Source of the DNA: Nitrospira sp.
Lineage (GTDB): Bacteria > Nitrospirota > Nitrospiria > Nitrospirales > Nitrospiraceae
Reading direction: 5' to 3'
DNA length: 63,880 nt
Assembly: GCA_005116965.1 (NCBI GenBank)
Contig: SWDG01000007.1
Location: forward strand, 1 to 63,880
Below are positions 1 through 63,880 of this stretch, one piece after another (position 1 is the first letter of the stretch; each line of letters starts with the position of its first letter). The translations under genes and the position numbers were made by a program. The notes below the pieces were generated by a model. The model saw only the letters and a list, made by a program, of their open reading frames with translations. It searched no databases and was not told the origin of the DNA.

Positions 1-1
1 G

Positions 2-577
2 GAAGCGCTCGCAACGTACGATTTTCCGCTCCTTCTCGCGGCGGAATGGGGCCATGCCGATCGGCTCCTCAACATGCTCGACTCCCCGGATGTCAGCCAG
101 GCTCGGAAGATCAAAATCATGTCATTACTTGGTGAGATGCAGGCCGACGAAGCGCTGCCAAAGTTAAGAGAAGCGCTGAAAAATAGAGATCTGGCTAAAC
201 AGGCCATTCTCTCTATGGGCAATCTCAGCAAAGACGGCATTCCGTTGCTCGTCGATCTGATGAATACCTCGCCCCAATTAGAAATTCAGGCGGCTGCCGC
301 CAAAGGACTGGGGCAGATCGGCGGCATCAACGGCGATGCGTCGGTCGTGCTGCCGTTGCTGGCAAAACTTCAAGATTCAAAGACTGATTGGACGGTCTTG
401 ACGGAAGTCGCGTGGGCCCTCGGCAAGATTCCCGATAAGCGCTCGATCCAACCGCTCTATGACCTCGACAAAAAGCTGCAGGCCATCCGTGATCCCGACA
501 ACCTGATCCTCAAGAAGCTCAAGGAAGCCGTCTTCTGGTCGATCAAACAATGCGATACGTGGGATCAGTTCAGTTAG
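2..577 (+). CDS. HEAT-repeat protein, C-terminal part (runs off the window)
   Basis: The reading frame is open from base 2, so the start lies outside the window and the internal ATG at 74 is not the true start. The visible 191 residues are alpha-helical HEAT/PBS-lyase-type repeats, with recurring patterns such as AAAKGLGQIG and EVAWALGKIPDKRSIQPL. HEAT arrays are protein-protein scaffolds. No catalytic motif is visible and the partner is unknown. The gene ends with TAG, followed by about 160 bases without a recognised gene before the convergent methyltransferase. Confidence 0.75.
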   Translation, partial: EALATYDFPLLLAAEWGHADRLLNMLDSPDVSQARKIKIMSLLGEMQADEALPKLREALKNRDLAKQAILSMGNLSKDGIPLLVDLMNTSPQLEIQAAAAKGLGQIGGINGDASVVLPLLAKLQDSKTDWTVLTEVAWALGKIPDKRSIQPLYDLDKKLQAIRDPDNLILKKLKEAVFWSIKQCDTWDQFS

Positions 578-736
578 GACGACGGGATCAGGATTGACCG
601 ATGCGGGAAACCCTTGAGACGGAATAGTAGATAAAGGACATGGTTTTCAGTACACTTCCGTGTATATGTAGTCTTGGGCTGTCGAGTGCGAGCGCACGGT
701 GAAATGTACAAAGTACTATGTAGTGAGACGACGGCA

Positions 737-1957
737 CTAGAGATGTTCGAGAAGAACTTCTGCGACTCTTTTCCCTAACAACGGCGGAACGGCATTCCCG
801 ATCTGCTTGGCGATCTCGATTTTTGTTCCTGTGAATTTAAAACTATCAGGGAACGACTGCAACCGAGCAGCTTCACGATGGGTAATCGGTCTATGTTGCT
901 GAGGGTGAAGATACCGTCCCTTCTCCGGCTTAAAAAATTCAGTCCGTATCGTGAAGGCAGGTCGATCTCCCCACAAACGACCAAATAGGTCTGTCCCTCC
1001 GGATTTCTTTCTGATCCAACACATCGGCGTCAGATCAGGACGTTTCCTCTGTAGATCAAATCTATTGCCACCCTCGGGAACACACCGATAACGAGAGAGG
1101 CTTTGCTTTGTCGGTGTTCTTCCGAACTGCAAATCCAACGGAGGAGGAACCTGATCTATCCTGAGGTCAGTTCCTACCGGAGCAGGCAGATCTTCAATGG
1201 CGCGAGTCACCGTTTCCCATGGCAACAAGCCATTTTGAAACAGAGTGGGAGATTTTTGAGGATTACAATGCGTGGGATTAGGATGCAGAAGTAAGCCGGT
1301 TCGACTTGCTAAAATAATAGCCCGCTTCCTCCGCTGCGGCACTCCATAGTCTGCCGCATTCAGGATATCGGCATTCACAAAATAGCCCATCGACTCCGCA
1401 AGAGCTTTAATATCTACAAACTCGGCCGACGAGAGCAATTCAGGAACGTTCTCCATTACAAAGGCGACCGGATTCACACGACCAACCACTTCCATAAAGG
1501 TTCTCCAAAGCTGTTTTCTTGGATCACCTTCACGCTGTTTGTTCAAAGGACTGAAACCTTGACAGGGGGGCCCACCGATCACGACTTCCGCATCCGGGAA
1601 CTTGAAAGAATCGTTAGCCAGGAGATCATTAATATCGCCGTGCAAACAGTGATCACCGAAATTCGCATTGTAGGTCTTCGCGGCATATGCATTAAAGTCA
1701 TTGGCAAATACAGGCTCGAATCTTCCGGTCTGGCACAGACCCAAGGTGAAGCCTCCCGCGCCAGAAAACAAATCAATTACCCTGAGCTTTCTTTTCCCGT
1801 ATACAGAGAGACTTTCTGCAACAGGGAGGCCGTTGTATGACGATTTTTGAAATGAATGCCTAAGTAAAGCGTAGGCCTGTTCTGGATATCGCGAGATTAT
1901 GCGATCAATGTCCGGAGGGAGCGCAATTCGCTTTTTAACGTCACGCTTCTTGGCCAT
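737..1957 (-). CDS. DNA (cytosine-5-)-methyltransferase
   Basis: This 406-aa protein is a C5-cytosine DNA methyltransferase that transfers a methyl group from S-adenosylmethionine to cytosine in a specific site. Motif I IDLFSGAGGF is at about residues 61-70, the catalytic motif IV GGPPCQGFS has its nucleophile Cys at 132, motif VI ENV is at 169-171, GVPQRRKR corresponds to motif VIII, and the C-terminal QIGNAVPPLLG is motif X. All core motifs are present, so it should be active. It is divergent from an HNH nuclease gene, as in a type II restriction-modification system. The gene looks less GC-rich than its surroundings, suggesting transfer. The recognition site cannot be predicted. Confidence 0.93.
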   Translation of the reverse strand: MAKKRDVKKRIALPPDIDRIISRYPEQAYALLRHSFQKSSYNGLPVAESLSVYGKRKLRVIDLFSGAGGFTLGLCQTGRFEPVFANDFNAYAAKTYNANFGDHCLHGDINDLLANDSFKFPDAEVVIGGPPCQGFSPLNKQREGDPRKQLWRTFMEVVGRVNPVAFVMENVPELLSSAEFVDIKALAESMGYFVNADILNAADYGVPQRRKRAIILASRTGLLLHPNPTHCNPQKSPTLFQNGLLPWETVTRAIEDLPAPVGTDLRIDQVPPPLDLQFGRTPTKQSLSRYRCVPEGGNRFDLQRKRPDLTPMCWIRKKSGGTDLFGRLWGDRPAFTIRTEFFKPEKGRYLHPQQHRPITHREAARLQSFPDSFKFTGTKIEIAKQIGNAVPPLLGKRVAEVLLEHL

Positions 1958-2130
1958 GATGAACTACGTTATAAATGTCGAAGAGCTAGAAACTTGAAGA
2001 GGAGTAGCCCAGAGCATGGCAACATTATATGGAGTTGATTTAACGAGTCAACCACAATATATAGAAGCAGGTTAAGTTGAGCAATTGAATGCACTTTTGA
2101 GGCGGCAAACATTCGAGCCATACCTGACCT

Positions 2131-2574
2131 ATGCCAAGAAGATCCAAGCAAGGGGATGTTGAATCAATACGAGTCAGGCTTCTTGATCTCCTCGTTAATT
2201 TCAAAAAGGAGCTTCAATCCCCGCATCTTCGCAAAAAAGTCCAAGCTCTTATTCCCGCCTATCACCTGCTTCGAGATTTAGGCAGCTCTCTGATTAAGCC
2301 TGCGGATGCATCCTCAGGAATAGACCGAATTCTCCACTATCTACAAAAGTATCCACAAACCATCGTCGAAGGCGACGAGTTAATGGTGGTTTCAGGAATT
2401 GGAGAATGGGCACGCCGGGTGAGGCAACTCCGAGTTCAGTTTGGATGGTGGATCTATTCTGGAGTCACGTTTGCAAATATGGCTGAAGATGCCCGAGATG
2501 TTGGAAACGAGTCTGAAATTGAAAGCCTTACCGCTGCCCTTGGGATCGATCCGTCGAAGGTCAAGCCTGACTAG
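2131..2574 (+). CDS. N-terminal half of an HNH restriction endonuclease interrupted by an in-frame TAG
   Basis: The 147-aa open frame ends at a TAG (2572-2574), but the same frame continues directly into the HNH-containing reading frame. It carries a helix-turn-helix-like segment with EWARRVRQLRVQFGW at about residues 91-105, a motif repeated in the downstream half. The residues before the stop (VKPD) and after it (YIL) together resemble the 'KP-D-x-Y-x-L' end of that domain type, so the amber codon falls inside a domain. The gene is divergent from the cytosine methyltransferase. It is probably a nonsense-mutated restriction gene, although readthrough or a two-polypeptide nuclease cannot be excluded. 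Confidence 0.7.
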   Translation: MPRRSKQGDVESIRVRLLDLLVNFKKELQSPHLRKKVQALIPAYHLLRDLGSSLIKPADASSGIDRILHYLQKYPQTIVEGDELMVVSGIGEWARRVRQLRVQFGWWIYSGVTFANMAEDARDVGNESEIESLTAALGIDPSKVKPD

Positions 2575-2583
2575 TATATTTTG

Positions 2584-3117
2584 ATGCGAGCCGATCAAGA
2601 CCGTCAAGCTGCTCACCGTTGGAATGTCCTGAACGAGATCCGTAAGAAAAGAGGTTCCGTAACAGACAAACTCCTTGAGTATTTCCGCAAGAACGTCGGC
2701 CAAGAGATCTCTGGGGAGGAGCTCAAGTATTTGGCCAAGGACAAAAAGGAATGGGCCCGCCGAGTTCGAGAGTTACGGACAGAACAGGGATGGCCAATCG
2801 TCACTAAAAATAGTGGCCGCGACGACCTAGCTGTAGGCGTTTATGTCCTCGAAGAGGATCGCCAAGCTTTCGAGCATGATCGGTCAATTCCCGATTCGAT
2901 TCGAGTTGCTGTTTTACAGCGCGACAGCTTCAAATGCGTTGAGCCAAACTGCGGGTGGCATAGAGCAATGCTTTCGCCAGATGACCCCAGAAAAATGCTT
3001 GAACTTCACCACATACAACATCATCGGCACAGAGGTGAAAATGCAATTGATAACCTCGTAACTCTTTGCAATGTTCATCACGACGAACGCCATCGAAATA
3101 CCAGGCGAGCCCTATGA
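2584..3117 (+). CDS. C-terminal half of the interrupted restriction endonuclease, HNH nuclease domain
   Basis: This 177-aa frame is in register with the upstream 2131-2574 frame and follows its TAG by nine bases. A TTG at 2581 precedes the ATG. No convincing Shine-Dalgarno sequence lies close by, which argues against efficient independent initiation. It has a second copy of the winged-helix-like motif, EWARRVRELRTEQGW at about residues 57-71. A C-terminal HNH domain follows, with an FKCVEPNCGW knuckle, the LELHHI core and LCNVHHDERH. HNH domains use a beta-beta-alpha metal fold to cut DNA. With the methyltransferase it would form a type II restriction-modification pair. Confidence 0.75.
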   Translation: MRADQDRQAAHRWNVLNEIRKKRGSVTDKLLEYFRKNVGQEISGEELKYLAKDKKEWARRVRELRTEQGWPIVTKNSGRDDLAVGVYVLEEDRQAFEHDRSIPDSIRVAVLQRDSFKCVEPNCGWHRAMLSPDDPRKMLELHHIQHHRHRGENAIDNLVTLCNVHHDERHRNTRRAL

Positions 3118-3242
3118 GGTATCACACCGTGACTTCTTTGCACTCACCTAGCTATGACAAAAGTCTGGTCAGATAAGCAGGACCATTCTGAATCCATAAC
3201 TTCGATGGAGTCTGAAACCACATTCTTTCCCAGGCACAGCGC

Positions 3243-3677
3243 ATGTCTGACATTTACAATCTCCACCGCTTTCTCGATGCGCAAGCGCCAACCTACAACA
3301 CCGTCCTTGATGAGCTGCAAGCCGGAAGAAAGGGCAGCCATTGGATCTGGTTCATCTTTCCGGAAATCACCGGCCTTGGTCACAGTGGGACGGCGCAGCA
3401 ATTCGCCATTGGTTCACTCGACGAGGCCAAGGCCTACCTCAAACATCCTGTCTTAGGTCCTCGGCTCCACGAATGTACGCAGCTTGTGCTGGATGTGACC
3501 GGGCGCAGCGCAGAGGAGATCTTCGGCTATCCCGACGATCTCAAGTTCCGGTCCTGCATGACCTTGTTTCTGACAGCTGCCACCAACAACACCATCTTCA
3601 ACAACGCCCTGCTCAAATACTTCGACGGCAAGCCCGACCAACTGACGCTGGATCTCCTGGCCCGGCAATCGTCTTAG
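3243..3677 (+). CDS. DUF1810 family protein
   Basis: This 144-aa protein has the typical length and features of the DUF1810 family: an N-terminal YNLHRFLDAQ segment, the signature WIWFIFPEITGLG, and the central LGPRLHECTQLVL and FGYPDDLKFRSCMTLF segments. The family is helical and soluble, and no biochemical function is firmly established. It sits between the broken restriction gene and a toxin-antitoxin pair and looks monocistronic. There is no signal peptide or membrane segment. Confidence 0.85.
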   Translation: MSDIYNLHRFLDAQAPTYNTVLDELQAGRKGSHWIWFIFPEITGLGHSGTAQQFAIGSLDEAKAYLKHPVLGPRLHECTQLVLDVTGRSAEEIFGYPDDLKFRSCMTLFLTAATNNTIFNNALLKYFDGKPDQLTLDLLARQSS

Positions 3678-3921
3678 AGCAGATACAGGTGTCAGTACCA
3701 TTTCGAGCAGGTAGGCAACACACTATCTGCGCGCAACATTCTCACCTGCCCAACCTTGAGCGCGCTGAGACGCACTCTTGTCACAAGCGAGCCATTTCTA
3801 TCGTGCATGTTCTGTGAGTACGAAGGCACCAGGCCGCTTCCTTTCCCCCTTCGGAAAGCTACTTGATTTTCAACCTACTGGGGCTTAGCCTAGTGCTAGT
3901 CAAACAACGTACCGGATATCA

Positions 3922-4143
3922 ATGGCAAAGGTTACTCAGTTCAAGATCGAGTTAGAACAAGAGGAAGATGGCCGCTGGATCGGCGAGGTCCCGTCACTCC
4001 CTGGCGTGATGGCCTATGGGCAAACGAAAGGTGCTGCGCTTGCGGCTGTCCAAGCCTTGGCTCTTCGCGCAATGGCCGATCGCCTCGAACATGACGAGGT
4101 GGTACCTGAGGAGCTGCTGAACGTCTCGTTTATTGCGGCATGA
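3922..4143 (+). CDS. hicB: HicB-like antitoxin
   Basis: This 73-aa protein has the HicB partial RNase-H-like fold: a beta-rich start, then EEDGRWIGEVPSLPGVMAYG and the helix GAALAAVQALALRAMADRL. HicB proteins bind and neutralise the HicA mRNA interferase. This one is short and lacks the extra C-terminal DNA-binding domain found in some homologues, so autoregulation would need another route. Its stop overlaps the next start (ATGA at 4140), giving antitoxin-first order with tight translational coupling. Confidence 0.85.
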   Translation: MAKVTQFKIELEQEEDGRWIGEVPSLPGVMAYGQTKGAALAAVQALALRAMADRLEHDEVVPEELLNVSFIAA

Positions 4144-4352
4144 GCCGTTGGCCGTCGACCCAAGCTTCTCGTGTTCTCTCCGGACTCCTCCGCATCGGTT
4201 GGCAGATCAAACGAACGACCGGTTCTCATAAAATTCTACAACGGACTGGGTGGCCCGACGTCGTCTTCGCTTTTCATGATCGTGACGAGATCGGTCCGCG
4301 TATGTTGGCCCGCCTCTCCAAGGCGACAGGTCTTACACCAGAAGACTTGTGA
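4140..4352 (+). CDS. hicA: HicA-like mRNA interferase toxin
   Basis: This 70-aa protein has the double-stranded RNA-binding-like fold of HicA toxins. The segment RIGWQIKRTTGSHKILQR carries the conserved catalytic His at residue 30, followed by the C-terminal KATGLTPEDL helix. HicA cleaves mRNA independently of translation and is held inactive by HicB. The start overlaps the hicB stop by four bases. It appears intact. Confidence 0.85.
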   Translation: MSRWPSTQASRVLSGLLRIGWQIKRTTGSHKILQRTGWPDVVFAFHDRDEIGPRMLARLSKATGLTPEDL

Positions 4353-4408
4353 CAACGCCTTCGCGTTAGATCCTGTTTCTCCCCTGAACCGCACTTCAAG
4401 TGAGTGAT

Positions 4409-4549
4409 CAGGTTGTCCTTGACTGCGCGCGTTATTCCAATCCTCTACTTCATTTTCAAGGGTAGCCTGGTCGATCCTCGATTGCGCGCGTCGAACGAGC
4501 ACATTCTGATCGTGCGCGGTCCGCGAGCAGGAGGACGACCAGGCTACCC
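4409..4549. repeat. Palindromic repeat with a partial direct copy
   Basis: Bases 4460-4478 (gggtagcctggtcgatcct) pair with 4531-4549 (gaggacgaccaggctaccc) as a nearly perfect inverted repeat of about 19 bp, with one extra base in the left arm. The roughly 50-base interior is rich in GCGCGC runs. A diverged partial direct copy of the left arm lies at 4409-4433, sharing a pattern like 'ggt-tcct-gattgcgcgcgt'. No open frame of interest occupies the stretch. The structure resembles a dispersed palindromic or REP-like element. Other genomic copies cannot be checked from this window. Confidence 0.55.
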
Positions 4550-4634
4550 ATCCCTTCCCCCTGCTGATTGACAATCCTCCATCAGAGACTTATCGTCCTC
4601 CACGCTGCGCAATGTCCGGCTCGGAGATCCCACA

Positions 4635-6212
4635 ATGGACAATCCCCCTTCTTCCGTTCCTTCCCACCTATCTCACGACGCGTTGGAGCAAATTACCCTC
4701 CAGATGGCGTCGAGTCTCGACCTTCATGAGGTACTCACCACGATCACGCAAGGATTGGTCGACGAACTGGACGGCGCCTTCGCCCGCATCTGGCTGTTAG
4801 GTTCCGGCGATCTCTGTGCCGAGTGTCACAAAGCGGCAGACTGCACGAATCGGGCTCGTTGCCTGCACCTTGAGGCGAGTGCGGGACTCTACACCGACCT
4901 CAACGGGGAATATCGTCGCATTCCACTGGGGGCACTGAAGATCGGAAAGATTGCCCAAGGCTTTGGACCGATGCAGACGAACGATGTGCTGGGTGACGAT
5001 CGGCTTCCGAATAAGCAATGGATCAAGGATCACGGGCTCCGGTCCTTTGCCGGGTATCCGTTGAAATTTCGCTCCGATCTGCTCGGCGTGATTGCGATGT
5101 TTGGGCGACGACCATTGAGCGAACAAGAGTTCGAGCGTTTGGCAATCTTTGCCAATCAAGCCGCGATTGCGATCAAGAACGCGCAACTCTTTACAGAAGT
5201 CGCACAACTCACACATCGACTTGAGGCGGAGAATCTCTATCTCCGCGAAGAGATCAAACTTGACCATAATTTTGAGGAGATCGTCGGTGAGAGTCCGAGC
5301 ATCAAGGCTGTGCTCCGACTCATCGAACAGGTCGCGCCGATGGATTCGACGGTCCTGATCCGGGGAGATACAGGGACCGGCAAAGAATTGCTGGCTAGGG
5401 CCGTTCACAACCTCAGCCATCGTAAAACCCGTTCGCTGGTGAAGGTCAACTGCGGAGCGATCCCCGCGAATTTGGTCGAAAGCGAGCTCTTCGGCCATGA
5501 GAAGGGATCGTTCACCGGGGCATTACAACGACGCATCGGCCGATTTGAGTTGGCGGACGGTGGAACCATCTTCCTGGACGAAGTCGGAGAGTTACCGCTC
5601 GACGCACAGGTCAAGCTCCTACGGGTACTACAAGAAAGGGAAGTCGAACGAGTCGGCAGCGGCCATGCGATCAACGTCGATGTGCGAGTCATTGCCGCCA
5701 CGAATCGAGATCTTCATGCAGCGGTGAAGGCCGGTTCATTCAGGGCCGATCTTTTGTATCGACTGAACGTGTTCCCGATCGACGTGCCATCTCTGTCCGC
5801 CCGTGCCTCTGATATCCCTCTCTTGGTCAACCGATTTGTCGCCAAGTTCTCACACAAGATGGGCAAGAAGATCGATGGGGTGTCTCACGCGACCATGGAA
5901 CGACTCACGAAGTATGCGTGGCCCGGCAACATCCGCGAGTTGGAAAACGTCATCGAACGGGCCACGATCCTCGCGAATGGACCGATGCTTCAGATCGACG
6001 AGGTGATGCTTCAGGGGAACTCTGCCCCGCTGTTGCCGGTCGCCGATTCCCTGGAAGAGGTGGAACGGGCTCACATCCTCCGCATCCTTCAGGATACAAA
6101 CTGGGTCATTGAAGGGAAGCAGGGCGCCGCGACTCGACTTGGTCTTCATCCCAACACCCTTCGATCCAGGATGCAGAAGCTCGGCATCAAGAAACCTCTC
6201 CCCACCGCATAG
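4635..6212 (+). CDS. Sigma-54-dependent transcriptional activator, GAF-AAA+-Fis type
   Basis: This 525-aa enhancer-binding protein opens sigma-54 promoters by ATP hydrolysis. An N-terminal GAF sensor domain (about 20-185) contains four closely spaced cysteines at 61, 64, 70 and 76, which could bind a metal or cofactor. The AAA+ domain has Walker A GDTGTGKE (244-251), the sigma-54 contact loop GSFTGA (291-296) with Ser in place of the usual first Ala, and Walker B FLDEVGEL (313-320). A Fis-type helix-turn-helix closes the protein (about 485-520). There is no receiver domain, so the GAF ligand probably sets activity. The next gene has a sigma-54 promoter and an upstream inverted repeat, making it the obvious target. 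Confidence 0.92.
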   Translation: MDNPPSSVPSHLSHDALEQITLQMASSLDLHEVLTTITQGLVDELDGAFARIWLLGSGDLCAECHKAADCTNRARCLHLEASAGLYTDLNGEYRRIPLGALKIGKIAQGFGPMQTNDVLGDDRLPNKQWIKDHGLRSFAGYPLKFRSDLLGVIAMFGRRPLSEQEFERLAIFANQAAIAIKNAQLFTEVAQLTHRLEAENLYLREEIKLDHNFEEIVGESPSIKAVLRLIEQVAPMDSTVLIRGDTGTGKELLARAVHNLSHRKTRSLVKVNCGAIPANLVESELFGHEKGSFTGALQRRIGRFELADGGTIFLDEVGELPLDAQVKLLRVLQEREVERVGSGHAINVDVRVIAATNRDLHAAVKAGSFRADLLYRLNVFPIDVPSLSARASDIPLLVNRFVAKFSHKMGKKIDGVSHATMERLTKYAWPGNIRELENVIERATILANGPMLQIDEVMLQGNSAPLLPVADSLEEVERAHILRILQDTNWVIEGKQGAATRLGLHPNTLRSRMQKLGIKKPLPTA

Positions 6213-6234
6213 CGACGCATCTCACGTTCTACTC

Positions 6235-6268
6235 CCACGAGATATCGTAGCTCCACGATATTTCGTGG
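6235..6268. promoter_or_regulatory. Inverted repeat, candidate enhancer (UAS) or terminator
   Basis: Two 13-bp arms, ccacgagatatcg (6235-6247) and cgatatttcgtgg (6256-6268), form an inverted repeat with one mismatch. The repeat lies about 115 bp upstream of the -24/-12 promoter at 6368, a usual distance for a sigma-54 activator site. The right part also forms a perfect 8-bp hairpin (6251-6258 with 6263-6270) followed by a T-rich stretch, so it could instead end the activator transcript. Both roles are possible. Confidence 0.5.
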
Positions 6269-6367
6269 AGGCGTCTCTCTTTTCTTCTGCTTCATCTTGC
6301 TGCGAATAGTGCGGCAACTGGCTGTTTCTCCAGCGCTTTATCGTGTTTCCCTGATCGTCGTGACGCG

Positions 6368-6383
6368 TGGCACCGGCCTTGCC
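6368..6383 (+). promoter_or_regulatory. Sigma-54 (-24/-12) promoter
   Basis: The sequence TGGCACCGGCCTTGCC matches the sigma-54 consensus TGGCACG-N4-TTGCA, with GG at 6369-6370, GC at 6381-6382 and the required 10-bp gap. It lies 93 bp upstream of the DsrE-like gene start and just after the sigma-54 activator gene. It is expected to drive 6476-8070. Confidence 0.7.
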
Positions 6384-6475
6384 ATGCAGATAGATATCGC
6401 GATCGATCCATAGGACACAACAAGGCAAACAGACATCCACAATCTCGTGAGTGTCATTCAATCAAGGGAGAACCC

Positions 6476-6850
6476 ATGAAAACAGCGATCATCATTCTGT
6501 CCGATCCGAAGAGTGGTTCAGAGGAAGCGCTTGGACGAGTCTTTAATGCGCTGGCGCTCGCGTCTGAATGTAAACAGAAGGGCGATGACGTCGCCGTTGT
6601 CTTCAATGGCGCTGGCACTCGTTGGCCGGCTGAGCTCACCAAGCTCTCACATCCAGCCAATGGTCTCTACAATTCGGTGCGTGACGTCGTGCAAGGCGCC
6701 TCATGCGGTTGCGCCGAGGTCTTTGGGGCAACCGAAAGCGTCAAGGCCTGTGGCGTGCCAATTGTGAAAGACCATGCCCTCGCTGGAACCGCGGGGCTCT
6801 TGAGCCTGCGCCGGTACGTAGCCGAAGGGTGGAATACGATCGTGTTCTGA
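6476..6850 (+). CDS. DsrE/DsrF-like small protein
   Basis: This 124-aa protein has a DsrE-like Rossmann-type fold: [26 protein letters not shown] at the start (a beta strand then a helix), VAVVFNGAGT in the middle and GWNTIVF at the end. Cysteines in ASCGCAEVFGA and KACGV sit where DsrE relatives carry redox or sulfur-transfer residues, but a role in sulfur trafficking is inference only. The start has a strong ribosome site (aagggaga). It is the first gene of a likely operon behind the sigma-54 promoter at 6368, with PNPOx-like and DUF1348 genes after it. Confidence 0.8.
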   Translation: MKTAIIILSDPKSGSEEALGRVFNALALASECKQKGDDVAVVFNGAGTRWPAELTKLSHPANGLYNSVRDVVQGASCGCAEVFGATESVKACGVPIVKDHALAGTAGLLSLRRYVAEGWNTIVF

Positions 6851-6916
6851 GATTGAGCATGAGAGGGCATGCGGCGTGACCCGTCGTCATGTCCTCTCGA
6901 CAGGGAGTACACAACC

Positions 6917-7519
6917 ATGGCGTTGAAATACTTGGAGCTGGCGATGACGGATGCCGTACATCGCACACAGACGCAGTACTACGGAAGGACCGTGGACATC
7001 CCAGGGGCGCCCGAACGAGATCCGCTGGGCCAAGACGAGGCTGAGTTTATTGCAGAGCGTGACAGCTTCTATCTGGGTTCGATCAGCGAAACCGGATGGC
7101 CCTACATTCAGCATCGCGGTGGGCCCAAGGGGTTCTTGCGGGTGGTCAACGAGACGACGCTGGCCTTTGCCGACTACAAGGGCAATCGCCAGCTGCTCAC
7201 GACCGGGAACGTCTCCGTAAACGACCGAGTGGCGCTATTTCTCATGGACTATCCGAACCGAGCGCGGTTGAAGATTCTTGGCCATGCCCGCGTCGAGGAT
7301 GCTCGCGCCCATCCAGAACTCGTCGCACAGCTCGCTGATCCAAAGATGCAGTCGGTGGTGGAGCGGCTGGTCTTTATCGATGTTGTCTCCTTCGACTGGA
7401 ATTGTCCAAAGTACATCACTCCTCGGTACTCTATTGAAGAGGTCGAGGAACTCGCGGCGCCCTTGCGGGCCCGCATCGCTGAATTAGAATCCGAGTTACG
7501 CGCAGCAAGAGCAGGGTAG
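6917..7519 (+). CDS. Pyridoxamine-5'-phosphate-oxidase-family (flavin-binding split barrel) protein
   Basis: The start at ATG 6917, with cagggag upstream, is preferred over an in-frame upstream alternative, giving 200 aa. The protein has the FMN-binding split-barrel pattern: ERDSFYLGSISETGWPYIQH (about 46-65), FADYKGNRQLLTTGN and RVALFLMDYPNRARLKILG. The C-terminus is a short coiled coil (AELESELRAARAG). Relatives bind FMN or F420 and often act in redox detoxification. The substrate is unknown. It follows the DsrE-like gene by 66 bp and is probably co-transcribed from the sigma-54 promoter. Confidence 0.85.
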   Translation: MALKYLELAMTDAVHRTQTQYYGRTVDIPGAPERDPLGQDEAEFIAERDSFYLGSISETGWPYIQHRGGPKGFLRVVNETTLAFADYKGNRQLLTTGNVSVNDRVALFLMDYPNRARLKILGHARVEDARAHPELVAQLADPKMQSVVERLVFIDVVSFDWNCPKYITPRYSIEEVEELAAPLRARIAELESELRAARAG

Positions 7520-7590
7520 GAGTCTTCACCAGTCTGGGTCAAAGATAATCTCTACAATTATCGACCGTCCTCCATCTGAAAAAAGGCCGT

Positions 7591-8070
7591 ATGTCCTCCG
7601 ATCCAAACAAACGCCCTCCTTTTCCACCCTTCACTCAGGAAACTGCCATCCAGAAGGTCCGCATGGCTGAAGATGCGTGGAATACACGCGACCCCGAAAC
7701 GGTGTCGTTGGCTTACAGTGCCGATAGTCAGTGGCGAAATCGTTCAGAGTTCCTAACGGGCCGAGACGCTATCGTTCAGTTCTTAACTCGCAAGTGGAGC
7801 CACGAGCTGGACTACCGGTTGATCAAAACACTGTGGGCATACCACGATAACCGAATCGCGGTGCGGTTCGCCTACGAGTGGCACGACGATTCAGGGAATT
7901 GGTTCCGATCCTATGGTAATGAAAACTGGGAGTTTGACGACAATGGCCTGATGCGACGGCGTCTCGCGAGCATCAATGATCTTCCCATCACAGAGCCTGA
8001 GCGGAAGTACCACTGGCCACTGGGCAGACGTCCTGACACACATCCCTCACTCAGTGACCTGCGACTATGA
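7591..8070 (+). CDS. DUF1348 family protein (SnoaL/NTF2-like fold)
   Basis: This 159-aa protein matches DUF1348 over its full length: [20 protein letters not shown]-type start, [24 protein letters not shown], the tract [20 protein letters not shown] and the end [16 protein letters not shown]. The family adopts an NTF2/SnoaL cone fold and has no settled reaction. It is the last gene of the putative sigma-54-driven operon and is followed by a strong hairpin at 8144-8170. Confidence 0.9.
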
Positions 8071-8143
8071 CAATACCTTGAGAAGTGATGGTTTTCACAA
8101 AGACCTCTCTCACAGGAGAGTTTGGTCCCTGGAAGGTTGGAGG

Positions 8144-8170
8144 GGCTGGCGCGTCCATGGCGCGCCAGCC
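8144..8170. terminator. Bidirectional hairpin between convergent genes
   Basis: A perfect 10-bp stem, ggctggcgcg (8144-8153) with cgcgccagcc (8161-8170), and a 7-base loop lies between convergent genes. There is no clear U-tract on either side, so it may be a stabiliser or a non-canonical terminator. Confidence 0.5.
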
Positions 8171-8197
8171 TAACCGTGAAGGAACACTTTTCACACG

Positions 8198-8455
8198 CTA
8201 CTTGCCTGTGACGGCGTCCTTGAGTTTTTTCCCCTCGTCCTTCGCTTCTCCTGCGTTTTTCATCGCATCTTGCGTTTTCAGATCCTTGGCACTTTGTGCG
8301 GTCTCACCACCCTCTTTTTTCACATTCTCCGCTTGACCTTTCACGGTTTCAACCTTTTGTTTCATGGCTCCCATGTCGACAGCCCATGCCGATGTGTTCA
8401 GACCAAGCATGACAACCGTCAGAGCCATGCCCACTAGGGTCATTCCCAGTTTCAT
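8198..8455 (-). CDS. Small exported Lys/Ala-rich protein
   Basis: The start at 8455 is chosen because a perfect aaaggaggt site precedes it, giving 85 aa rather than a longer N-terminal extension. A signal peptide (about residues 1-24, ending SAWA) precedes a mature part made almost entirely of charged helix, with repeated KxQ/AENVKKEGG-like segments. It resembles small periplasmic stress proteins of low complexity, but no family is recognised. It is followed in the same direction by no close gene, and upstream lies the OmpA lipoprotein. Confidence 0.7.
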   Translation of the reverse strand: MKLGMTLVGMALTVVMLGLNTSAWAVDMGAMKQKVETVKGQAENVKKEGGETAQSAKDLKTQDAMKNAGEAKDEGKKLKDAVTGK

Positions 8456-8537
8456 TGCGGACCTCCTTTCAGGCGAATCGCAGGTGAGTATGGGAGGAGC
8501 GGCGATATCTGTGCCGCTCCTCTGAGACATTGACCTA

Positions 8538-9569
8538 CTACTTGGTCACGCTGATTTCTACCCGGCGGTTCTTCGCCCGCCCCTCGGTGGTGACATTCGG
8601 CATCACCGGCTTCGTATCAGCGACTCCTATTGAATGGGCACCAGAGAGCCCGCCGTCTGCCAATGCTTGCGCGGCGTTCGTTGCTCGTGCTTCGGACAAT
8701 TCCTTGTTGGTCGGGAACTTCTTCTTCAGTGCGCCGAGGATCGGCCGATTGTCGGTATGGCCTTCAACATGAACTTTATACTCTGGGAAATCCTTGAGGA
8801 TGGACCCGACCTGTTTGAGCGCATCGGCTCCAGCAGGCTTGAGCTGGTCTTCGCCCGACCCGAAGAGGTAGCCCGAAGCTAGGTTGATAAGCAATCGCTC
8901 GTTATTGAGATCAACAGTGATATTTTTTTCATCGATTTGCGGCTTGAGTGCCCTGATCAATCCGCGCTCCGCCTGCTTCAATTTCGCCATCTCTGTGGAG
9001 AGGTCGCCACGAAGACCCGCGAGCTCCTTGTCTCGATCGGCTAATTGGGACTCAAGGTCGGAGTTGCGTTGCCTCAACGCTGCTAACTGTGACTCCGACT
9101 CCGCCGCCAGCCGGTCATGATCCCCGCTGTGTTGTCTCGCCGCAGCCAGTTCCGCTGCAAGCCGATCTTTCTCACTCTGTGCAGCCGAAAGTTGACCTGC
9201 GAAGGCCGCATTGTCACCGGCTCCAGAACGAAGCGTGGCAATTTCCCGATCACGGTCGGCGAGTTGTCGTTCCAATTCACTGACACGGCTGCTGAGGGTT
9301 CCGTTTTGCCGTCGCGCCGCTTCCAGTTCCTCGGCTAATCGTGACCGATCTCGTTCCAGCGCTGCAAGACGTGCAGCCATTTCTTGCGAGGCATCGGGTG
9401 CCACAACTTTTGTCGTGGAGGGACACCCAGTGCCCTGGTGGTAGCCATACCATTTCTTATCAACACACACAGTGGGTTGCTTAATATAGCTGTCAGAATG
9501 CTTCAGAGAAGAACACCCTACCAGAGCGACAAGCCCTGCCATCAGTAGAACACCTTTAGCTAATCGCAT
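8538..9569 (-). CDS. OmpA-family lipoprotein with coiled coil
   Basis: The ATG at 9569 follows aaggaggt at good spacing, giving 343 aa. A lipoprotein signal ends in the lipobox LVGC (Cys19). Residues about 65-205 are a long coiled coil of heptads (RLAEELEAAR, ELERQLADRDREIATL), followed by a C-terminal OmpA domain (about 225-343) with VHVEGHTDNRP and LSEARATNAAQAL for peptidoglycan binding. It probably bridges outer membrane and cell wall. It lies in a minus-strand envelope block with mscL and a DUF481 gene, each with its own strong ribosome site. Confidence 0.88.
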   Translation of the reverse strand: MRLAKGVLLMAGLVALVGCSSLKHSDSYIKQPTVCVDKKWYGYHQGTGCPSTTKVVAPDASQEMAARLAALERDRSRLAEELEAARRQNGTLSSRVSELERQLADRDREIATLRSGAGDNAAFAGQLSAAQSEKDRLAAELAAARQHSGDHDRLAAESESQLAALRQRNSDLESQLADRDKELAGLRGDLSTEMAKLKQAERGLIRALKPQIDEKNITVDLNNERLLINLASGYLFGSGEDQLKPAGADALKQVGSILKDFPEYKVHVEGHTDNRPILGALKKKFPTNKELSEARATNAAQALADGGLSGAHSIGVADTKPVMPNVTTEGRAKNRRVEISVTK

Positions 9570-9651
9570 GAGGACCTCCTTCGTATCCATATAGCAGCAG
9601 GAATGGGATCACTACTCCCCCACGCCGTATTGCTGGTTATACTGTTGATAT

Positions 9652-10074
9652 TCATTGGCGGTGCTTGAGGAGATCGCGGATTTCCGTCAACAGTTTCTCC
9701 TCATTGCTCGGCGCCGGAGGAGGCGGCGGTGGGGCTGCAGGCGCTTCTTTCTTAAACCGATTCACCTGTTTGACCAACATGAAGATGACAAAGGCGACGA
9801 TGATGAAGTCGAACACGCTCTGTAGAAAAACGCCGTAATTAATCGTCGGGGCCCCAGCAGCTTTGGCTGCGGCTAGAGACGCAGGGGATGTTCTGGACAA
9901 ATCAATGAAGAGGCTTGAAAAATCTACCTTGCCCATCAGTAACCCAATGGGCGGCATCAGCACATCGCTGACCATGGACGACACGATCTTTCCGAATGCC
10001 CCACCAATAATCACACCAATCGCCATATCCAGGACATTCCCCTTCATGGCGAACTCTTTGAACTCTTTCAGCAT
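9652..10074 (-). CDS. mscL: Large-conductance mechanosensitive channel MscL
   Basis: This 140-aa MscL homologue opens under membrane tension to release solutes on hypo-osmotic shock. The N-terminal amphipathic helix [20 protein letters not shown], the pore helix [22 protein letters not shown] and TM2 ([18 protein letters not shown]) are all typical, followed by the cytoplasmic bundle [13 protein letters not shown] proline-rich linker of eight or more prolines and alanines precedes that bundle. The ribosome site taaggagga is strong. Confidence 0.95.
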
Positions 10075-10122
10075 AGTGTTCCTCCTTATAAGAACGCAGC
10101 TCCGTACGAGGCTACAAGCAGC

Positions 10123-11226
10123 CTATCGTGTGCGAGTGGTGTCGAACGCATACCCCAACGTAAGCAAGTATAAATTATCGGTATCGCCCGTGCCGGCAGG
10201 CGGCCGATTGTTGTAGCGCGTGGTCACCTGGAATCCGCTCGCCAGACCGGCCAAAATCTTCATGCGAACCCCGTTATCCATCGTAAAGAAGAAATCCGAC
10301 GCGTTCTGGACCGAGGGGAATATTTCATTGTAATGGTACAGCGTGACACGGCCATCGAACAGCGGCCAATCCAATTTCATGGCCACGCGCGCGCGAAAGC
10401 TCCCTCGATCAGCGGTGATGCTATTATCCCGGTAGTCCTCGTTAAAATACGTTGGACCGGCTTCGGCGTAGAAGGTCATATCCTTAAAAATACCCTTCAG
10501 ATCTCCACGCTCAAGGAATTGGTACCCCGGTCCACTGGAGATCGCTGTTCTTAACTTGAGGTTTTGGAGAAAATCGTTTTCCACATAGGCCGACGCATAC
10601 CAGAAAAACCGTTTCGTGATAAAGAAGTCCAGCTTGATCGTGCCGCGGGCATTCCTGACCTGTAAACTACCGTTGTTGTCTGCATTGACGTAGCGACCCA
10701 GGAGGGTCAGCCGGAGCTGCTCACTGCGTGCCACAAGATCTCCCAGAACACTCACGTTCCGGAGATGGCTGTTTCCCACGGATTGCGAGTAGCCCGCGTT
10801 AAGGCTCCCGGAGTAGATGACCGGCGACTGAATGACCGGGTTCACCTGTGTCACGGCATTGATCGGAACCGTCATCGTGTTTCCGTTTGGCCCAGCCTTC
10901 ACCTTCATCGTCCCCGGTTCTCCCTCTTCGGCCGTACCAACAAGTACGGTCCCCTCCTTTAAATGAAAAGGTACCGGGTGCGAGACCGCCAGCTTGGTCA
11001 CTTCAGCCCATTTAAGCTTGATGATATCGCCTGCCAGAGAGTTCTTGATCTGTAGTAACCCGCCCGACATCTCGATCACTTCACCATAGATGATACTGCC
11101 GTCTTTTAAGGTCACGACATCAAGGATCGGTGCCGGCGTAGTCGCGAGCGCCCCATCATCAGCAAGACTCGGCGTCGCCATCGCGCCCAGAGCTAAGACT
11201 GCGACCAGTAACATGAGTGGCTTCAT
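10123..11226 (-). CDS. DUF481 outer-membrane protein (YdiY-like)
   Basis: This 367-aa exported protein has a signal peptide ending ATPSLA at about residue 22. An N-terminal segment (about 35-130) has two small SH3-like beta units (VTLKDGSIIYGEVIEMSGG). The C-terminal DUF481 beta-barrel domain runs from about 140 to 367 (SLNAGYSQSVGNSHLRNV, and an aromatic-rich end). DUF481 members include a salt-induced outer-membrane protein. Neighbouring mscL and OmpA genes fit an osmotic or envelope role, which is inferred. The ribosome site gaaggagg is good. Confidence 0.85.
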   Translation of the reverse strand: MKPLMLLVAVLALGAMATPSLADDGALATTPAPILDVVTLKDGSIIYGEVIEMSGGLLQIKNSLAGDIIKLKWAEVTKLAVSHPVPFHLKEGTVLVGTAEEGEPGTMKVKAGPNGNTMTVPINAVTQVNPVIQSPVIYSGSLNAGYSQSVGNSHLRNVSVLGDLVARSEQLRLTLLGRYVNADNNGSLQVRNARGTIKLDFFITKRFFWYASAYVENDFLQNLKLRTAISSGPGYQFLERGDLKGIFKDMTFYAEAGPTYFNEDYRDNSITADRGSFRARVAMKLDWPLFDGRVTLYHYNEIFPSVQNASDFFFTMDNGVRMKILAGLASGFQVTTRYNNRPPAGTGDTDNLYLLTLGYAFDTTRTR

Positions 11227-11496
11227 TTATCCTCCTTCGTGTGGCTAAGTCGTTCTGTTAGGGTAAGTTGCCATTGGGTATATACCTAGATTGCCGTGAC
11301 ACCGCAAGAGGCTGTTGTCTGTTTGTGCGAGACGCAGCCTAGAGCCTTTCAATGTCCAGACCGAGGAGAACGCCATGTCGGCTCTCCATACTGGGCTCGC
11401 GACTCTGAGCGATGACGGCCATGGAGTAGCGATTCGTGGTTGAGACAGTCCGGCTTCACGATCTCCAGATCGTCTCCATACAGGCCTGATACGTGG

Positions 11497-12195
11497 CTAG
11501 TTCTGGTGAGAAACGCCTTCACGTCCATGCGGATCCTTTTCTAATTGCACATAGTAGCGTGCCGCCTCGGATCGCCTGGAGATCTTCAAACGCTTGTAGA
11601 GTTTTTGTAAACGAGTGGCTACCCCACGCGGCACAAGATTCAATTCTTGTGCAATCTCCTTGTTGGTCTTCCCGAGAGCCACCAGAGCGAGTAGTTGTTG
11701 ATCGTCTTTCGAACAGGTATAGGGGATCCGCTCTTGTCCAGGCAACGCTCCATCCTGAACCCACGTGATGACCTGCTGAGTCAATTGCTGATCCATGATC
11801 GCTCTCCCACTCGCAACGATCTCAATACTCCTCGCAACCGCCTCAGCCGCTGCGCCCTTCAGCAGGTAGCCGTGCGCATCGGCCATGATTGCTGCTCGCA
11901 GAAGCTCCTTATCGTCATGCGCCGTAAAAAAGAGAACACCGATGGTTGGATGTGACTCACGGATGGCTCTACACACGTCGATTCCACTCGCTTGCCCCAC
12001 GCGAGCCTCTAACATCACGACATTCGGCTGGTGAGCCTGTATCGCGTCAAAGGCTTCGGAGGGAGTACGAACAATGCCCAGGATTTCGATATGGGGAGCT
12101 GTGGAAAGGAAAGTCTTGAGCCCATGCAGAGTCAGAATAGAATCATCGATCAGCAACACACGAATCGGTGCTCGTATTCCAGTTACTTTGTTCAT
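11497..12195 (-). CDS. NarL/LuxR-type response regulator with Glu at the phospho-acceptor position
   Basis: This 232-aa protein has a receiver-like domain (about 10-125; acidic pair D17 D18, Thr and Lys motifs TAHDD and YLLKGA) and a LuxR-type helix-turn-helix (about 165-220; ALGKTNKEIAQELNLVPRGV). The residue that is normally the phosphorylated Asp is Glu63, in VVMLEARVG. This could mimic phosphorylation or make the protein independent of a kinase. No kinase gene is adjacent. It may control the envelope genes next to it. Confidence 0.88.
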   Translation of the reverse strand: MNKVTGIRAPIRVLLIDDSILTLHGLKTFLSTAPHIEILGIVRTPSEAFDAIQAHQPNVVMLEARVGQASGIDVCRAIRESHPTIGVLFFTAHDDKELLRAAIMADAHGYLLKGAAAEAVARSIEIVASGRAIMDQQLTQQVITWVQDGALPGQERIPYTCSKDDQQLLALVALGKTNKEIAQELNLVPRGVATRLQKLYKRLKISRRSEAARYYVQLEKDPHGREGVSHQN

Positions 12196-12377
12196 CGGGT
12201 CATCCCTGTTTCGTGAAAGTGCCAGAACTCAGCTGTGCTTAACCCAGAGGAAACATGTCGCCCATCGAAATCGACAGATGGACCGTTTCATATACACACA
12301 CGGATGATATCCGCTCATACCATTGCGCCATCGGAATTTCATCGAGCACGATCCACCCCTGACCCTTCTCGCTTTTC

Positions 12378-12614
12378 TCATATATCCTCTCCCATGGTAA
12401 GGTGGCGCTCAGTGTGACGGCGCCTTGGAGCGATCTTCCCAGCAGATGCAAACCCTTTGTCATATTGGGCCGCAAGATTTTTAAGCATCCTCAGATTCAC
12501 CATCGCCCCACAATTCACACAGCGCAACGCGCCCCGCCCTGCTGCTTGCTCTGCAAGGTCTTCATCTGCACCGAGCTCAACAATCATCAATCCACCACAT
12601 CGTTTACACCGCAT
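12378..12614 (-). CDS. Small zinc-ribbon protein
   Basis: This 78-aa protein begins with a CxxC pair (MRCKRCGGLM) and has a second CxxC (LRCVNCGA) about 28 residues later, a treble-clef or zinc-ribbon arrangement. The C-terminal third is basic. The function is unknown; it may bind nucleic acid or protein. It lies about 40 bp downstream of the 103-aa gene that follows a candidate sigma-54 promoter and could share its transcript. Confidence 0.65.
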   Translation of the reverse strand: MRCKRCGGLMIVELGADEDLAEQAAGRGALRCVNCGAMVNLRMLKNLAAQYDKGFASAGKIAPRRRHTERHLTMGEDI

Positions 12615-12654
12615 GACAACTCTTCTCCGAGTTAGGCCGTGGGATACACCCTCG

Positions 12655-12966
12655 TTACACAGCCCTCAGGGGCTTGAGTGAGGACGCGCGACGTGTCCGA
12701 GATCGACCTGACCTTGGAGCGATCGCACCGATCTGATCAGAGCCAGAGGCGTTCAACACCCTGCAGATGTCCACAAAGAAATCGACGAATGCACCAATCA
12801 GCACTTCGCGACAAGCCGATTCCTGAATTCCATTTAAATGCTTCCACTGCCCATTCACACGATGCAGCACGGCCAATCGATGCGTGTTCACTCCCGCGCG
12901 AGATGCCGTGGTTAACAGGTAATCCTGTCCGTTGTAGTCTTCGACGAGTAGCCCTGGTGTAGTCAT
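12655..12966 (-). CDS. Hypothetical protein, candidate sigma-54 target
   Basis: This 103-aa protein belongs to no family I recognise. It is soluble, with a beta-rich first half (GLLVEDYNGQDYLLTTAS, RLAVLHRVNGQWKHL), a hydrophobic helix (VLIGAFVDFFVDICRVLN) and a basic, Arg/Ser-rich tail. A gagagg ribosome site precedes the ATG. It is interesting for its control region: a -24/-12 promoter at 13052-13067 and three phased palindromes at 13146-13201 lie directly upstream, after the gene of a sigma-54 activator. Confidence 0.6.
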   Translation of the reverse strand: MTTPGLLVEDYNGQDYLLTTASRAGVNTHRLAVLHRVNGQWKHLNGIQESACREVLIGAFVDFFVDICRVLNASGSDQIGAIAPRSGRSRTRRASSLKPLRAV

Positions 12967-13051
12967 GCTTCTGTACCTCTCTCATCACATTTCTATTGAT
13001 AATCGTCTTGCAACGGATACTGCCGACTTCCTCTTGACGGCATGACATGAT

Positions 13052-13067
13052 TACAAACCGCGTGCCA
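13052..13067 (-). promoter_or_regulatory. Candidate sigma-54 (-24/-12) promoter
   Basis: On the minus strand the sequence TGGCACGCGGTTTGTA matches the consensus TGGCACG-N4-TTGCA except for T in place of C in the -12 element. The 10-bp gap between the GG and GT dinucleotides is correct. Transcription would start near 13041 and read into the gene beginning at 12966. Confidence 0.6.
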
Positions 13068-13145
13068 CATCACTACACAAGTGAAGGCCTATGCATAATC
13101 AATCGGTTGCATTGAATGGATGGATTGGCGAGGCCGTCTCCGCTG

Positions 13146-13201
13146 TGTCGGCATGAAACAACGGCGTGTCTCATGAGACAGGTGCCCTGCCGCATGAGAC
13201 A
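13146..13201. promoter_or_regulatory. Three phased palindromic operator-like sites
   Basis: A perfect 14-bp palindrome TGTCTCATGAGACA (13167-13180) is flanked by two imperfect copies, TGTCGGCATGAAACA (13146-13160) and TGCCGCATGAGACA (13188-13201). Their right halves are spaced 20 and 21 bp, i.e. two helical turns, so one protein face could contact all three. They sit about 80-135 bp upstream of the candidate sigma-54 promoter, a typical enhancer position, and downstream of an activator gene that encodes a Fis-type helix-turn-helix. Confidence 0.65.
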
Positions 13202-13323
13202 GTCACAGGATCGTGAGAAGCGCGTACGCTACGGGCGTGGAGGGGAATGGGTGAGCACGGTTGTCATCGGCCAGATCTCCCAGTGCAATGCTGGGAAGAA
13301 AACAGGCTGTCCTTGCCCTCTGC

Positions 13324-15126
13324 CTAACGAGGATCGATATCAAGCTCGACGAGGCGGCGATAGAACGTCGCCCTACTGACACCCAGCCGTCTGGCGGCCT
13401 CCGTCCGATTGCCTTTGGCATCGGAAAGCGCCGCGAGGAATCGAGATTTCTCGTCCCGGTTCGGCAACGGGATCCACACGGAAGAACTGGGTACAACGGG
13501 GGCACTGATGATCTCCGGCGGGAGATCAATGGGAAGAACCTCTTTCGTCTTGCAGCTGATCACTGCAAATTCGATGGCACTCTTCAGTTCACGCACATTA
13601 CCGGGCCATGCGTGGCTCATGAGAAGCCGAAGGGTGTCGGGATTCAGGCGCTCGATCGTCTTCCCCGTGGCGGTGCAGATTTGCCCGAGAAGAGATTGGG
13701 CGAGAAGCGGGATGTCCTCGCGTCGTTCACGTAAAGGGGAAAGCTGGACTCTGGCAATACGAATTCGGTAGAGCAGATCCGCTCGGAAGGACCCACGAAC
13801 GACGTCTTCACTCAAGTTATGGTGGGTGGCCGCCACGATACGCACATCGATTTTGCGAGGCTTGGCCTCTCCCAGACGGGTGATCTCCTTTTCCTGCAAC
13901 ACCCGCAAGAGAGCCGTTTGGACTTGCTGCGGGATATCCCCAATTTCGTCGAGGAACAACGTGCCACCCTCTGCAGCTTCGAACAATCCTTGCTGATCAT
14001 TCACCGCCCCGGTAAAGGCTCCACGCTTGTGGCCGAAGAGTTGGCTCGTCAGAATCGAGTCTGTCAATCCGGCGCAGTTAGCGGCGATGAACGGCTTATG
14101 TTTTCGACCGCTGCAAGAATGAATGGCACGCGCGATCAGCTCTTTTCCGGTTCCCGTTTCCCCTTCGATCAACACGGTGCTATCGACCTGCGCCACGTCT
14201 CGCACAAGTTGGTACGTGCGAAGCATCGCGGGACTCTTCCCCACCAGGTCGTGAAACGACGCCTGCTCGTTGAGCGCCCGGCGGAGCGTATGGAGCTCGG
14301 TGCGGTCATGCAGGATGACGATATGCCGATCGGGGTGGCGTGGATCTCCGCGGACTTCTATCTCAACCCAACGGGGGCGAGGTCCTTCGATGCACACGAC
14401 GCAAGTCTTCCGTGGGTCCGAGGCGGTATCGATCAGCTCTCGAATCGGCGCACGATCTTGTTTGTGAAGAGGAAGTGCTTGCTCCCATTCCTGGCCAATC
14501 ACGGCTTCGGCTGTCATTCCCAGGATCTCAAGACCGCGATCGCTGGCGAACGTAATGTGTCCGCGTTCATCGAGAACCAATGCGGCGAGCCCGAGGTGCT
14601 GAAGCAGAGCCAGTGCATCGTCCTTTGTGCGTTCGCTGGCTTCAAGCTCACTGATCAAGCGTGTCTCAGTCTTACGGTAGGACTTCGCGGTACGTTCTTC
14701 GGCCAGCATGCGTTCGCGCGCCCGCTGAACGATGGCCCCCATCTCCTCGAAGCCGGAACCTAGACGCTCAATGAGTAACACCTTCTTGGACCCAATCGAC
14801 AGTGCGGTGGCCTCCAATGTCATGGTGCCGCCCTGTCGATCAGGTTCCGTCCATGGGCCAGACTTCTCAGGTGCGCCCAACTGACCTCCCCAGATTGGGT
14901 GAGCCCCAACAAGGTAATCCCGCAGGAACGGCGAGCATTGGCCCAGGTCTAGCACCGTCCCGTTCGCCGGACCGACCCACTGGCGCCACCATTCAGGCGG
15001 GAGACCTTGAAGCCGAAACTCGGCCGAATCCTCCTCGCACTCAAACATCACAATGTCGAGAGTGGAGAGAACCGCATTGAACAGAGACTCGTTGTGCAGT
15101 GCGAGGTTGCCTGGCCGGCTTTTCAT
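13324..15126 (-). CDS. Sigma-54-dependent activator with novel N-terminal sensor and PAS domain
   Basis: The start is ATG 15126, overlapping the GTPase stop (ATGA), giving 600 aa. Residues 1-125 are an unrecognised domain (LFNAVLSTLDIVMFE, LPPEWWRQWVG) also suited to partner binding. A coiled coil (about 130-170) and a PAS domain (about 172-275) follow. The AAA+ domain has Walker A GETGTGKE (322-329), an intact GAFTGA loop (369-374) and Walker B FLDEIGD. A Fis-type helix-turn-helix ends the protein (GNRTEAARRLGVSRATFYRR). It lies in an overlapping operon with a Ras-like GTPase and an OmpA-like membrane protein, which suggests those proteins regulate it. Candidate targets lie just downstream. 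Confidence 0.9.
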   Translation of the reverse strand: MKSRPGNLALHNESLFNAVLSTLDIVMFECEEDSAEFRLQGLPPEWWRQWVGPANGTVLDLGQCSPFLRDYLVGAHPIWGGQLGAPEKSGPWTEPDRQGGTMTLEATALSIGSKKVLLIERLGSGFEEMGAIVQRARERMLAEERTAKSYRKTETRLISELEASERTKDDALALLQHLGLAALVLDERGHITFASDRGLEILGMTAEAVIGQEWEQALPLHKQDRAPIRELIDTASDPRKTCVVCIEGPRPRWVEIEVRGDPRHPDRHIVILHDRTELHTLRRALNEQASFHDLVGKSPAMLRTYQLVRDVAQVDSTVLIEGETGTGKELIARAIHSCSGRKHKPFIAANCAGLTDSILTSQLFGHKRGAFTGAVNDQQGLFEAAEGGTLFLDEIGDIPQQVQTALLRVLQEKEITRLGEAKPRKIDVRIVAATHHNLSEDVVRGSFRADLLYRIRIARVQLSPLRERREDIPLLAQSLLGQICTATGKTIERLNPDTLRLLMSHAWPGNVRELKSAIEFAVISCKTKEVLPIDLPPEIISAPVVPSSSVWIPLPNRDEKSRFLAALSDAKGNRTEAARRLGVSRATFYRRLVELDIDPR

Positions 15127-15644
15127 AAGCAATCCCTGGGGATCGGAGCTGCATGTACGATCTGGGTTGCCAGCGTCACAAATAACTCTTCGACTCCCTG
15201 CCCATGCTTGGCACTGCCGAACAGTACCGTCCAGCCTCGTTCGCGCAGCTGTTCGATCGCGCGCTCATCGATTTCCCACTCAGATCGAACATCCGCTTTA
15301 TTGATGATCGAGATGAACGGAACCGCTCCTACTGTTCGTAAGGCGGTCTGCTGTAGCGCGAGTGCCGTGTCCAAGGTCGCTCTTCTAGTGCCATCCATGA
15401 CCAAGATGTAGCCGGATGAACCGCGAAGATACGAGTCGCGCACTCGTTGGAACTCGTCTTCTCCATAGAGATCCCACAGCACCAGCATCACGTCCCGGTC
15501 GTCGACCGTGACACTCTTCTTCTCCACGGTCACGCCGATCGTCGTGTGATAGTGATCAGAAAACACGTTACTCACAAATCGGCGCACGAGGCTGGTCTTT
15601 CCGACCGCGAATCCGCCCAACATGCAGACTTTCTTCTGCATCAT
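15123..15644 (-). CDS. Ras/Rab-like small GTPase
   Basis: This 173-aa single-domain GTPase of eukaryotic-like Ras/Rab type has G1 GGFAVGKTS (10-18), a switch I segment TTIGVTVEKK, G3 WDLYGED (57-63), G4 NKAD (115-118) and G5 SAK. The residue after the G3 glycine, Gln in Ras, is Glu62 here, so intrinsic hydrolysis may be slow or need a partner. There is no lipidation or membrane motif. Its start overlaps the OmpA-like gene stop (ATGA) and its own stop overlaps the activator start (ATGA), so the three products are made together. It probably acts as a GTP-dependent switch between them. Confidence 0.88.
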   Translation of the reverse strand: MMQKKVCMLGGFAVGKTSLVRRFVSNVFSDHYHTTIGVTVEKKSVTVDDRDVMLVLWDLYGEDEFQRVRDSYLRGSSGYILVMDGTRRATLDTALALQQTALRTVGAVPFISIINKADVRSEWEIDERAIEQLRERGWTVLFGSAKHGQGVEELFVTLATQIVHAAPIPRDCL

Positions 15645-17413
15645 GGACCAACCGCCTCATTCCCTTGATTCGCGACCGTGAGGGTGGCTCGTAAAGTGAC
15701 GATCCGCCGGTCGCGGGCTTCTCCTGTTGACCCCAGTTGGACGATAGATTGCCCAAGTCCCGTAATGACGGTCGTAGCCTCACCAAGTTGCTCCCCTCCG
15801 AGGGCCACGAGCACGGCGTGGGCTCGTTCCTTGCTCAGCTGAATATTGCGTGTCACAGGACCAGTGTTGTCGGTCGACCCCAGTACTTCGAGCCTCACTC
15901 GCTGGCCTGATTGGGATGCGGCTTGGTCCAGCTCTCCTAACGCAATAGACACAGCACCAAGCGTGGCACGTTCCGATGGTTCCACTATCGATAACCCCGA
16001 GCGAAAGCGAACGACCGTTCGATTGACCCGTTCGAGGAGATCCGGGATGGAGGTCGTGACGAGTCCTTCGTCACGGTAGAGGGAAATTCCTGGCACCAAG
16101 GTAGCCAACCGTTTCGTCTCTCGGGCCCACTCGATGGAAGCCGAGCCAGTTGCGACAAGCGTGTCTCCCTCCACGGACAGTTTAACGGTTGTGGGGGCGT
16201 GCAACATCGAGTGCGCTCTGGTCTCGACGAGTTGAGGGTCCAGCGAGTAATAGGGAGACCAGACAGCCTTGATGCTCGATGGCTCAAGGCCAGCCTCAAC
16301 CACCATCGCCGAAGGGTCTTTGGCCAAGGGGTCTCGCAACCCCTCGAGGTGATAGCCTGTCAACGTCGATTTTGCCACGGTGACAACCATGCCCGGCTCA
16401 GTCCCAAGTTCAACCAGCAGATTGGACCACCGCGCATGGGTTTGGTAGGCCATGACACCCCACCACGAGAGCAAGAGGATCATCACCCCGCCCAGAATCC
16501 ATAGCTTCAAGGCGCTGGGTCGCGGTGGTGCTTCATAGTGGGCATGCAAACAGTTTTCCAGACAGATCTGTGTCGTTTTAAACGGCGCCGCGTCTCCATC
16601 AAAATGGGTCAAGGCATCGGGTTGCTGCGCATGAATATCATCCAGCGCGGCTTGAAAATCCTCCCTGAGGGTTTCAGGGGGAGTACCCCGAACGACACCG
16701 GCCAAGTAGGCGTGGGACCCCTGTTCAATCCACACGGTCCATTCACCAACTCGAAAATGGTCGAGCGTCTGGTCTGGTGACGCGCCAAACGAATCCCGCA
16801 CATAGCTCTGAATCGCCGTCAGCATGCCGGACAAGACCTGCTGATCCTGAACCACAGCCCCCTCGGCTGCCACGTGATGCAGGAGAAGGCCTGTCTCCCG
16901 ATGGATAAGAAACACTTGTTCCACGCGATAGCGGAGCGTATGGAGCAGTACGACCTCCGCGAACGGTCGCCCTGTCCGCCAGGCTTCCAATCGCCAACGA
17001 AGGCCTCGGACGGACAGGCTTTCATCCAACGAGTGGTTAAAGGACTGGGTCATGCCTTGCAAGGCACGCGCGATGGCCTGCCGAATGGCTGGCCCCATGA
17101 TTGGGGCGATCGCATCGACGATCGCCCGTGGCGACTTCCGTATGGTCGTGACAAATCCGTTCTCGACGTAGGGAGTCAGAACCGTCGATAACTGTGGATC
17201 TCTCTCCCCACGAACGGCAAATGCCTCAGGAAGTACCCGGCTGATATCACGAGGCTGAACCGCCCGATTGTCGAGCCGATCCCGGAGTTCGTCAAGTTGT
17301 GTCTGCTCCGGAGAGAGTAAAAGCGTGCGCAGCTGGGTCCAGTCTTCGTCTACGGACGTGTATCCTTCAGAAGATGGAGAATCGCGATGAGGCCTGTGTG
17401 GATCGGTAGACAT
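15641..17413 (-). CDS. Single-pass membrane protein with C-terminal OmpA-like domain
   Basis: The ATG at 17413 gives 590 aa, with a TTG twelve bases upstream as an alternative; neither has a strong ribosome site. A large cytoplasmic region (1-300) includes helices and an alpha/beta segment around 160-265 (VFLIHRETGLLLHH, SGMLTAIQSYVRDSFG). One TM helix lies at about 302-322. The remainder would be periplasmic, with a BON-like segment near 395-440 and an OmpA-like peptidoglycan-binding end (about 480-585; VRLEVLGSTDNTG, LSKERAHAVL). It could report cell-wall state inward to the overlapping GTPase gene product. The family is not one I can name. Confidence 0.75.
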   Translation of the reverse strand: MSTDPHRPHRDSPSSEGYTSVDEDWTQLRTLLLSPEQTQLDELRDRLDNRAVQPRDISRVLPEAFAVRGERDPQLSTVLTPYVENGFVTTIRKSPRAIVDAIAPIMGPAIRQAIARALQGMTQSFNHSLDESLSVRGLRWRLEAWRTGRPFAEVVLLHTLRYRVEQVFLIHRETGLLLHHVAAEGAVVQDQQVLSGMLTAIQSYVRDSFGASPDQTLDHFRVGEWTVWIEQGSHAYLAGVVRGTPPETLREDFQAALDDIHAQQPDALTHFDGDAAPFKTTQICLENCLHAHYEAPPRPSALKLWILGGVMILLLSWWGVMAYQTHARWSNLLVELGTEPGMVVTVAKSTLTGYHLEGLRDPLAKDPSAMVVEAGLEPSSIKAVWSPYYSLDPQLVETRAHSMLHAPTTVKLSVEGDTLVATGSASIEWARETKRLATLVPGISLYRDEGLVTTSIPDLLERVNRTVVRFRSGLSIVEPSERATLGAVSIALGELDQAASQSGQRVRLEVLGSTDNTGPVTRNIQLSKERAHAVLVALGGEQLGEATTVITGLGQSIVQLGSTGEARDRRIVTLRATLTVANQGNEAVGP

Positions 17414-17475
17414 GGGGTAACACAATCGTCATGGACTCGATAGATCACAAAGAGACTGCCCACGGCCCGCTGTTG

Positions 17476-18102
17476 TTAGGTTGAGCCGCGACCGGAGACT
17501 GCCTCATCACTGGATAGCCGTTGAGATGCCTCCAATAAAATGGCTGCGAGCGTCGCACGATCCGTCTTTTCTGCACGGAGATCATGGACGGCCTGATTGA
17601 GTGCCGACGTCGCCTCGGCATGTCGAGCACGCACATCGGTCGCCAGCTCGCTCGTCCGTTCTGTCAGCTGCTGGAGAACATGTGCTTGCACTTCGGTCGC
17701 CTGCATATCGAGCAGACGTGCTTTATCCTCAAGGGTTGTCGCCAGTTGGGTAAGGTCCTGTGTCAGGTTCGTGACGGATTCCCCTCGGACTTCCTGCTCC
17801 TTGGTCAACCGACTCGTAAGCGCCTCAACTTCTTTCTTGATGTAGAGCTCAAGGCTCTCAAAACGTCGCTTGAGATCGTTGCGGAGGTCCGAGGCTTCAC
17901 GGATTAAATGTTGTTCGAGTTGCGCAAACCGACGGTCATGTTCTCGGGCTTGCGCGCCAAAGAGAATGTCGCGAATCTTGTCGAGATTCCCGCTTGCGGA
18001 TCGATCGTCAAGGTGTGCTGCTCCACCGACTTGGTCCGAGTCTGTCGCGGGGTCGTCGCGAGCGATCAGGGGCTGGTCTGTGGAGCGTGCTGTGCCCATC
18101 AT
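17476..18102 (-). CDS. Soluble coiled-coil protein
   Basis: This 208-aa protein has a gaggtg site before the ATG; a second ATG follows immediately. Residues about 45-195 are nearly continuous heptad helix (RRFAQLEQHLIREASDL, YIKKEVEALTSRLTKEQEV, LTERTSELATDVRARH) with no catalytic motif, preceded by a polar, disordered N-terminus. It is the first gene of the GTPase-activator operon, 62 bp before the OmpA-like gene, and may be a scaffold or a polar-organising partner. No family was recognised. Confidence 0.7.
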   Translation of the reverse strand: MMGTARSTDQPLIARDDPATDSDQVGGAAHLDDRSASGNLDKIRDILFGAQAREHDRRFAQLEQHLIREASDLRNDLKRRFESLELYIKKEVEALTSRLTKEQEVRGESVTNLTQDLTQLATTLEDKARLLDMQATEVQAHVLQQLTERTSELATDVRARHAEATSALNQAVHDLRAEKTDRATLAAILLEASQRLSSDEAVSGRGST

Positions 18103-18358
18103 TTCACCTCATCTCGGGATCGCAAAAGAACGAAGCAAGGCAATGATACACGCCTCGTTGTTCGGTCTCTTCGGGTAGAATCTTCAGCCATTTCACCTGA
18201 CCATCTTCACTACTTCGCTTTCCTTCTATTATGAGCCAATCAACGGTATTGTGGCCTGATCTTAGCACCGGAGAAACCTGCGCAACAAGACCGAATCTCT
18301 CAGGCCGCCTTCTCAAGAGTACTGTAAGGAAAGTTCAAAGTTGCCAGGCCCGACGGTC

Positions 18359-19156
18359 TTATCCGTTCACGAGGTGAACGTCGTGACGAGAAGAGGGCAA
18401 CTCGATACCATGCGTCCGGAATCGTTCGAGAATCAACTTGTTCAACTCCCCCTGAACCACGTTGTAGTTGGTCACAGCCGCCCATGGCTCCACGGCTAGA
18501 GCGATTGACGACTCTCCTAGAGACGATACTCCTACGGAAGGAGCAGGGTCTTTCAAGACCAACGGGTGCTGTTGAAGGATATCCTTCACGTGCGCCAGCG
18601 CGTCATCGATTTTGACGCGCTGTGAGAGGGGGACCGTCAGATGCAGCTGACGGATGACACCGAAATTATGCAGGATTTCCCCGACAATTTTTCGATTGGG
18701 AATGAGGACGCGTGAATGGTCAGCGTGCATCAGCGTCGTGGTGAAGATATCAATGACCATGACGTCACCGTGAACTCCAAGCAGCGAGATATGTTCGCCG
18801 ACCTTGTAGGGTTTGCTGAAGATAATCGACAGCCCCGCCATCACATTGCTCAGGACACCCTGCAAGGCCAACCCAACACCCACGCCGGCGACTCCGACAC
18901 CGGCGAGCAGCGGAGCGATGGGCACACCCAGAGTTTGGAGCGCGATCATCGCCGTAAACAGTATGACGATGATTTTCACGATACGCACCAGGAGCAGGCG
19001 CACTGGTGGCTCAAGGGTCTGTTTTTCAAGCGCCTGTTGGGTAAAATTGGCGGCCCCACGAGACGCCATCATGCCGCCGATGAGGATGCCGAGCGCGACC
19101 GCCGCCTGCAACCCGTACTGCACGGCATATTGAGTGAGCGTATCCAGCATATTCAT
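18359..19156 (-). CDS. Small-conductance mechanosensitive channel (MscS family)
   Basis: This 265-aa MscS-type channel has three N-terminal TM helices (about 15-100), the last being the Gly/Ala-rich pore helix (VGVAGVGVGLALQGVLSNVMAGL-like region, described here only in part). The beta domain begins KPYKVGEHISL and the alpha/beta C-terminal domain contains HNFGVIRQLHLTVPL. Length and order match the minimal MscS core. It follows the AsmA-family gene by 12 bp on the same strand. The channel relieves turgor on osmotic downshift. Confidence 0.93.
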   Translation of the reverse strand: MNMLDTLTQYAVQYGLQAAVALGILIGGMMASRGAANFTQQALEKQTLEPPVRLLLVRIVKIIVILFTAMIALQTLGVPIAPLLAGVGVAGVGVGLALQGVLSNVMAGLSIIFSKPYKVGEHISLLGVHGDVMVIDIFTTTLMHADHSRVLIPNRKIVGEILHNFGVIRQLHLTVPLSQRVKIDDALAHVKDILQQHPLVLKDPAPSVGVSSLGESSIALAVEPWAAVTNYNVVQGELNKLILERFRTHGIELPSSRHDVHLVNG

Positions 19157-19168
19157 AGAGATAGTTCC

Positions 19169-20740
19169 TTATCGACCGAATAATCCTTTGAGCAGCTCTT
19201 TCCCATCTTTTTGAAGGTCCTCGGGCTTTGTCGTCCCTTTGAGCAGCCCATCGACGGCTTCTTCGACCCTCTTCCTGACCTGCTCCTGCACTTTCCCGGT
19301 GAGGCCCTTGACATCAACTCCATACGCGGGGGCTTGAGCCGTTCCGGTAATCGTGAGCGGGAGACTCAATCGGCCGTCTTTCAAGGCGATTTTGACGACG
19401 GGCGATGCGGCGGCAATCTTTTGGCTCATCTCTTGGGAGAGGTTGAGATTCACGGCAAGGTTCACTCGCTGATCAAACCCGATCGTGCCGCCGCCAGTCG
19501 CCTGAAAATCATGGCTATCCATCATGAGCCGCTGCACATTGATCACCCCTTGCTTAATAGCGAGATCCGTCTCGATCGTCGAAAAGGCCGTGGCCTTCGC
19601 ATCGCCCAGGGACATACCGGCCACGTTGAGGGCTGAGACCACTTCCTGGAGAAGATTCACCCCTTCGATTTTTCCATCTTTCACGGCCATGTGCCCAGTT
19701 CCCTCTAAGGCCTTGGTCAGATCCGGCATCGAGAACCCACGCCCTTGCACCGACAGGTCCATACCGGCCGTCCCACTGATGGAGATCGGCGTCTCGGCAA
19801 CAGCATCGAGCGCCGGACCGAGTTGTAATCCTTGAATCGTCACCGCCCCTTTGAATGGAGGCATGTCTGATCCGGCGATCAGTTTGCCTTGCCCCTTCAC
19901 CTCACCGTCGAACAGGCGGAACGCCAGGGATTTCAGCTTGGCCTCTTGCCCTATCACTTCCGCCGAAATCTGGAGATCCTTGATCTCAACCGGGGTCTTC
20001 AGGGGAAGCGCAATCGGTACGTTCGCCGTATTGATCACCGGCGAGGTGATATTGATGATGGCATCATTCCCGGCGGCCTTTCCTGTAATGGCAAAGTCCG
20101 TCTTTCCCACACCAAGCTGGAAATTGATCGCATCAATGTCCAGCGTCTCTCGCAATGGACCAAAGGTGCCGTCGAGTTTTACCGGCAGATTGAATGGTTG
20201 CACCAGTGAGCCGACATGCACACTTGGCGTCTGCCCAAGCCGCACTGACTGCAGCAGCACCTCCAAATCTTGTAATACATATTCCGTCGGCTTAGCGGCA
20301 GAGAGATCACGGTAGGTCAATTTCCCACCGTCGATCGATACACGGTCCACGGCCAGCAGCGCCAGAATCTTGAGCGGCCCCTCCGTTGAAGGAATCGGGG
20401 CGCGCGAAGGTTTCTCCGGCACCGGCACACCTTTACGGCCGATGGTGGAAACGTTCAGCACGCCCTTCTGGTTCTTGATCACCGTGATGACTGGTTGGCG
20501 AAGCGTGATTTCCTCCACTTCGACTTTGCTGCTCAGCAGTGGCATCAACTTCACACCGACTTCCAACGACGCACCAGAGAGAGTGCGCCGTGGACTCGTC
20601 GTGTTCCGGTGATGATAATCCTCTTGTGAGGTGGGAGATGCCGCCCGGATTGTACGGGACCAGCAGTCCCTATACAAGAAATCTCTCCTGCCTAGGTGGT
20701 TGAAGAACAGAGCCACATCCGCTAGCATGGCGGCCACCAT
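19169..20740 (-). CDS. AsmA-family protein lacking its N-terminal membrane anchor (5'-truncated)
   Basis: Recognisable AsmA sequence begins only near residue 54 (about base 20581) with LSGASLEVGVKLMPLL and continues to the end with VEVEEITLRQPVITV, GTAGMDLSVQGRGFSMPDL and FDQRVNLAVNLNLS. The preceding 53 residues are Arg/His-rich and unlike the family. The usual N-terminal TM helix and roughly 90 residues are absent, and no other minus-strand frame upstream restores them. AsmA-like proteins act in outer-membrane lipid or protein assembly and are anchored in the inner membrane, so this copy may be non-functional or initiate internally, for example at the in-frame ATG near 20545. It precedes the MscS gene by 12 bp. 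Confidence 0.7.
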   Translation of the reverse strand: MVAAMLADVALFFNHLGRRDFLYRDCWSRTIRAASPTSQEDYHHRNTTSPRRTLSGASLEVGVKLMPLLSSKVEVEEITLRQPVITVIKNQKGVLNVSTIGRKGVPVPEKPSRAPIPSTEGPLKILALLAVDRVSIDGGKLTYRDLSAAKPTEYVLQDLEVLLQSVRLGQTPSVHVGSLVQPFNLPVKLDGTFGPLRETLDIDAINFQLGVGKTDFAITGKAAGNDAIINITSPVINTANVPIALPLKTPVEIKDLQISAEVIGQEAKLKSLAFRLFDGEVKGQGKLIAGSDMPPFKGAVTIQGLQLGPALDAVAETPISISGTAGMDLSVQGRGFSMPDLTKALEGTGHMAVKDGKIEGVNLLQEVVSALNVAGMSLGDAKATAFSTIETDLAIKQGVINVQRLMMDSHDFQATGGGTIGFDQRVNLAVNLNLSQEMSQKIAAASPVVKIALKDGRLSLPLTITGTAQAPAYGVDVKGLTGKVQEQVRKRVEEAVDGLLKGTTKPEDLQKDGKELLKGLFGR

Positions 20741-20775
20741 TTCCGCTTTGGTTGTTCCAGTAGGGAGGACTATCG

Positions 20776-22956
20776 ATGCGATTCCGCATCCTCTTTTTCC
20801 TTGCCCTGCTCACAACTGCAGCATGCGGCGGCGGAGACAAGCATCTGCCGTCGTCGAATCCGCCCGAATACGATCCAACGAAACTCTACACCGCACCGGC
20901 TACGCCACCGAGCGCGCCAGCCACGTCGGTTGCAAAGCCGATAGATCCAGGCCCCTCGCCGATACAGTTACCTCCGCTGGAACCGGGACCGAATGAAAAG
21001 GGCGAATGGAAGAACGTGCCGGTTAGCCCGGAGTCGCTGCAATTATTCAAAAGCGTCAATAGCCCCTGTGAAGCTTTGTCGAAAATTGTCCAGGGCCTTG
21101 GCAGTACACAACTCTTCGCAGGGAAAGACGGTCAAGCGTTCAAGAAATTGCTCGGTGCTCAGGCCGAGTCGATTGCGCAATCCTTAGATCAGCAGTTGTT
21201 CGAGAACTTCAAGGCACTACTCGGCCCGACTATCGCCGCTTGTCCCTCGCCAACGCCCGTGCGCAAGAGCAGTCTCGACGAGCCTCTTCGCGCACCTCGT
21301 CTTCTGTTGGCCACGGGACCATCGAACAGCTCGTTTCAACTTGCGCAGGCCACGTCGCCAGAAGGTGAACGTGAGGGGTATGCCATCACGAAAGGCTCAG
21401 TGAACATCCCCATCCCTTCCGATGCGGTCGGCAAGAAGTCGCGCGAATGGAGAATTGAGGAAGGGAACTCGCCTGGCACGGCAGGAGACCGCAAGGCCTT
21501 CACGCTCATCAATGGCGGCTATGCCAAGAAATGCCCCACACCGGACCCCGGCGAGCAGGGAGCCTATGTCGTCGAAGGCGACTATGAACTCTCGCTGGTC
21601 GTGGACCAAACGATTAACTATTCCAACATGATTCGAACGGAGTACAACGCCCGAAGCATTCACGCCACCTTGAAGGGCCGAGTCGGTGATGATGCCCTGC
21701 TGCAATACGTCGATCTCGATGCGTCGTTGGTGATCGGGCGTGGAGGGACGAATGCGCCGACGTCGTTTGCACATCAGCACCAACATATGCGGTTTGTACC
21801 CGATCGTCGAGCGGGAGGCATGCCGTCGCAGTTTTCCAATTGGTCGGTCACGGAATGGGATTCTGCACTGGCGGGTGAAGCCCAACGTGACGCGATGAAC
21901 ATGTTGCTGCTAGCCGTAACGGTATTCTCAGGACCGTTCTACTTGGCTGCTGAAGGTGAATGGACCACAGCCAACACCTGCGTGGAGATCGTCTTCAATC
22001 CCCCCACGAAGACCAAAAAGTTTGTGCCAAGCGAATCAACTCCGGTGAAGGTGGAGTTGAAGACTAAAGGGAAGCAGGACGTGGTACCCGCAAAGTTCAA
22101 GGAAGCGAAAGAGAAGCCAAGAGAAGGCAACGGTCGTGTGTCACCGAGAGAGGACAAATCAGAGCTCAATAGACCGGCGACGTTCACCTACCAGGCTCCA
22201 GCGACCAAGGTTCAGCACAGTGGATTCCGGGTGAGTGCCATCTCCCGCGCGGGCGTCGCGGAACCCAAGGAGGGTGAGTGGGAATTGGCCCCTTCTGCGT
22301 ATGTTCTTGAATTCAAGTCGCACATCGTTCAGGAGCCGTTGAATCTTCCGAATCCCCCATTCGGCATGTTTATGAGTTCGAATGGGTTCGATGCTCATGT
22401 CCAGGCGACAGTCCCGCTCCGGCGCAGGGACGATGGCCAATGGGTGGGGGAAGGCGTGATGCAGTACGCCACTCGCACATTGACTCAGCCGGCCTCGTGC
22501 GAAATCCGCATTCAGGGCGCTGGCGCAACCACCTTTCATGTGAACGGAGGCTCGATCAGCAGTGATCCTGATCCATTTGCCGTGAACCTGATTATTCTTC
22601 CAGGCCAGTCAGGGGAAGTGGCAGAGACCCACTGTACCAGCGGTCATACGCCCCAAAAATTAAAGGAGCTGTTTGCCTCACAAGGTGTCCAAGGCGGTGA
22701 AGCTCATGTCGCGTCAAAAGGTGGGGGATGGAGCGGGGCCTTCAACTTCACTCGCTTCAAGACATTCAAATGGGAGAGAGGTAGGCAAGGCTATGAGATC
22801 GGAGGCTGGACACCGGTGCGCGACTCCGACGTGATTGCCAGAAAGACGATGACGGTCAATTGCAGCACCATGGGAATGAGCGCATGCCGGGAAGAAACGA
22901 CGCTGACCTTGCGACTGGCGGATGAGCCAGCGTCAGGTACGTCCCCGCCGCAATGA
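20776..22956 (+). CDS. Large lipoprotein of unknown function
   Basis: This 726-aa protein has a lipoprotein signal ending in the lipobox TAAC (Cys17) and a strong agggagga ribosome site. A proline-rich linker (about 25-75) is followed by a helical segment and an extended beta-rich body with histidines (HQHQHMRF) and four scattered cysteines. A segment at about 500-630 (YVLEFKSHI, WVGEGVMQY, a single Cys, then TFHVNGGSI) resembles the C-terminal half of the cytochrome-like protein at 24362-25756. It probably faces the periplasm or outer membrane. No family or reaction is recognised. It heads a run of three exported-protein genes. Confidence 0.75.
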   Translation: MRFRILFFLALLTTAACGGGDKHLPSSNPPEYDPTKLYTAPATPPSAPATSVAKPIDPGPSPIQLPPLEPGPNEKGEWKNVPVSPESLQLFKSVNSPCEALSKIVQGLGSTQLFAGKDGQAFKKLLGAQAESIAQSLDQQLFENFKALLGPTIAACPSPTPVRKSSLDEPLRAPRLLLATGPSNSSFQLAQATSPEGEREGYAITKGSVNIPIPSDAVGKKSREWRIEEGNSPGTAGDRKAFTLINGGYAKKCPTPDPGEQGAYVVEGDYELSLVVDQTINYSNMIRTEYNARSIHATLKGRVGDDALLQYVDLDASLVIGRGGTNAPTSFAHQHQHMRFVPDRRAGGMPSQFSNWSVTEWDSALAGEAQRDAMNMLLLAVTVFSGPFYLAAEGEWTTANTCVEIVFNPPTKTKKFVPSESTPVKVELKTKGKQDVVPAKFKEAKEKPREGNGRVSPREDKSELNRPATFTYQAPATKVQHSGFRVSAISRAGVAEPKEGEWELAPSAYVLEFKSHIVQEPLNLPNPPFGMFMSSNGFDAHVQATVPLRRRDDGQWVGEGVMQYATRTLTQPASCEIRIQGAGATTFHVNGGSISSDPDPFAVNLIILPGQSGEVAETHCTSGHTPQKLKELFASQGVQGGEAHVASKGGGWSGAFNFTRFKTFKWERGRQGYEIGGWTPVRDSDVIARKTMTVNCSTMGMSACREETTLTLRLADEPASGTSPPQ

Positions 22957-23047
22957 AACATCATGACGGATTGCGAGTGGGCGTCGGGCGAAGACTGAAG
23001 TGGACAGGATGTGGGTAATCTAGACCCCCACTGGAGATGAGAATCTC

Positions 23048-24325
23048 GTGTTTGCGCGCATGACAGCCGGTTTCATCTTAGCCGCGATCATCGCTGGAGG
23101 TGTTTCCCTCGTGCTCGCGCAAGAACGATTGGACTTGACGCGCTACAGCCTCACGGTACCGGTCGGCTGGTCCTCGACGGTTGAGGGTGAGCGCTGGAGG
23201 CTGTACCCCACGGGAGGCGAGAACGAACTTGGCATGGTGCCGGTTGGAAATAGCTTGCCGATCGGCCCGGCGCTCACGTATGCCGATGCGCATCGGCAAC
23301 TCTGGGCCACCGCGCTTGGCAGTCACCGAGTGTTGCAAGCCAACCCTACCCAAGAACAGAAGGGCGACGATGGACGAACGTGGCTGATCGATTCAGCGGC
23401 GATCGACTCAGGCGGTGTGCCCTATCTCTTGATTGTGAGCATGGTGGAACTCGAGGGTCGTGCGGAGGGATTCCTTGTACTGGGGACGCCGCAAGCGATT
23501 GAACGGCATCAGCAGGCGATCGATTCCATCTTAAATTCGGTGCGCCCTCGTGGAATGGCAAGCGCGGTACTGACTCGTGCGCGTGACAAGGTACCCGTGT
23601 TCGGCCAACCGAGTCCACTCGGCAATCCTGGACCAAATCGTTTGGCCGGCGTGTGGACTACCACAACGCACGAATTACGAATCGGAATGTCCGGGCTTGC
23701 GAATACACCATCGGTTTCTGAATTGATCTTGTTCGCTGATGGGTCGGCGCTCTGGGGGATGCCCGGAGAGGGTCTCTTAGGTTTTGATCGAGCAGCACAC
23801 CGCGCCCGCTCTCCTGACCGATGGGGCACCTACCAGCTGAAGGTCAAGCGGCTGATAGTGACTCGTGGTGGAGAGACGAGGCAGTATGTGGTGCTGCCGG
23901 ATGGAGCACTTGAGAACCGCTATGAGGAAGGTGGGCAGGAACGAACAGGCGAACGATTTCTTTCGCGCCGGAGTCTCGACAACGTACGGATCGCCGGTGA
24001 AGTTCGGCGCAAGGACCATTGGCCGGCGCCGGGGAATACCAGCGGGATCGGCACGTTGCCCGGCCTCACCTTCTCGAAAGACGGGACGTTCCGTGATGAA
24101 AAACTGCTGCGGATCGTACTGCCTGAGCGAACAGGAGAAGACAAGGAGGCACACGAGGCGCGTGTAGCCCCGGGGACTGGACGTTACCGGTTCGAGTATT
24201 GGACGCTGGTCCTCCAATACGACGACGGGCGAGTCAACCAGGTCAGCTTCGTCCCCACGGACCGGAAACATCCGATCAAGGGCGCAATCTTGAACGGGTA
24301 CGCGATTGAGCCGAAACCCTACTAG
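23048..24325 (+). CDS. Exported protein of unknown function
   Basis: This 425-aa protein has a signal peptide ending VLAQE near residue 25. The GTG start follows a ggagatgag site; an ATG at 23060 is an alternative start. The first domain (about 25-170) has the pattern of a stress or serine-protease-inhibitor-like fold (RYSLTVPVGW, GRTWLIDSAAI, EGFLVLGTPQAIERHQ). The second part, after about 195, is beta-rich, with repeated strands such as GSALWGMPGEGLLG and GTYQLKVKRLIVT. No cysteine cluster or catalytic motif is seen. It lies between two other exported-protein genes on the same strand. Confidence 0.7.
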   Translation: MFARMTAGFILAAIIAGGVSLVLAQERLDLTRYSLTVPVGWSSTVEGERWRLYPTGGENELGMVPVGNSLPIGPALTYADAHRQLWATALGSHRVLQANPTQEQKGDDGRTWLIDSAAIDSGGVPYLLIVSMVELEGRAEGFLVLGTPQAIERHQQAIDSILNSVRPRGMASAVLTRARDKVPVFGQPSPLGNPGPNRLAGVWTTTTHELRIGMSGLANTPSVSELILFADGSALWGMPGEGLLGFDRAAHRARSPDRWGTYQLKVKRLIVTRGGETRQYVVLPDGALENRYEEGGQERTGERFLSRRSLDNVRIAGEVRRKDHWPAPGNTSGIGTLPGLTFSKDGTFRDEKLLRIVLPERTGEDKEAHEARVAPGTGRYRFEYWTLVLQYDDGRVNQVSFVPTDRKHPIKGAILNGYAIEPKPY

Positions 24326-24361
24326 GGTGCTATCTTGCAATCTATACAATTGGGAAGACGC

Positions 24362-25756
24362 ATGGGAGCTCTGATTCGGTTTCTGAAATCAGGACGATGG
24401 ATGGGGTTGAGACTCTTGGTCTGTGTCACAGGAATATTAGGTACGGTGTGGTTGGTTCAGCAGCCCTCGCTCGTTCAAGGGGCGAAGAATGCCTGTCCGC
24501 TCACCGTGAGACAGGAAACCAAAGCCGCCAAAGCGTTTAAGAAACTAGCACCGGTATTTCAAGAGCCTCGTTGCCTCAACTGTCACGGTGCGGTGAATCC
24601 GTTTTCCAAAACCGGTGCACACGGGGGCGGCTACATTGATATTCGGAAAGAGACGCAGCAGTTTCTCAAGATCCCGAGCTTCCAGAATTTTCTGATTGTG
24701 GGGGCCGACCCCGACGGGACGCGGACAGCCAAGACTGTTACGCAACTCAATGAAATTGCTGAGAGTCTATCGGAAATCTCTGACACTGACCTCATCCGGC
24801 AGAAGGCCTTCGATCCGATGCGGAAGGCTTGCAAAGAATGTCATATCTCGTCCTGGATCATTCCGATGAGACACAACCATTTTGTCGGCCGAAGCACCAA
24901 GGACATATGCGTGCACATGAAGACGTCCATACTCACCAATCAGCCGGACCTCTTTCTCCGCCACATGCAGGATGACGAACTGGTTCGGGAAGGATTTAAG
25001 GGAAGACGTGGCCTGCTCGATGCGATTGGCCCGGAACCTCCCACGATGTCATTCGCTACGCTTGAAAAGTATGCCAATGAATGGATCGACGCCATGGGTG
25101 GCAAGTTTCACCGCCCTCCCGATTGCGGGTGCGTGGTTCACGGTGATTACATTCTTGAATTCAGTTCGAAAATTGTCTCAACAAGCAAGGTTACTCCTGC
25201 GCAATCACAGGCATCGGCGACCATTCGCCTGGAAACCAAAGATGAGGAAGTCCCCAATGGCGAAACGAAGTACTCGGGACAAGGGATGATCGGCTACCAA
25301 ACTGGTCCGTTGCCGAAATGGAATACGTGCGACCCATTCGTTCAGGGAAAAGGCACGGTGCCCATGCGCGTGTTTCAGGCTTTCATTCACATCGATGAGC
25401 TGCCAGGTGAGTCGATTGTATCTCCAGGAGGTTCGGCGAAGATTGAACTGCTCTACGGCATACTCGGAATGTCGCAGGAAATCAGTACGGGCATGCACTA
25501 TATGCTTAATTATAAATGTGTCACCAATCAGCCCATGCTGGACCCCTTCTGGTCCACCATGTATGTCAGCGGGCGTGGCGAAGTAAGCACCGATCCGATG
25601 AAAATGTTTCTATTGAAGGATTGGACTTATGTAGGCCGAGACGGTGTGGTGGGGACTAAGACGCTCAGAAGTACGTGTGGTGGCATGTGTGACGAGGAAG
25701 TGGCGACGTTTACGCTCAAAGAGGGAGATGGTTCCAGAGATTCTTCACCGAAATAA
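24362..25756 (+). CDS. Exported di-haem cytochrome c-like protein with beta domain
   Basis: The ATG at 24362 follows gggaaga, giving 464 aa; an upstream TTG is less likely. A signal or anchor helix (about 16-40) precedes two c-type haem motifs, CLNCH (71-75) and CKECH (157-161), with methionines and histidines nearby as possible ligands. The C-terminal half (about 260-455) is a beta domain (DYILEFSSKIV, GQGMIGYQTG, STMYVSGRGEV) resembling a segment of the lipoprotein at 20776-22956. It probably carries electrons in the periplasm, but the partner is unknown. It ends the three-gene exported cluster. Confidence 0.72.
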   Translation: MGALIRFLKSGRWMGLRLLVCVTGILGTVWLVQQPSLVQGAKNACPLTVRQETKAAKAFKKLAPVFQEPRCLNCHGAVNPFSKTGAHGGGYIDIRKETQQFLKIPSFQNFLIVGADPDGTRTAKTVTQLNEIAESLSEISDTDLIRQKAFDPMRKACKECHISSWIIPMRHNHFVGRSTKDICVHMKTSILTNQPDLFLRHMQDDELVREGFKGRRGLLDAIGPEPPTMSFATLEKYANEWIDAMGGKFHRPPDCGCVVHGDYILEFSSKIVSTSKVTPAQSQASATIRLETKDEEVPNGETKYSGQGMIGYQTGPLPKWNTCDPFVQGKGTVPMRVFQAFIHIDELPGESIVSPGGSAKIELLYGILGMSQEISTGMHYMLNYKCVTNQPMLDPFWSTMYVSGRGEVSTDPMKMFLLKDWTYVGRDGVVGTKTLRSTCGGMCDEEVATFTLKEGDGSRDSSPK

Positions 25757-25871
25757 AAGTTGTGCGGGTTTTCATGGACACTTGGCGCGCGTGAGGCGTT
25801 TCGGTAAACCCTGACCCTGCACCCAAATCCGACCGTTTCACCATCCGCCTTCACTGCGCTGTCTACAGCCG

Positions 25872-27416
25872 TCACACCGCTGTGCCCATACGCGATTCAT
25901 CGACGAAGGTCTCCGTTGAATCGTCGATAGCCCGACCCTGACGGCCCTTCGCCGGGAGGATGTAGAGTTCTTTCGCGTCGATCTTCTCTTTCTTCTCGGG
26001 CGGCGGCGACATTTCGTAGACCACTGGCCGGCGGTGATCCGCCATTTGCAGCTCGGGATTGTAGACGCTGTTGAACTTCCAGAGCATCTTGATGAAGTTG
26101 GTTTGGCCCTTCATCAAGTGCCCCGCCGCAATCTTTGCCGTCCCCTTGAGCGCAGCCCAGCCCAGATGTTTCTTGTTCAAGACCTGTTGGGTCTTGACGA
26201 GTTCCGCGTAAAATTCAGGAAGCGGCATCTTGGTCGGCATCACGGCGTGCTGAATGTCGAACAGGCGGTAGTCCCGCGTGTGCATCTTGCGGGATTCCGT
26301 CACCCAGCTCTCGGTGCCGGGATACGGGGTGTTGACGCTGATATTCACGATCTCCGGGATGTCCAAGCACCACTGCCGAACAACTTCAAACCGTTGCCGG
26401 TCCCAGTCCGGATCGGCGATGAGATTGATGGCGACGGTGATCCCGAGGGATCGAGCGAATTCAAGCGCCTCGAAGTTTCGGCCCAACGAGATGCGTTTGC
26501 GGTGCATCTTGAGGCCTTCCGCATCAATGGCCTCGACGCCCAAGAACATGTACTGCAATCCGAGCGTCTTCCAAAATTGGAAGACTTCCTTGTTGCGCAG
26601 CAGGACATCGCCGCGCGTCTCCATATAATACTGCTTCTTGATCCCGCGCCGCGCCACCGCTTCGCCGATCTCCATGCCCTGTTTGCCCTGGATGAAGGCG
26701 ACGTCGTCAACGAGGAAAATCCCTGGTTCTTGAACTTGCTCCAGCTCCTCGACGGCTTTCTCCGGACTGACCATGCGATAGCTACGCCCATAAAAGGTCC
26801 AGGCGCTGCAGAAGGAACAATCCCATGGACAGCCTCGCGCAAACTCGACCGAGGCGCAGGGGTCAAGCACACCAATGAAGTATTTGTGCCGGTTTCTGAG
26901 CAGATCGCGCGCGGGACGGACATCATCCAGATTTTCGATGAATTGTGGCGGTGGTCCTTCACCGTCCAGCGTCACTACTCCCGGGACTTTGGTGATGGCC
27001 TTGCGATCCTGTTCAACCGCCATCAGCAATTTAGGAACGGCAACCTCTCCTTCGCCCTTGAGGACGCAATCGATGGCCCCGTTGCCGTGTTCCAAAAAGT
27101 CCTTCGCCACAAATGAGGCACTATGGCCACCGACGAAGACGAAGCTGTTGGGCAACTCTTTTTTCGTTAACTTTGCCAGGTCCACGATTTCCGGAACGTT
27201 CGCCAAGTAGTTACACCCGAATGCCACCGCGTCGGGTTTCCAGGAACGGATGAGCGCTTCATAGTCTTTCCACGTATCAGCCTGCAGATCGATCAGGCGA
27301 ACTTCATGCCCAGCTTGGCGAACTGCCTGAGCCACCATCTCCAAACCGAGCGGCTCCAGACGTAGATAGATCTTGGTGTACATGAGCGGACCTGGATGGA
27401 CTGCGAGAAACTTCAT
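25872..27416 (-). CDS. hpnR: Hopanoid C-3 methylase HpnR (B12-binding radical SAM)
   Basis: The ATG at 27416 follows caggagg, giving 514 aa. The N-terminal cobalamin-binding domain (1-150; MKFLAVHPGPLMYTKIYLRL, FVGGHSASFVAKDFLEHG) is followed by a radical-SAM core with the 4Fe-4S motif CPWDCSFC (Cys196, Cys200, Cys203), then DDVAFIQGK, YYMETRGDVLLRNKEVF and FLGVEAID. The sequence agrees with HpnR along its whole length, including the C-terminal FNSVYNPELQMADHRRP region. It methylates C-3 of the hopanoid A-ring using S-adenosylmethionine and B12. Other hopanoid genes are not in this window. Confidence 0.92.
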   Translation of the reverse strand: MKFLAVHPGPLMYTKIYLRLEPLGLEMVAQAVRQAGHEVRLIDLQADTWKDYEALIRSWKPDAVAFGCNYLANVPEIVDLAKLTKKELPNSFVFVGGHSASFVAKDFLEHGNGAIDCVLKGEGEVAVPKLLMAVEQDRKAITKVPGVVTLDGEGPPPQFIENLDDVRPARDLLRNRHKYFIGVLDPCASVEFARGCPWDCSFCSAWTFYGRSYRMVSPEKAVEELEQVQEPGIFLVDDVAFIQGKQGMEIGEAVARRGIKKQYYMETRGDVLLRNKEVFQFWKTLGLQYMFLGVEAIDAEGLKMHRKRISLGRNFEALEFARSLGITVAINLIADPDWDRQRFEVVRQWCLDIPEIVNISVNTPYPGTESWVTESRKMHTRDYRLFDIQHAVMPTKMPLPEFYAELVKTQQVLNKKHLGWAALKGTAKIAAGHLMKGQTNFIKMLWKFNSVYNPELQMADHRRPVVYEMSPPPEKKEKIDAKELYILPAKGRQGRAIDDSTETFVDESRMGTAV

Positions 27417-27638
27417 TGCCCAAACCTCCTGGTCTATAACACGCTGGCCAGATGCCAATTATTCGGAAGACAAGCGAAAGGCCCGGCCAGTGAATTGATC
27501 ATGATGTGGTAACTGATGCGGGGACGGATTGTGCCAGAATGGAGGCCTTGGTGCAACTTTTAAGTGCGCAAGACTTAAGATGATTCATCGAAAATTAGCT
27601 AAGACTGTCTAGATTTTCCGTACCCCAGTCCTTACCAT

Positions 27639-28007
27639 ATGGGCATGGTGCCGCTCGAACGGACCCTGCGTCAGCGCCTCATTGATCTCCTGACGGATAC
27701 TCGAATGGCCACCGATCAATTGGCTCGCATGCTCGGGATTCCAGAACGGCAGGTAGAGGAGCACTTGGCTCATGTGGTAAAAACGGTGTCGCGGGACCGC
27801 TCACGACGGTTTGTCCTCGAGCCGTCCATCTGTTTGGATTGTAAATTTATGTTCCGTGATCGCACCAGATTGACACGACCAAGCCGCTGTCCACAATGCC
27901 GAAGCGAAGGGATCTCCGCTCCACGCTACGGAATCGACTCTCTCGGATCAGGATTGACTCACGCGAACACGAAGGTGTCACAGCGAAGAGACGCCTGGAA
28001 AGGATGA
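27639..28007 (+). CDS. Helix-turn-helix plus zinc-ribbon putative regulator
   Basis: This 122-aa protein has an N-terminal winged-helix-like part (TDQLARMLGIPERQVEEHLAHV, about 25-47, quoted only in part as evidence) and a C-terminal zinc ribbon with CLDC (about 66-69) and CPQC (about 85-88). This layout resembles predicted transcription factors that fuse a helix-turn-helix to a Zn-ribbon. The gene is divergent from hpnR across 222 bp and its stop overlaps the next start (ATGA). Control of hpnR is possible but not shown. Confidence 0.75.
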   Translation: MGMVPLERTLRQRLIDLLTDTRMATDQLARMLGIPERQVEEHLAHVVKTVSRDRSRRFVLEPSICLDCKFMFRDRTRLTRPSRCPQCRSEGISAPRYGIDSLGSGLTHANTKVSQRRDAWKG

Positions 28008-28231
28008 CGATGATAACCGCACGACTTGTCCTCTGTGCCCTCTGCTTGATGATGCACGGCTGCTCCGATCAAAAAGCAAACGAGCTGTTTGAAACGGCGG
28101 CCTTCGAAGAAAACCAGGGGAATGTCCCCCATGCCAAGCAGCTCTACCAAGAACTGGTGAATCTCTATCCATCCACCAAAGTGGCTGAGATCGCTCGTGC
28201 ACGGCTCGCTGACCTAGACAGCAAAAAATAG
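28004..28231 (+). CDS. Small lipoprotein with a TPR-like helix pair
   Basis: The 75-aa reading frame from ATG 28004 overlaps the preceding stop by four bases. A lipoprotein signal ends MHGC (Cys20). The mature part has one TPR-like helical hairpin: ELFETAAFEENQGNVPHAKQ, then LYQELVNLYPSTKVAEIA. Such short TPR lipoproteins resemble N-terminal pieces of BamD/YbgF-type assembly factors, but this one is too short for a definite assignment. It is co-transcribed with the zinc-ribbon regulator. Confidence 0.75.
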   Translation: MTMITARLVLCALCLMMHGCSDQKANELFETAAFEENQGNVPHAKQLYQELVNLYPSTKVAEIARARLADLDSKK

Positions 28232-28523
28232 ACGCTGGCGCATTGCCAGCAAGTCGGTGGTGCCACCTGAGAAAGGCTCTTTCAATACCTTAGGCTCAGC
28301 GGGTTTGTCTGTGGAGAGGCTCGTCTTGGCTCGCCTCGCAGACTCTTCGATGCGGGCTGAGTTGGCGAAGCGGGCGCGCCAGAGTCGGGTGAGTGAGAAC
28401 AGTGGATCTTGTGCGCATCCTGCATGGCTGTCCAGCGTCGTCTCAACCCTTGATGCTCGTAATGGCTACAGGGGCAGCATGCGTTGTTTCGCAGCCTGCT
28501 CGGCAACGGTCAGCCTGACGGCG

Positions 28524-29360
28524 TCATGAATGAATGGACGTCTCCGGCCCTTGTCGCGGGTGCCATGGAAAAAACGCATTGGTCGTCGCTTGATAGGCTT
28601 TATACGCTTCCCCACGGCTTATAAGGGCTTGCTCTTCCGCCCGTGGAATACCAGTCACCTTGTACAGTAACAAGCCCATCCCGATCGGACCAATCCAGGT
28701 GAATAACCAGCCGGGTGCCCCCATCGTCATGACGACATACGAGCACCAGTGCAGCCAGTCGAAAAAGTAATTCGGGTGGCGGGAGTAGTGCCACAGCCCC
28801 TCTCTGCAGACGCGGCCCTCATTCTTCGGATCGGCGCGGAAATGAGCAAGCTGCCGGTCTGCCTTCGCTTCACCAGCGACGGCCACGCTCCAGATCAGCA
28901 ATCCGACCATCTCGACCACTGAAGATGGAATACGGGTATTCCAGAGCACCACCAGAAACGGAAGGGAAAAAACCGCCACGGACAGCGCCTTCCATTGAAA
29001 ATACACAAACATATTCACCGACTCTGCATCACCCCATTTTTGTCGCAGGCGGCGGTAGCGAGCATCCTCTGATTGCCCGTCCACCCGTTGGAAATAGATA
29101 TGGAGTCCCAGACGGCCGGCATAGAGCAGAACCAGCATTGCTGTGAGCAGGATGCGCTCGACTCCGGCGGGAGCCTGAGTCATGTACGACAACACCGAGG
29201 CGATCAGCCCCGCACACCACGCGACGTCGGCGATCGCGGCATTTTTTGTCTTCCGCTGCACAACCCACAGGAAACCCATGACGACCGCCATGAGGACATA
29301 GGTGATGACGACAAGCTGCAACGGATCCGATACGTCTATTCCTTCTTCTGGTCCCATCAT
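28524..29360 (-). CDS. DUF1295 membrane protein (steroid 5-alpha-reductase-like)
   Basis: This 278-aa integral membrane protein has about six or seven helices and the family signature near the C-terminus: GLWHYSRHPNYFFDWLHW followed by a GWLFTWIGPIGMG helix. DUF1295 members are related to steroid 5-alpha-reductases and isoprenylcysteine methyltransferases and bind NADPH or S-adenosylmethionine. The substrate here is unknown. The start (ATGATG) follows gaaggg, nine bases after the RmlD-like gene, so both are probably one transcript. A hopanoid or lipid substrate would fit the neighbourhood but is inference. Confidence 0.88.
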   Translation of the reverse strand: MMGPEEGIDVSDPLQLVVITYVLMAVVMGFLWVVQRKTKNAAIADVAWCAGLIASVLSYMTQAPAGVERILLTAMLVLLYAGRLGLHIYFQRVDGQSEDARYRRLRQKWGDAESVNMFVYFQWKALSVAVFSLPFLVVLWNTRIPSSVVEMVGLLIWSVAVAGEAKADRQLAHFRADPKNEGRVCREGLWHYSRHPNYFFDWLHWCSYVVMTMGAPGWLFTWIGPIGMGLLLYKVTGIPRAEEQALISRGEAYKAYQATTNAFFPWHPRQGPETSIHS

Positions 29361-29369
29361 CCCTTCCCT

Positions 29370-30251
29370 TTACGACACACTCGGTTCATAGTCCCATACG
29401 TCGATACCTTGGCGCTTCCGATCCTTCAACCAACTGCAAAACCCTGGGATAGGAAACGACAAGAGCGTCTGGAGTTTTTCACAGTCTAAGGAAAGATCCG
29501 CAGGCCTGGGAGCACCGGTATGTTCCCCAGCGGATCCTTCAACCAAATGGCCTTGCAGCTCTGGATACCACGGTAGCAGCGCCTGTCCGATCTCCCAGCG
29601 TGACAGCCGTTCTCGTCCCCCCAGGTGGTAGAGACCGGGAGCGTCTTGATCGAGTAACTCCCATACCGAGCGGGTAATCGCCCCGGCCGGCAACGGGCAA
29701 CGGAATTCATCGCCATAGAGCGTCACCTGCTTGCCATTCTTCACAGACCGACACATATCTTCCACGAAACTTCGATCGCCATACTGTGAGGCACCCGCCG
29801 TGAGCACGATCCGAACCGCCGTATGCCGAGGATTCTCCAACACGCGCTGTTCCGCTTCAAGCTTGGTCTTGCCGTAGATATTGATCGGATTGGGCTCATC
29901 TGTCTCTTGGTACCAACCCGCCTTGCCGTTGAATACTTCGCCGCTCGACAAGAAGATAAAGGGAATGTCCCGGGAGAGTCGAGCCAGATACGCCGTGGTG
30001 TCCACATTCATACGACGAGCTACATGAGGATTTCGCTCGCACTCTGTCGTTCGACTTACAGCCGCGCAGTGGATGACTGCGTTGGGCTTGAGACACTGCC
30101 ACACCTGTTCAGTGGCGGCGTGATCCGTGAGATCAAGGTCAGCCCGGCTGAGGCCACAGACCTCCCATTCTGGCGCCCATCGAGCGGCGGACTTCACGAA
30201 GTACTGTCCTATCAGTCCCGCCGTTCCGGTGACGATGACACGTGGCTTCAT
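29370..30251 (-). CDS. RmlD-like NAD(P)-dependent sugar reductase
   Basis: This 293-aa short-chain dehydrogenase has a Rossmann start VTGTAGLIGQYFV (residues 6-18), the NAVIHCAA turn and the catalytic YGKTK (about 150-154), with FLSSGEVFNG supplying the Ser/Thr. Substrate-side features (GASQYGDRSFVEDM, LYHLGGRERLSRWEIGQALL) match dTDP-4-dehydrorhamnose reductase-like enzymes. It may make or reduce a nucleotide sugar. It is unclear whether it is RmlD itself because no other rml gene is nearby. It is upstream of, and probably co-transcribed with, the DUF1295 gene. Confidence 0.82.
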   Translation of the reverse strand: MKPRVIVTGTAGLIGQYFVKSAARWAPEWEVCGLSRADLDLTDHAATEQVWQCLKPNAVIHCAAVSRTTECERNPHVARRMNVDTTAYLARLSRDIPFIFLSSGEVFNGKAGWYQETDEPNPINIYGKTKLEAEQRVLENPRHTAVRIVLTAGASQYGDRSFVEDMCRSVKNGKQVTLYGDEFRCPLPAGAITRSVWELLDQDAPGLYHLGGRERLSRWEIGQALLPWYPELQGHLVEGSAGEHTGAPRPADLSLDCEKLQTLLSFPIPGFCSWLKDRKRQGIDVWDYEPSVS

Positions 30252-30538
30252 AGTGCGTCAATGGGGAAAGCGCGCACGTAGCAACCGCCTCACGCAAGCC
30301 ATCTGGAGCATTGGCCGCAGTTGATGATGCCCATGATGAGGTGCCATCGATGCGCATCGACTCAAATGGAAGACCGCAGATTGTACGACTTCAGGCTGTT
30401 CGTTTGGAAGATGCGATACGCGATGAATAGTCTGTATCGGGCGGGGTCCACCAGGGCCTACCGCCACAGGTTCACATGCTGGCTGGCACAGAGGTCGAGA
30501 ATGGGGGGAGGGATTTCGTCATTCCGGTTTCCTCACGA

Positions 30539-33500
30539 CTACGCTGCTTTCGATTCCGTCTCGGCTGGGACCTGGCCATGCGGCAACCAGCGATTCAGGG
30601 CCGCTGTTAGGGATTTACTCGTGACCGGCTTACTGAGAAAGTCATCCATGCCGGCCGCTTGACATCGATCACGATCCTCCTGCATCGCGTTGGCCGTCAT
30701 CGCGATGATCGGCAGGTGTTGTGACTTGCCGACCGCTTGCAGAAGACTCGCCTCCAAGTTTCTGATCACTCGTGTCGCTTCAAAGCCATCCATCTCAGGC
30801 ATCTGACAGTCCATAAAAACCAAGTCGTACGAAATCCGTGCGAGCGACTCGACCGCTTCTCGCCTGCTGGCGGCAACATTGACCCGATAGCCAAGTTTTT
30901 CAATCATCTTGGCTGCGACCTTTTGATTGACCGGGTTGTCCTCGACCACCAAAATAAGCGGACGAGCCTTCATCATGGATTCCAATACCGTGTGCTGCGT
31001 AATAATCGAAGTCGCTGCGCAATCGGCTGACCTCCCAATACGAGGCAGGTGTCCCAGGGCGGTGCCGAGACACTCGAACAGCAGCGACCGGCGAATCGGT
31101 CTCGTCAGGTACGCGTCGAACCCAGCCTCCTGCGCTGCTTGGGCATCTCCACGTTGACCACCCGATGTCAGAAGCACCAGCCGCGTGGCCCTGATCGCCT
31201 GATCTGACTTGATCCGCTGGGCTAATTCCAGCCCATTCATGCCAGGCATGTGCAAATCCAAAATGGCTAAATCAAACGGCGTACGACGAGCAACCGCCTG
31301 ACGCAGACAGTGCAAGGCCAGCTCCCCATTCTCGACACTTTGGCACGTGACATCTACTCCGGTAAGATAGCGCTCAAGAACCCTCCGATTCGTGGCATGA
31401 TCGTCCACGATCAGAATGTTCCGGCCTTTGAGCGCCACTTGAGGCGGAAAAACTGGCTGGGCACCTTCTGGTTGAAGCTGAAAAGGCACGGTAATCCAAA
31501 ACACACTGCCGACACCAACCGTGCTGTCTACACCGATTCGCCCACCAAGCAATTCCACAAGCTTTTTGCAGATGGCCAGTCCGAGCCCCGTGCCGCCGTA
31601 TTTCCTTGTGGTGGAGCCGTCTGCTTGCGTGAAGGATTGAAAAAGTTTGGCCTGTTGGTCTGGCGCGATACCGATTCCGGTATCTGACACTTCAATTCGG
31701 AACCACTGACGCGGTGGAGTCACGATTGTCGATGTAGCGCGCTCAGGCTTTCCCGAAGTACTGATCGTCACAATGATTTCGCCCTGTTCAGTAAATTTAA
31801 TGGCATTGCCGACCACATTCACCATAATTTGGCGCAGACGACCAGGGTCACCTTGCAACAGTGTTGGCAGACCGGCTTGCACAAGAGAGGTGAGTTCCAG
31901 ACCCTTGGCATTGGCCTGTTCTCCAAGGAGACCAAGGGTATCCTCCACCGTCGTGTGAAGGTCGAAGTTGACGTGCTCCAGGTCCAGCTTCCCAGCTTCG
32001 ATTTTGGAGAAGTCGAGGATCTCGTTGATGATGTCCAGGAGGTGTTCGCTGGATAGCCGGACAGTCTCCGCATATTCGCGCTGCTCCGGGGTTAACGCCG
32101 TGTCGAGCAGAAGCCCTGTCATGCCGATGACCCCGTTCATCGGGGTTCGGATCTCATGGCTCATTGTGGACAGGAACTCTGCCTTGGCCTTCACAGCCTC
32201 CAACGCTTGATCTCTGGCCTCTTCGAGATCCTTGTTCTTTTGTTCCAAATCCTGTGCAGCCTGTGTCAGCTGGACCTCTGCCAATTTCTGGGCTGTGATA
32301 TCGATCGCAAACTTCATGACCTTCGAGACCTTGCCCCCTGTATCAAAGATCGGGCTGTAAGAGGCCTGGATCCAGACCTCTCTCCCCCCCTTGCCGATGC
32401 ACCGATACACCCCAGCATCAAACTCTCCCCGGTTCAACTTCTGCCAGAAAACGCTATAGGCCTGGCTACTCGCATAGACTGAATCACAGAACATCCGGTG
32501 ATGCTGCCACAAGACTTCATCAAGCCCATAACCCATCACGTGTAGGAAGTTGTCGTTGGCCATCAGGAGCGTTCCGTCGTGCGCGAATTCGGCGATCCCC
32601 TGTACTGCGTTGATGGCAAGGGAGACGCTTCTCAGCTCCGCCGTAGTTGCGGCAATTTCGACCTGTGCCTGCTCACGAGCGCAGAACTGGCTCAGCTGGT
32701 CGGCGACGGACTGGAATGTCGTCAGGAGCGAGCGATCTTCGGGCAGGATCTCGTGATGGAAAAATTCCAGCACGGCATAGACACGGTCAGCCAGTCTGAC
32801 GGGAAAGGCTGCCGCCGCATGGAAACCTGCCTGCTCAGCCAAAGCCGCTCGAGGGAAATTTAGATCCTGAGTCACATCTGCAATCCATTCCGGTTTGGTA
32901 CTCGCCCACACCCGACCGGGTAGCCCGACACCGCACTGAAAGGTCAGCTCTCGGCTTGCCGTGCCGTAGTGCTCCGATGCGGTGCCCGACACAGTCCACA
33001 TGGAGTGGCATCGAAGTCTCTGGGCCGACTCATCCACCACCCACAGTAACCCCTCATCCCACCCCAAGTTTTCACAAACCGGTTGCAGCATCGCCGCCAT
33101 CGCATTGTCCAGTCCGGAAGCGCAAGCCAACACGTTAGCGACCTCGTGCTGGAGAGTCAGCCTCTGCTCAAGTTGCTTCTGCTTTGTAATATCCCTATGG
33201 GTGCCAAGGACACGGAGGGGTGCACCATCTTGAGTTCGTGGAACAATCTTTCCTCGTGCAGCAATCCATTTGTAGGACCCATCCTTGCACCGCATCCGAT
33301 AATCAGCAGCACACCGTGAATTCCCCCCCTGGACCAGTTGCTGAAGAGCGGCCCGAGCCTCCAACCGATCATCTCGATGGATAAGAGCACACCATTCGTC
33401 GAAGCTATTTCCGACGGCACCCTCTGCGTAGCCGAACAGGGCATTCCACTCGTTTGAACGCACCACGCTGTTCGCGGTGACATCCCATTCCCACGCACCA

Positions 33501-33589
33501 ATACCACTACCTTCGAGCGCGAATGCCCAGTACTGGTTGTTGAGATGTACCGTCCGTGCAGTCGCGTTTCCTGAGTTCCAGTGGGTCAT
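30539..33589 (-). CDS. Hybrid sensor histidine kinase (PAS-GAF-PAS-HisKA-HATPase-REC-REC)
   Basis: This 1016-aa soluble kinase has, in order, a PAS/PAC domain (about 20-130), a GAF domain (about 150-300), a second PAS/PAC (about 325-445), a coiled coil, and HisKA with the phospho-accepting His in [15 protein letters not shown] (about 495-510). An HATPase follows with [18 protein letters not shown], then a receiver ([26 protein letters not shown]) and a second receiver ([30 protein letters not shown]). There is no Hpt domain or TM helix, so signals are cytosolic and phosphotransfer needs another protein. No cognate regulator is adjacent. Confidence 0.93.
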
Positions 33590-33998
33590 GAGGACACCGG
33601 ATGTGGGAGGAAACGCTCACTATATTGTTGGTGGTCGTCCGAGGAATGTTGAAACAGGCAGGAGCGGTATCGATTCCAGAATGAGTCTGCGTTCATGCGT
33701 CGCTCCCTGATCCTCTGCCTGGCGATGCTGAACCCTTCTGGCTCACACCGACCGGCAGAGACCTGAGCGGCACAGAATCGGCCAAACATACCATCGCCTG
33801 TCTTTCAGACTCGATGGTGCTCTTCTCTGCTCCGTCGTTATATCGGTAGGCTATCGGCAGATCTTGAGGAAATGTAGCGCGGAGAGTTCAGCAGCCCTCC
33901 CACAAGACACCCATCGTGCAGGAGTCTTGGCCGACGCTTCCATCCATATGGTCACCTTCGATCACAAGAGCGATCGGTCGTATACCAGGTAGGACTTC
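33590..33998. other. Intergenic stretch with no recognised gene
   Basis: These 409 bases separate the minus-strand EttA gene from the minus-strand hybrid kinase gene. Short open frames exist, but none has a convincing start or family match. The region probably holds the kinase promoter and the ettA terminator. I see no strong hairpin. Confidence 0.6.
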
Positions 33999-35678
33999 CT
34001 AGCGGGTCAGTTTACGGTATCGAATCCGATGCGGTTGATCGGCATCTTTGCCCAAGCGCCTCTTCCGATCCGCTTCGTAGTCGCTGTAATTGCCTTCAAA
34101 CCAGACCACCTTACTGTCGCCTTCAAAAGCGAGGATGTGGGTGGCGAGGCGGTCGAGGAACCAGCGGTCGTGGCTGCTGATGACGGCGCAGCCGGCGAAA
34201 TTTTCCAGTCCCTCCTCAAGCGCGCGCAAAGTATTCACGTCCAGATCGTTCGTCGGTTCGTCGAGAATGATGAGGTTCGCGCCCTCTTTCAGCATACGCG
34301 CAAGATGCACCCGATTACGTTCGCCGCCTGAGAGCTCCTTCACTTTTTTCTGCTGATCCGTCCCGGCGAAGTTGAAGCGAGCACAGTAGCCGCGGGCGTT
34401 GACCTCCGCCTTCCCGAGCTTGATCGTATCCTGACCTTCCGAAATGATCTCGTACACGGTCTTGTTACCGTCCAAGCTACGATCTTGATCCACATAGCCG
34501 AGCTTGACCGTCTCGCCGATCTTGATCGATCCAGCATCCGGCTTTTCCTTGCCGACAATCATCTTGAACATGGTTGTCTTGCCCGCGCCGTTCGGCCCGA
34601 CCACTCCGACGATACCGCCCTTCGGCAGGTTGAAATTGACCTTCTCGTAGAGCACGTTGTCGCCGAAGGCTTTGCTGATCTCGTTGGCTTCGATGACGAC
34701 ATCGCCGAGCCGAGGTCCTGGTGGAATATAGATTTCCAGATCAGCGGCCACCTGGTCCTGCTTCTGATTCACCAGTTCCTCATAGCGGTTCAACCGCGCT
34801 TTACCCTTCGATTGCCGCGCCTTCGGCGACATCCGAATCCATTCCAACTCGTGTTCGAGCGTCTTCTTCCGCTTCGACTCTGCCTTTTCCTCTTTTTCTA
34901 GTCGATCCTTCTTCTGTTCCAACCACGAGCTGTAATTGCCTTGGAACGGAATCCCATGGCCTCTGTCTAACTCCAGAATCCACCCGGCCACATTGTCCAA
35001 AAAGTACCGGTCGTGCGTCACGGCAATGACCGTTCCCTTGTACTGTTGCAGATGCTGTTCGAGCCACTGGACCGATTCGGCATCGAGATGGTTCGTCGGC
35101 TCATCGAGTAAGAGAATATCCGGCTCTTGGATCATCAACCGGCAGAGTGCCACCCGACGTTTTTCACCACCGGACAGGAGCCCCACCTTCTGATCGGCAG
35201 GCGGGCAACGCAACGCATCCATGGCAAGGTCGAGTTGATTTTCTAGTTCCCAACCGTTGGCGGCTTCGATCTTCTCTTGCAGCTGGGCTTGTTTGTCGAT
35301 TAGCTTTTCCATCTCATCGGGACCGACTTCGCCCATCTTATTGCTGACGGCTTCGTACTCATGCATCAGAGCGACCAGCTCGGCTTTCCCCTCTTCGACC
35401 ACTTCCTTGACCGTCTTGTTCGGGTCCAGCTGGGGTTCCTGCTCCAGCAGGCCGACGCTGTAGCCTTTCGACCGCGTAATTTCACCGGTATAGTTCGGAT
35501 CGGCCCCTGCGATGATCTTGAGCAGCGAGCTCTTGCCTGAACCATTCAGACCCAGAACACCGATCTTCGCGCCGTAGTAGAAGCCAAGGTAGATCTCCCG
35601 CAGTACCTGCCGCTTCGGCGGATAGACCTTCCCGACATTGACGAGTGAAAAAATAACCTGCTTATCGTTCGTTGCCAT
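33999..35678 (-). CDS. ettA: Energy-dependent translational throttle protein EttA (ABC-F)
   Basis: This 559-aa protein has two ABC domains joined by the ABC-F linker and no TM helices. The first has Walker [10 protein letters not shown], signature [12 protein letters not shown] and Walker [12 protein letters not shown]; the second has [22 protein letters not shown] and [11 protein letters not shown]. The linker segment [21 protein letters not shown] and the arm after the first domain are typical of EttA. It binds the ribosomal E site and controls entry into elongation according to ATP/ADP ratio. The ribosome site aggggaacg precedes the ATG. Confidence 0.95.
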
Positions 35679-35755
35679 TCGTTCCCCTATCGAGTTAGTG
35701 ATCTACAACCGCACTGAACAACAGACTCTCCTCTGGGCATTCATACACGAGCCGC

Positions 35756-36562
35756 CTACAGCGAATGCAGGACTGGGAGTCCGGCGTTCACCTGCGCGGC
35801 CAGGCCGGCCAAGCTGGCTCTGACTTCTGCTTCGGTGCGCACTGGGCTGGCAAATGCCACACGCCCGCCCTGCATCCGGCCAGGAGTGGTCAACCGAAGA
35901 TGAAACCCGAGCCGATCCAGTGCCGTCACCGTTGCCTGCTGTGCGTCCACTTGGCCTAACGCACGGGCCAGCAATAACAACGTTTCCGCATGCTCAGTAT
36001 TGAGCTCGCGGATCAAGTTCGAGGATGCATCCGCAAGCGGGTCCACCGCCGCCTGTGCATAGTCAGCCGGCATCACCCAGCCCATCGACCCAAACCCTCC
36101 GACAAAGTAAATCTCCGCGAGCGCCATGCGGAAGAAACCGAAATCTTGGTAGTCCACCCAGTAAGAGGCATTAGCATGGCGGTCCAGGTAGCACGCGCGA
36201 ACCTCGGCGTTCTCCTCTTTGGGCACTTTAGTCACGGAGCCCATCAACGTGACCCGGGCCGCCCCAAGGGGATCGATCCTGCTCTCAGGCGGAGTCACCA
36301 ATAAGCTGGCGCGTGGATCGCCCAGGAGGTTCTGCGTATGCATCGCCATCGTGCTGATCAGAAAGACCGGTTGCCCTTGAGCATCCAACCCGTAGGGCAT
36401 CACCGACCCAAAGGGCCAGCCTGGCTGCTTGCGCGAGAGCGTCGACAGACTGCCGGTCTGCTGCAAGTACATCAGCGTCTTAGCCCGCTCCGCATGGGAT
36501 GGCTCAGGAACATCAGGACCGTCTGACTCCGGCCCGCTATTGTGTTGTCGTGATGAAGTCAT
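35756..36562 (-). CDS. HugZ-like PNPOx/DUF2470 protein
   Basis: The start at 36562 (268 aa) removes an unlikely N-terminal extension. The N-terminal split barrel has LMYLQQTGSLSTLSRKQPGWPFGS and SLLVTPPESRIDPLGAARVTLMG, followed by YFVGGFGSMGWV. The C-terminal DUF2470 domain (about 185-265) starts SNLIRELNTEHAETLLLLAR. The architecture matches HugZ-type proteins, some of which bind and degrade haem, others of unknown role. Haem activity is not shown by sequence. It stands alone between ettA and the TIR gene. Confidence 0.82.
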   Translation of the reverse strand: MTSSRQHNSGPESDGPDVPEPSHAERAKTLMYLQQTGSLSTLSRKQPGWPFGSVMPYGLDAQGQPVFLISTMAMHTQNLLGDPRASLLVTPPESRIDPLGAARVTLMGSVTKVPKEENAEVRACYLDRHANASYWVDYQDFGFFRMALAEIYFVGGFGSMGWVMPADYAQAAVDPLADASSNLIRELNTEHAETLLLLARALGQVDAQQATVTALDRLGFHLRLTTPGRMQGGRVAFASPVRTEAEVRASLAGLAAQVNAGLPVLHSL

Positions 36563-36833
36563 GGCTGATCTCTTATCCAAGTAATGAACCGGGAGACACC
36601 TTACCCTGGATCTGCTGAACATTTCCACTGAGAGCGCAGTCGAGGCAGGAAATTGTATGAGATATGGGCTACGGTGCTCAGAAGCAAACACCATCCGTGG
36701 CGAAAATCTGAACCCGTCGAGCCCGGGCTCGGTCAGCTCATGAGCCTATCCATAATGACCCTGCTACCTTGAGAGGCACTCCACTTTCCGGTATGGTACC
36801 CTGCGTTTTCGTACGTAGGAGGCCTCCTTTCAG

Positions 36834-38882
36834 ATGCCGACCGTCTTCCTAAGCTATTCCCGAGCAGACCTGCCGCTCATCGAGCAGCTCGAAGCCCAGC
36901 TCACAGTTCATCCGGACATTTCCATCTGGCGCGATCAGGAGAAGATCTACGGAGGACAGAAATGGCCCAAGGTGCTGGGGGAGGCGATCGCCGATCAGGA
37001 TGTGTTTCTCCTCGCCTGGTCGAAGAACTCAGCGGATTCGCTCTTCATTGAGTTCGAATGGACAACCGCTCTTGCGCTGAAGAAGACCGTCATCTCCTGC
37101 CTCTTGGACAACAGCCCCTTACCGGCATCACTTCGCGACATACCGGCCATCGCCATCAGTGATGTGGGTAACATTGTTGGTGCCATCACTAGCTCAAGTC
37201 TGGCGCAAGATACTGGTCGCAGGGAGGAAGTGCTCAGCCTACTTGATCAGACGACTGCTGGGAGCCTGGAAGATACGTTACATGCCGCGCGATCGCTCCT
37301 CGATCAGCGCAATTGGACCGTACAGGGGAATGTTATCCAAGGTGAGCATGTCACCGTTCATGTGGGAAAGGGCTCAAAATCCTCAGCGATGACTCTTCTC
37401 GAAAACTGGCGAGATTGGCTCGGATTTGCCGCTGCAATTCTAGGATTACTGATCTCGATACCGATATTGAAGCCGAGCTTAGAACTCACGACGCCAGTAC
37501 CTTCTTCAACCACAGAGATTGCAGCTCAACCGAAACTCCAAACCCTGGGCGGTGCGATTCGGGATGAAGACAGCCATCCACTTGTTGGCGTGCAAGTCTC
37601 CCTGCCGAAGTTCACACTCACAACCACCACAGATCCATTGGGCCAATTTCGATTCGAGGTCACGGCGACAGAACAGGAAACCGTTCGAACTCAGGGCAGT
37701 CTGGGAAACGTGTTAGGGCGGCAAGGCACCCGCACCAGCGGCACACCCGGCACCCAGCTCCTCGCCAAAGCCGTGGCTGCCTATCGTGCCGCTCTCAAGG
37801 TTTACACCAGGGACCAGCTACCTCACGAGTGGGCCATGGTCCAGAACAACCTAGGTGCCATGCTTGGGGAGCAAGGTATCCGCACCAGCAGTACTCACGG
37901 TACCCAGCTCCTTGCGGCCGCTGTCGATACCTATCGTGCCGTCCTCACAGTTTATACCAAGGACCAGCTACCTCATGAGTGGGCTTCCGCCCAAAACAAT
38001 CTGGGGAACGTGCTTCGGGAACAAGGCATCCGTACCAGTGGCACCCCAGATATCCAGCTCCTGGCCGATGCTGTTGCTGCGTATCGCGCTGCCCTCACGG
38101 TTTACACCAAAGACCAGCTACCCCAGGAGTGGGCCATGGCCCAGAACAACCTGGGGAATGTACTCCGAGATCAAAGCGTCCGCACTAAAGGAGAGACCAA
38201 TCCTAAACTCCTCGTCGACGCCGTCGACGCCTATCGCGCTGCTCTGACGGTCCGTACCCGGGAACACGTACCGGAAGATTGGGCAGAAACTCATCACAAT
38301 TTAGCGAAAACGGCCGTACTGCTTGAAGATTGGCGAACTGCCGCAGAGTCTTATCACAATGTGCTGGCGCTGCATCCAGATGATGAAGAGACTTATCGGT
38401 CAGTCCACTTGATCTATCAGGGAAAGCTCTTTGCCCACCAAACAGCCTTTGAGATCACGAAAAACTGGCTAGACAAGCATCCAGAGAATCTGTCCGCTCA
38501 GGCTAATTTCGCGGTGGCGCACCTCACAACTGGACGCTTCGAGGACGCTGCACGCCGACTCGGAGAATTGTTGAAGAAGCCTAGCCTCAGCCCCACGTCC
38601 TCAGTTGGGCTTCGTATCGAGGATATCGTTGTAGCCCTGGCACTCAAGAAACCGACTATCGTTCCCCAGAAGCTGCAAGAGCTACGGACATTCGTGTCAT
38701 GGCAACCCGAGACCTTTTATGTTGATTGGAATTTTGACGGCCCCAAACACCATATTCTGTCCGAACCAGTGTTTGCGTCATACCGCCCTTGGCTGATGTA
38801 TCTATTTGCCTCCATAAAATCCCGTGATCGCGCAACACTCTTAGCTGCTCTGGATCACGTGCAAGCCAGCTTCAAACCCTGA
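36834..38882 (+). CDS. TIR-domain membrane protein with carboxypeptidase-regulatory-like domain and tandem repeats
   Basis: This 682-aa protein begins with a TIR domain (1-120): FLSYSRADLPLIEQLE, DQDVFLLAWSKNS and a Glu (residue 73, in SLFIEFEW) where NAD-cleaving TIR domains have their catalytic Glu. A linker and one TM helix (about 195-212) come next, then a carboxypeptidase-regulatory-like beta domain (about 235-285; GGAIRDEDSHPLVGVQVSLP). Four 50-residue repeats ending in PHEWAMVQNN occupy 290-489. TPR-like helices form the C-terminus. If the N-terminus is cytosolic, the repeats lie outside the inner membrane. It could be an immune or stress receptor, but no defence partner gene is adjacent. 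Confidence 0.85.
   Translation: MPTVFLSYSRADLPLIEQLEAQLTVHPDISIWRDQEKIYGGQKWPKVLGEAIADQDVFLLAWSKNSADSLFIEFEWTTALALKKTVISCLLDNSPLPASLRDIPAIAISDVGNIVGAITSSSLAQDTGRREEVLSLLDQTTAGSLEDTLHAARSLLDQRNWTVQGNVIQGEHVTVHVGKGSKSSAMTLLENWRDWLGFAAAILGLLISIPILKPSLELTTPVPSSTTEIAAQPKLQTLGGAIRDEDSHPLVGVQVSLPKFTLTTTTDPLGQFRFEVTATEQETVRTQGSLGNVLGRQGTRTSGTPGTQLLAKAVAAYRAALKVYTRDQLPHEWAMVQNNLGAMLGEQGIRTSSTHGTQLLAAAVDTYRAVLTVYTKDQLPHEWASAQNNLGNVLREQGIRTSGTPDIQLLADAVAAYRAALTVYTKDQLPQEWAMAQNNLGNVLRDQSVRTKGETNPKLLVDAVDAYRAALTVRTREHVPEDWAETHHNLAKTAVLLEDWRTAAESYHNVLALHPDDEETYRSVHLIYQGKLFAHQTAFEITKNWLDKHPENLSAQANFAVAHLTTGRFEDAARRLGELLKKPSLSPTSSVGLRIEDIVVALALKKPTIVPQKLQELRTFVSWQPETFYVDWNFDGPKHHILSEPVFASYRPWLMYLFASIKSRDRATLLAALDHVQASFKP
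37701..38300 (+). repeat. Four 150-bp tandem repeats inside the TIR gene
   Basis: Units begin at 37701, 37851, 38001 and 38151, each 150 bp (50 codons), and encode segments starting LGNVL or LGAML and ending EWAMxQNN or similar. The first three are closest, and the fourth (ending EDWAETHHN) has diverged. The exact length in nucleotides suggests recent expansion by slippage or unequal recombination, with codon-level conservation of the TPR-like helices. Confidence 0.85.
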
Positions 38883-38928
38883 GGCACATTACACAGGAGG
38901 AGTGTACATAGACAGAATTTGGAACCCG

Positions 38929-39015
38929 TTACTCTCCCAGCTCTTCCGACAACCACACTTCGGATTCGTCAAAGATTTCCGGCACCCAGGTAAAGCAGAA
39001 GAAGGAATTTTCTGC
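38929..39015 (-). pseudogene. Remnant of the four-cysteine small protein
   Basis: A minus-strand open stretch of 28 codons ending in TAA matches the C-terminal half of the 55-aa protein at 41038-41205. Both contain CFT, DESEV and LSEELG at corresponding positions, but here the second Cys of the FxCFTC motif is Trp and the N-terminal half with two cysteines is missing. No start codon or ribosome site is in register. It is probably a decayed duplicate. Confidence 0.6.
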
Positions 39016-39061
39016 CTATAATCCTCCCTGCCCGCTTTCTCCACCTGTCGTCGGAGATCTG

Positions 39062-40279
39062 ATGCCGGAAACCCTGTCGGTTCAATGCTGCATAGCCGGC
39101 GGAGGGCCGGCCGGGATGATGCTGGGTCTGTTGTTGGCCCGAGCCGGAGTCTCAGTGCTCGTCCTGGAAAAGCACGCGGACTTTCTCCGTGGTTTTCGTG
39201 GCGACACGCTGCACCCCTCGACATTGGAAATCATGCACGAGTTGGGAATGCTAGAACGATTCCTGCAGTTGCCTCACCGAAAAGTATCTCGGATCAATGC
39301 ACAGTTTGGGGATCTGGAATTCACCGTGGCGGACTTCTCGCATTTACCGACTCAGTGCCGCTACGTTGCCTTCATGCCGCAGTGGGACTTTCTCAACTTT
39401 CTTGTGGAGGTGGGGAGCCAGCATTCCACCTTTCACGTCCGCATGAGTGCGGAAGTCACGGACCTGATTGAACGTGACGGTGCTGTCATTGGGCTTCAGG
39501 CTGACACGCCTGCTGGGCCGCTGGAGGTTCGCGCCACACTCGTCGTGGGAGCCGATGGTCGTCACTCTATTGTCCGCAAACGAGCGGGGCTTTCGGTAGA
39601 AGAATTCGGCGCGCCTATGAATGTGCTCTGGTTCCGATTATCACGCAAGCCCAGCGACCCGGTCGATCCGATGGGTCGCTTCGATACCGGTCGCATCTTC
39701 ATCATGTTGAACCGGGGCGACTACTGGCAGTGCGACTTCGTCATTGCCAAGGGATCACTGGCTGAGGTTCGAACGCAGGGCCTCCCGCTGTTCCGCGAGA
39801 GCGTGGCGAAGCTGGCTCCGTTTGCCGCAGACCGCGTCCTCGAACTGCACGACTGGGAACCGATCAAACTGCTGACCGTGCAAGTCGATCGGTTGCGGCA
39901 GTGGTATAGACCTGGACTTATTTGTATCGGGGACGCGGCCCATGCCATGTCGCCGGTCGAGGGAGTGGGCATTAATCTCGCGATTCAGGACGCCGTGGCG
40001 ACAGGAAATCTCTTGTGGAAACCGTTGCGCAATGGACACGTGACGGAAGCAGATTTAGCCAAGGTCCAAGCCCGCCGTGTATGGCCCACCAAGATAACGC
40101 AGCGAGTCCAGCTCACTGTCCAGAACCGCGTCATCAGACAGGTGCTGGATAGCACAGTTTCACTGACGCCTCCTTATGCCTTCCGGCTGCTTGCACGATT
40201 CCCCTTTCTTCGCCGCATCCCCGCCAGGATGATCGGCCTTGGAGTGAGGCCTGAACATGTGCGGACACCGGTCTGCTGA
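39062..40279 (+). CDS. FAD-dependent monooxygenase-like oxidoreductase
   Basis: This 405-aa flavoprotein is of the p-hydroxybenzoate-hydroxylase type. The dinucleotide motif GGGPAGMMLGLLLARAG is near residues 12-28, the DG motif LVVGADGRHSIVRKRAG at about 160-176, and the GD motif CIGDAAHAMSPVEGVGINLA near 290-310. Segments LEKHADFLRGFRGD and HPSTLEIMHELGM are also typical. It hydroxylates or oxidises an aromatic or polyketide-like substrate using NAD(P)H, and the substrate cannot be read from sequence. It stands alone before a toxin-antitoxin pair. Confidence 0.88.
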   Translation: MPETLSVQCCIAGGGPAGMMLGLLLARAGVSVLVLEKHADFLRGFRGDTLHPSTLEIMHELGMLERFLQLPHRKVSRINAQFGDLEFTVADFSHLPTQCRYVAFMPQWDFLNFLVEVGSQHSTFHVRMSAEVTDLIERDGAVIGLQADTPAGPLEVRATLVVGADGRHSIVRKRAGLSVEEFGAPMNVLWFRLSRKPSDPVDPMGRFDTGRIFIMLNRGDYWQCDFVIAKGSLAEVRTQGLPLFRESVAKLAPFAADRVLELHDWEPIKLLTVQVDRLRQWYRPGLICIGDAAHAMSPVEGVGINLAIQDAVATGNLLWKPLRNGHVTEADLAKVQARRVWPTKITQRVQLTVQNRVIRQVLDSTVSLTPPYAFRLLARFPFLRRIPARMIGLGVRPEHVRTPVC

Positions 40280-40388
40280 ATCAATGGTCGATATGTCAGC
40301 ACATGCCTTTTCTTCTCGCTCTACCCCTGCATCTCGCACTTGTTGGAGTTATTGACAACACATCCCAGGCGTTGGTATCGTCTCCAGC

Positions 40389-40685
40389 GTGAAGGCCGTT
40401 CTGCTTCTTTCTACGAGAATCGTCTATTCTACAATGGCCTTCGCTGAGCTGGTGCTCTGGCAACTACCCAAACCGTTACCGGGATGCACGCATCGCGTCA
40501 AATACCGGCTCGCTTATGTTGTACGTGAGACCTGCGTGCTTCGGTACGACAACGAAGCCGGCAAGGGTGACCATCGCCACTATGCTGGGAAGGAATGTGC
40601 CTATAGGTTCTCAGATCCGGATAAACTGATCGCCGACTTTCAAACCGATATTACGAGGTGGAACCATGAAAACCGTCATACTTGA
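40389..40685 (+). CDS. tumE: TumE-like toxin (DUF6516)
   Basis: This 98-aa protein has the family pattern ELVLWQLPKPLPGCTHRVKYRLAYV then the hallmark RYDNEAGKGDHRHY, ending LIADFQTDITRW (quoted only in part). The start is GTG at 40389; an ATG at 40434 would remove a conserved N-terminus. TumE-like proteins are small RNase-like toxins. The gene overlaps the following HTH gene by 20 bases, as in known TumE/TumA pairs. Confidence 0.78.
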   Translation: MKAVLLLSTRIVYSTMAFAELVLWQLPKPLPGCTHRVKYRLAYVVRETCVLRYDNEAGKGDHRHYAGKECAYRFSDPDKLIADFQTDITRWNHENRHT

Positions 40686-41013
40686 TGTTCGCTCCGCGTC
40701 CGATGCAATGGCCGACTTTTCACACGCGTGGAAGTCCCGAAAAGCGCAACGCTCCGCGCGTATTAGCTTTGCCACTCCCGAGTTGCTGTGGCAAGTGCTC
40801 ACGGCCAAGCGCTGGGAATTACTCAAAGCACTATGCGGAGTCGGGCCAATCTCTATTCGCGAGGTTGCCCGTCGAGTGCACCGAGATGTGAAAGCCGTCC
40901 ATGGTGATATCACGGCTCTCCTCTCGGCCGGACTGCTGATCCGTGCACAAGGTGGTGGCGTGAAGTTTCCCTATGAGGCCGTCAAGGTCGAGTTTGTGCT
41001 CCAGGCTGCATGA
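40666..41013 (+). CDS. tumA: TumA-like HTH antitoxin
   Basis: This 115-aa winged-helix protein of the HVO_A0114-like type contains LLWQVLTAKRWELLKALCG then the recognition region ISIREVARRVHRDVKAVHGD and the wing GLLIRAQGGGVKFPY. It follows the toxin with a gaggtgg ribosome site and a 20-base overlap. It probably binds its own promoter and the toxin. Confidence 0.8.
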   Translation: MKTVILDVRSASDAMADFSHAWKSRKAQRSARISFATPELLWQVLTAKRWELLKALCGVGPISIREVARRVHRDVKAVHGDITALLSAGLLIRAQGGGVKFPYEAVKVEFVLQAA

Positions 41014-41037
41014 CGACAAATTCGAATTGGCCGCGGT

Positions 41038-41205
41038 TTAGATCCCCAGCTCCTCCGATAACCGCACTTCGGACTCGTCGAGGATTTCCTCTAGGCAAGT
41101 AAAACAGGAGAAGGGAAACCGGTCGATGGGGATGGCGCAGACTTCACCCACGGGCGATTCGTCCAAGGCGGGACTACCACATTCCTTGTGAATGAGAACA
41201 AGCAT
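41038..41205 (-). CDS. Small four-cysteine (zinc-ribbon-like) protein
   Basis: A 55-aa reading frame starts at ATG 41205-41203 and ends with TAA at 41038. It is preceded by gagggag at good spacing and its start shares a base with the stop of the alpha/beta hydrolase gene (TAATG), so translation is coupled. Cysteines at 9, 23, 34 and 37 (the last two in FSCFTC) could form a zinc site, followed by the acidic tail EEILDESEVRLSEELGI. A damaged copy lies 2 kb away at 38929-39015. No family was recognised. Confidence 0.75.
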   Translation of the reverse strand: MLVLIHKECGSPALDESPVGEVCAIPIDRFPFSCFTCLEEILDESEVRLSEELGI

Positions 41206-41951
41206 TATGTCTCCCTCATGACCAATCGGCGAAAGAGCTCCAGATGTTCAGGACTACTCAACCGATGGTCGCCTGGAATCAATCTGAGATCAAGTGGAAA
41301 ACTGGGATCGCGACGAAGCAGTTCATCGGCGAACCGCCGACTTCCATCCGGGGAAATGACAATATCATCCTGTCCATGAAGAATCGTCGTCTTGACGTGA
41401 CGGGTGATGTCACATGTCTTGGCCCAGTACTGTTCGCTTTCCTCCACCCACGTCCAGGACAAGGGCCAGTCTCTGTGTATGGGATCCTCGTCCCACGGCA
41501 TCCATCCGGCGGTATGCCAGTCGTGGACCCGTTCCTTGGAGATGGTCTTGGCCCGCTCACCCATCATGTTAAATGCTGGCGCGATCAAAATCAGTTCTTC
41601 TACAACAGAGAATTCCTGCGCGATCAGCCAGGCGATCCAACTGCCGAGCGAATTGCCAACGATGGTGACGGGTGGTCCAGCCTCAATAGATTTTAACACT
41701 GTCCGTGAATCGGCAATCCAATCGGAGAGGGTGTAATCTGTGAACTGACCTTCTGAATCACCAAACCCTCGCACGTCGTAACAACAGAACCCCCAACCCT
41801 TCTCCTGACACCATTGCATCAGGGCCTTGCTCTTGTTACCCCAACGCTTGGACAGAAACCCCGTGATGAAGAGGATCTGCCGGGTTGCCCCATCAGCACG
41901 ATCACCTTTGATCCGTTTCCCGTCTGCACCGATCAGCTCGAAAGGCTGCAT
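41205..41951 (-). CDS. Alpha/beta hydrolase
   Basis: The ATG at 41951 is chosen because ggagg lies six bases upstream; the ATG at 41957 overlaps the preceding stop but has no usable ribosome site. The 248-aa protein has an oxyanion/strand start (ILFITGFLSKRWGNKSKALM), the nucleophile elbow GNSLGSW and the acid in HGQDDIVI, with the catalytic His in PGDHRLSS. Substrate is unknown; esterase or lipase activity is likely. It follows a second alpha/beta hydrolase gene and precedes the small four-cysteine gene in one operon. Confidence 0.88.
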   Translation of the reverse strand: MQPFELIGADGKRIKGDRADGATRQILFITGFLSKRWGNKSKALMQWCQEKGWGFCCYDVRGFGDSEGQFTDYTLSDWIADSRTVLKSIEAGPPVTIVGNSLGSWIAWLIAQEFSVVEELILIAPAFNMMGERAKTISKERVHDWHTAGWMPWDEDPIHRDWPLSWTWVEESEQYWAKTCDITRHVKTTILHGQDDIVISPDGSRRFADELLRRDPSFPLDLRLIPGDHRLSSPEHLELFRRLVMRET

Positions 41952-41953
41952 GT

Positions 41954-42670
41954 TCATCCTCCGAGTCTCTTTGTGATGAACGAACCCAGTCGCCGCAACA
42001 CCGCTTCCGGAATCGCATGCCCGCCACGGAAGCTGTGCCATTCTACAGCGAGGCCAGCTTGCGTCAGCGCATCACGGAGCCGCTCCGCTCCGATGTTCGG
42101 GAGAACGTCGTCCTGCATGCCGTGGCTTTGAAAGACCGGGAGCCCCTTCCGCTTTGGCATACGTGGCCCCCAGACCGCCTGAGCTAACAAGTTCCCGGAG
42201 AGCTGCACCAGCCCAGCGAATGGATAGTCGGTATGGAGGACGGTATCACACGTAAGCATCGCTCCCTGTGAGAACCCGCCGATCACGGTTTTCTTGTAAT
42301 CGATCGGGAGCTGTTTCGGGAGTTCTTTGATAAAGGCTAGAAACCGTTCACGCGCCAAAGCCAGACCCTGGGGAACTTCAATGGATAAGTCACGAATGCG
42401 ACCAGCTTCGCGATCGGCCTGGATGCGTGCGAAGTCGATGATCCACCAGGCACGCGAGTCCCCAAACCCCATGTTCAGCGAAAGCGGCGCTTCCGGGAAG
42501 AGCCAGCGTGTTGCAGACGGGGCGTCGATCACATCCGCCAGCGGCACCAAATCGTCTCCCGGTGCGCCAAATCCGTGGAGCAGCATGACGACTGGACCAT
42601 CACCACCTCCCTGCCCATCTGAACCGCCGGCGAGCCTGACCTTCAATCCACCCACTGACACGTGACGCAT
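41954..42670 (-). CDS. Phospholipase/carboxylesterase-family hydrolase
   Basis: This 238-aa alpha/beta hydrolase has the pattern of the phospholipase/carboxylesterase (YpfH-like) family: MLLHGFGAPGDDLVPLAD, nucleophile GGFSQGAML (catalytic Ser), Asp in FQSHGMQDDVLPN and His in RGGHAIP. It is eight bases after the stop of the 1074-aa membrane protein gene and three bases before the next hydrolase start. Two hydrolases in a row with a membrane protein suggests handling of a shared ester or lipid substrate, which is inference. Confidence 0.88.
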   Translation of the reverse strand: MRHVSVGGLKVRLAGGSDGQGGGDGPVVMLLHGFGAPGDDLVPLADVIDAPSATRWLFPEAPLSLNMGFGDSRAWWIIDFARIQADREAGRIRDLSIEVPQGLALARERFLAFIKELPKQLPIDYKKTVIGGFSQGAMLTCDTVLHTDYPFAGLVQLSGNLLAQAVWGPRMPKRKGLPVFQSHGMQDDVLPNIGAERLRDALTQAGLAVEWHSFRGGHAIPEAVLRRLGSFITKRLGG

Positions 42671-42678
42671 TCAGCCCC

Positions 42679-45600
42679 CTAACGGAGATAGAGATATTGA
42701 AGCAGCGCCACCAAGCCGTATAGCGTCGATTCGACGACCGGCTGCTGATAGAGCGGCACAAAGGCACCCCGTTCGTTATCTTCCACTTCACTGATGACGT
42801 GCTGAATCTGCTTCACCCGTATCTCGTGATCCTTGCCAACGCCTAAGGTTTGGACGATTTGTCGGTTGAGCCCGGCGAGCATCGCCGCTTTTGCCCGGCT
42901 TGCCGATTGATAGAGGAGGAAGGCGCCGAGCAGCGCCACCAGCACATTCACCGACCACGAGAGCAAGAGCAGCAGCGGATAATTCCAGATGTCGAAATAC
43001 TCGTTACGCGCGGCAATCATGATCAAGAGGGCGATGAAGGGATAGCGGATCAGTCGATTGACCACCTCCGTCCGCTGCGCGATAAGGTCGACCACAGCGA
43101 GACACTGTAATTTCTCAAACTCTGTTTTCTGCGCTTCACCCAACCCGTAGTTCCGCAGATACTCGTTCCGGATGTGGTCGGACCACCCTCCCGTCGAGTT
43201 GATGACCCATCCGATCCACCGGCGGCATAGCATCACGGCATCAAATACCGCCAGGTTCAGCAGCACCACAATACCGACACTGGCGAGCGTCATGACCGAG
43301 TCCACGTTGCAACTCAGGGCCCCACGGCAGGGATGGATATATTCCTCGTCCAACACAAAATAGCCGATGGCCCACATCGCTCCTGCATAGATGATGAACA
43401 ACAGAAACGTGCGAACAATCCCCTGGCTCAGCCGACTGGCTTCTCGATAGCGCCCCCAGGCCTGGTCCACCTTCATCGAGGCGATGGTGGCGAGGGGATG
43501 GTAGACCCGCTGGAGATTCGTCCAGACCGTCTGAAGAGAAAGGCGATACCGTCCCGATGTCGCTTCGAACTGAAACTTCTCGCCGATCTGTTCGCCGTTT
43601 TTCTGGAGATCGCGGGCACCTTTCACAAACAAGAGGACGGTCAGGCCCACCACGAAGAACCGTAACAGCTCGCTCGGCCAGATGCTCACACCGGCCGTCC
43701 ATGAGAACGGCTCCCCTTTGTCATGCCCGGCCAGCAAGGCGTCGGCGCCTCCGGCCAACACAAACACCGCGAATAGTGCCACGAGGACCACCGCCGCGGT
43801 GCTCAGCGTACGCGGGTACCGCACGATGCCCGACCAGAGGCGCTGGTTGCTCCAGGCCACCGCCACCACGAGGACAAATCCCACCGCTGTCGCTGCGGCC
43901 ACGGCGGTATTGTCAAATCCGACGCCTTGTCTCAGCTGGCCGTATCCATCCGTATAGGCCAGATCGGGGCGCAAAGGGTGAATAGTGCGCACCGCTTCTT
44001 GCTTCACGATGCTCACGTCCACCGCCCCATTCCGACCTACCTCGAATAGCCTGATATGAGATCCCGCATCGTAGAGACGGTCGTCGGGTGTCAATGCCGC
44101 ATGGTAGGTGGTCGCACAGGGACCGCTCGGGGTTTCAACCTGCTCATCACGGCGGCACAGGACATGGCCGACCGCCTGTAACGCGGCGAAATAGGTGGAA
44201 GTCTGATAGCTGCTGCGGAAGGGCGGGACATCTCGCTGCAGACCACCATCCAACTGCAACCCGAAGGGAGAGGCGATGACCATGTTACGTGTCCATTTAT
44301 ACTCGCTCGGGTGCAAATGCCGGCCATCGAGGCCGACTGTAAAGAAAATGGCGTGAGGAAATGCGGGGCGAAGCGCTTTAATGATCAGCAAGGAATCATA
44401 GGGATCCGTTCCAAAAATGCCGATGGCTCGAGCCCCCTCCCCCTCGTCATGGATTCGATCTACCAAGGCTCGTACATAATCAACCTGGCTCGTCCCTTCC
44501 GGACGATCCCGCTGGCTCTCCTTGCCAGTGTCAGCACGAGCCGTTTTCCCTTTGTCCTCCCCAGGGACTTCCCCATCAAGGCCGCTCAGGTAGCTATACC
44601 GATGGACGTTGAGACGTAGTGATTCATAATCGGCTTGCCGCCGAATCTGCAGATCGATGGCCTTGGGAATATCAGAACACCACTGTTTGATCGTCACCGG
44701 TACGTCGATCATCTCCAGATCCCGCTCGGAAAAGCTCCCGATTTTCTTGCAGGCCGCGGCCCTGAACTCGATCGGAAGCGCCCTCCCGTAGAACGAATCC
44801 CATTCACCGATCAGGATCACGGCATCCCAGCCGAGTCGCACCTGCCGGCGCTCCAGCTCCTCGACTAACGAGTCGAACAACTGGTCGTCGGACCCGATAT
44901 CGTAGATCATCCGGATATTCGCATTCGACAACCGGCGAGCGAATTCCTCGTCGCAGGAGGCATACGTGGCACAGACCGCACTTTTCCCACCACCCGTTGT
45001 GAGTCCGTAGGCCAGAAGTCCTTTCATCGCGCTGCTCCATGGGGAGTACAGCTCGATCCAGCCATCGGCATTCGGCCAGACCCCGACCCCTTCGTGGGGT
45101 TCGGCATACGATTCACCCGCCTCGGTCAGGAGCGCCCGAAATGCCGAGGACGTGCGAGGTCCCAGGATCTTGAAGGTGACAGCCTGTTGCAAGTTCGGAT
45201 TCAATCGAACAAGCCTGCGCGTATCATTTGTGAGGAGGCACTCGCTTTTCTTCTCAGCTTCTCGGCAGACGAGCGCTTGCGAGAACGATGTCAGACTCGC
45301 GAAAAATCCACGGCTCAGTGCCTCGTCCGGAAACCACACGACCAGTACGCTCTGAGAGCGCGTCGCTTCCTCGTCACAGACTCTCGTCTTTCTGAGTCGA
45401 TACCATTCGTATGGCAGCGCCGGAATGGGACTCTGCGGATCCCACTCAACAAAAGACAGCTGGCCTTCTTGTTCCGGCACATAACAGGCCACCCCCAGTG
45501 CAGTACCAACCGCATAGCGATCACGAACCCGCGACTCGGTACTTTCGACATAGGGTCCTCCGCTGGTCGTCACCAGCAGGACCGTGACGTGATGGCCCTC

Positions 45601-45903
45601 CTTGACCCGGTCTGCGATGGCTTGCCGGAGTGATCGAAGCCGCTGTGTGAGCGATGGAACAGGAGTGGTGGAGGGTCGGTTCGTCTTGACTTCCCGTAGG
45701 CCCCGCTGAACCGCCGCGACAGGATCTTCCCACAAACGGGCACGCACTGTTTGCTCCTCGACGGTCGCTCTCATGTCCAATCCCGTCCCGACTGGCCGGG
45801 AGCTGCGCAGCGGTTCTTTCACCAGCATGACGCCCGCCAGCGCCAGCACGAGCGTGAGTGCCCCGGCCACCGCTATCTTGGAATCGCTTTGTTTTTTCGC
45901 CAT
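42679..45903 (-). CDS. Large membrane protein with periplasmic binding-like domain, unknown function
   Basis: This 1074-aa protein has an N-terminal TM helix (about 10-28), a large exported region (about 30-655) and a C-terminal membrane part of roughly six helices (about 660-1000). The exported region includes segments resembling a type I periplasmic-binding fold (IGIFGTDPYDSLLIIKALRP, IFFTVGLDGRHLHPSE) and the acid-rich SSVLVVWFPDEAL-like part. A cytosolic linker separates the last helices. It is the first gene of an operon with two hydrolases and the four-cysteine protein. No family is recognised. A sensor or transporter-like role is possible. Confidence 0.7.
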   Translation of the reverse strand: MAKKQSDSKIAVAGALTLVLALAGVMLVKEPLRSSRPVGTGLDMRATVEEQTVRARLWEDPVAAVQRGLREVKTNRPSTTPVPSLTQRLRSLRQAIADRVKEGHHVTVLLVTTSGGPYVESTESRVRDRYAVGTALGVACYVPEQEGQLSFVEWDPQSPIPALPYEWYRLRKTRVCDEEATRSQSVLVVWFPDEALSRGFFASLTSFSQALVCREAEKKSECLLTNDTRRLVRLNPNLQQAVTFKILGPRTSSAFRALLTEAGESYAEPHEGVGVWPNADGWIELYSPWSSAMKGLLAYGLTTGGGKSAVCATYASCDEEFARRLSNANIRMIYDIGSDDQLFDSLVEELERRQVRLGWDAVILIGEWDSFYGRALPIEFRAAACKKIGSFSERDLEMIDVPVTIKQWCSDIPKAIDLQIRRQADYESLRLNVHRYSYLSGLDGEVPGEDKGKTARADTGKESQRDRPEGTSQVDYVRALVDRIHDEGEGARAIGIFGTDPYDSLLIIKALRPAFPHAIFFTVGLDGRHLHPSEYKWTRNMVIASPFGLQLDGGLQRDVPPFRSSYQTSTYFAALQAVGHVLCRRDEQVETPSGPCATTYHAALTPDDRLYDAGSHIRLFEVGRNGAVDVSIVKQEAVRTIHPLRPDLAYTDGYGQLRQGVGFDNTAVAAATAVGFVLVVAVAWSNQRLWSGIVRYPRTLSTAAVVLVALFAVFVLAGGADALLAGHDKGEPFSWTAGVSIWPSELLRFFVVGLTVLLFVKGARDLQKNGEQIGEKFQFEATSGRYRLSLQTVWTNLQRVYHPLATIASMKVDQAWGRYREASRLSQGIVRTFLLFIIYAGAMWAIGYFVLDEEYIHPCRGALSCNVDSVMTLASVGIVVLLNLAVFDAVMLCRRWIGWVINSTGGWSDHIRNEYLRNYGLGEAQKTEFEKLQCLAVVDLIAQRTEVVNRLIRYPFIALLIMIAARNEYFDIWNYPLLLLLSWSVNVLVALLGAFLLYQSASRAKAAMLAGLNRQIVQTLGVGKDHEIRVKQIQHVISEVEDNERGAFVPLYQQPVVESTLYGLVALLQYLYLR

Positions 45904-46031
45904 CTCGCTTCTTAGAGATGCGGTGCGTCAGAGAGATCTTCGTGCAGATGCCACGCGCGACACTCTACAACAGACCGTCCTGAGAGTGAAGCCGAGGTCC
46001 CTTACAAAGCAATTGCGAAGGTCGCAGGCGA

Positions 46032-47507
46032 CTAAGATGAGCAACTGACGGACAAATGTTTGCCCCAGTTGGGTGGAGGAAGCGCATACGCGTCCATGCC
46101 AGGCTGGTCCTTGAAGGGCTCTTGCAGCAGCGTGAAGAGGCGGTCGATCTCGGAGAAGTCCTTGTGTTGTGCTTTCTCGATCGCGGTCTGAGCAAGATAG
46201 TTGCGCAGCACGTATTTGGGATTCACACGATTCATCCGGTCGCACCGCTCGTCGTCACGGCTGCCTTCACTCCGCAATCGATCTCGATAGCGCACCCCCC
46301 ACTCCTCGAACCGGTCTCGATTGAGAAAGTGCTCAAGGAGTTTCCCGTTCGTTGCACTCTCGGCAGTAGAAAAGGTGCTCAATTCCCGAAACACGATCGT
46401 GTAATCCGCATGGCTGCCCTGGAGCAGGCTCATGAAGTCGCGAATGAGCTCGTCGTCTTCTGCCCGCGCTTCGACCAATCCAAATTTCGCCCGCATCTGC
46501 CTCTGATATTCCCGATCAAAGAGGGGCTGATAGGTCTCAAGGCCTGTCTTCAACACATCTTTTTCCACCAATGGCAACAAGGCTTGTGCCAAGCAGCTCA
46601 GATTCCAGAGCCCGATGTAGGGCTGCTGATTGAAGGCATAGCGGCCGTTGTGGTCTGAATGGTTGCAGATGAATCCCGCATCGTAGTCGTCCATAAAGCC
46701 GTAGGGTCCGTAGTCCAGCGTCAGGCCGAGGATCGACATATTGTCCGTGTTCATCACCCCATGTGCCCAACCGACGGCCTGCCATTGGGCGATCAACCGT
46801 GCAGTGCGCTCGACGACTTCGGTGAAGAAACGCGCATACTTGTCGCCGGCATCACACAGATGGGGAAAATGCAGATCGATCACGTAGTCGGCCAACGTTT
46901 TCAGATGCTCATGCTGCTTTCGATAATAGAAGACTTCAAACATCCCGAAACGGACATGTGAAGGTGCCATCCGGACTACCATTGCGCTAGTTTCGATCTG
47001 CTCGCGGTATACCTTGTCGTCGCTGCCCACCAGGCACAACGCCTGCGTGGTCGGGATGCCGAGGCCTTGCATGGCCGCGCAGCAAAGATACTCACGGATC
47101 GTCGAGCGGAGGACTGCTCGTCCATCTCCATCGCGTGAGAATGGTGTCATCCCCGCCCCTTTCAGGTGCAGATCCCACCGTTCACCTCGGTCGTTTTTCG
47201 CCTCGCCGAGAAGAATCGCGCGCCCGTCACCAAGTTGCGGAACATACACCCCGAACTGATGACCGGAGTACAGCATCGCGAGGGGCTCCATCCCAGACGC
47301 TAATACGCTTCCACCAAACAGCGCCGAGAATTCTGGCCTCGTAAATTGTTCTGGATCGAGATCGATCAGCTGAGCTGCTACCGGGTTCGCATGAATCAAA
47401 TAGGGTGGGGCGTTGAACGGCGTTGGATTCACTCGTGAGTAAAAGACGCTGGGAAGGCGGGCATAGGTATTGTCGAACGAGAGGGTTTCGAGAGTACGCC
47501 GGGCCAT
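46032..47507 (-). CDS. selO: SelO/YdiU protein AMPylator
   Basis: This 491-aa pseudokinase-fold protein has the signatures of SelO: LPSVFYSRVNP at the start, the substrate/ATP region GMEPLAMLYSGHQFGVYVPQLGDGRAI, HLKGAGMTPFSRDGDGRAVLR, and the catalytic region HGVMNTDNMSILGLTLDYGPYGF. SelO transfers AMP from ATP to protein Ser/Thr/Tyr residues and acts in redox homeostasis. Length agrees with the family. The start is ATG 47507 (a GTG at 47522 is an alternative). It is divergent from the sensor kinase gene. Confidence 0.93.
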   Translation of the reverse strand: MARRTLETLSFDNTYARLPSVFYSRVNPTPFNAPPYLIHANPVAAQLIDLDPEQFTRPEFSALFGGSVLASGMEPLAMLYSGHQFGVYVPQLGDGRAILLGEAKNDRGERWDLHLKGAGMTPFSRDGDGRAVLRSTIREYLCCAAMQGLGIPTTQALCLVGSDDKVYREQIETSAMVVRMAPSHVRFGMFEVFYYRKQHEHLKTLADYVIDLHFPHLCDAGDKYARFFTEVVERTARLIAQWQAVGWAHGVMNTDNMSILGLTLDYGPYGFMDDYDAGFICNHSDHNGRYAFNQQPYIGLWNLSCLAQALLPLVEKDVLKTGLETYQPLFDREYQRQMRAKFGLVEARAEDDELIRDFMSLLQGSHADYTIVFRELSTFSTAESATNGKLLEHFLNRDRFEEWGVRYRDRLRSEGSRDDERCDRMNRVNPKYVLRNYLAQTAIEKAQHKDFSEIDRLFTLLQEPFKDQPGMDAYALPPPNWGKHLSVSCSS

Positions 47508-47642
47508 GGCTTTCTGTATCACGAGCGCTTCGCTTTTTGCTATTGGTGGGCGGACCTCTCTCGCTCACTCGACGATATCGTGATGGCCTCAGTATACTAC
47601 GCCATCTCGAGGAGGGGTCCTTCCCCCACGTGGAGGCCGCGC

Positions 47643-49628
47643 GTGAAGAACCGCACGACACATTCTTCTCCTGGTAAAGATCCGGCTCAAGCCAAACCTG
47701 AAGTCGCGGCCGCCGAGGTACTGGCCTGGGTCAGTGACTGCCTGGACGGCGGACTCTGTTTTATCGCCAAGGGCCTTCTGATTTTCGAAAATGCGCAGTT
47801 CGGCGAACTGGTCGAAGCACCTGCCGCGTCGCGTGACGAATCCACCCAGGGTGAGACGAGTATCCGCGCTCGCCTGTTCACCGATTCGATAGTCTGGAAT
47901 ATGGAAACCTTGGGCTCCAAGGGGAGTCAGACCTATCGGCTCCTTGACCGTGAAGGCCAAACGCTGATTTACGAATGCCGCTACAACGTCGTCCCGTACC
48001 ATGGAGCAACCGGCGTACTGTTGGTTCTTCGAAACGTGACAGACCATACGGAGCTGGTACAGGAAGCGTCGCAGATTGCGCGGTTTCAATCGGTGCTAGC
48101 CCGTATCGGCACCTTGGCTGTCAGCGACGCACCGGTGCCAGAGCTGATGAGGGAGGCCGTGAAGCATACCGCTGAGGCCCTCGAGCTCGAGATGTGCAAG
48201 ATTCTCGTTCCGCGAGAATCCGACGATCACCTGGCTGTAGTCGCTGGAATCGGGATCGAACCGGAGTTGATCGGCAGGCTGACGATCGAGGGTGGGACAC
48301 ATTCTCAAGCCGGGTACGCCATCCGGGAACGGCTGCCGGTTGTTGTGCGGGATTTGCGAAAGGAAACACGGTTCACACCTTCCAAGCTTCTGACCGAACA
48401 TGGCGGCATCGCAGGGATGTGCGTGCCGATGCTGGTGGAGGATCGAGTCTACGGGGCCATGACGGCCCATTCCAAGTCCGTACGTGACTTCACGGTTAAG
48501 GAGCTGGAGTTTCTCTGTACCGTTGCCAATACTGTGGCAACCGTGCTGGAACGGCGGCGACGCGCTGATACGCAACGCGATCTCTTCCACCGACTCTTCA
48601 TGTCCGCGCAGGACGGCATCATGCTGACCGACACCGAAGGCTGTATTTTGGAGTGGAACCCGGCATTGGAGCGCATGACCGGTTGGAAACGCGACGAGGC
48701 ACTCGGCCAGCGGCCGTCAATTTTGAAATCCGGCAAACTTTCACCGGAATTCTATGAACGACTGTGGCAAGCGATCCGCTCGGGACTGGCGTTTGTGGAT
48801 CGGTTCGTCAATCGCCGAAAAGATGGATCGGAATTTCTGGTTTGGGAAAGCGTCAGTCCCGTGAAAGATCGTGACGGAACCACGCAATTCTATTTGGCAA
48901 TATTGACGGATCTCAGCGAGCGAGAGCAGATGCTGGAAGCCCTACGCCATGCAGAGCAAGTCAAATTGGCGGGACAACTAGCCGGCGGCATCTTGCACGA
49001 AGTCCGCAATCCGTTGATCGGGCTGGGAAGTCTGGCGACGCATCTCGCGGAACAGGAACAATTGCCCCGCACCGCCAGAGACCGTTGCGCGTTGATTGCA
49101 CGCGAGGCGGCCCGCATCGATGAATTGTTGGAATCGCATTTAAGCCAGCTGCGTCCTCGCCCGTTCGATCTCCAGTCCTGCGATCTCCCATCCCTCATCG
49201 ACGACATGTTGACGCTGCTGAGATCGAATCTGATCAAACAGCGGATTGTCGTGAGGAAGACTATTCCGGATGTCCCTTCGGTGGACGCCTCCCGTGCCCA
49301 CTTACAACAAGCATTCCTCAACATTTCGATGAATGCGATCGATGCCATGCTGACGGGAGGAGAGTTGACGATCACGGCGGCATTCGTGGCAAAACAAGGT
49401 CCTGGCATCTCGGTGACGTTTTCCGATACGGGTAAAGGCATCGAGCCTGAAGACCTTCAGCGAATCTTCGAACCGTTTTTCACAAATGGGAAAGCCAAAG
49501 GAGTCGGCCTCGGTTTGACGATCACCCATGACATCGTCGAGCGGCACGGAGGACAATTGACGATCAGCAGTCCTCCAGGCAATGGCGCGATGGTCGAGGT
49601 GTGGCTGCCACTGAAACGGGAGACGTAA
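47643..49628 (+). CDS. PAS/GAF sensor histidine kinase
   Basis: The start is GTG 47643, with ggagg six bases upstream, giving 661 aa; an upstream GTG/ATG lacks a ribosome site. A PAS-like domain (about 25-135), a GAF domain (about 155-310) and a PAS/PAC domain (about 320-430) precede the kinase core, with phospho-His452 in ILHEVRNPLIG and the HATPase motifs NISMNAIDAM, FSDTGKGIEPEDL and VGLGLTITHDIVERHGG. There is no TM helix, so the signal is cytosolic. The next gene, one base away, encodes an NtrC-type regulator, so the pair is a two-component system. Confidence 0.9.
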   Translation: MKNRTTHSSPGKDPAQAKPEVAAAEVLAWVSDCLDGGLCFIAKGLLIFENAQFGELVEAPAASRDESTQGETSIRARLFTDSIVWNMETLGSKGSQTYRLLDREGQTLIYECRYNVVPYHGATGVLLVLRNVTDHTELVQEASQIARFQSVLARIGTLAVSDAPVPELMREAVKHTAEALELEMCKILVPRESDDHLAVVAGIGIEPELIGRLTIEGGTHSQAGYAIRERLPVVVRDLRKETRFTPSKLLTEHGGIAGMCVPMLVEDRVYGAMTAHSKSVRDFTVKELEFLCTVANTVATVLERRRRADTQRDLFHRLFMSAQDGIMLTDTEGCILEWNPALERMTGWKRDEALGQRPSILKSGKLSPEFYERLWQAIRSGLAFVDRFVNRRKDGSEFLVWESVSPVKDRDGTTQFYLAILTDLSEREQMLEALRHAEQVKLAGQLAGGILHEVRNPLIGLGSLATHLAEQEQLPRTARDRCALIAREAARIDELLESHLSQLRPRPFDLQSCDLPSLIDDMLTLLRSNLIKQRIVVRKTIPDVPSVDASRAHLQQAFLNISMNAIDAMLTGGELTITAAFVAKQGPGISVTFSDTGKGIEPEDLQRIFEPFFTNGKAKGVGLGLTITHDIVERHGGQLTISSPPGNGAMVEVWLPLKRET

Positions 49629-49629
49629 C

Positions 49630-51033
49630 ATGACCTGGCAACTTCTATTGGTGGAAGACGAAGCCTCGGTCCGCGAAGCGTTTGCGCTGCGCCTCGCCGA
49701 TCACGGGTATGCCGTGCAGACAGCCGGGTCCGGAGAAGAATGTTTGACTCTTCTGAAGACGTGTGAGCCGGATATTCTCGTATTGGATCTCGTGATGCCG
49801 AACCTCTCGGGCTTGGATGTGCTCGAGCGCGTGAAGCAGACCTTGCCTAATTTGCTCGTCATTCTGTTGACCGCCAGGGGCACGGTGAAGGATGCGGTCG
49901 AAGCGACGAAGCTTGGTGCGTTCGATTTCGTCGCCAAATCCATCGACATGGAAGACCTACAATATTCGCTCAGACGTGCTGGGGAGTTCTTGACGCTCCA
50001 GCGCCACGTTCGTTTGCAAACCGGACAAGACACCGACCGTTATGCTCTCGGCCGTGTCATTGCGGAAAGCCCCGTTACGCAAACGTTCTTCGCACAGGTC
50101 CGTGCGCTGGCGAAAAACGACCGTGTCACGGTGCTGTTGCAGGGTGAGACCGGAACAGGAAAACAATACATCGGCCGCGTGATTCACTTTAACGGGGCGC
50201 GTGCCGACAAGCCCTGCCTCGAAGTTGATTGCCCGTCGATTCCGCGTGACCTGTTCGAAAGCGAGCTCTTCGGACACGAGAAGGGCTCTTTTACCGGCGC
50301 AGCAGGCCGGAAGACCGGATTAATCGAATTAGCAGAGGGAGGGACCGTCCTTTTTGATGAGATCGGCGACCTCCCCCTCCCGTTGCAGGCAAAGTTGTTA
50401 CGCGTGATAGAGGAACGTACGTTCCGGCGGGTGGGCGGCTCGACAACGATCCCGGTGGACGTTCGTTTCATGGCCGCGACGAATCGTAACTTAAAAGAAG
50501 CGGTCACCAAAGGTGAGTTTCGTGAAGATCTCTATTTCAGACTGAACGTCGTGACCCTCATGATTCCCCCGTTGCGAGAGCGGCAGAAAGACATCCTTCC
50601 CCTGGCCCAACAGTTTCTCACCCGGTCGGCTCTTGCACTAAGAAAGCCGGTTCGTCATTTTGGTGACAGCGCACAGACCCTGCTACACCACTACAACTTT
50701 CCAGGCAATATCCGTGAACTGAGCAATCTAATAGAGCGTGCGGTCCTCTTCTGCCCGGGAGATACGCTTGAAGCGGGACAGTTCCCCTCAGATGTGCAAA
50801 GCAGTCTTTCACGACCGGCGACAGAGATGGCCCATCCTCCATCCACTTCTTCAGACACCACAGACCCCTCTCAGATTCACGTGTCGTTTCACCTCGGCGA
50901 GCCCTTGTCCGCGCTTGAGGATCGCATCATCAACGAGGTCTTGAGGCGTTCCGACGGAAACAAATCCCTTGCCGCCAAGCATCTCGGCATTACCCGCTGG
51001 ATGCTTGATCGCCGACGAAAGCCGGATTCCTAA
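49630..51033 (+). CDS. NtrC-family response regulator (sigma-54 activator)
   Basis: This 467-aa regulator has a receiver with D10 E11 and phospho-acceptor Asp53 (VLDLVMP), an AAA+ domain with Walker A GETGTGKQ, the contact loop GSFTGA (Ser replacing the usual Ala, as in the activator at 4635) and Walker B LFDEIGDL, and a C-terminal Fis-type helix-turn-helix (DGNKSLAAKHLGITRWMLDRR). It follows its kinase by one base. A candidate sigma-54 promoter and inverted repeat lie before the SulP-type transporter gene downstream, suggesting the pair controls inorganic-carbon uptake. Confidence 0.92.
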   Translation: MTWQLLLVEDEASVREAFALRLADHGYAVQTAGSGEECLTLLKTCEPDILVLDLVMPNLSGLDVLERVKQTLPNLLVILLTARGTVKDAVEATKLGAFDFVAKSIDMEDLQYSLRRAGEFLTLQRHVRLQTGQDTDRYALGRVIAESPVTQTFFAQVRALAKNDRVTVLLQGETGTGKQYIGRVIHFNGARADKPCLEVDCPSIPRDLFESELFGHEKGSFTGAAGRKTGLIELAEGGTVLFDEIGDLPLPLQAKLLRVIEERTFRRVGGSTTIPVDVRFMAATNRNLKEAVTKGEFREDLYFRLNVVTLMIPPLRERQKDILPLAQQFLTRSALALRKPVRHFGDSAQTLLHHYNFPGNIRELSNLIERAVLFCPGDTLEAGQFPSDVQSSLSRPATEMAHPPSTSSDTTDPSQIHVSFHLGEPLSALEDRIINEVLRRSDGNKSLAAKHLGITRWMLDRRRKPDS

Positions 51034-51109
51034 TGTGGTTTAGGGTAGCCAAGTCATTTATGCCTGCACTACTGGAACTTCTCCCCTGCGTCATGGCTTT
51101 CCCGATCCG

Positions 51110-51133
51110 TGCACAGACGCACAGGCATGTGCA
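51110..51133. promoter_or_regulatory. Inverted repeat TGCACA-N12-TGTGCA, candidate activator site
   Basis: Perfect 6-bp arms TGCACA (51110-51115) and TGTGCA (51128-51133) are 12 bp apart, about 115-140 bp upstream of the candidate -24/-12 element at 51248. The arms resemble half-sites of NtrC-type regulators. The position fits an enhancer for the adjacent NtrC-family regulator. Confidence 0.4.
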
Positions 51134-51247
51134 CCCGCACTCAGTCTCTTGAAGGCCTGAGCGTAGTCACGTAAGTCCAGCCTGAGCTGCTCATCATTTT
51201 TCCTGTAACCACGCCGGGTTGAGTCACAGATCCATAGCCAGGATGCG

Positions 51248-51263
51248 CGGCCCCTTTCTTGCT
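51248..51263 (+). promoter_or_regulatory. Candidate sigma-54 promoter before the SulP gene
   Basis: The sequence CGGCCCCTTTCTTGCT has GGC and TTGC elements with the correct 10-bp gap (GG at 51249-51250, GC at 51261-51262), but lacks the TGGCAC start. Transcription would begin near 51274, before the transporter start at 51365. It is a weaker match than the promoters at 6368 and 13052. Confidence 0.4.
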
Positions 51264-51364
51264 GTCTCTTTAGCAGCAACCAGATGAATTGGTTGAGCGC
51301 GACCGAGTGCCGGAAAATTCAATCATCCAGTTCAATCGGTCCGAACAATGTTGAGACACCACCC

Positions 51365-52735
51365 ATGACAACGTATGAAGCAGAAAGACAATTAGAGTCA
51401 CACGAAGATGAACTGGGTGATCCAGGGAGTGATCAATCAGTCATACCGGAGCCGGTTCCCCTAGCTGGGTCAGCCGCCTTCCAAGCACAATATGCGGGGC
51501 GTGATATGGCCGCCGGACTGATCGCGGGGTCGATGGCGATCCCCTTGACGGTCGGCATCGCCATGATGTCCGAGTATCCCATCAAGGTGGGGCTCGCCAC
51601 CGTCGCGATTGCCTGTTTGATCGGCTGGGTCAATGCCTGGTTCAAGCCAGGCAATTACATCGGCTGTCCGGGAATCGCGGCGGGTCTGGCACCAGTCCTA
51701 GCGGTCGGCGTGGCCACCTTTGGCCTGGAGAATATGGCCTTCGCAATATTCTTGACTGCAACCTTTCAAGCGATCATATGGAAATTCAACTGGCAGCGAT
51801 ATATTTTGGTGGCCGTGCCCGTGTACTTGGTGGAAGGGCTCTTGGCAGGCGTCGGGCTGAAGATCGCGCTCAAGTTTCTGACCTTCACCTATGAACTCCC
51901 TCCAGACATGGAAGCTGCCGATTCGTTTTTGAACGGCGCGCGTATCCAGATGATCCTGATCTCCATGGTGGGGTATGGCCTCTTTGTCACGCTCTTTTTG
52001 AGGTTCAAGAACACGCAGCCCTACATTCCCTACTTTGTCATCATCGCAGCGGGCGCCATCCTCGCCCAGTTCGTATCAGTCCCCATGCTGTCCATGGATG
52101 ACACGGAACTCAAGTTTGCGCTCCCGATCCCGCACTTTGATAGCCCCCTAACAATTCTCTACATGGTGGGATTTGCAGTGATGCTGGCCATGATTGACGT
52201 CATCGAACAGGTGATGAGCAACGCCGCCATTGAAAAAATCGACCCGCTCAAGAGGAAATGCAACAGCAACAACAGTTTGCTGGCGATTTGGATCGCCAAT
52301 ATGGGATCGAGCTTCTTCGGCGGGATGACGAATCTGGACGGGTTGGCCAAGAGCACCACCAATCGCTTGGCCGGGGCCTATACCAAATTTTCCGTCCTCA
52401 TCATCGGGTGTGTGGTGACCTTCTTTACGTTCAACACGTACGCGCTGGCCTACCTCCCAAAGTTTGCGTTGGCGGTCATCATGATCTTCTCAGGCTGGAA
52501 GATGATCGAGGGACTCGTGCATGTGACCCATCACGGTCCCTATGCCATGATCCTTGCCATTTTATGCGGCGTCCTTGTCTTTAAGGTGGGGATTTTTGAA
52601 GGATTGCTGATTGCGATGGCTGTGCACGGGGTCGTACACTATATGGTATATGTCAATATTGAGAAAATTCCCGGAAGCATGATTGTCAAACGATACATTG
52701 ATGACCTCAAAAAGAATGGCGGCGACGTCAGCTAG
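51365..52735 (+). CDS. SulP/SLC26-type anion transporter without STAS domain
   Basis: The start is ATG 51365 (456 aa); an in-frame ATG at 51284 is possible, and neither has a clear ribosome site. About 12-14 TM helices have the SulP pattern, including DMAAGLIAGSMAIPLTVGIAMM (partly quoted), a Pro/Gly-rich GCPGIAAGLAPVLAVG segment and ANMGSSFFGGMTNLDGLAKST in the late core. The C-terminal STAS domain is absent. SulP proteins carry sulfate, bicarbonate or other anions; bicarbonate is suggested by the Dab genes and isocitrate dehydrogenase downstream. It is probably the first gene regulated by the NtrC-type system before it. Confidence 0.85.
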   Translation: MTTYEAERQLESHEDELGDPGSDQSVIPEPVPLAGSAAFQAQYAGRDMAAGLIAGSMAIPLTVGIAMMSEYPIKVGLATVAIACLIGWVNAWFKPGNYIGCPGIAAGLAPVLAVGVATFGLENMAFAIFLTATFQAIIWKFNWQRYILVAVPVYLVEGLLAGVGLKIALKFLTFTYELPPDMEAADSFLNGARIQMILISMVGYGLFVTLFLRFKNTQPYIPYFVIIAAGAILAQFVSVPMLSMDDTELKFALPIPHFDSPLTILYMVGFAVMLAMIDVIEQVMSNAAIEKIDPLKRKCNSNNSLLAIWIANMGSSFFGGMTNLDGLAKSTTNRLAGAYTKFSVLIIGCVVTFFTFNTYALAYLPKFALAVIMIFSGWKMIEGLVHVTHHGPYAMILAILCGVLVFKVGIFEGLLIAMAVHGVVHYMVYVNIEKIPGSMIVKRYIDDLKKNGGDVS

Positions 52736-52839
52736 CAAACCCGTCCCACATTAACCACATGGTTGAGAGCCACGAGAACGGGGAGACGGCTATTGGCATC
52801 CTTCACTCACCCATCACAGACTAAGAGGGGCGCCTCTCC

Positions 52840-53241
52840 ATGTTCACAAAAATTCTGGCAGCGATCGACGAGAAAGACACTTCCTTGAAAGCCTTGATGG
52901 AAGCGAAGGGTATGGCTGTCTCCAACCATGGAACGCTCCGCATTGTCTATGTTGCGACCGAGGATACCGACCCCAAAGCCAGTCTCAGGCTATTGGCGCA
53001 GGCCAAGTCCGCTGTTGGCGACGGAGTGACCGTAGACACCCGTGTCTTACACACCGAGGCCGTGTACGGCGTGACTGGAATCGTCGACGCCCTCGCCAAC
53101 GGTGTGCGGGAATGGGGCGCTGATCTTGTGGTGGTGGGAACCTCCAATCGCCGAGGGCTGGGACGATGGGTGATCGGTTCGGTTGCTGAACAGTTGATCT
53201 CCAAGATTGATGCCTCGGTGCTCTTGGTTCGTTCGCAGTAG
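52840..53241 (+). CDS. Universal stress protein UspA
   Basis: This 133-aa protein has the Usp fold: FTKILAAIDEKDTS at the start, VVVGTSNRRGLGRWVIGS with the ATP-binding GTSxxxG...GS pattern, and the end ASVLLVRS. UspA proteins bind ATP and act under carbon or energy stress. It lies between the SulP transporter and isocitrate dehydrogenase genes, after a gaggggcgc ribosome site. Confidence 0.92.
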   Translation: MFTKILAAIDEKDTSLKALMEAKGMAVSNHGTLRIVYVATEDTDPKASLRLLAQAKSAVGDGVTVDTRVLHTEAVYGVTGIVDALANGVREWGADLVVVGTSNRRGLGRWVIGSVAEQLISKIDASVLLVRSQ

Positions 53242-53560
53242 ACGGCATCATCCAAGCCGACTCAAACTCACACCTCTATACCGCTCTCCCGGCAGTCTCT
53301 CTCGTCCCGAACATGGCAATCGAGCATCGATGCACAGATCACGGTGCGGCCCGTGCGCTGATGCACGAGTAATTCACCACGTCGAGAAACCCACTGCTTC
53401 GCCTGAATTTGCGAATCACTATTTCCCACGCATTTGCTTCAATAGTTTTTGCACGTACTTGTCGTGCAGGCTTCAAACACGCTGGCCTCTGATTTGCATT
53501 TACCACCAATTAAGGGAACGGATGGTCCGATCGCCCTTGCTGCTTAAGGGAGGTTCTGTA
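53242..53560 (+). other. Promoter-bearing gap before isocitrate dehydrogenase
   Basis: These 319 bases have no credible gene. The isocitrate dehydrogenase frame extends back through the gap, but its only good start is ATG 53561. The region has several GTGCGC/TGCACG-type short repeats, including an inverted repeat TGCACG (53451-53456) with CGTGCA (53464-53469), which may be regulatory. No -24/-12 element was found. Confidence 0.5.
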
Positions 53561-54577
53561 ATGGGCACACAGCATGTCGTCACGATGTTACCGGGAGAGG
53601 GCACCGGCCCGGAGATTTGTGAAGCGGTGCGGATGGTGATCGATGCAAGCGGGGTCAATATCAAATGGGAGTACGAAGATATTGGACTCGATTGTCTTGA
53701 GAAGTACGGCACCCTTCTGCCGGATAAGACAGTGCAGAACATTGCCAAGAACAAGGTGGCGCTCAAAGGTCCTACGACAACGCCGATCGGGACCGGTCAC
53801 AAAAGCGCAAACGTAACGCTTCGCAAAGTATTCGACCTCTATGCCAACGTGAGACCGGCCAAGCTGATTCCGGTGCTCAAGCGGCCCTGGGACAAGATCG
53901 ACATCCTGAACTTCCGGGAGAACACCGAAGACTGCTACGCCGCCATCGAACACATGGTGTCCGATGAGGTCGCGCAATGTTTGAAAGTCATTACCTGGCC
54001 AGGCTCCTATCGCATTGCCGACTTTGCGTTCAAATGGGCCAAAGAGCAGGGGCGCAAGAAGGTCTACTGCGTCCACAAGGCCAATATCATGAAGATGACC
54101 GATGGCCTCTTTCTCGATGCCTTCCGGGAGGTTGCCAAAAAGTATCCCGACATCGAGTCGGGCGACATCATTGTCGATAATTGCTGCATGCAGCTCGTGA
54201 GGAATCCGGCTCAGTTCGATTGCTTGGTACTCCCGAATCTGTACGGCGACATTCTGACGGACCTCTGCGCCGGACTGGTGGGTGGCCTCGGCTTCGCGCC
54301 GGGCGCCAACGTGGGTGACGGCTGCGCGATCTTCGAAGCGGTCCATGGTTCTGCGCCGAAGTATGCCGGGATGAAGAAAGTCAACCCCTCGGCCGTGCTG
54401 GTCTCTGGCGTTATGATGCTACGATGGTTGAAGGAGGAAGCGGCCGCCGATCGGATTACCAAGGCCATGTTCGCGGTCCTCGACGAACGCAAACATGTCA
54501 CGTACGACGTCGGTGGAACGGCGACCACAGACGAATATGCGCAAGCCATCGTGGATAAAATGCACGCAAAGGTCTGA
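53561..54577 (+). CDS. icd: Isocitrate dehydrogenase (reductive TCA cycle)
   Basis: The ATG 53561 follows aagggagg and gives 338 aa, the size of the small homodimeric enzymes. Conserved features are the isocitrate-binding SxNxxLR at Ser82 to Arg88, Arg98, FRENTED with Arg119, Lys173, Asp206 and the NLYGDILTDLCAG core (226-238). Coenzyme residues are Lys267-Tyr268, then Val274, as in the NADP-specific E. coli enzyme, so NADPH use is likely. In a reductive TCA cycle it carboxylates 2-oxoglutarate with CO2. The small gene after it looks like its missing C-terminal domain. Confidence 0.93.
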   Translation: MGTQHVVTMLPGEGTGPEICEAVRMVIDASGVNIKWEYEDIGLDCLEKYGTLLPDKTVQNIAKNKVALKGPTTTPIGTGHKSANVTLRKVFDLYANVRPAKLIPVLKRPWDKIDILNFRENTEDCYAAIEHMVSDEVAQCLKVITWPGSYRIADFAFKWAKEQGRKKVYCVHKANIMKMTDGLFLDAFREVAKKYPDIESGDIIVDNCCMQLVRNPAQFDCLVLPNLYGDILTDLCAGLVGGLGFAPGANVGDGCAIFEAVHGSAPKYAGMKKVNPSAVLVSGVMMLRWLKEEAAADRITKAMFAVLDERKHVTYDVGGTATTDEYAQAIVDKMHAKV

Positions 54578-54615
54578 GGTCCAGACCACCGGCACCATAG
54601 AAAAGGAGAACCGCA

Positions 54616-54966
54616 ATGCCGACATTCACTGAAACAGCGAAAGCGACAAAAAAGAAACGCGAGATCAAATTGGTCGGAAGCGATATGTACATCATCACGG
54701 AGAAGGGGATTCCGAAGTTCGATGATATCGGGCCGTTCAAATGTGAATTCATTTCGAACCGGGGCACGAAGGTCTGGCCAGGCTTCGTGAGCCCCGATCT
54801 GCTGCAGGTCAATTGGTACCGATGCCGGTTCATGGCCACCAAGGATGTGCAGGATGCGGACGTCAATACGTTCCTGGACGCCCTGACCAAGAAGGGGTGG
54901 TGGTGGTCTGCCGCTCAGAAGTTGTGGAACTACGATGGGGAACCGGGATTCAGCAAAGCCTATTGA
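54616..54966 (+). CDS. Small protein, possibly a separately encoded isocitrate dehydrogenase C-terminal domain
   Basis: This 116-aa protein follows the icd gene by 38 bases. It begins with a basic, helical segment (ETAKATKKKREIKL) and then has CEFISNRGTKVWPGF and WYRCRFMATKDV, ending LWNYDGEPGFSKAY. From memory, the C-terminal extension of Thermus/Rickettsia-type isocitrate dehydrogenases has an ISNRG-KVWP-like motif and a DG-GFS-like end, so it may be the detached domain of the short icd product. This cannot be verified here. It carries a ggagaac ribosome site. Confidence 0.65.
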   Translation: MPTFTETAKATKKKREIKLVGSDMYIITEKGIPKFDDIGPFKCEFISNRGTKVWPGFVSPDLLQVNWYRCRFMATKDVQDADVNTFLDALTKKGWWWSAAQKLWNYDGEPGFSKAY

Positions 54967-54971
54967 TTGAC

Positions 54972-55011
54972 AGGACACTCGGTGGGCGCGAGTGCACCCA
55001 CCGAGTGTCCT
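54972..55011. terminator. Perfect 15-bp stem-loop between icd and dab genes
   Basis: The arms aggacactcggtggg (54972-54986) and cccaccgagtgtcct (54997-55011) pair perfectly around a 10-base loop. There is no U-tract after either arm, so it may be a processing or stabilising element, an attenuator, or a terminator of unusual form. It lies directly after the 116-aa gene and before the dab genes. Confidence 0.65.
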
Positions 55012-55100
55012 GCGCAACTCCACCTCTAAGTGGCACACGATGAATACCTCGGTAACAACAGACACAGTTCACGGCGTTCCTCTATCCGAATCCCGCGGAA

Positions 55101-55379
55101 GTGGCGTCTTATTTTAAAGCGGCGGACCTTCCCGATTGGTTGTTCGACCTCATCATCGTCGGTTCCACCGGACTGACGGTGCTCGGCTGGTGTTACCTCT
55201 ATATGAAAGCCCATGGGCGACGTGTGTGGATGCCGACCTGGATCGATCGTGTTCGCAATCAACTCTACGTGGCTCTCATGAACCGACTCTATGCAGACGA
55301 ATTGTACGCTCGCGCCGGACGCGCCATCATGCGAGTGGTCCATTGGATCGATAAGCAGGAACAGGGGTGGTCGCGATGA
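55101..55379 (+). CDS. Short protein resembling the C-terminal tail of NuoL/complex I L-type subunits
   Basis: The 92-aa frame has a GTG start at 55101 with no strong ribosome site; in-frame residues continue upstream to 55056 without any start codon. It has one TM helix (about 15-35), a basic linker and a segment LMNRLYADELYARAGRAIM, which resembles the NuoL tail (typically LxNKxYVDELYD). Its stop overlaps the dabB start (ATGA at 55376). NuoL-like subunits carry this tail after their last core helix. It therefore looks like a detached tail, encoded before the truncated NuoL-like dabB. Confidence 0.65.
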   Translation: MASYFKAADLPDWLFDLIIVGSTGLTVLGWCYLYMKAHGRRVWMPTWIDRVRNQLYVALMNRLYADELYARAGRAIMRVVHWIDKQEQGWSR

Positions 55380-56677
55380 CGGGCCACGACTTTTTCCCCT
55401 GGCTCTCGACTGCTGTGCCACTGATCGGCGCGCTGGCCGGTCGAATATTCTGTCGGGACCCACACCAACTCAAAACATCCTGCCTGCTCTGGTCCGTCCT
55501 CAGCTTAGCCCCGATTGCGGCGTCGGGTGTGGCCGTGCCGGAAGGTCCCTTGCTGCTGTATCTCCTCCCGATAGCCGCCGCCATCTCACTGCTAGGACAA
55601 CCAGTTCATCGGGACCACCGTCTGTCCGGGCTGATGACCTTGGTTTGTCTAGGACTTGGAATCGGTGTCATCGTCCATCACGGTGTGGTCGCTCATCTCT
55701 TCTTGTTGGCCCTATTGGCGACCACGATCAGCTTGCTCGTCCACCATCACACGACCCTGTGGCCGATTTCCCGGTGGGGAATTGGCCTCTTCGGCCTCGC
55801 CAGTGTGGGCGTGATCATGACCGCGTTCACCGATCCCCCGATGTCGTCCTCAGCCGCGTTCCTGACCTGTGTGGTCCTCATCCCACTCCTGCCGTTCCAT
55901 ACTGGGTATCTGACGGCGCTCACGCGCCTGCCGGGCAACCTCCCGTCTTTTGCGGCGGTTCTTCTCCCTTCCGTGGGCCTGCACTTCATGATCGCGATGC
56001 TTCCGACCATACCTATCACCATCACCGGTCTCGTCAGCCTCTTTGCCTTGGCCGGCGCCCTCTATGGGGCAGTCAAGGCGCTGGCGCAGACACGCGTTCG
56101 ACTGATGTTATCCTACGGCAGTCTCTCCTTCTTCTCGGTGCTCTGGTGGTTTGCCGCCATGTCGCACATGGCGACTTCGCGCGCAGCCGTACTCGTCGCA
56201 GCAATCAGTCTCGCCACGTGCGGATTGCTCATCGCCTGGCAAATTATCCGGACACGATACGGGGATGATGTGGATCCACTCTCAATCAGCGGGTTGGCTT
56301 CGTCCATGCCGAGCTATGGCGTCCTGCTGTCGCTGCTCGCGCTGGCGGCCATGGGTCTTCCGCCCTTCGGGGTGTTCGCAGGCTTGATGGGATTGCTGCT
56401 CCATTCGCCGATCCCTTCGCTGCTCGGTCTCCTCATCATTCTTTCGGCCTGGCTGGCCGCCTCCTGGTACATCATGAGCGCCGTCCAACGGCTGTTATTC
56501 GGCGTGAGACGGAGTGACATACGGCATCACGACGTCGTGCCGGGTGAATGGGGAGCACTCGTCGCCACGATTCTGGTATTGGCGCTGCTCGGACTGGCCC
56601 CGAACGACTGGTTCACATCCACCATGGCAACACAACCGGCCGACTCGTTCTCTCGAGGCATCATATGGCAATGGTGA
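55376..56677 (+). CDS. dabB: DabB-type membrane subunit (NuoL/M-like proton-conducting protein)
   Basis: The ATG at 55376 overlaps the preceding stop and gives 433 aa. It has about 12-14 TM helices, and the TRVRLMLSYGSLSFFSVLWW segment and GLVSLFALAGALYGA fall where NuoL/M/N-type subunits have their conserved lysine/histidine helices. The usual extended C-terminal tail and lateral helix are absent. DabB pairs with DabA (DUF2309) to accumulate inorganic carbon using the proton gradient. It overlaps dabA by 13 bases. Confidence 0.85.
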   Translation: MTGHDFFPWLSTAVPLIGALAGRIFCRDPHQLKTSCLLWSVLSLAPIAASGVAVPEGPLLLYLLPIAAAISLLGQPVHRDHRLSGLMTLVCLGLGIGVIVHHGVVAHLFLLALLATTISLLVHHHTTLWPISRWGIGLFGLASVGVIMTAFTDPPMSSSAAFLTCVVLIPLLPFHTGYLTALTRLPGNLPSFAAVLLPSVGLHFMIAMLPTIPITITGLVSLFALAGALYGAVKALAQTRVRLMLSYGSLSFFSVLWWFAAMSHMATSRAAVLVAAISLATCGLLIAWQIIRTRYGDDVDPLSISGLASSMPSYGVLLSLLALAAMGLPPFGVFAGLMGLLLHSPIPSLLGLLIILSAWLAASWYIMSAVQRLLFGVRRSDIRHHDVVPGEWGALVATILVLALLGLAPNDWFTSTMATQPADSFSRGIIWQW

Positions 56678-59600
56678 ACGACGTGATGGACCTCGAATCG
56701 AGACGAATGGAATTGCGCGGCGTGGTTCGACTCGCCGGTGAAGTGATCGCACAGTACTGGCCGATGCGGACCTTCGTTCACCACAATCCACTCCACAGCC
56801 TGGAATACCTTCCCTTTGAGGAGACCGTCCGACGCGGCAAGCAGTTTCTGAACGGCGACGGTTATCTCCCGAGCGACCTGTATCGAGCCTACGTGACCTC
56901 CGGTCGAATCCGCCCCGAGCATATGGAGACCGCCCTGCAACCGCTAACGGGGGATCGGCAGATCGCCCTCGGTTCGCGAATGGTCACGCATGGTGACGTG
57001 TTGCGAGCCTGTCTGACGGAAGGGCTCTGTTCGCCGGCCCGCGAACCGCTCGATGATCAGCTGGAAGATCCAGACAGAGATCTGATTGAACGCATTGCCT
57101 GCCAATTGGAACACGTCCTTGAAACTCCCTCTCTGGACGAGCGCATCCGAAAAGTCGTCGATGACAATCAATCCTCGCTCTGCCGGTGGCTGACGTTGTC
57201 TCATTGGTGTGACGACACCCTCGGCACCACGATCGTGCAGAGCATCAATGACCAAATGATCAAGTGGTGCTCAGCCTTTCTCGACGAGGGACATGCCGCC
57301 TGGGCCATGCCCGATCGTGAGGGAGGTCTCTACCAGGCCTGGAAGCGCCTGGCGAGTCAAGAATGGTCGCTGCTCGGTATTGCCGACAGTCGGCGCAAGA
57401 TCGCCGCGCTGCCCGATTATCCAGAAGACGTGCTGCTGGAGAGCTTAGAGATGTTGGGCATTCCGGTTGAACTGCGGCAAGATTATTTGTCGCTGCAATT
57501 GACCGCCCTGCCTGGCTGGGCTGGCTTTATTAAATGGCGCGGTGAGGAACGAGACTATCCGTGGCAGCAAGCCCACCCCGTGGGTCTGGTGAAATTCCTG
57601 GCCATCCGCTTGTGGTATGCGCGAGAGCTCGTGCAGGCGGCCTGTCGAGACTATCTGGACATTCAGGGACGATTCGAAGACATCACCGCGTACATGCGCG
57701 ACTATTCGGAAGAATACTATCTGCGGCGACAGCGGATCGCCGGCCACTTGCCTGCTCTGTACGCCGAAGAAGTTGATCGGTTGGCTCATCGGAAGGGGCA
57801 AAGCTGGAGCACGGTGCTTGCCCGCTACCGCACCGACGTTGTTCCCCGACAGCAGGCTGCGAGTCGGCGTGGTGCCGCACGTCGGCTCCTCACGCTGGGC
57901 CGATCACTGGGCATTGAAGGTGAGCAGCTGGCGGAGAGCCCGGCTTATGAACTCAAACAAGCCATGGAATGGATCGACGCCTTTCCGGAGTCTGACCATG
58001 GACCAATCTGGCTGAAGGCCTTTGAGGCTGGCTATCATGACCCTCTGATCGGACAACTCATCGACGCCTCCCGACTTCGGGCAGGAAGGATGGATACAGC
58101 CGCTCCTATTCGCCCCTACTCTCAATCGGTCTACTGCATCGATGTGCGGTCGGAACCGTTTCGTCGCTACCTCGAAACAGTCGGGCCACATGAGACCTTC
58201 GGCTTTGCCGGTTTCTTCGCCGCCTTCATCCGCTACCGAGCGTGGGGAACGGAACATGACACCGAACAGTTCCCGGTCATCATGCGCGCAAAAAATGAAG
58301 TTCGTGAAATACCTCGCAGCTACCTCGATCACCAGGTGTCAAAGCACCAGGCCTGGGCCAAGTGGGTCCATGCCGGGCACACACTGCTGCATGACCTGAA
58401 AGAAAACGTCATCACACCGTACGTGATGGTCGAATCGGTTGGTTGGTTTTACAGCCTTCCGATCTTCGGGAAGACGCTCCTTCCATCTCTCTACCGGCAG
58501 ATTGCAAATTGGTTTCGGCAACAGTTCGTGCCCTTACTCCCGACGACGCTCACCGTCGACAAGCTGTCACCCAGCGAGACTGGAGAGATGCTCAAGGTCG
58601 AACAACAGGAACTAATTCGGAGGGCGCTTCAGGAACGCCTCGGATTGCGCAGTGCCAGGATGACGCCGTCGCTCATTGAAGGACTCCGACAGCGGGCCCT
58701 TCAAGAGACCCATCCACAGGACGCGTTGTTCCTCGCAGAAGCCGAGAGCGTGGGCGTGAAGGCAGAGGCACTCGACGCCTTCGTCATGGCCTTGCAGCGA
58801 GAGTACGACCTGAATCCACGGGCTTCGTCGCGATACAAGGAACGCCTGACGAGAACCGGGTTCACGCTGGAGGAACAGACGCTGACTGTCGACACTGCGC
58901 TGCGGATGATGGGGCTGACCAAGAACTTTGCCCGCCTGGTCCTGTTCTGCGCCCACGGCAGCACGTCGGAGAATAATCCCTATGAGTCGGCCCTCGATTG
59001 CGGAGCCTGTGGAGGCAATGAAGGCAAACCCAATGCGCGTGTGCTGGCCATGATGGCCAACAATCATCTTGTCCGAGATCGGCTGAGGAAGACCGGCGTT
59101 GACATTCCATCCGACACGCATTTCCTTGCGGGACAGATGGATACGACGACCGACGCCGTACAACTTTTTGACCTCGAAGATGTGCCCCCCACCCATCGCG
59201 CCGACTTAGCGAGACTGCAGGAAGATTTGAAAGAAGCCGCGCAGCTAGCCAGCCGAGAGCGGTGCGGCCGATTCCCTGAACTCCTACCGGCCCTCACTGA
59301 CTCGCAAGCTTCAGCCCATGTATGCCGGCGAAGTGTCGACTGGAGTCAGGTCCGTCCAGAGTGGGGGCTCTCAAGCAACACCACCTTCTTGGTGGCTCGC
59401 CGTGGGTTGACAAAAGGCCTAGATCTCAAGGGACGTGTGTTCATGCATTCGTATGACTATCAAGAAGATCCCAGCCATCGCTTCCTCGAGGTGCTGCTTA
59501 CCGCGCCCCAGGTTGTGGCGCAATGGATCAACATGGAACATTATTTCTCCACCGTCGATAACGAGGTGTATGGCAGTAGCAGCAAGATCTACCATAACGT

Positions 59601-59910
59601 GGTGGGCCGGTTCGGCATTATGTCCGGCCCTTGGGGCGATCTCCGGCTTGGATTGGCCAGACAGACGGTCATGAACGGCGAGATGCCGTACCACGAGCCG
59701 ATGCGTTTATTGACGATGGTTGAAGCCCCACGGAAGGGAATTGAGAAATTGATTGCCCGACACGAAGTGCTTCAGCACTATTATCACAACGAGTGGGTCC
59801 ATCTCATCGTGCTCGATCCAGAGGACAGGACCTGGTATCGATATCGACCCAGTGGAGAATGGACTCGCATCTTACAAGACGCATCAAACGTGGCATCACT
59901 GATTTCGTGA
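56665..59910 (+). CDS. dabA: DabA, DUF2309 inorganic-carbon uptake protein
   Basis: The ATG at 56665 follows gaggcat and overlaps the end of dabB, giving 1081 aa; an upstream in-frame extension is not credible. Zinc-site residues, similar to those of beta-carbonic anhydrase, are Cys491 and Asp493 (YCIDVRSEP), His764 (FCAHGSTS) and Cys779 (LDCGACGG). The two-residue Cys-Asp and 15-residue His-Cys spacings match the DabA active site as I recall it from Halothiobacillus, while the middle is about 100 residues longer. DabA probably hydrates CO2 directionally to HCO3- inside the cell. Confidence 0.93.
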   Translation: MAMVNDVMDLESRRMELRGVVRLAGEVIAQYWPMRTFVHHNPLHSLEYLPFEETVRRGKQFLNGDGYLPSDLYRAYVTSGRIRPEHMETALQPLTGDRQIALGSRMVTHGDVLRACLTEGLCSPAREPLDDQLEDPDRDLIERIACQLEHVLETPSLDERIRKVVDDNQSSLCRWLTLSHWCDDTLGTTIVQSINDQMIKWCSAFLDEGHAAWAMPDREGGLYQAWKRLASQEWSLLGIADSRRKIAALPDYPEDVLLESLEMLGIPVELRQDYLSLQLTALPGWAGFIKWRGEERDYPWQQAHPVGLVKFLAIRLWYARELVQAACRDYLDIQGRFEDITAYMRDYSEEYYLRRQRIAGHLPALYAEEVDRLAHRKGQSWSTVLARYRTDVVPRQQAASRRGAARRLLTLGRSLGIEGEQLAESPAYELKQAMEWIDAFPESDHGPIWLKAFEAGYHDPLIGQLIDASRLRAGRMDTAAPIRPYSQSVYCIDVRSEPFRRYLETVGPHETFGFAGFFAAFIRYRAWGTEHDTEQFPVIMRAKNEVREIPRSYLDHQVSKHQAWAKWVHAGHTLLHDLKENVITPYVMVESVGWFYSLPIFGKTLLPSLYRQIANWFRQQFVPLLPTTLTVDKLSPSETGEMLKVEQQELIRRALQERLGLRSARMTPSLIEGLRQRALQETHPQDALFLAEAESVGVKAEALDAFVMALQREYDLNPRASSRYKERLTRTGFTLEEQTLTVDTALRMMGLTKNFARLVLFCAHGSTSENNPYESALDCGACGGNEGKPNARVLAMMANNHLVRDRLRKTGVDIPSDTHFLAGQMDTTTDAVQLFDLEDVPPTHRADLARLQEDLKEAAQLASRERCGRFPELLPALTDSQASAHVCRRSVDWSQVRPEWGLSSNTTFLVARRGLTKGLDLKGRVFMHSYDYQEDPSHRFLEVLLTAPQVVAQWINMEHYFSTVDNEVYGSSSKIYHNVVGRFGIMSGPWGDLRLGLARQTVMNGEMPYHEPMRLLTMVEAPRKGIEKLIARHEVLQHYYHNEWVHLIVLDPEDRTWYRYRPSGEWTRILQDASNVASLIS

Positions 59911-59944
59911 CCGGAAGAACCGGGCACCGGAAAGGAGAGTCTTG

Positions 59945-60286
59945 ATGGGCAGGGCAAGTTTGCATCCAATGAAAGAAGTTCGTGTGATCCTCGCGGGTGA
60001 GCATCGTGCATTCGTGACCGAGCTGTTGGACCGAGTCCAGGCCTCCGGATACACGATCATCGGCAACATTTCTGGAAAGGGACATCATGGTGTGCGGGAG
60101 GCGCATTTCATGTTCAGCGAACAGGAGAGCCTCGAAATGATCCTCACCGTTGTGCCTGAAGAAAAGGTCGAGCCCATTCTTGCCGGCCTTCGCCCGCTCT
60201 TCGAGCGGCATTCAGGTTTCGTGTATGTCGCTGATGTCGCCGTCGGCCGGCAGGAATATTTCGGGAAGAAAGGCGCTAAACCCTGA
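59945..60286 (+). CDS. PII-like signalling protein
   Basis: The ATG at 59945 follows ggaaaggaga and gives 113 aa. The fold matches the PII/GlnB-like ferredoxin-type core: KEVRVILAGEHRAFVTELLD, GYTIIGNISGKGHHGVREAH (partly quoted), SLEMILTVVPEEKVEPILA and SGFVYVADVAVG. The T-loop lacks the uridylylated Tyr of GlnB and is short. PII-like proteins accompany Dab and bicarbonate transporters and may sense adenine nucleotides or bicarbonate. It ends the dab operon, followed by a weak hairpin. Confidence 0.82.
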   Translation: MGRASLHPMKEVRVILAGEHRAFVTELLDRVQASGYTIIGNISGKGHHGVREAHFMFSEQESLEMILTVVPEEKVEPILAGLRPLFERHSGFVYVADVAVGRQEYFGKKGAKP

Positions 60287-60555
60287 CTCCTGGCTCTCTA
60301 TCAGCCGTGAGAGCATCATTGACCCGTCGGTTCAGTTTGTACATGAGCCATAAATATCCCTTGCAAATTGAATAAAGCTAACTGTACATTTACCGAAATT
60401 TTAGCGCCTGAGGCGGACTCGCCAGGGAGAAGACGGCTGATTCGCGATCAGGCGATACTGTTTGGGGCACAGCGGTAGGTCGGAGTTCACGGCAATTTAG
60501 GTAGCCCTGCCAGGTCCTCAACAGTAAGCTGATTTAGCTCGAACTTTATTTAACA

Positions 60556-61605
60556 ATGTCATATTTCTTATCGCCCATTGTTTCCGGGTTCCGAAATCGC
60601 TTATTTTTTGTAAAGCTAATGGTAGCGGGCCTTCTGCTGCTGAGCACGCCATCCCTCGTCCTGGCCGAATGGTCCGCGACCGGGGGCGGGTCGCTGTTCT
60701 ACACCGACAATGCCACTCTCTTTTCAGCTACACGCCGATCAAGCCTCGATGGCGATCCATCGCAACCGGTTTTGGATACTTCGGCCTTTGGACATGGCAA
60801 AGACATGGTGTTCGAACCCAACCTCCGCGTGATGAAGTTTATCCCCAATTCCTGGGGCCAGACGGCGTTCACTATCAAAGCCAGAGGATTTGTCTACGCC
60901 GTCAATCCTGAATTCAGTCAGACCGGTATTTATTTAGAAGGGGCTCATGCCTTCAACCCCGGCACCGCCATCCGGTTGCGGTTTTTTACGGCCCCCGATC
61001 AGTTGCTGGGACAGACCGAGGTGGAGCGTGAGGGTCTTACTGGGTTACAAGATGCGCGGGTCACGTCGCATATCGGGGCGGTCCGATTTGACAAACGTCT
61101 TTCCGAGCATTTTGAAGTCCAATTATATGGACGCGCCGGAATTCGGCGTTTCAACGAGCCTTTCGCTGAACGAGACACGTTCTTGTGGGCGATCGGACCG
61201 CGCTTGGTTTGGCACATGACGCACCATGCGCGAGTGGTGGTCGGCTATCAGTACGAGCGGGGGTTGGCGGAGGGTCGACATAATCCAGAGCTTCATGACG
61301 ATGGTTCCTACGTCCAACATTTCGCGTCGGTCGCCCTCGAAGCTGATTTGACGGAGCATCTGGAATTGGAGTTGGACTTTCATTATGAACGCAACAACTT
61401 TACCAGCGGGATACGCGAGGACCATCATCATTTTCTGGGAGGCGAGAACATCTTCCTGGGAAGCGGGCGTCTTTTGTATCAACTCACGGACAATACGGCT
61501 CTGACGCTCACGGTCCAGCGGGCGAACCGCAACCTGCACACCGATCATGAGCGTGCGCAGCACCACAATACGAACGTGGGTCTTGGCGTCCTCTACCGGT
61601 TCTGA
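60556..61605 (+). CDS. Outer-membrane beta-barrel protein
   Basis: This 349-aa exported protein has a signal peptide ending SLVLAE (about residue 38). The rest is beta-rich with alternating hydrophobic strands and aromatic ends (TAFTIKARGFVYAV, HFEVQLYGRAGIRRF), and the last residues GVLYRF end with an aromatic residue, typical of an outer-membrane barrel signal. It may be a porin or surface protein. The start region is AT-rich. It lies after the dab operon but is not obviously co-transcribed. Confidence 0.78.
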   Translation: MSYFLSPIVSGFRNRLFFVKLMVAGLLLLSTPSLVLAEWSATGGGSLFYTDNATLFSATRRSSLDGDPSQPVLDTSAFGHGKDMVFEPNLRVMKFIPNSWGQTAFTIKARGFVYAVNPEFSQTGIYLEGAHAFNPGTAIRLRFFTAPDQLLGQTEVEREGLTGLQDARVTSHIGAVRFDKRLSEHFEVQLYGRAGIRRFNEPFAERDTFLWAIGPRLVWHMTHHARVVVGYQYERGLAEGRHNPELHDDGSYVQHFASVALEADLTEHLELELDFHYERNNFTSGIREDHHHFLGGENIFLGSGRLLYQLTDNTALTLTVQRANRNLHTDHERAQHHNTNVGLGVLYRF

Positions 61606-61690
61606 GTCCTGCCCAGGCTTGATCGGTGGTGGCCTTGATCTGGCGATTGGGTGTAAAGTCTAGGAAAATAGTTCATCCAGGGGACAACCC

Positions 61691-62248
61691 ATGATCAGAA
61701 TAGTTCCCATCTTGATTTTGTGCGGTCTTCTCGCCGCTTGCCAGAGTACCCCTGGCGTGCCTCCTCCGGTCGTACATGACCTTACCCGCTTGGCTTCCGT
61801 CAAATCTATCTACATCGAGGACCTTGGGAAGGAAAAGGACGCTGATCTTATCGAGGGCTCCGACATTGTCAGAGACGAGATTAGTGCAGGATTGGGCAAA
61901 TCAGGCCGTTTTTCCGTCGTCGACTCTCCACAACAGGCCGATGCTCTCCTCACAGGATTAGCTGGGTTCGAGAAATGGTACCATGGCATGGAGGGATTCT
62001 ACGGGTTGGAGGGTGACCTGGATACACATTACTTAGGAGTCGGACATTTTCAATTGCTTGAGTCAAAGACGAAGCAGCCTATCTGGACACACGAGTATGA
62101 AAAAGGTCTCTTCAAGCTGCACCAAACCGTGACAAGTCGTGTCGCCGAGCAAACAGTAGGCAAGTTGCTTCAAGACGCAACACTTGCGGATAGTGGAAAA
62201 CCATCACCACAACCCAGCAAACCGGTCACCACCGATCCTGCACCCTAA
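61691..62248 (+). CDS. Lipoprotein of CsgG/DUF4136-like type
   Basis: This 185-aa protein has a lipoprotein signal ending LAAC (Cys17) and an aggggac ribosome site. The alpha/beta body (LTRLASVKSIYIEDLG, SGRFSVVDSPQQADALLTG, KQPIWTHEYEKG) has the pattern of CsgG- or DUF4136-type periplasmic lipoproteins. It ends with a polar Pro/Ser-rich tail. Function is unknown. Confidence 0.75.
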   Translation: MIRIVPILILCGLLAACQSTPGVPPPVVHDLTRLASVKSIYIEDLGKEKDADLIEGSDIVRDEISAGLGKSGRFSVVDSPQQADALLTGLAGFEKWYHGMEGFYGLEGDLDTHYLGVGHFQLLESKTKQPIWTHEYEKGLFKLHQTVTSRVAEQTVGKLLQDATLADSGKPSPQPSKPVTTDPAP

Positions 62249-62634
62249 CCTTTTCCTGCCCTGTTGAAGCGTACCTGTGAGGCACCCTTAGGTGGCGAGC
62301 CAGGTCCGCTGATCGTCTGATAAACCTCGAGCAGGCTGCGGATCACTCGTTCTGACTTCTGTCGCTGAGGTGCTGTCCATGGCCCTGCCCTCCGATACAG
62401 TCCAATCTTGCTGAGCGATGGAGCATCAATAGGGCCACCAGGCTCTTTGATTGTAAGACACTGAATACTGTGTGAGTTTCATATATGCAGATTGTGATTC
62501 ATCCTCGCGCACGGCATGTACAAGAGTGCACGTCATAGTCTGATGGGACAGCCACACCCCTACATTTGAGGCATTGTGGAAGTCCAGTCGGCTCAGCGAT
62601 AAGTGACAGGCACCGGTCACGACCAGCCTCCACC
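62249..62634. other. Gap with a possible minus-strand reading-frame remnant
   Basis: On the minus strand, bases 62245-62478 are open for 77 codons to a TAG but have no ATG or GTG start. The translation (for example LSKIGLYRRAGPW and SERVIRSLLEVYQTISGPG) looks protein-like, and its stop overlaps the stop of the plus-strand lipoprotein. It could be a decayed gene end. Otherwise I see no feature. Confidence 0.4.
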
Positions 62635-62859
62635 ATGTCACAATTCTTAAATTTGAGCCAGCACGCCAGCGATGAGGAAGTTCACTACCTGACGTCCCTG
62701 CTTGTCTATCATCTCGTTGATCGGTGTGGAGGGGAATTGCAGTTCACTCCCGAGGATATGCGACAGATCCGAGAGAAGCTCGCCAGCAAGATGGTGCAGA
62801 TCCGACTCGGGAATGACTTGCGACTTCGCATCATCGATCGCCTACCCGAACTCCAGTAA
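62635..62859 (+). CDS. Small hypothetical protein
   Basis: The start is taken at ATG 62635 (74 aa), removing a doubtful extension. It is helical and acidic (SDEEVHYLTSLLVYHLVDR, FTPEDMRQIREKLASKM) with no cysteine. There is no family match or strong ribosome site. It stands alone between a lipoprotein gene and a minus-strand barrel gene. Confidence 0.55.
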   Translation: MSQFLNLSQHASDEEVHYLTSLLVYHLVDRCGGELQFTPEDMRQIREKLASKMVQIRLGNDLRLRIIDRLPELQ

Positions 62860-62974
62860 GCAACCTGCTCGTAGAGGGTAGAGGGCCACGAAAGCCATCA
62901 TCCTGGTTCGATCCCTCCCCCCACCCATCCCGATTGGTGAGAGTCATAGCCAGACCGATCTTTGCCATGCTCTC

Positions 62975-63736
62975 CTACAGATTGATAAACAGCTGAAATA
63001 AGATAATGTGGTTCATCTGATTCGCCAAGTTGGGAATCGACCGGCTGTTGAGGAGCTGATTTTGGTAGCCCACGTCCAGATTGACATATTTCGAAAACGT
63101 CCGGTTGATCCCGACAAAGACCCGGTTTTGGTCGAAGCCGGCCTGGGGTCCTCGCGCGCCGACTGTGTTCAGGTTGACAAAGATTTCCTCATATCCGACA
63201 AGAGCCCATTCTGGGGCCATGGGTAGTGGATACTGCCCCCGCAACATCGTGCGGAACCGGACGGCAGTGCCGTCCACGTGCTCAATCCAACGTTCCTCAA
63301 GGCGCGTACGACTGGTGATCGTGAAGGAGTCGAACTTTCGTTTATAGAGCACTTGCTGATAGATGCGACTCTCATCGAAGAACGGCGACTGTGGAGGCGT
63401 ATGCCTCTGATTAAAGTTGCCGACCCAGGCATAGCCCTGCCAGATCGAGAGATTCTCCGTCAGTTGATAGCCGAGCGCGGGGCGAAGGATCAGCTGATCG
63501 ATATGGCCGGCCTCATCCAGATCGGCGAAGCGTGGGTTGACTTCCATATAGGCAAGAAAGGATGACGGCAGCTTCACCGTCATAAATACGGGTGACCATA
63601 GGCGGAAGTCCTGGCTGAATGTCGAGGTAGACTGGGCGAAGGTTTCTGCCCCCACCAGCAGACTCCACGCAAAGGCCACGATTGCAATCCCTTGCCCCCA
63701 CTGACGTGCTTGTTGATTGGCTGCTGGACACTGCAT
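62975..63736 (-). CDS. DUF2490 outer-membrane protein
   Basis: The ATG at 63736 follows ggagggggaat, giving 253 aa instead of the longer frame. A signal peptide ends TFAQS (about residue 36). The beta-rich body has the DUF2490 pattern: DFRLWSPVFMTVKL, LILRPALGYQLTENLSIWQGYAW, TRLEERWIEHVDG and ending IILFQLFINL. DUF2490 members are predicted outer-membrane barrels. It faces the small plus-strand gene. Confidence 0.82.
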   Translation of the reverse strand: MQCPAANQQARQWGQGIAIVAFAWSLLVGAETFAQSTSTFSQDFRLWSPVFMTVKLPSSFLAYMEVNPRFADLDEAGHIDQLILRPALGYQLTENLSIWQGYAWVGNFNQRHTPPQSPFFDESRIYQQVLYKRKFDSFTITSRTRLEERWIEHVDGTAVRFRTMLRGQYPLPMAPEWALVGYEEIFVNLNTVGARGPQAGFDQNRVFVGINRTFSKYVNLDVGYQNQLLNSRSIPNLANQMNHIILFQLFINL

Positions 63737-63880
63737 GATTCCCCCTCCAAGCTGGCATAGGTTCGATATTCTCGAGAACACCCCACATCCTATTCTCAAG
63801 GAACACGATCTCCATTTCTGCTTTTCTCACCTCATCACAACCCTTGGTCAAGGCAGACAAGTCTGTACGTCGCTTTCGGC

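Follow-up and report, generated by a model that had tools for sequence, protein, structure and literature searches.

In a 63,880-nucleotide stretch of Nitrospira sp. DNA (the window), the gene for a sigma-54 activator (EBP) stops at 13324 and the gene for a 103-aa protein starts at 12966, both on the minus strand. What does the gap between them do, which protein acts on it, and which genes does it serve? Read on both strands, the gap contains an array of palindromic sites followed by a promoter-like element. Judged by gene order, conservation and homology, this segment probably serves as output promoter for a Group 1 Rup signalling system, where the EBP would bind the sites and drive an operon encoding a LuxR-type regulator. 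The elements of the gap are as follows.

13188–13201, no strand: predicted upstream activator site 1, TGCCGCATGAGACA, two mismatches to the palindrome, +21 from site 2
13167–13180, no strand: predicted upstream activator site 2, the perfect palindrome TGTCTCATGAGACA
13147–13160, no strand: predicted upstream activator site 3, GTCGGCATGAAACA, −20 from site 2, a good half-site only
13052–13067, minus strand: predicted sigma-54 −24/−12 promoter TGGCACGCGGTTTGTA, with a predicted start near 13041

In the direction of transcription, the order is TGTCTCATGCGGCA (13201–13188), TGTCTCATGAGACA (13180–13167), TGTTTCATGCCGAC (13160–13147) and TGGCACGCGGTTTGTA (13067–13052). The perfect palindrome, its two imperfect copies at 20–21-bp steps and the −24/−12 element are present as an earlier note on this DNA had stated. 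On the minus strand (13067–13052), TGGCACGCGGTTTGTA is one mismatch from TGGCACNNNNNTTGCW, and it aligns with TGGCAYGAGGATTGTT in relatives. Compared with YTGGCACGrNNNTTGCW, the GGC at −24 and the spacing are kept. The −12 element is atypical: of 19 promoters aligned, 17 have TTGT or TTGA rather than TTGC, with GT or GA in place of the GC doublet. The genome has rpoN, and the promoter at 13052–13067 is predicted to be RpoN dependent.

Plain motif counts in the window give the array no support. A bare pattern search for the palindrome returned five matches at three or fewer mismatches, against 3.1 expected, which is not significant, and −24/−12-like matches in the whole window are at chance level (34 versus 31.5 expected). 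Geometry and conservation are instead what indicate that the array is real. When the 357-bp gap was Markov-shuffled, 542 of 20,000 shuffles contained a perfect 14-bp palindrome, and none of the 20,000 had flanking copies as good as those observed at 19–22 bp. The density of exact half-sites is also about 55-fold higher over the 250 bp behind the EBP gene than over the remainder of the same loci (6.15 versus 0.111 per kb). The array is beyond chance.

Thirteen Nitrospira genomes have this array and promoter in the corresponding position, and five others have a variant form. Measured from the −24 element in the 13 genomes, site 1 is at about −124 to −128, site 2 is 103–108 bp away and site 3 is at −81 to −87. 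In the deeper clade (G021, G024, G025, G029 and G032), TGTCTCCTGCGACA accompanied by additional TGAGACA half-sites precedes TGGCAYGAACCTTGAT by about 80 bp. TGGCAY..TTG is found at a fixed distance in 18 genomes and also occurs in G046, a member of a different family, where TGTCCCACGCGAGACA-type sites and TGGCATGCGCTTTGCA lie behind the EBP gene (L129). Sites directly behind the EBP gene are likewise present in Ca. Nitrospira defluvii, and named records add further cases. An exception is G034, in which the small gene and the activator are on different contigs and other sequence follows the activator; contamination of this assembly is put at about 6%. In more distant Nitrospirales, the EBP operon is retained but the EBP gene is not followed by such sites. 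Either the promoter link therefore arose after the operon, or those lineages have lost or relocated it.

The exact palindrome occurs in 7 of 35 genomes of the genus, including that of the window, once per genome and always at this locus; all seven belong to the 13 genomes with the array, and there it is the central site. It is also present in two genomes of other genera (G042 and G051), and the Rup operon was detected in neither. Genome-wide scans were pattern searches. A search for further sites beside −24/−12 elements, proposed in the earlier note, found the arrangement only here: the pattern TGTCTCAN{85,115}TGGCAY revealed no wider regulon in the genome, and the other closest near-matches to the palindrome (L002, L003 and L004) are intragenic, or intergenic with no evident −24/−12 element. 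Similarly, TGTCTCCTGAGACA in G055 (L080:17089) has no evident −24/−12 element nearby. An apparent duplication of the activator 3′ end and the palindrome in G013 and G022 (L028:8430–9550 and L030) would have left a shortened activator copy ahead of the small gene.

The protein encoded immediately before the array is the following.

13324–15132, minus strand: sigma-54 activator (EBP), 602 aa, with a PAS-like Rup-output domain containing Gln136, a PAS domain, an AAA+ domain with GAFTGA and a Fis-type HTH

Domain searches returned Sigma54_activat (E 4e-67), HTH_8 and PAS_4, and the AAA+ domain with its GAFTGA loop, together with the C-terminal Fis-type HTH, defines the protein as a bEBP. Its scores are below the equivalog cut-offs for NifA (322.7 of 528.9), NtrC (309.3 of 558.6) and PEP_resp_reg (PrsR; 294.7 of 502.6). 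A profile of the N-terminal domain matched proteins from Cyanobacteria, Acidobacteria and Desulfobacteraceae whose genes adjoin rup (E 1e-30 to 1e-40) and did not match the unrelated activator of the window, EBP2. This domain has a PAS-like predicted fold (pLDDT 89), with Gln136 in the helix after the PAS core. All 69 sequences compared, namely that of the window, 43 rows for EBPs and 25 others, have Gln136, which would correspond to the invariant Gln described for Rup output modules. Residues of the HTH differ with the sites: GNR..SRAT is common to EBPs with adjacent sites and GKR..SRST is found in those without, a correlation that partly follows phylogeny.

The activator is the last gene of an operon that begins at 18102, the other members of which are listed here.

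17476–18102, minus strand: 208-aa cytoplasmic protein, putatively of coiled-coil type after the 2014 description, encoded at the head of the Rup operon
15641–17425, minus strand: membrane protein, 594 aa, with a conserved N-terminal domain, a TM helix and a C-terminal OmpA-type peptidoglycan-binding domain
15123–15644, minus strand: Ras-like small GTPase (Rup), 173 aa, Pfam Ras E 2.7e-30 over residues 5–162, overlapping the activator gene start

The published description of Group 1 Rup systems gives them four components: one protein of coiled-coil type, one of DUF-TM-OmpA architecture, a Ras-like GTPase whose G3 motif lacks the Gln, and an output protein with an invariant Gln in its N-terminus (Wuichet & Sogaard-Andersen 2014, PMC4316618). 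By gene content and by 48–59% identity of the GTPase to the Rup of Cyanobacteria, Acidobacteria and Desulfobacteraceae, the four genes from 18102 to 13324 match such a system. The GTPase is a single-domain protein, and its 173 residues are within the 150–240 aa of Group 1 Rup. Its G3 motif, WDLYGED, lacks the catalytic Gln, which was absent from that position in the 66 Rups read, and its best solved-structure matches are Rab GTPases. The 208-aa protein is conserved in Nitrospira and has homologues, at 32–42% identity, in Cyanobacteria, Acidobacteria and Desulfobacteraceae; there too, the gene directly precedes that of the OmpA-like protein. In the 594-aa protein, Pfam OmpA falls at residues 474–559 (sub-threshold), its profile matches solved OmpA/Pal domains (E 7e-7 and weaker), and the TM helix was read from the sequence by eye.

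The gene order AsmA, MscS, coiled-coil protein, OmpA-like protein, GTPase, activator, sites and promoter, small gene, CxxC protein, response regulator, DUF481, MscL, OmpA is largely kept across the genus. The flanks of the Rup block (8538–11226 and 18359–20740), with MscS and an AsmA-like gene on one side and DUF481, MscL and OmpA on the other, suggest an envelope or osmotic theme. Ahead of the AsmA-like gene, and on the divergent strand, several genomes (L083:4770, L084:4553, L081:894, L035:17112 and L074:13731) share a conserved TGGCATGCCATTTGA, which may be another −24/−12 element.

On the other side of the promoter are the genes that it would transcribe.

12655–12966, minus strand: small gene for a 103-aa protein of no known family, at the head of the putative output operon, with 15 orthologues in the genus
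12378–12614, minus strand: 78-aa protein whose two CxxC pairs may form a zinc ribbon; its place flanked by the other two genes is conserved; no Pfam match
11497–12195, minus strand: LuxR/NarL-type response regulator (Response_reg and GerE), the most constant gene behind the promoter

The gaps between these genes, 41 and 183 bp, suggest one operon. The small gene is real, because it has 15 orthologues, and the earlier description of it as a gene of unknown family was right: the protein has no match in Pfam or NCBIfam. Its predicted fold is β4-α (pLDDT 74); the top hits of structural searches (Foldseek E 0.32, Z 4.3) are not confident. Pur-alpha and MoSub1 appear in its structure list as weak rows, of use only as a lead. 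The activator, enhancer, promoter, target order that had been pointed out is conserved across the genus, and the small gene had been described as resembling a dedicated output gene for the operon at 13.3–18.1 kb. Both that observation and its interpretation are supported. The link between the two is strengthened: all 16 genomes with the small gene also have the GTPase operon, and four have the operon with the small gene undetected (Fisher P = 2e-6). A dedicated output also fits the arrangement being unique in the genome. The interpretation needs refining in that the output would be an operon, with the LuxR-type regulator as its constant member, and not the small gene alone. The response regulator is present behind the promoter in both clades, while the small gene varies: the response regulator precedes it in the deeper clade, and it was not detected in G023. 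The constant target is therefore the response-regulator operon. In G001 (L073, about 5600–5800), a short ORF (..EGLIALIGVIFSQVTERN..) at the position of the small gene may be a diverged small gene.

LuxR-type proteins bind short dyads, and a response regulator gene lies behind the promoter in nearly every case, so the sites could serve autoregulation by the target operon's own regulator instead of the EBP. We regard this as improbable. The sites are the same in G030, where the response regulator is a LuxR-type protein of another subfamily without a tblastn match to that of the window, and the TGTC..GACA core is kept where the regulator has diverged to about 30% identity. Furthermore, the sites are 80–130 bp upstream of the −24/−12 element, a typical position for an EBP, and their presence goes with the HTH type of the EBP. 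Because the sites follow the EBP gene, lie at enhancer distance and persist when the response regulator is exchanged, the EBP is the best candidate to bind them. Still less credible is a fortuitous −24/−12 element, with the palindromes serving a sigma-70-type promoter or working at the RNA level, as a hairpin or as the EBP gene's terminator. The chance rate of such elements in the window and the non-canonical −12 would fit that explanation, but not the fixed placement of TGGCAY..TTG in 18 genomes and its presence in G046. Standard scans of the gap also returned no sigma-70-like or terminator-like site, and no T-run follows the palindromes.

A weightier alternative, which we still consider doubtful, accepts that the EBP activates this promoter and has its own PAS domains, responding to a ligand or to redox state, set its activity while Rup works elsewhere. 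The EBP has two PAS-like domains, and PAS-containing EBPs without a partner kinase are common. Against this, its N-terminal domain is the same as that of the Rup-linked outputs of other phyla, with the invariant Gln, and the rup and EBP genes overlap. Control of the EBP by the GTPase is the reading that gene order and homology suggest. Conserved docking sites and a promoter most likely make one neighbouring regulator operon the dedicated output of the EBP.

In the mechanism that we propose, the OmpA-like protein, anchored in the membrane and peptidoglycan, and the coiled-coil protein would sense the state of the cell envelope and set the nucleotide state of Rup. The target of Rup would then be the N-terminal domain, PAS-like and carrying the Gln, of the EBP encoded beside it. 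Through its Fis-type HTH, the EBP would bind the three TGTCTC-type sites about 84–127 bp upstream of the −24 element and, with ATP, open the sigma-54 promoter at 13052–13067. Transcription of the genes for the small protein, the CxxC protein and the LuxR-type response regulator would hand the GTPase signal to a second regulator. A more specific version, offered tentatively and with less than even confidence, is that Rup directly gates the sigma-54 activator, so that an envelope signal reaches a single dedicated promoter, and that Gln136 supplies the hydrolysis Gln in trans, making the EBP both effector and GAP.

With Group 1 Rup systems the locus shares a DUF-TM-OmpA protein, a Ras-like GTPase with a G3 motif without Gln and a Gln-bearing output N-terminus, together with a putative coiled-coil protein; it differs in that its output is a sigma-54 activator, directly followed by a conserved and probably cognate promoter. 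Where the output gene is complete, Nitrospirales loci almost always encode a sigma-54 activator. The Rup loci of other phyla have other output proteins, and kinase or GGDEF motifs were recognised in a few of these. With NtrC/NifA-type regulation the locus shares a GAFTGA AAA+ domain, a Fis-type HTH, dyads about 80–130 bp before a −24/−12 element and an adjacent target. Here, however, the EBP has no receiver domain and no partner kinase gene, and its predicted site is TGT-N8-ACA, whereas the NifA site is TGT-N10-ACA. The MglA/MglB polarity system and actinobacterial conservon systems similarly couple a small Ras-like GTPase to bacterial signal transduction. In the 2014 classification, MglA forms a family of its own and has MglB as partner. 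No such partner was recognised in the Rup operon, and the output here would be transcriptional.

According to the 2014 paper, Group 1 Rup are the bacterial proteins very similar to eukaryotic Rab, Ran, Ras and Rho, none of them characterised experimentally at that time; the outputs named are cyclic-di-GMP enzymes or histidine kinases, and the main text does not mention sigma-54 activators (PMC4316618). In the literature searched, we found no later paper on Group 1 Rup, no sigma-54 activator as a Rup output, no record of the palindrome itself and little work on sigma-54 regulation in Nitrospira. There thus appears to be, in Nitrospirales, a Rup system with a transcriptional output and an identifiable promoter target. 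A sigma-54 output with a neighbouring promoter would make Rup pathway activity readable with a simple reporter, through which Rup switching and signalling become directly testable. The locus also provides a predicted binding motif and target operon for Nitrospira, which are key nitrifiers.

The window contains a second activator–promoter pair. At 4635–6500, the gene for a GAF-EBP (EBP2) is followed by the inverted repeat CTCCACGATATTTCGTGGAG, by TGGCACCGGCCTTGCC and then by a target operon. The parallel previously drawn with the order at 4.6–8.1 kb is a fair one: EBP2 and its own −24/−12 element recur in three relatives (L031, L037 and L040).
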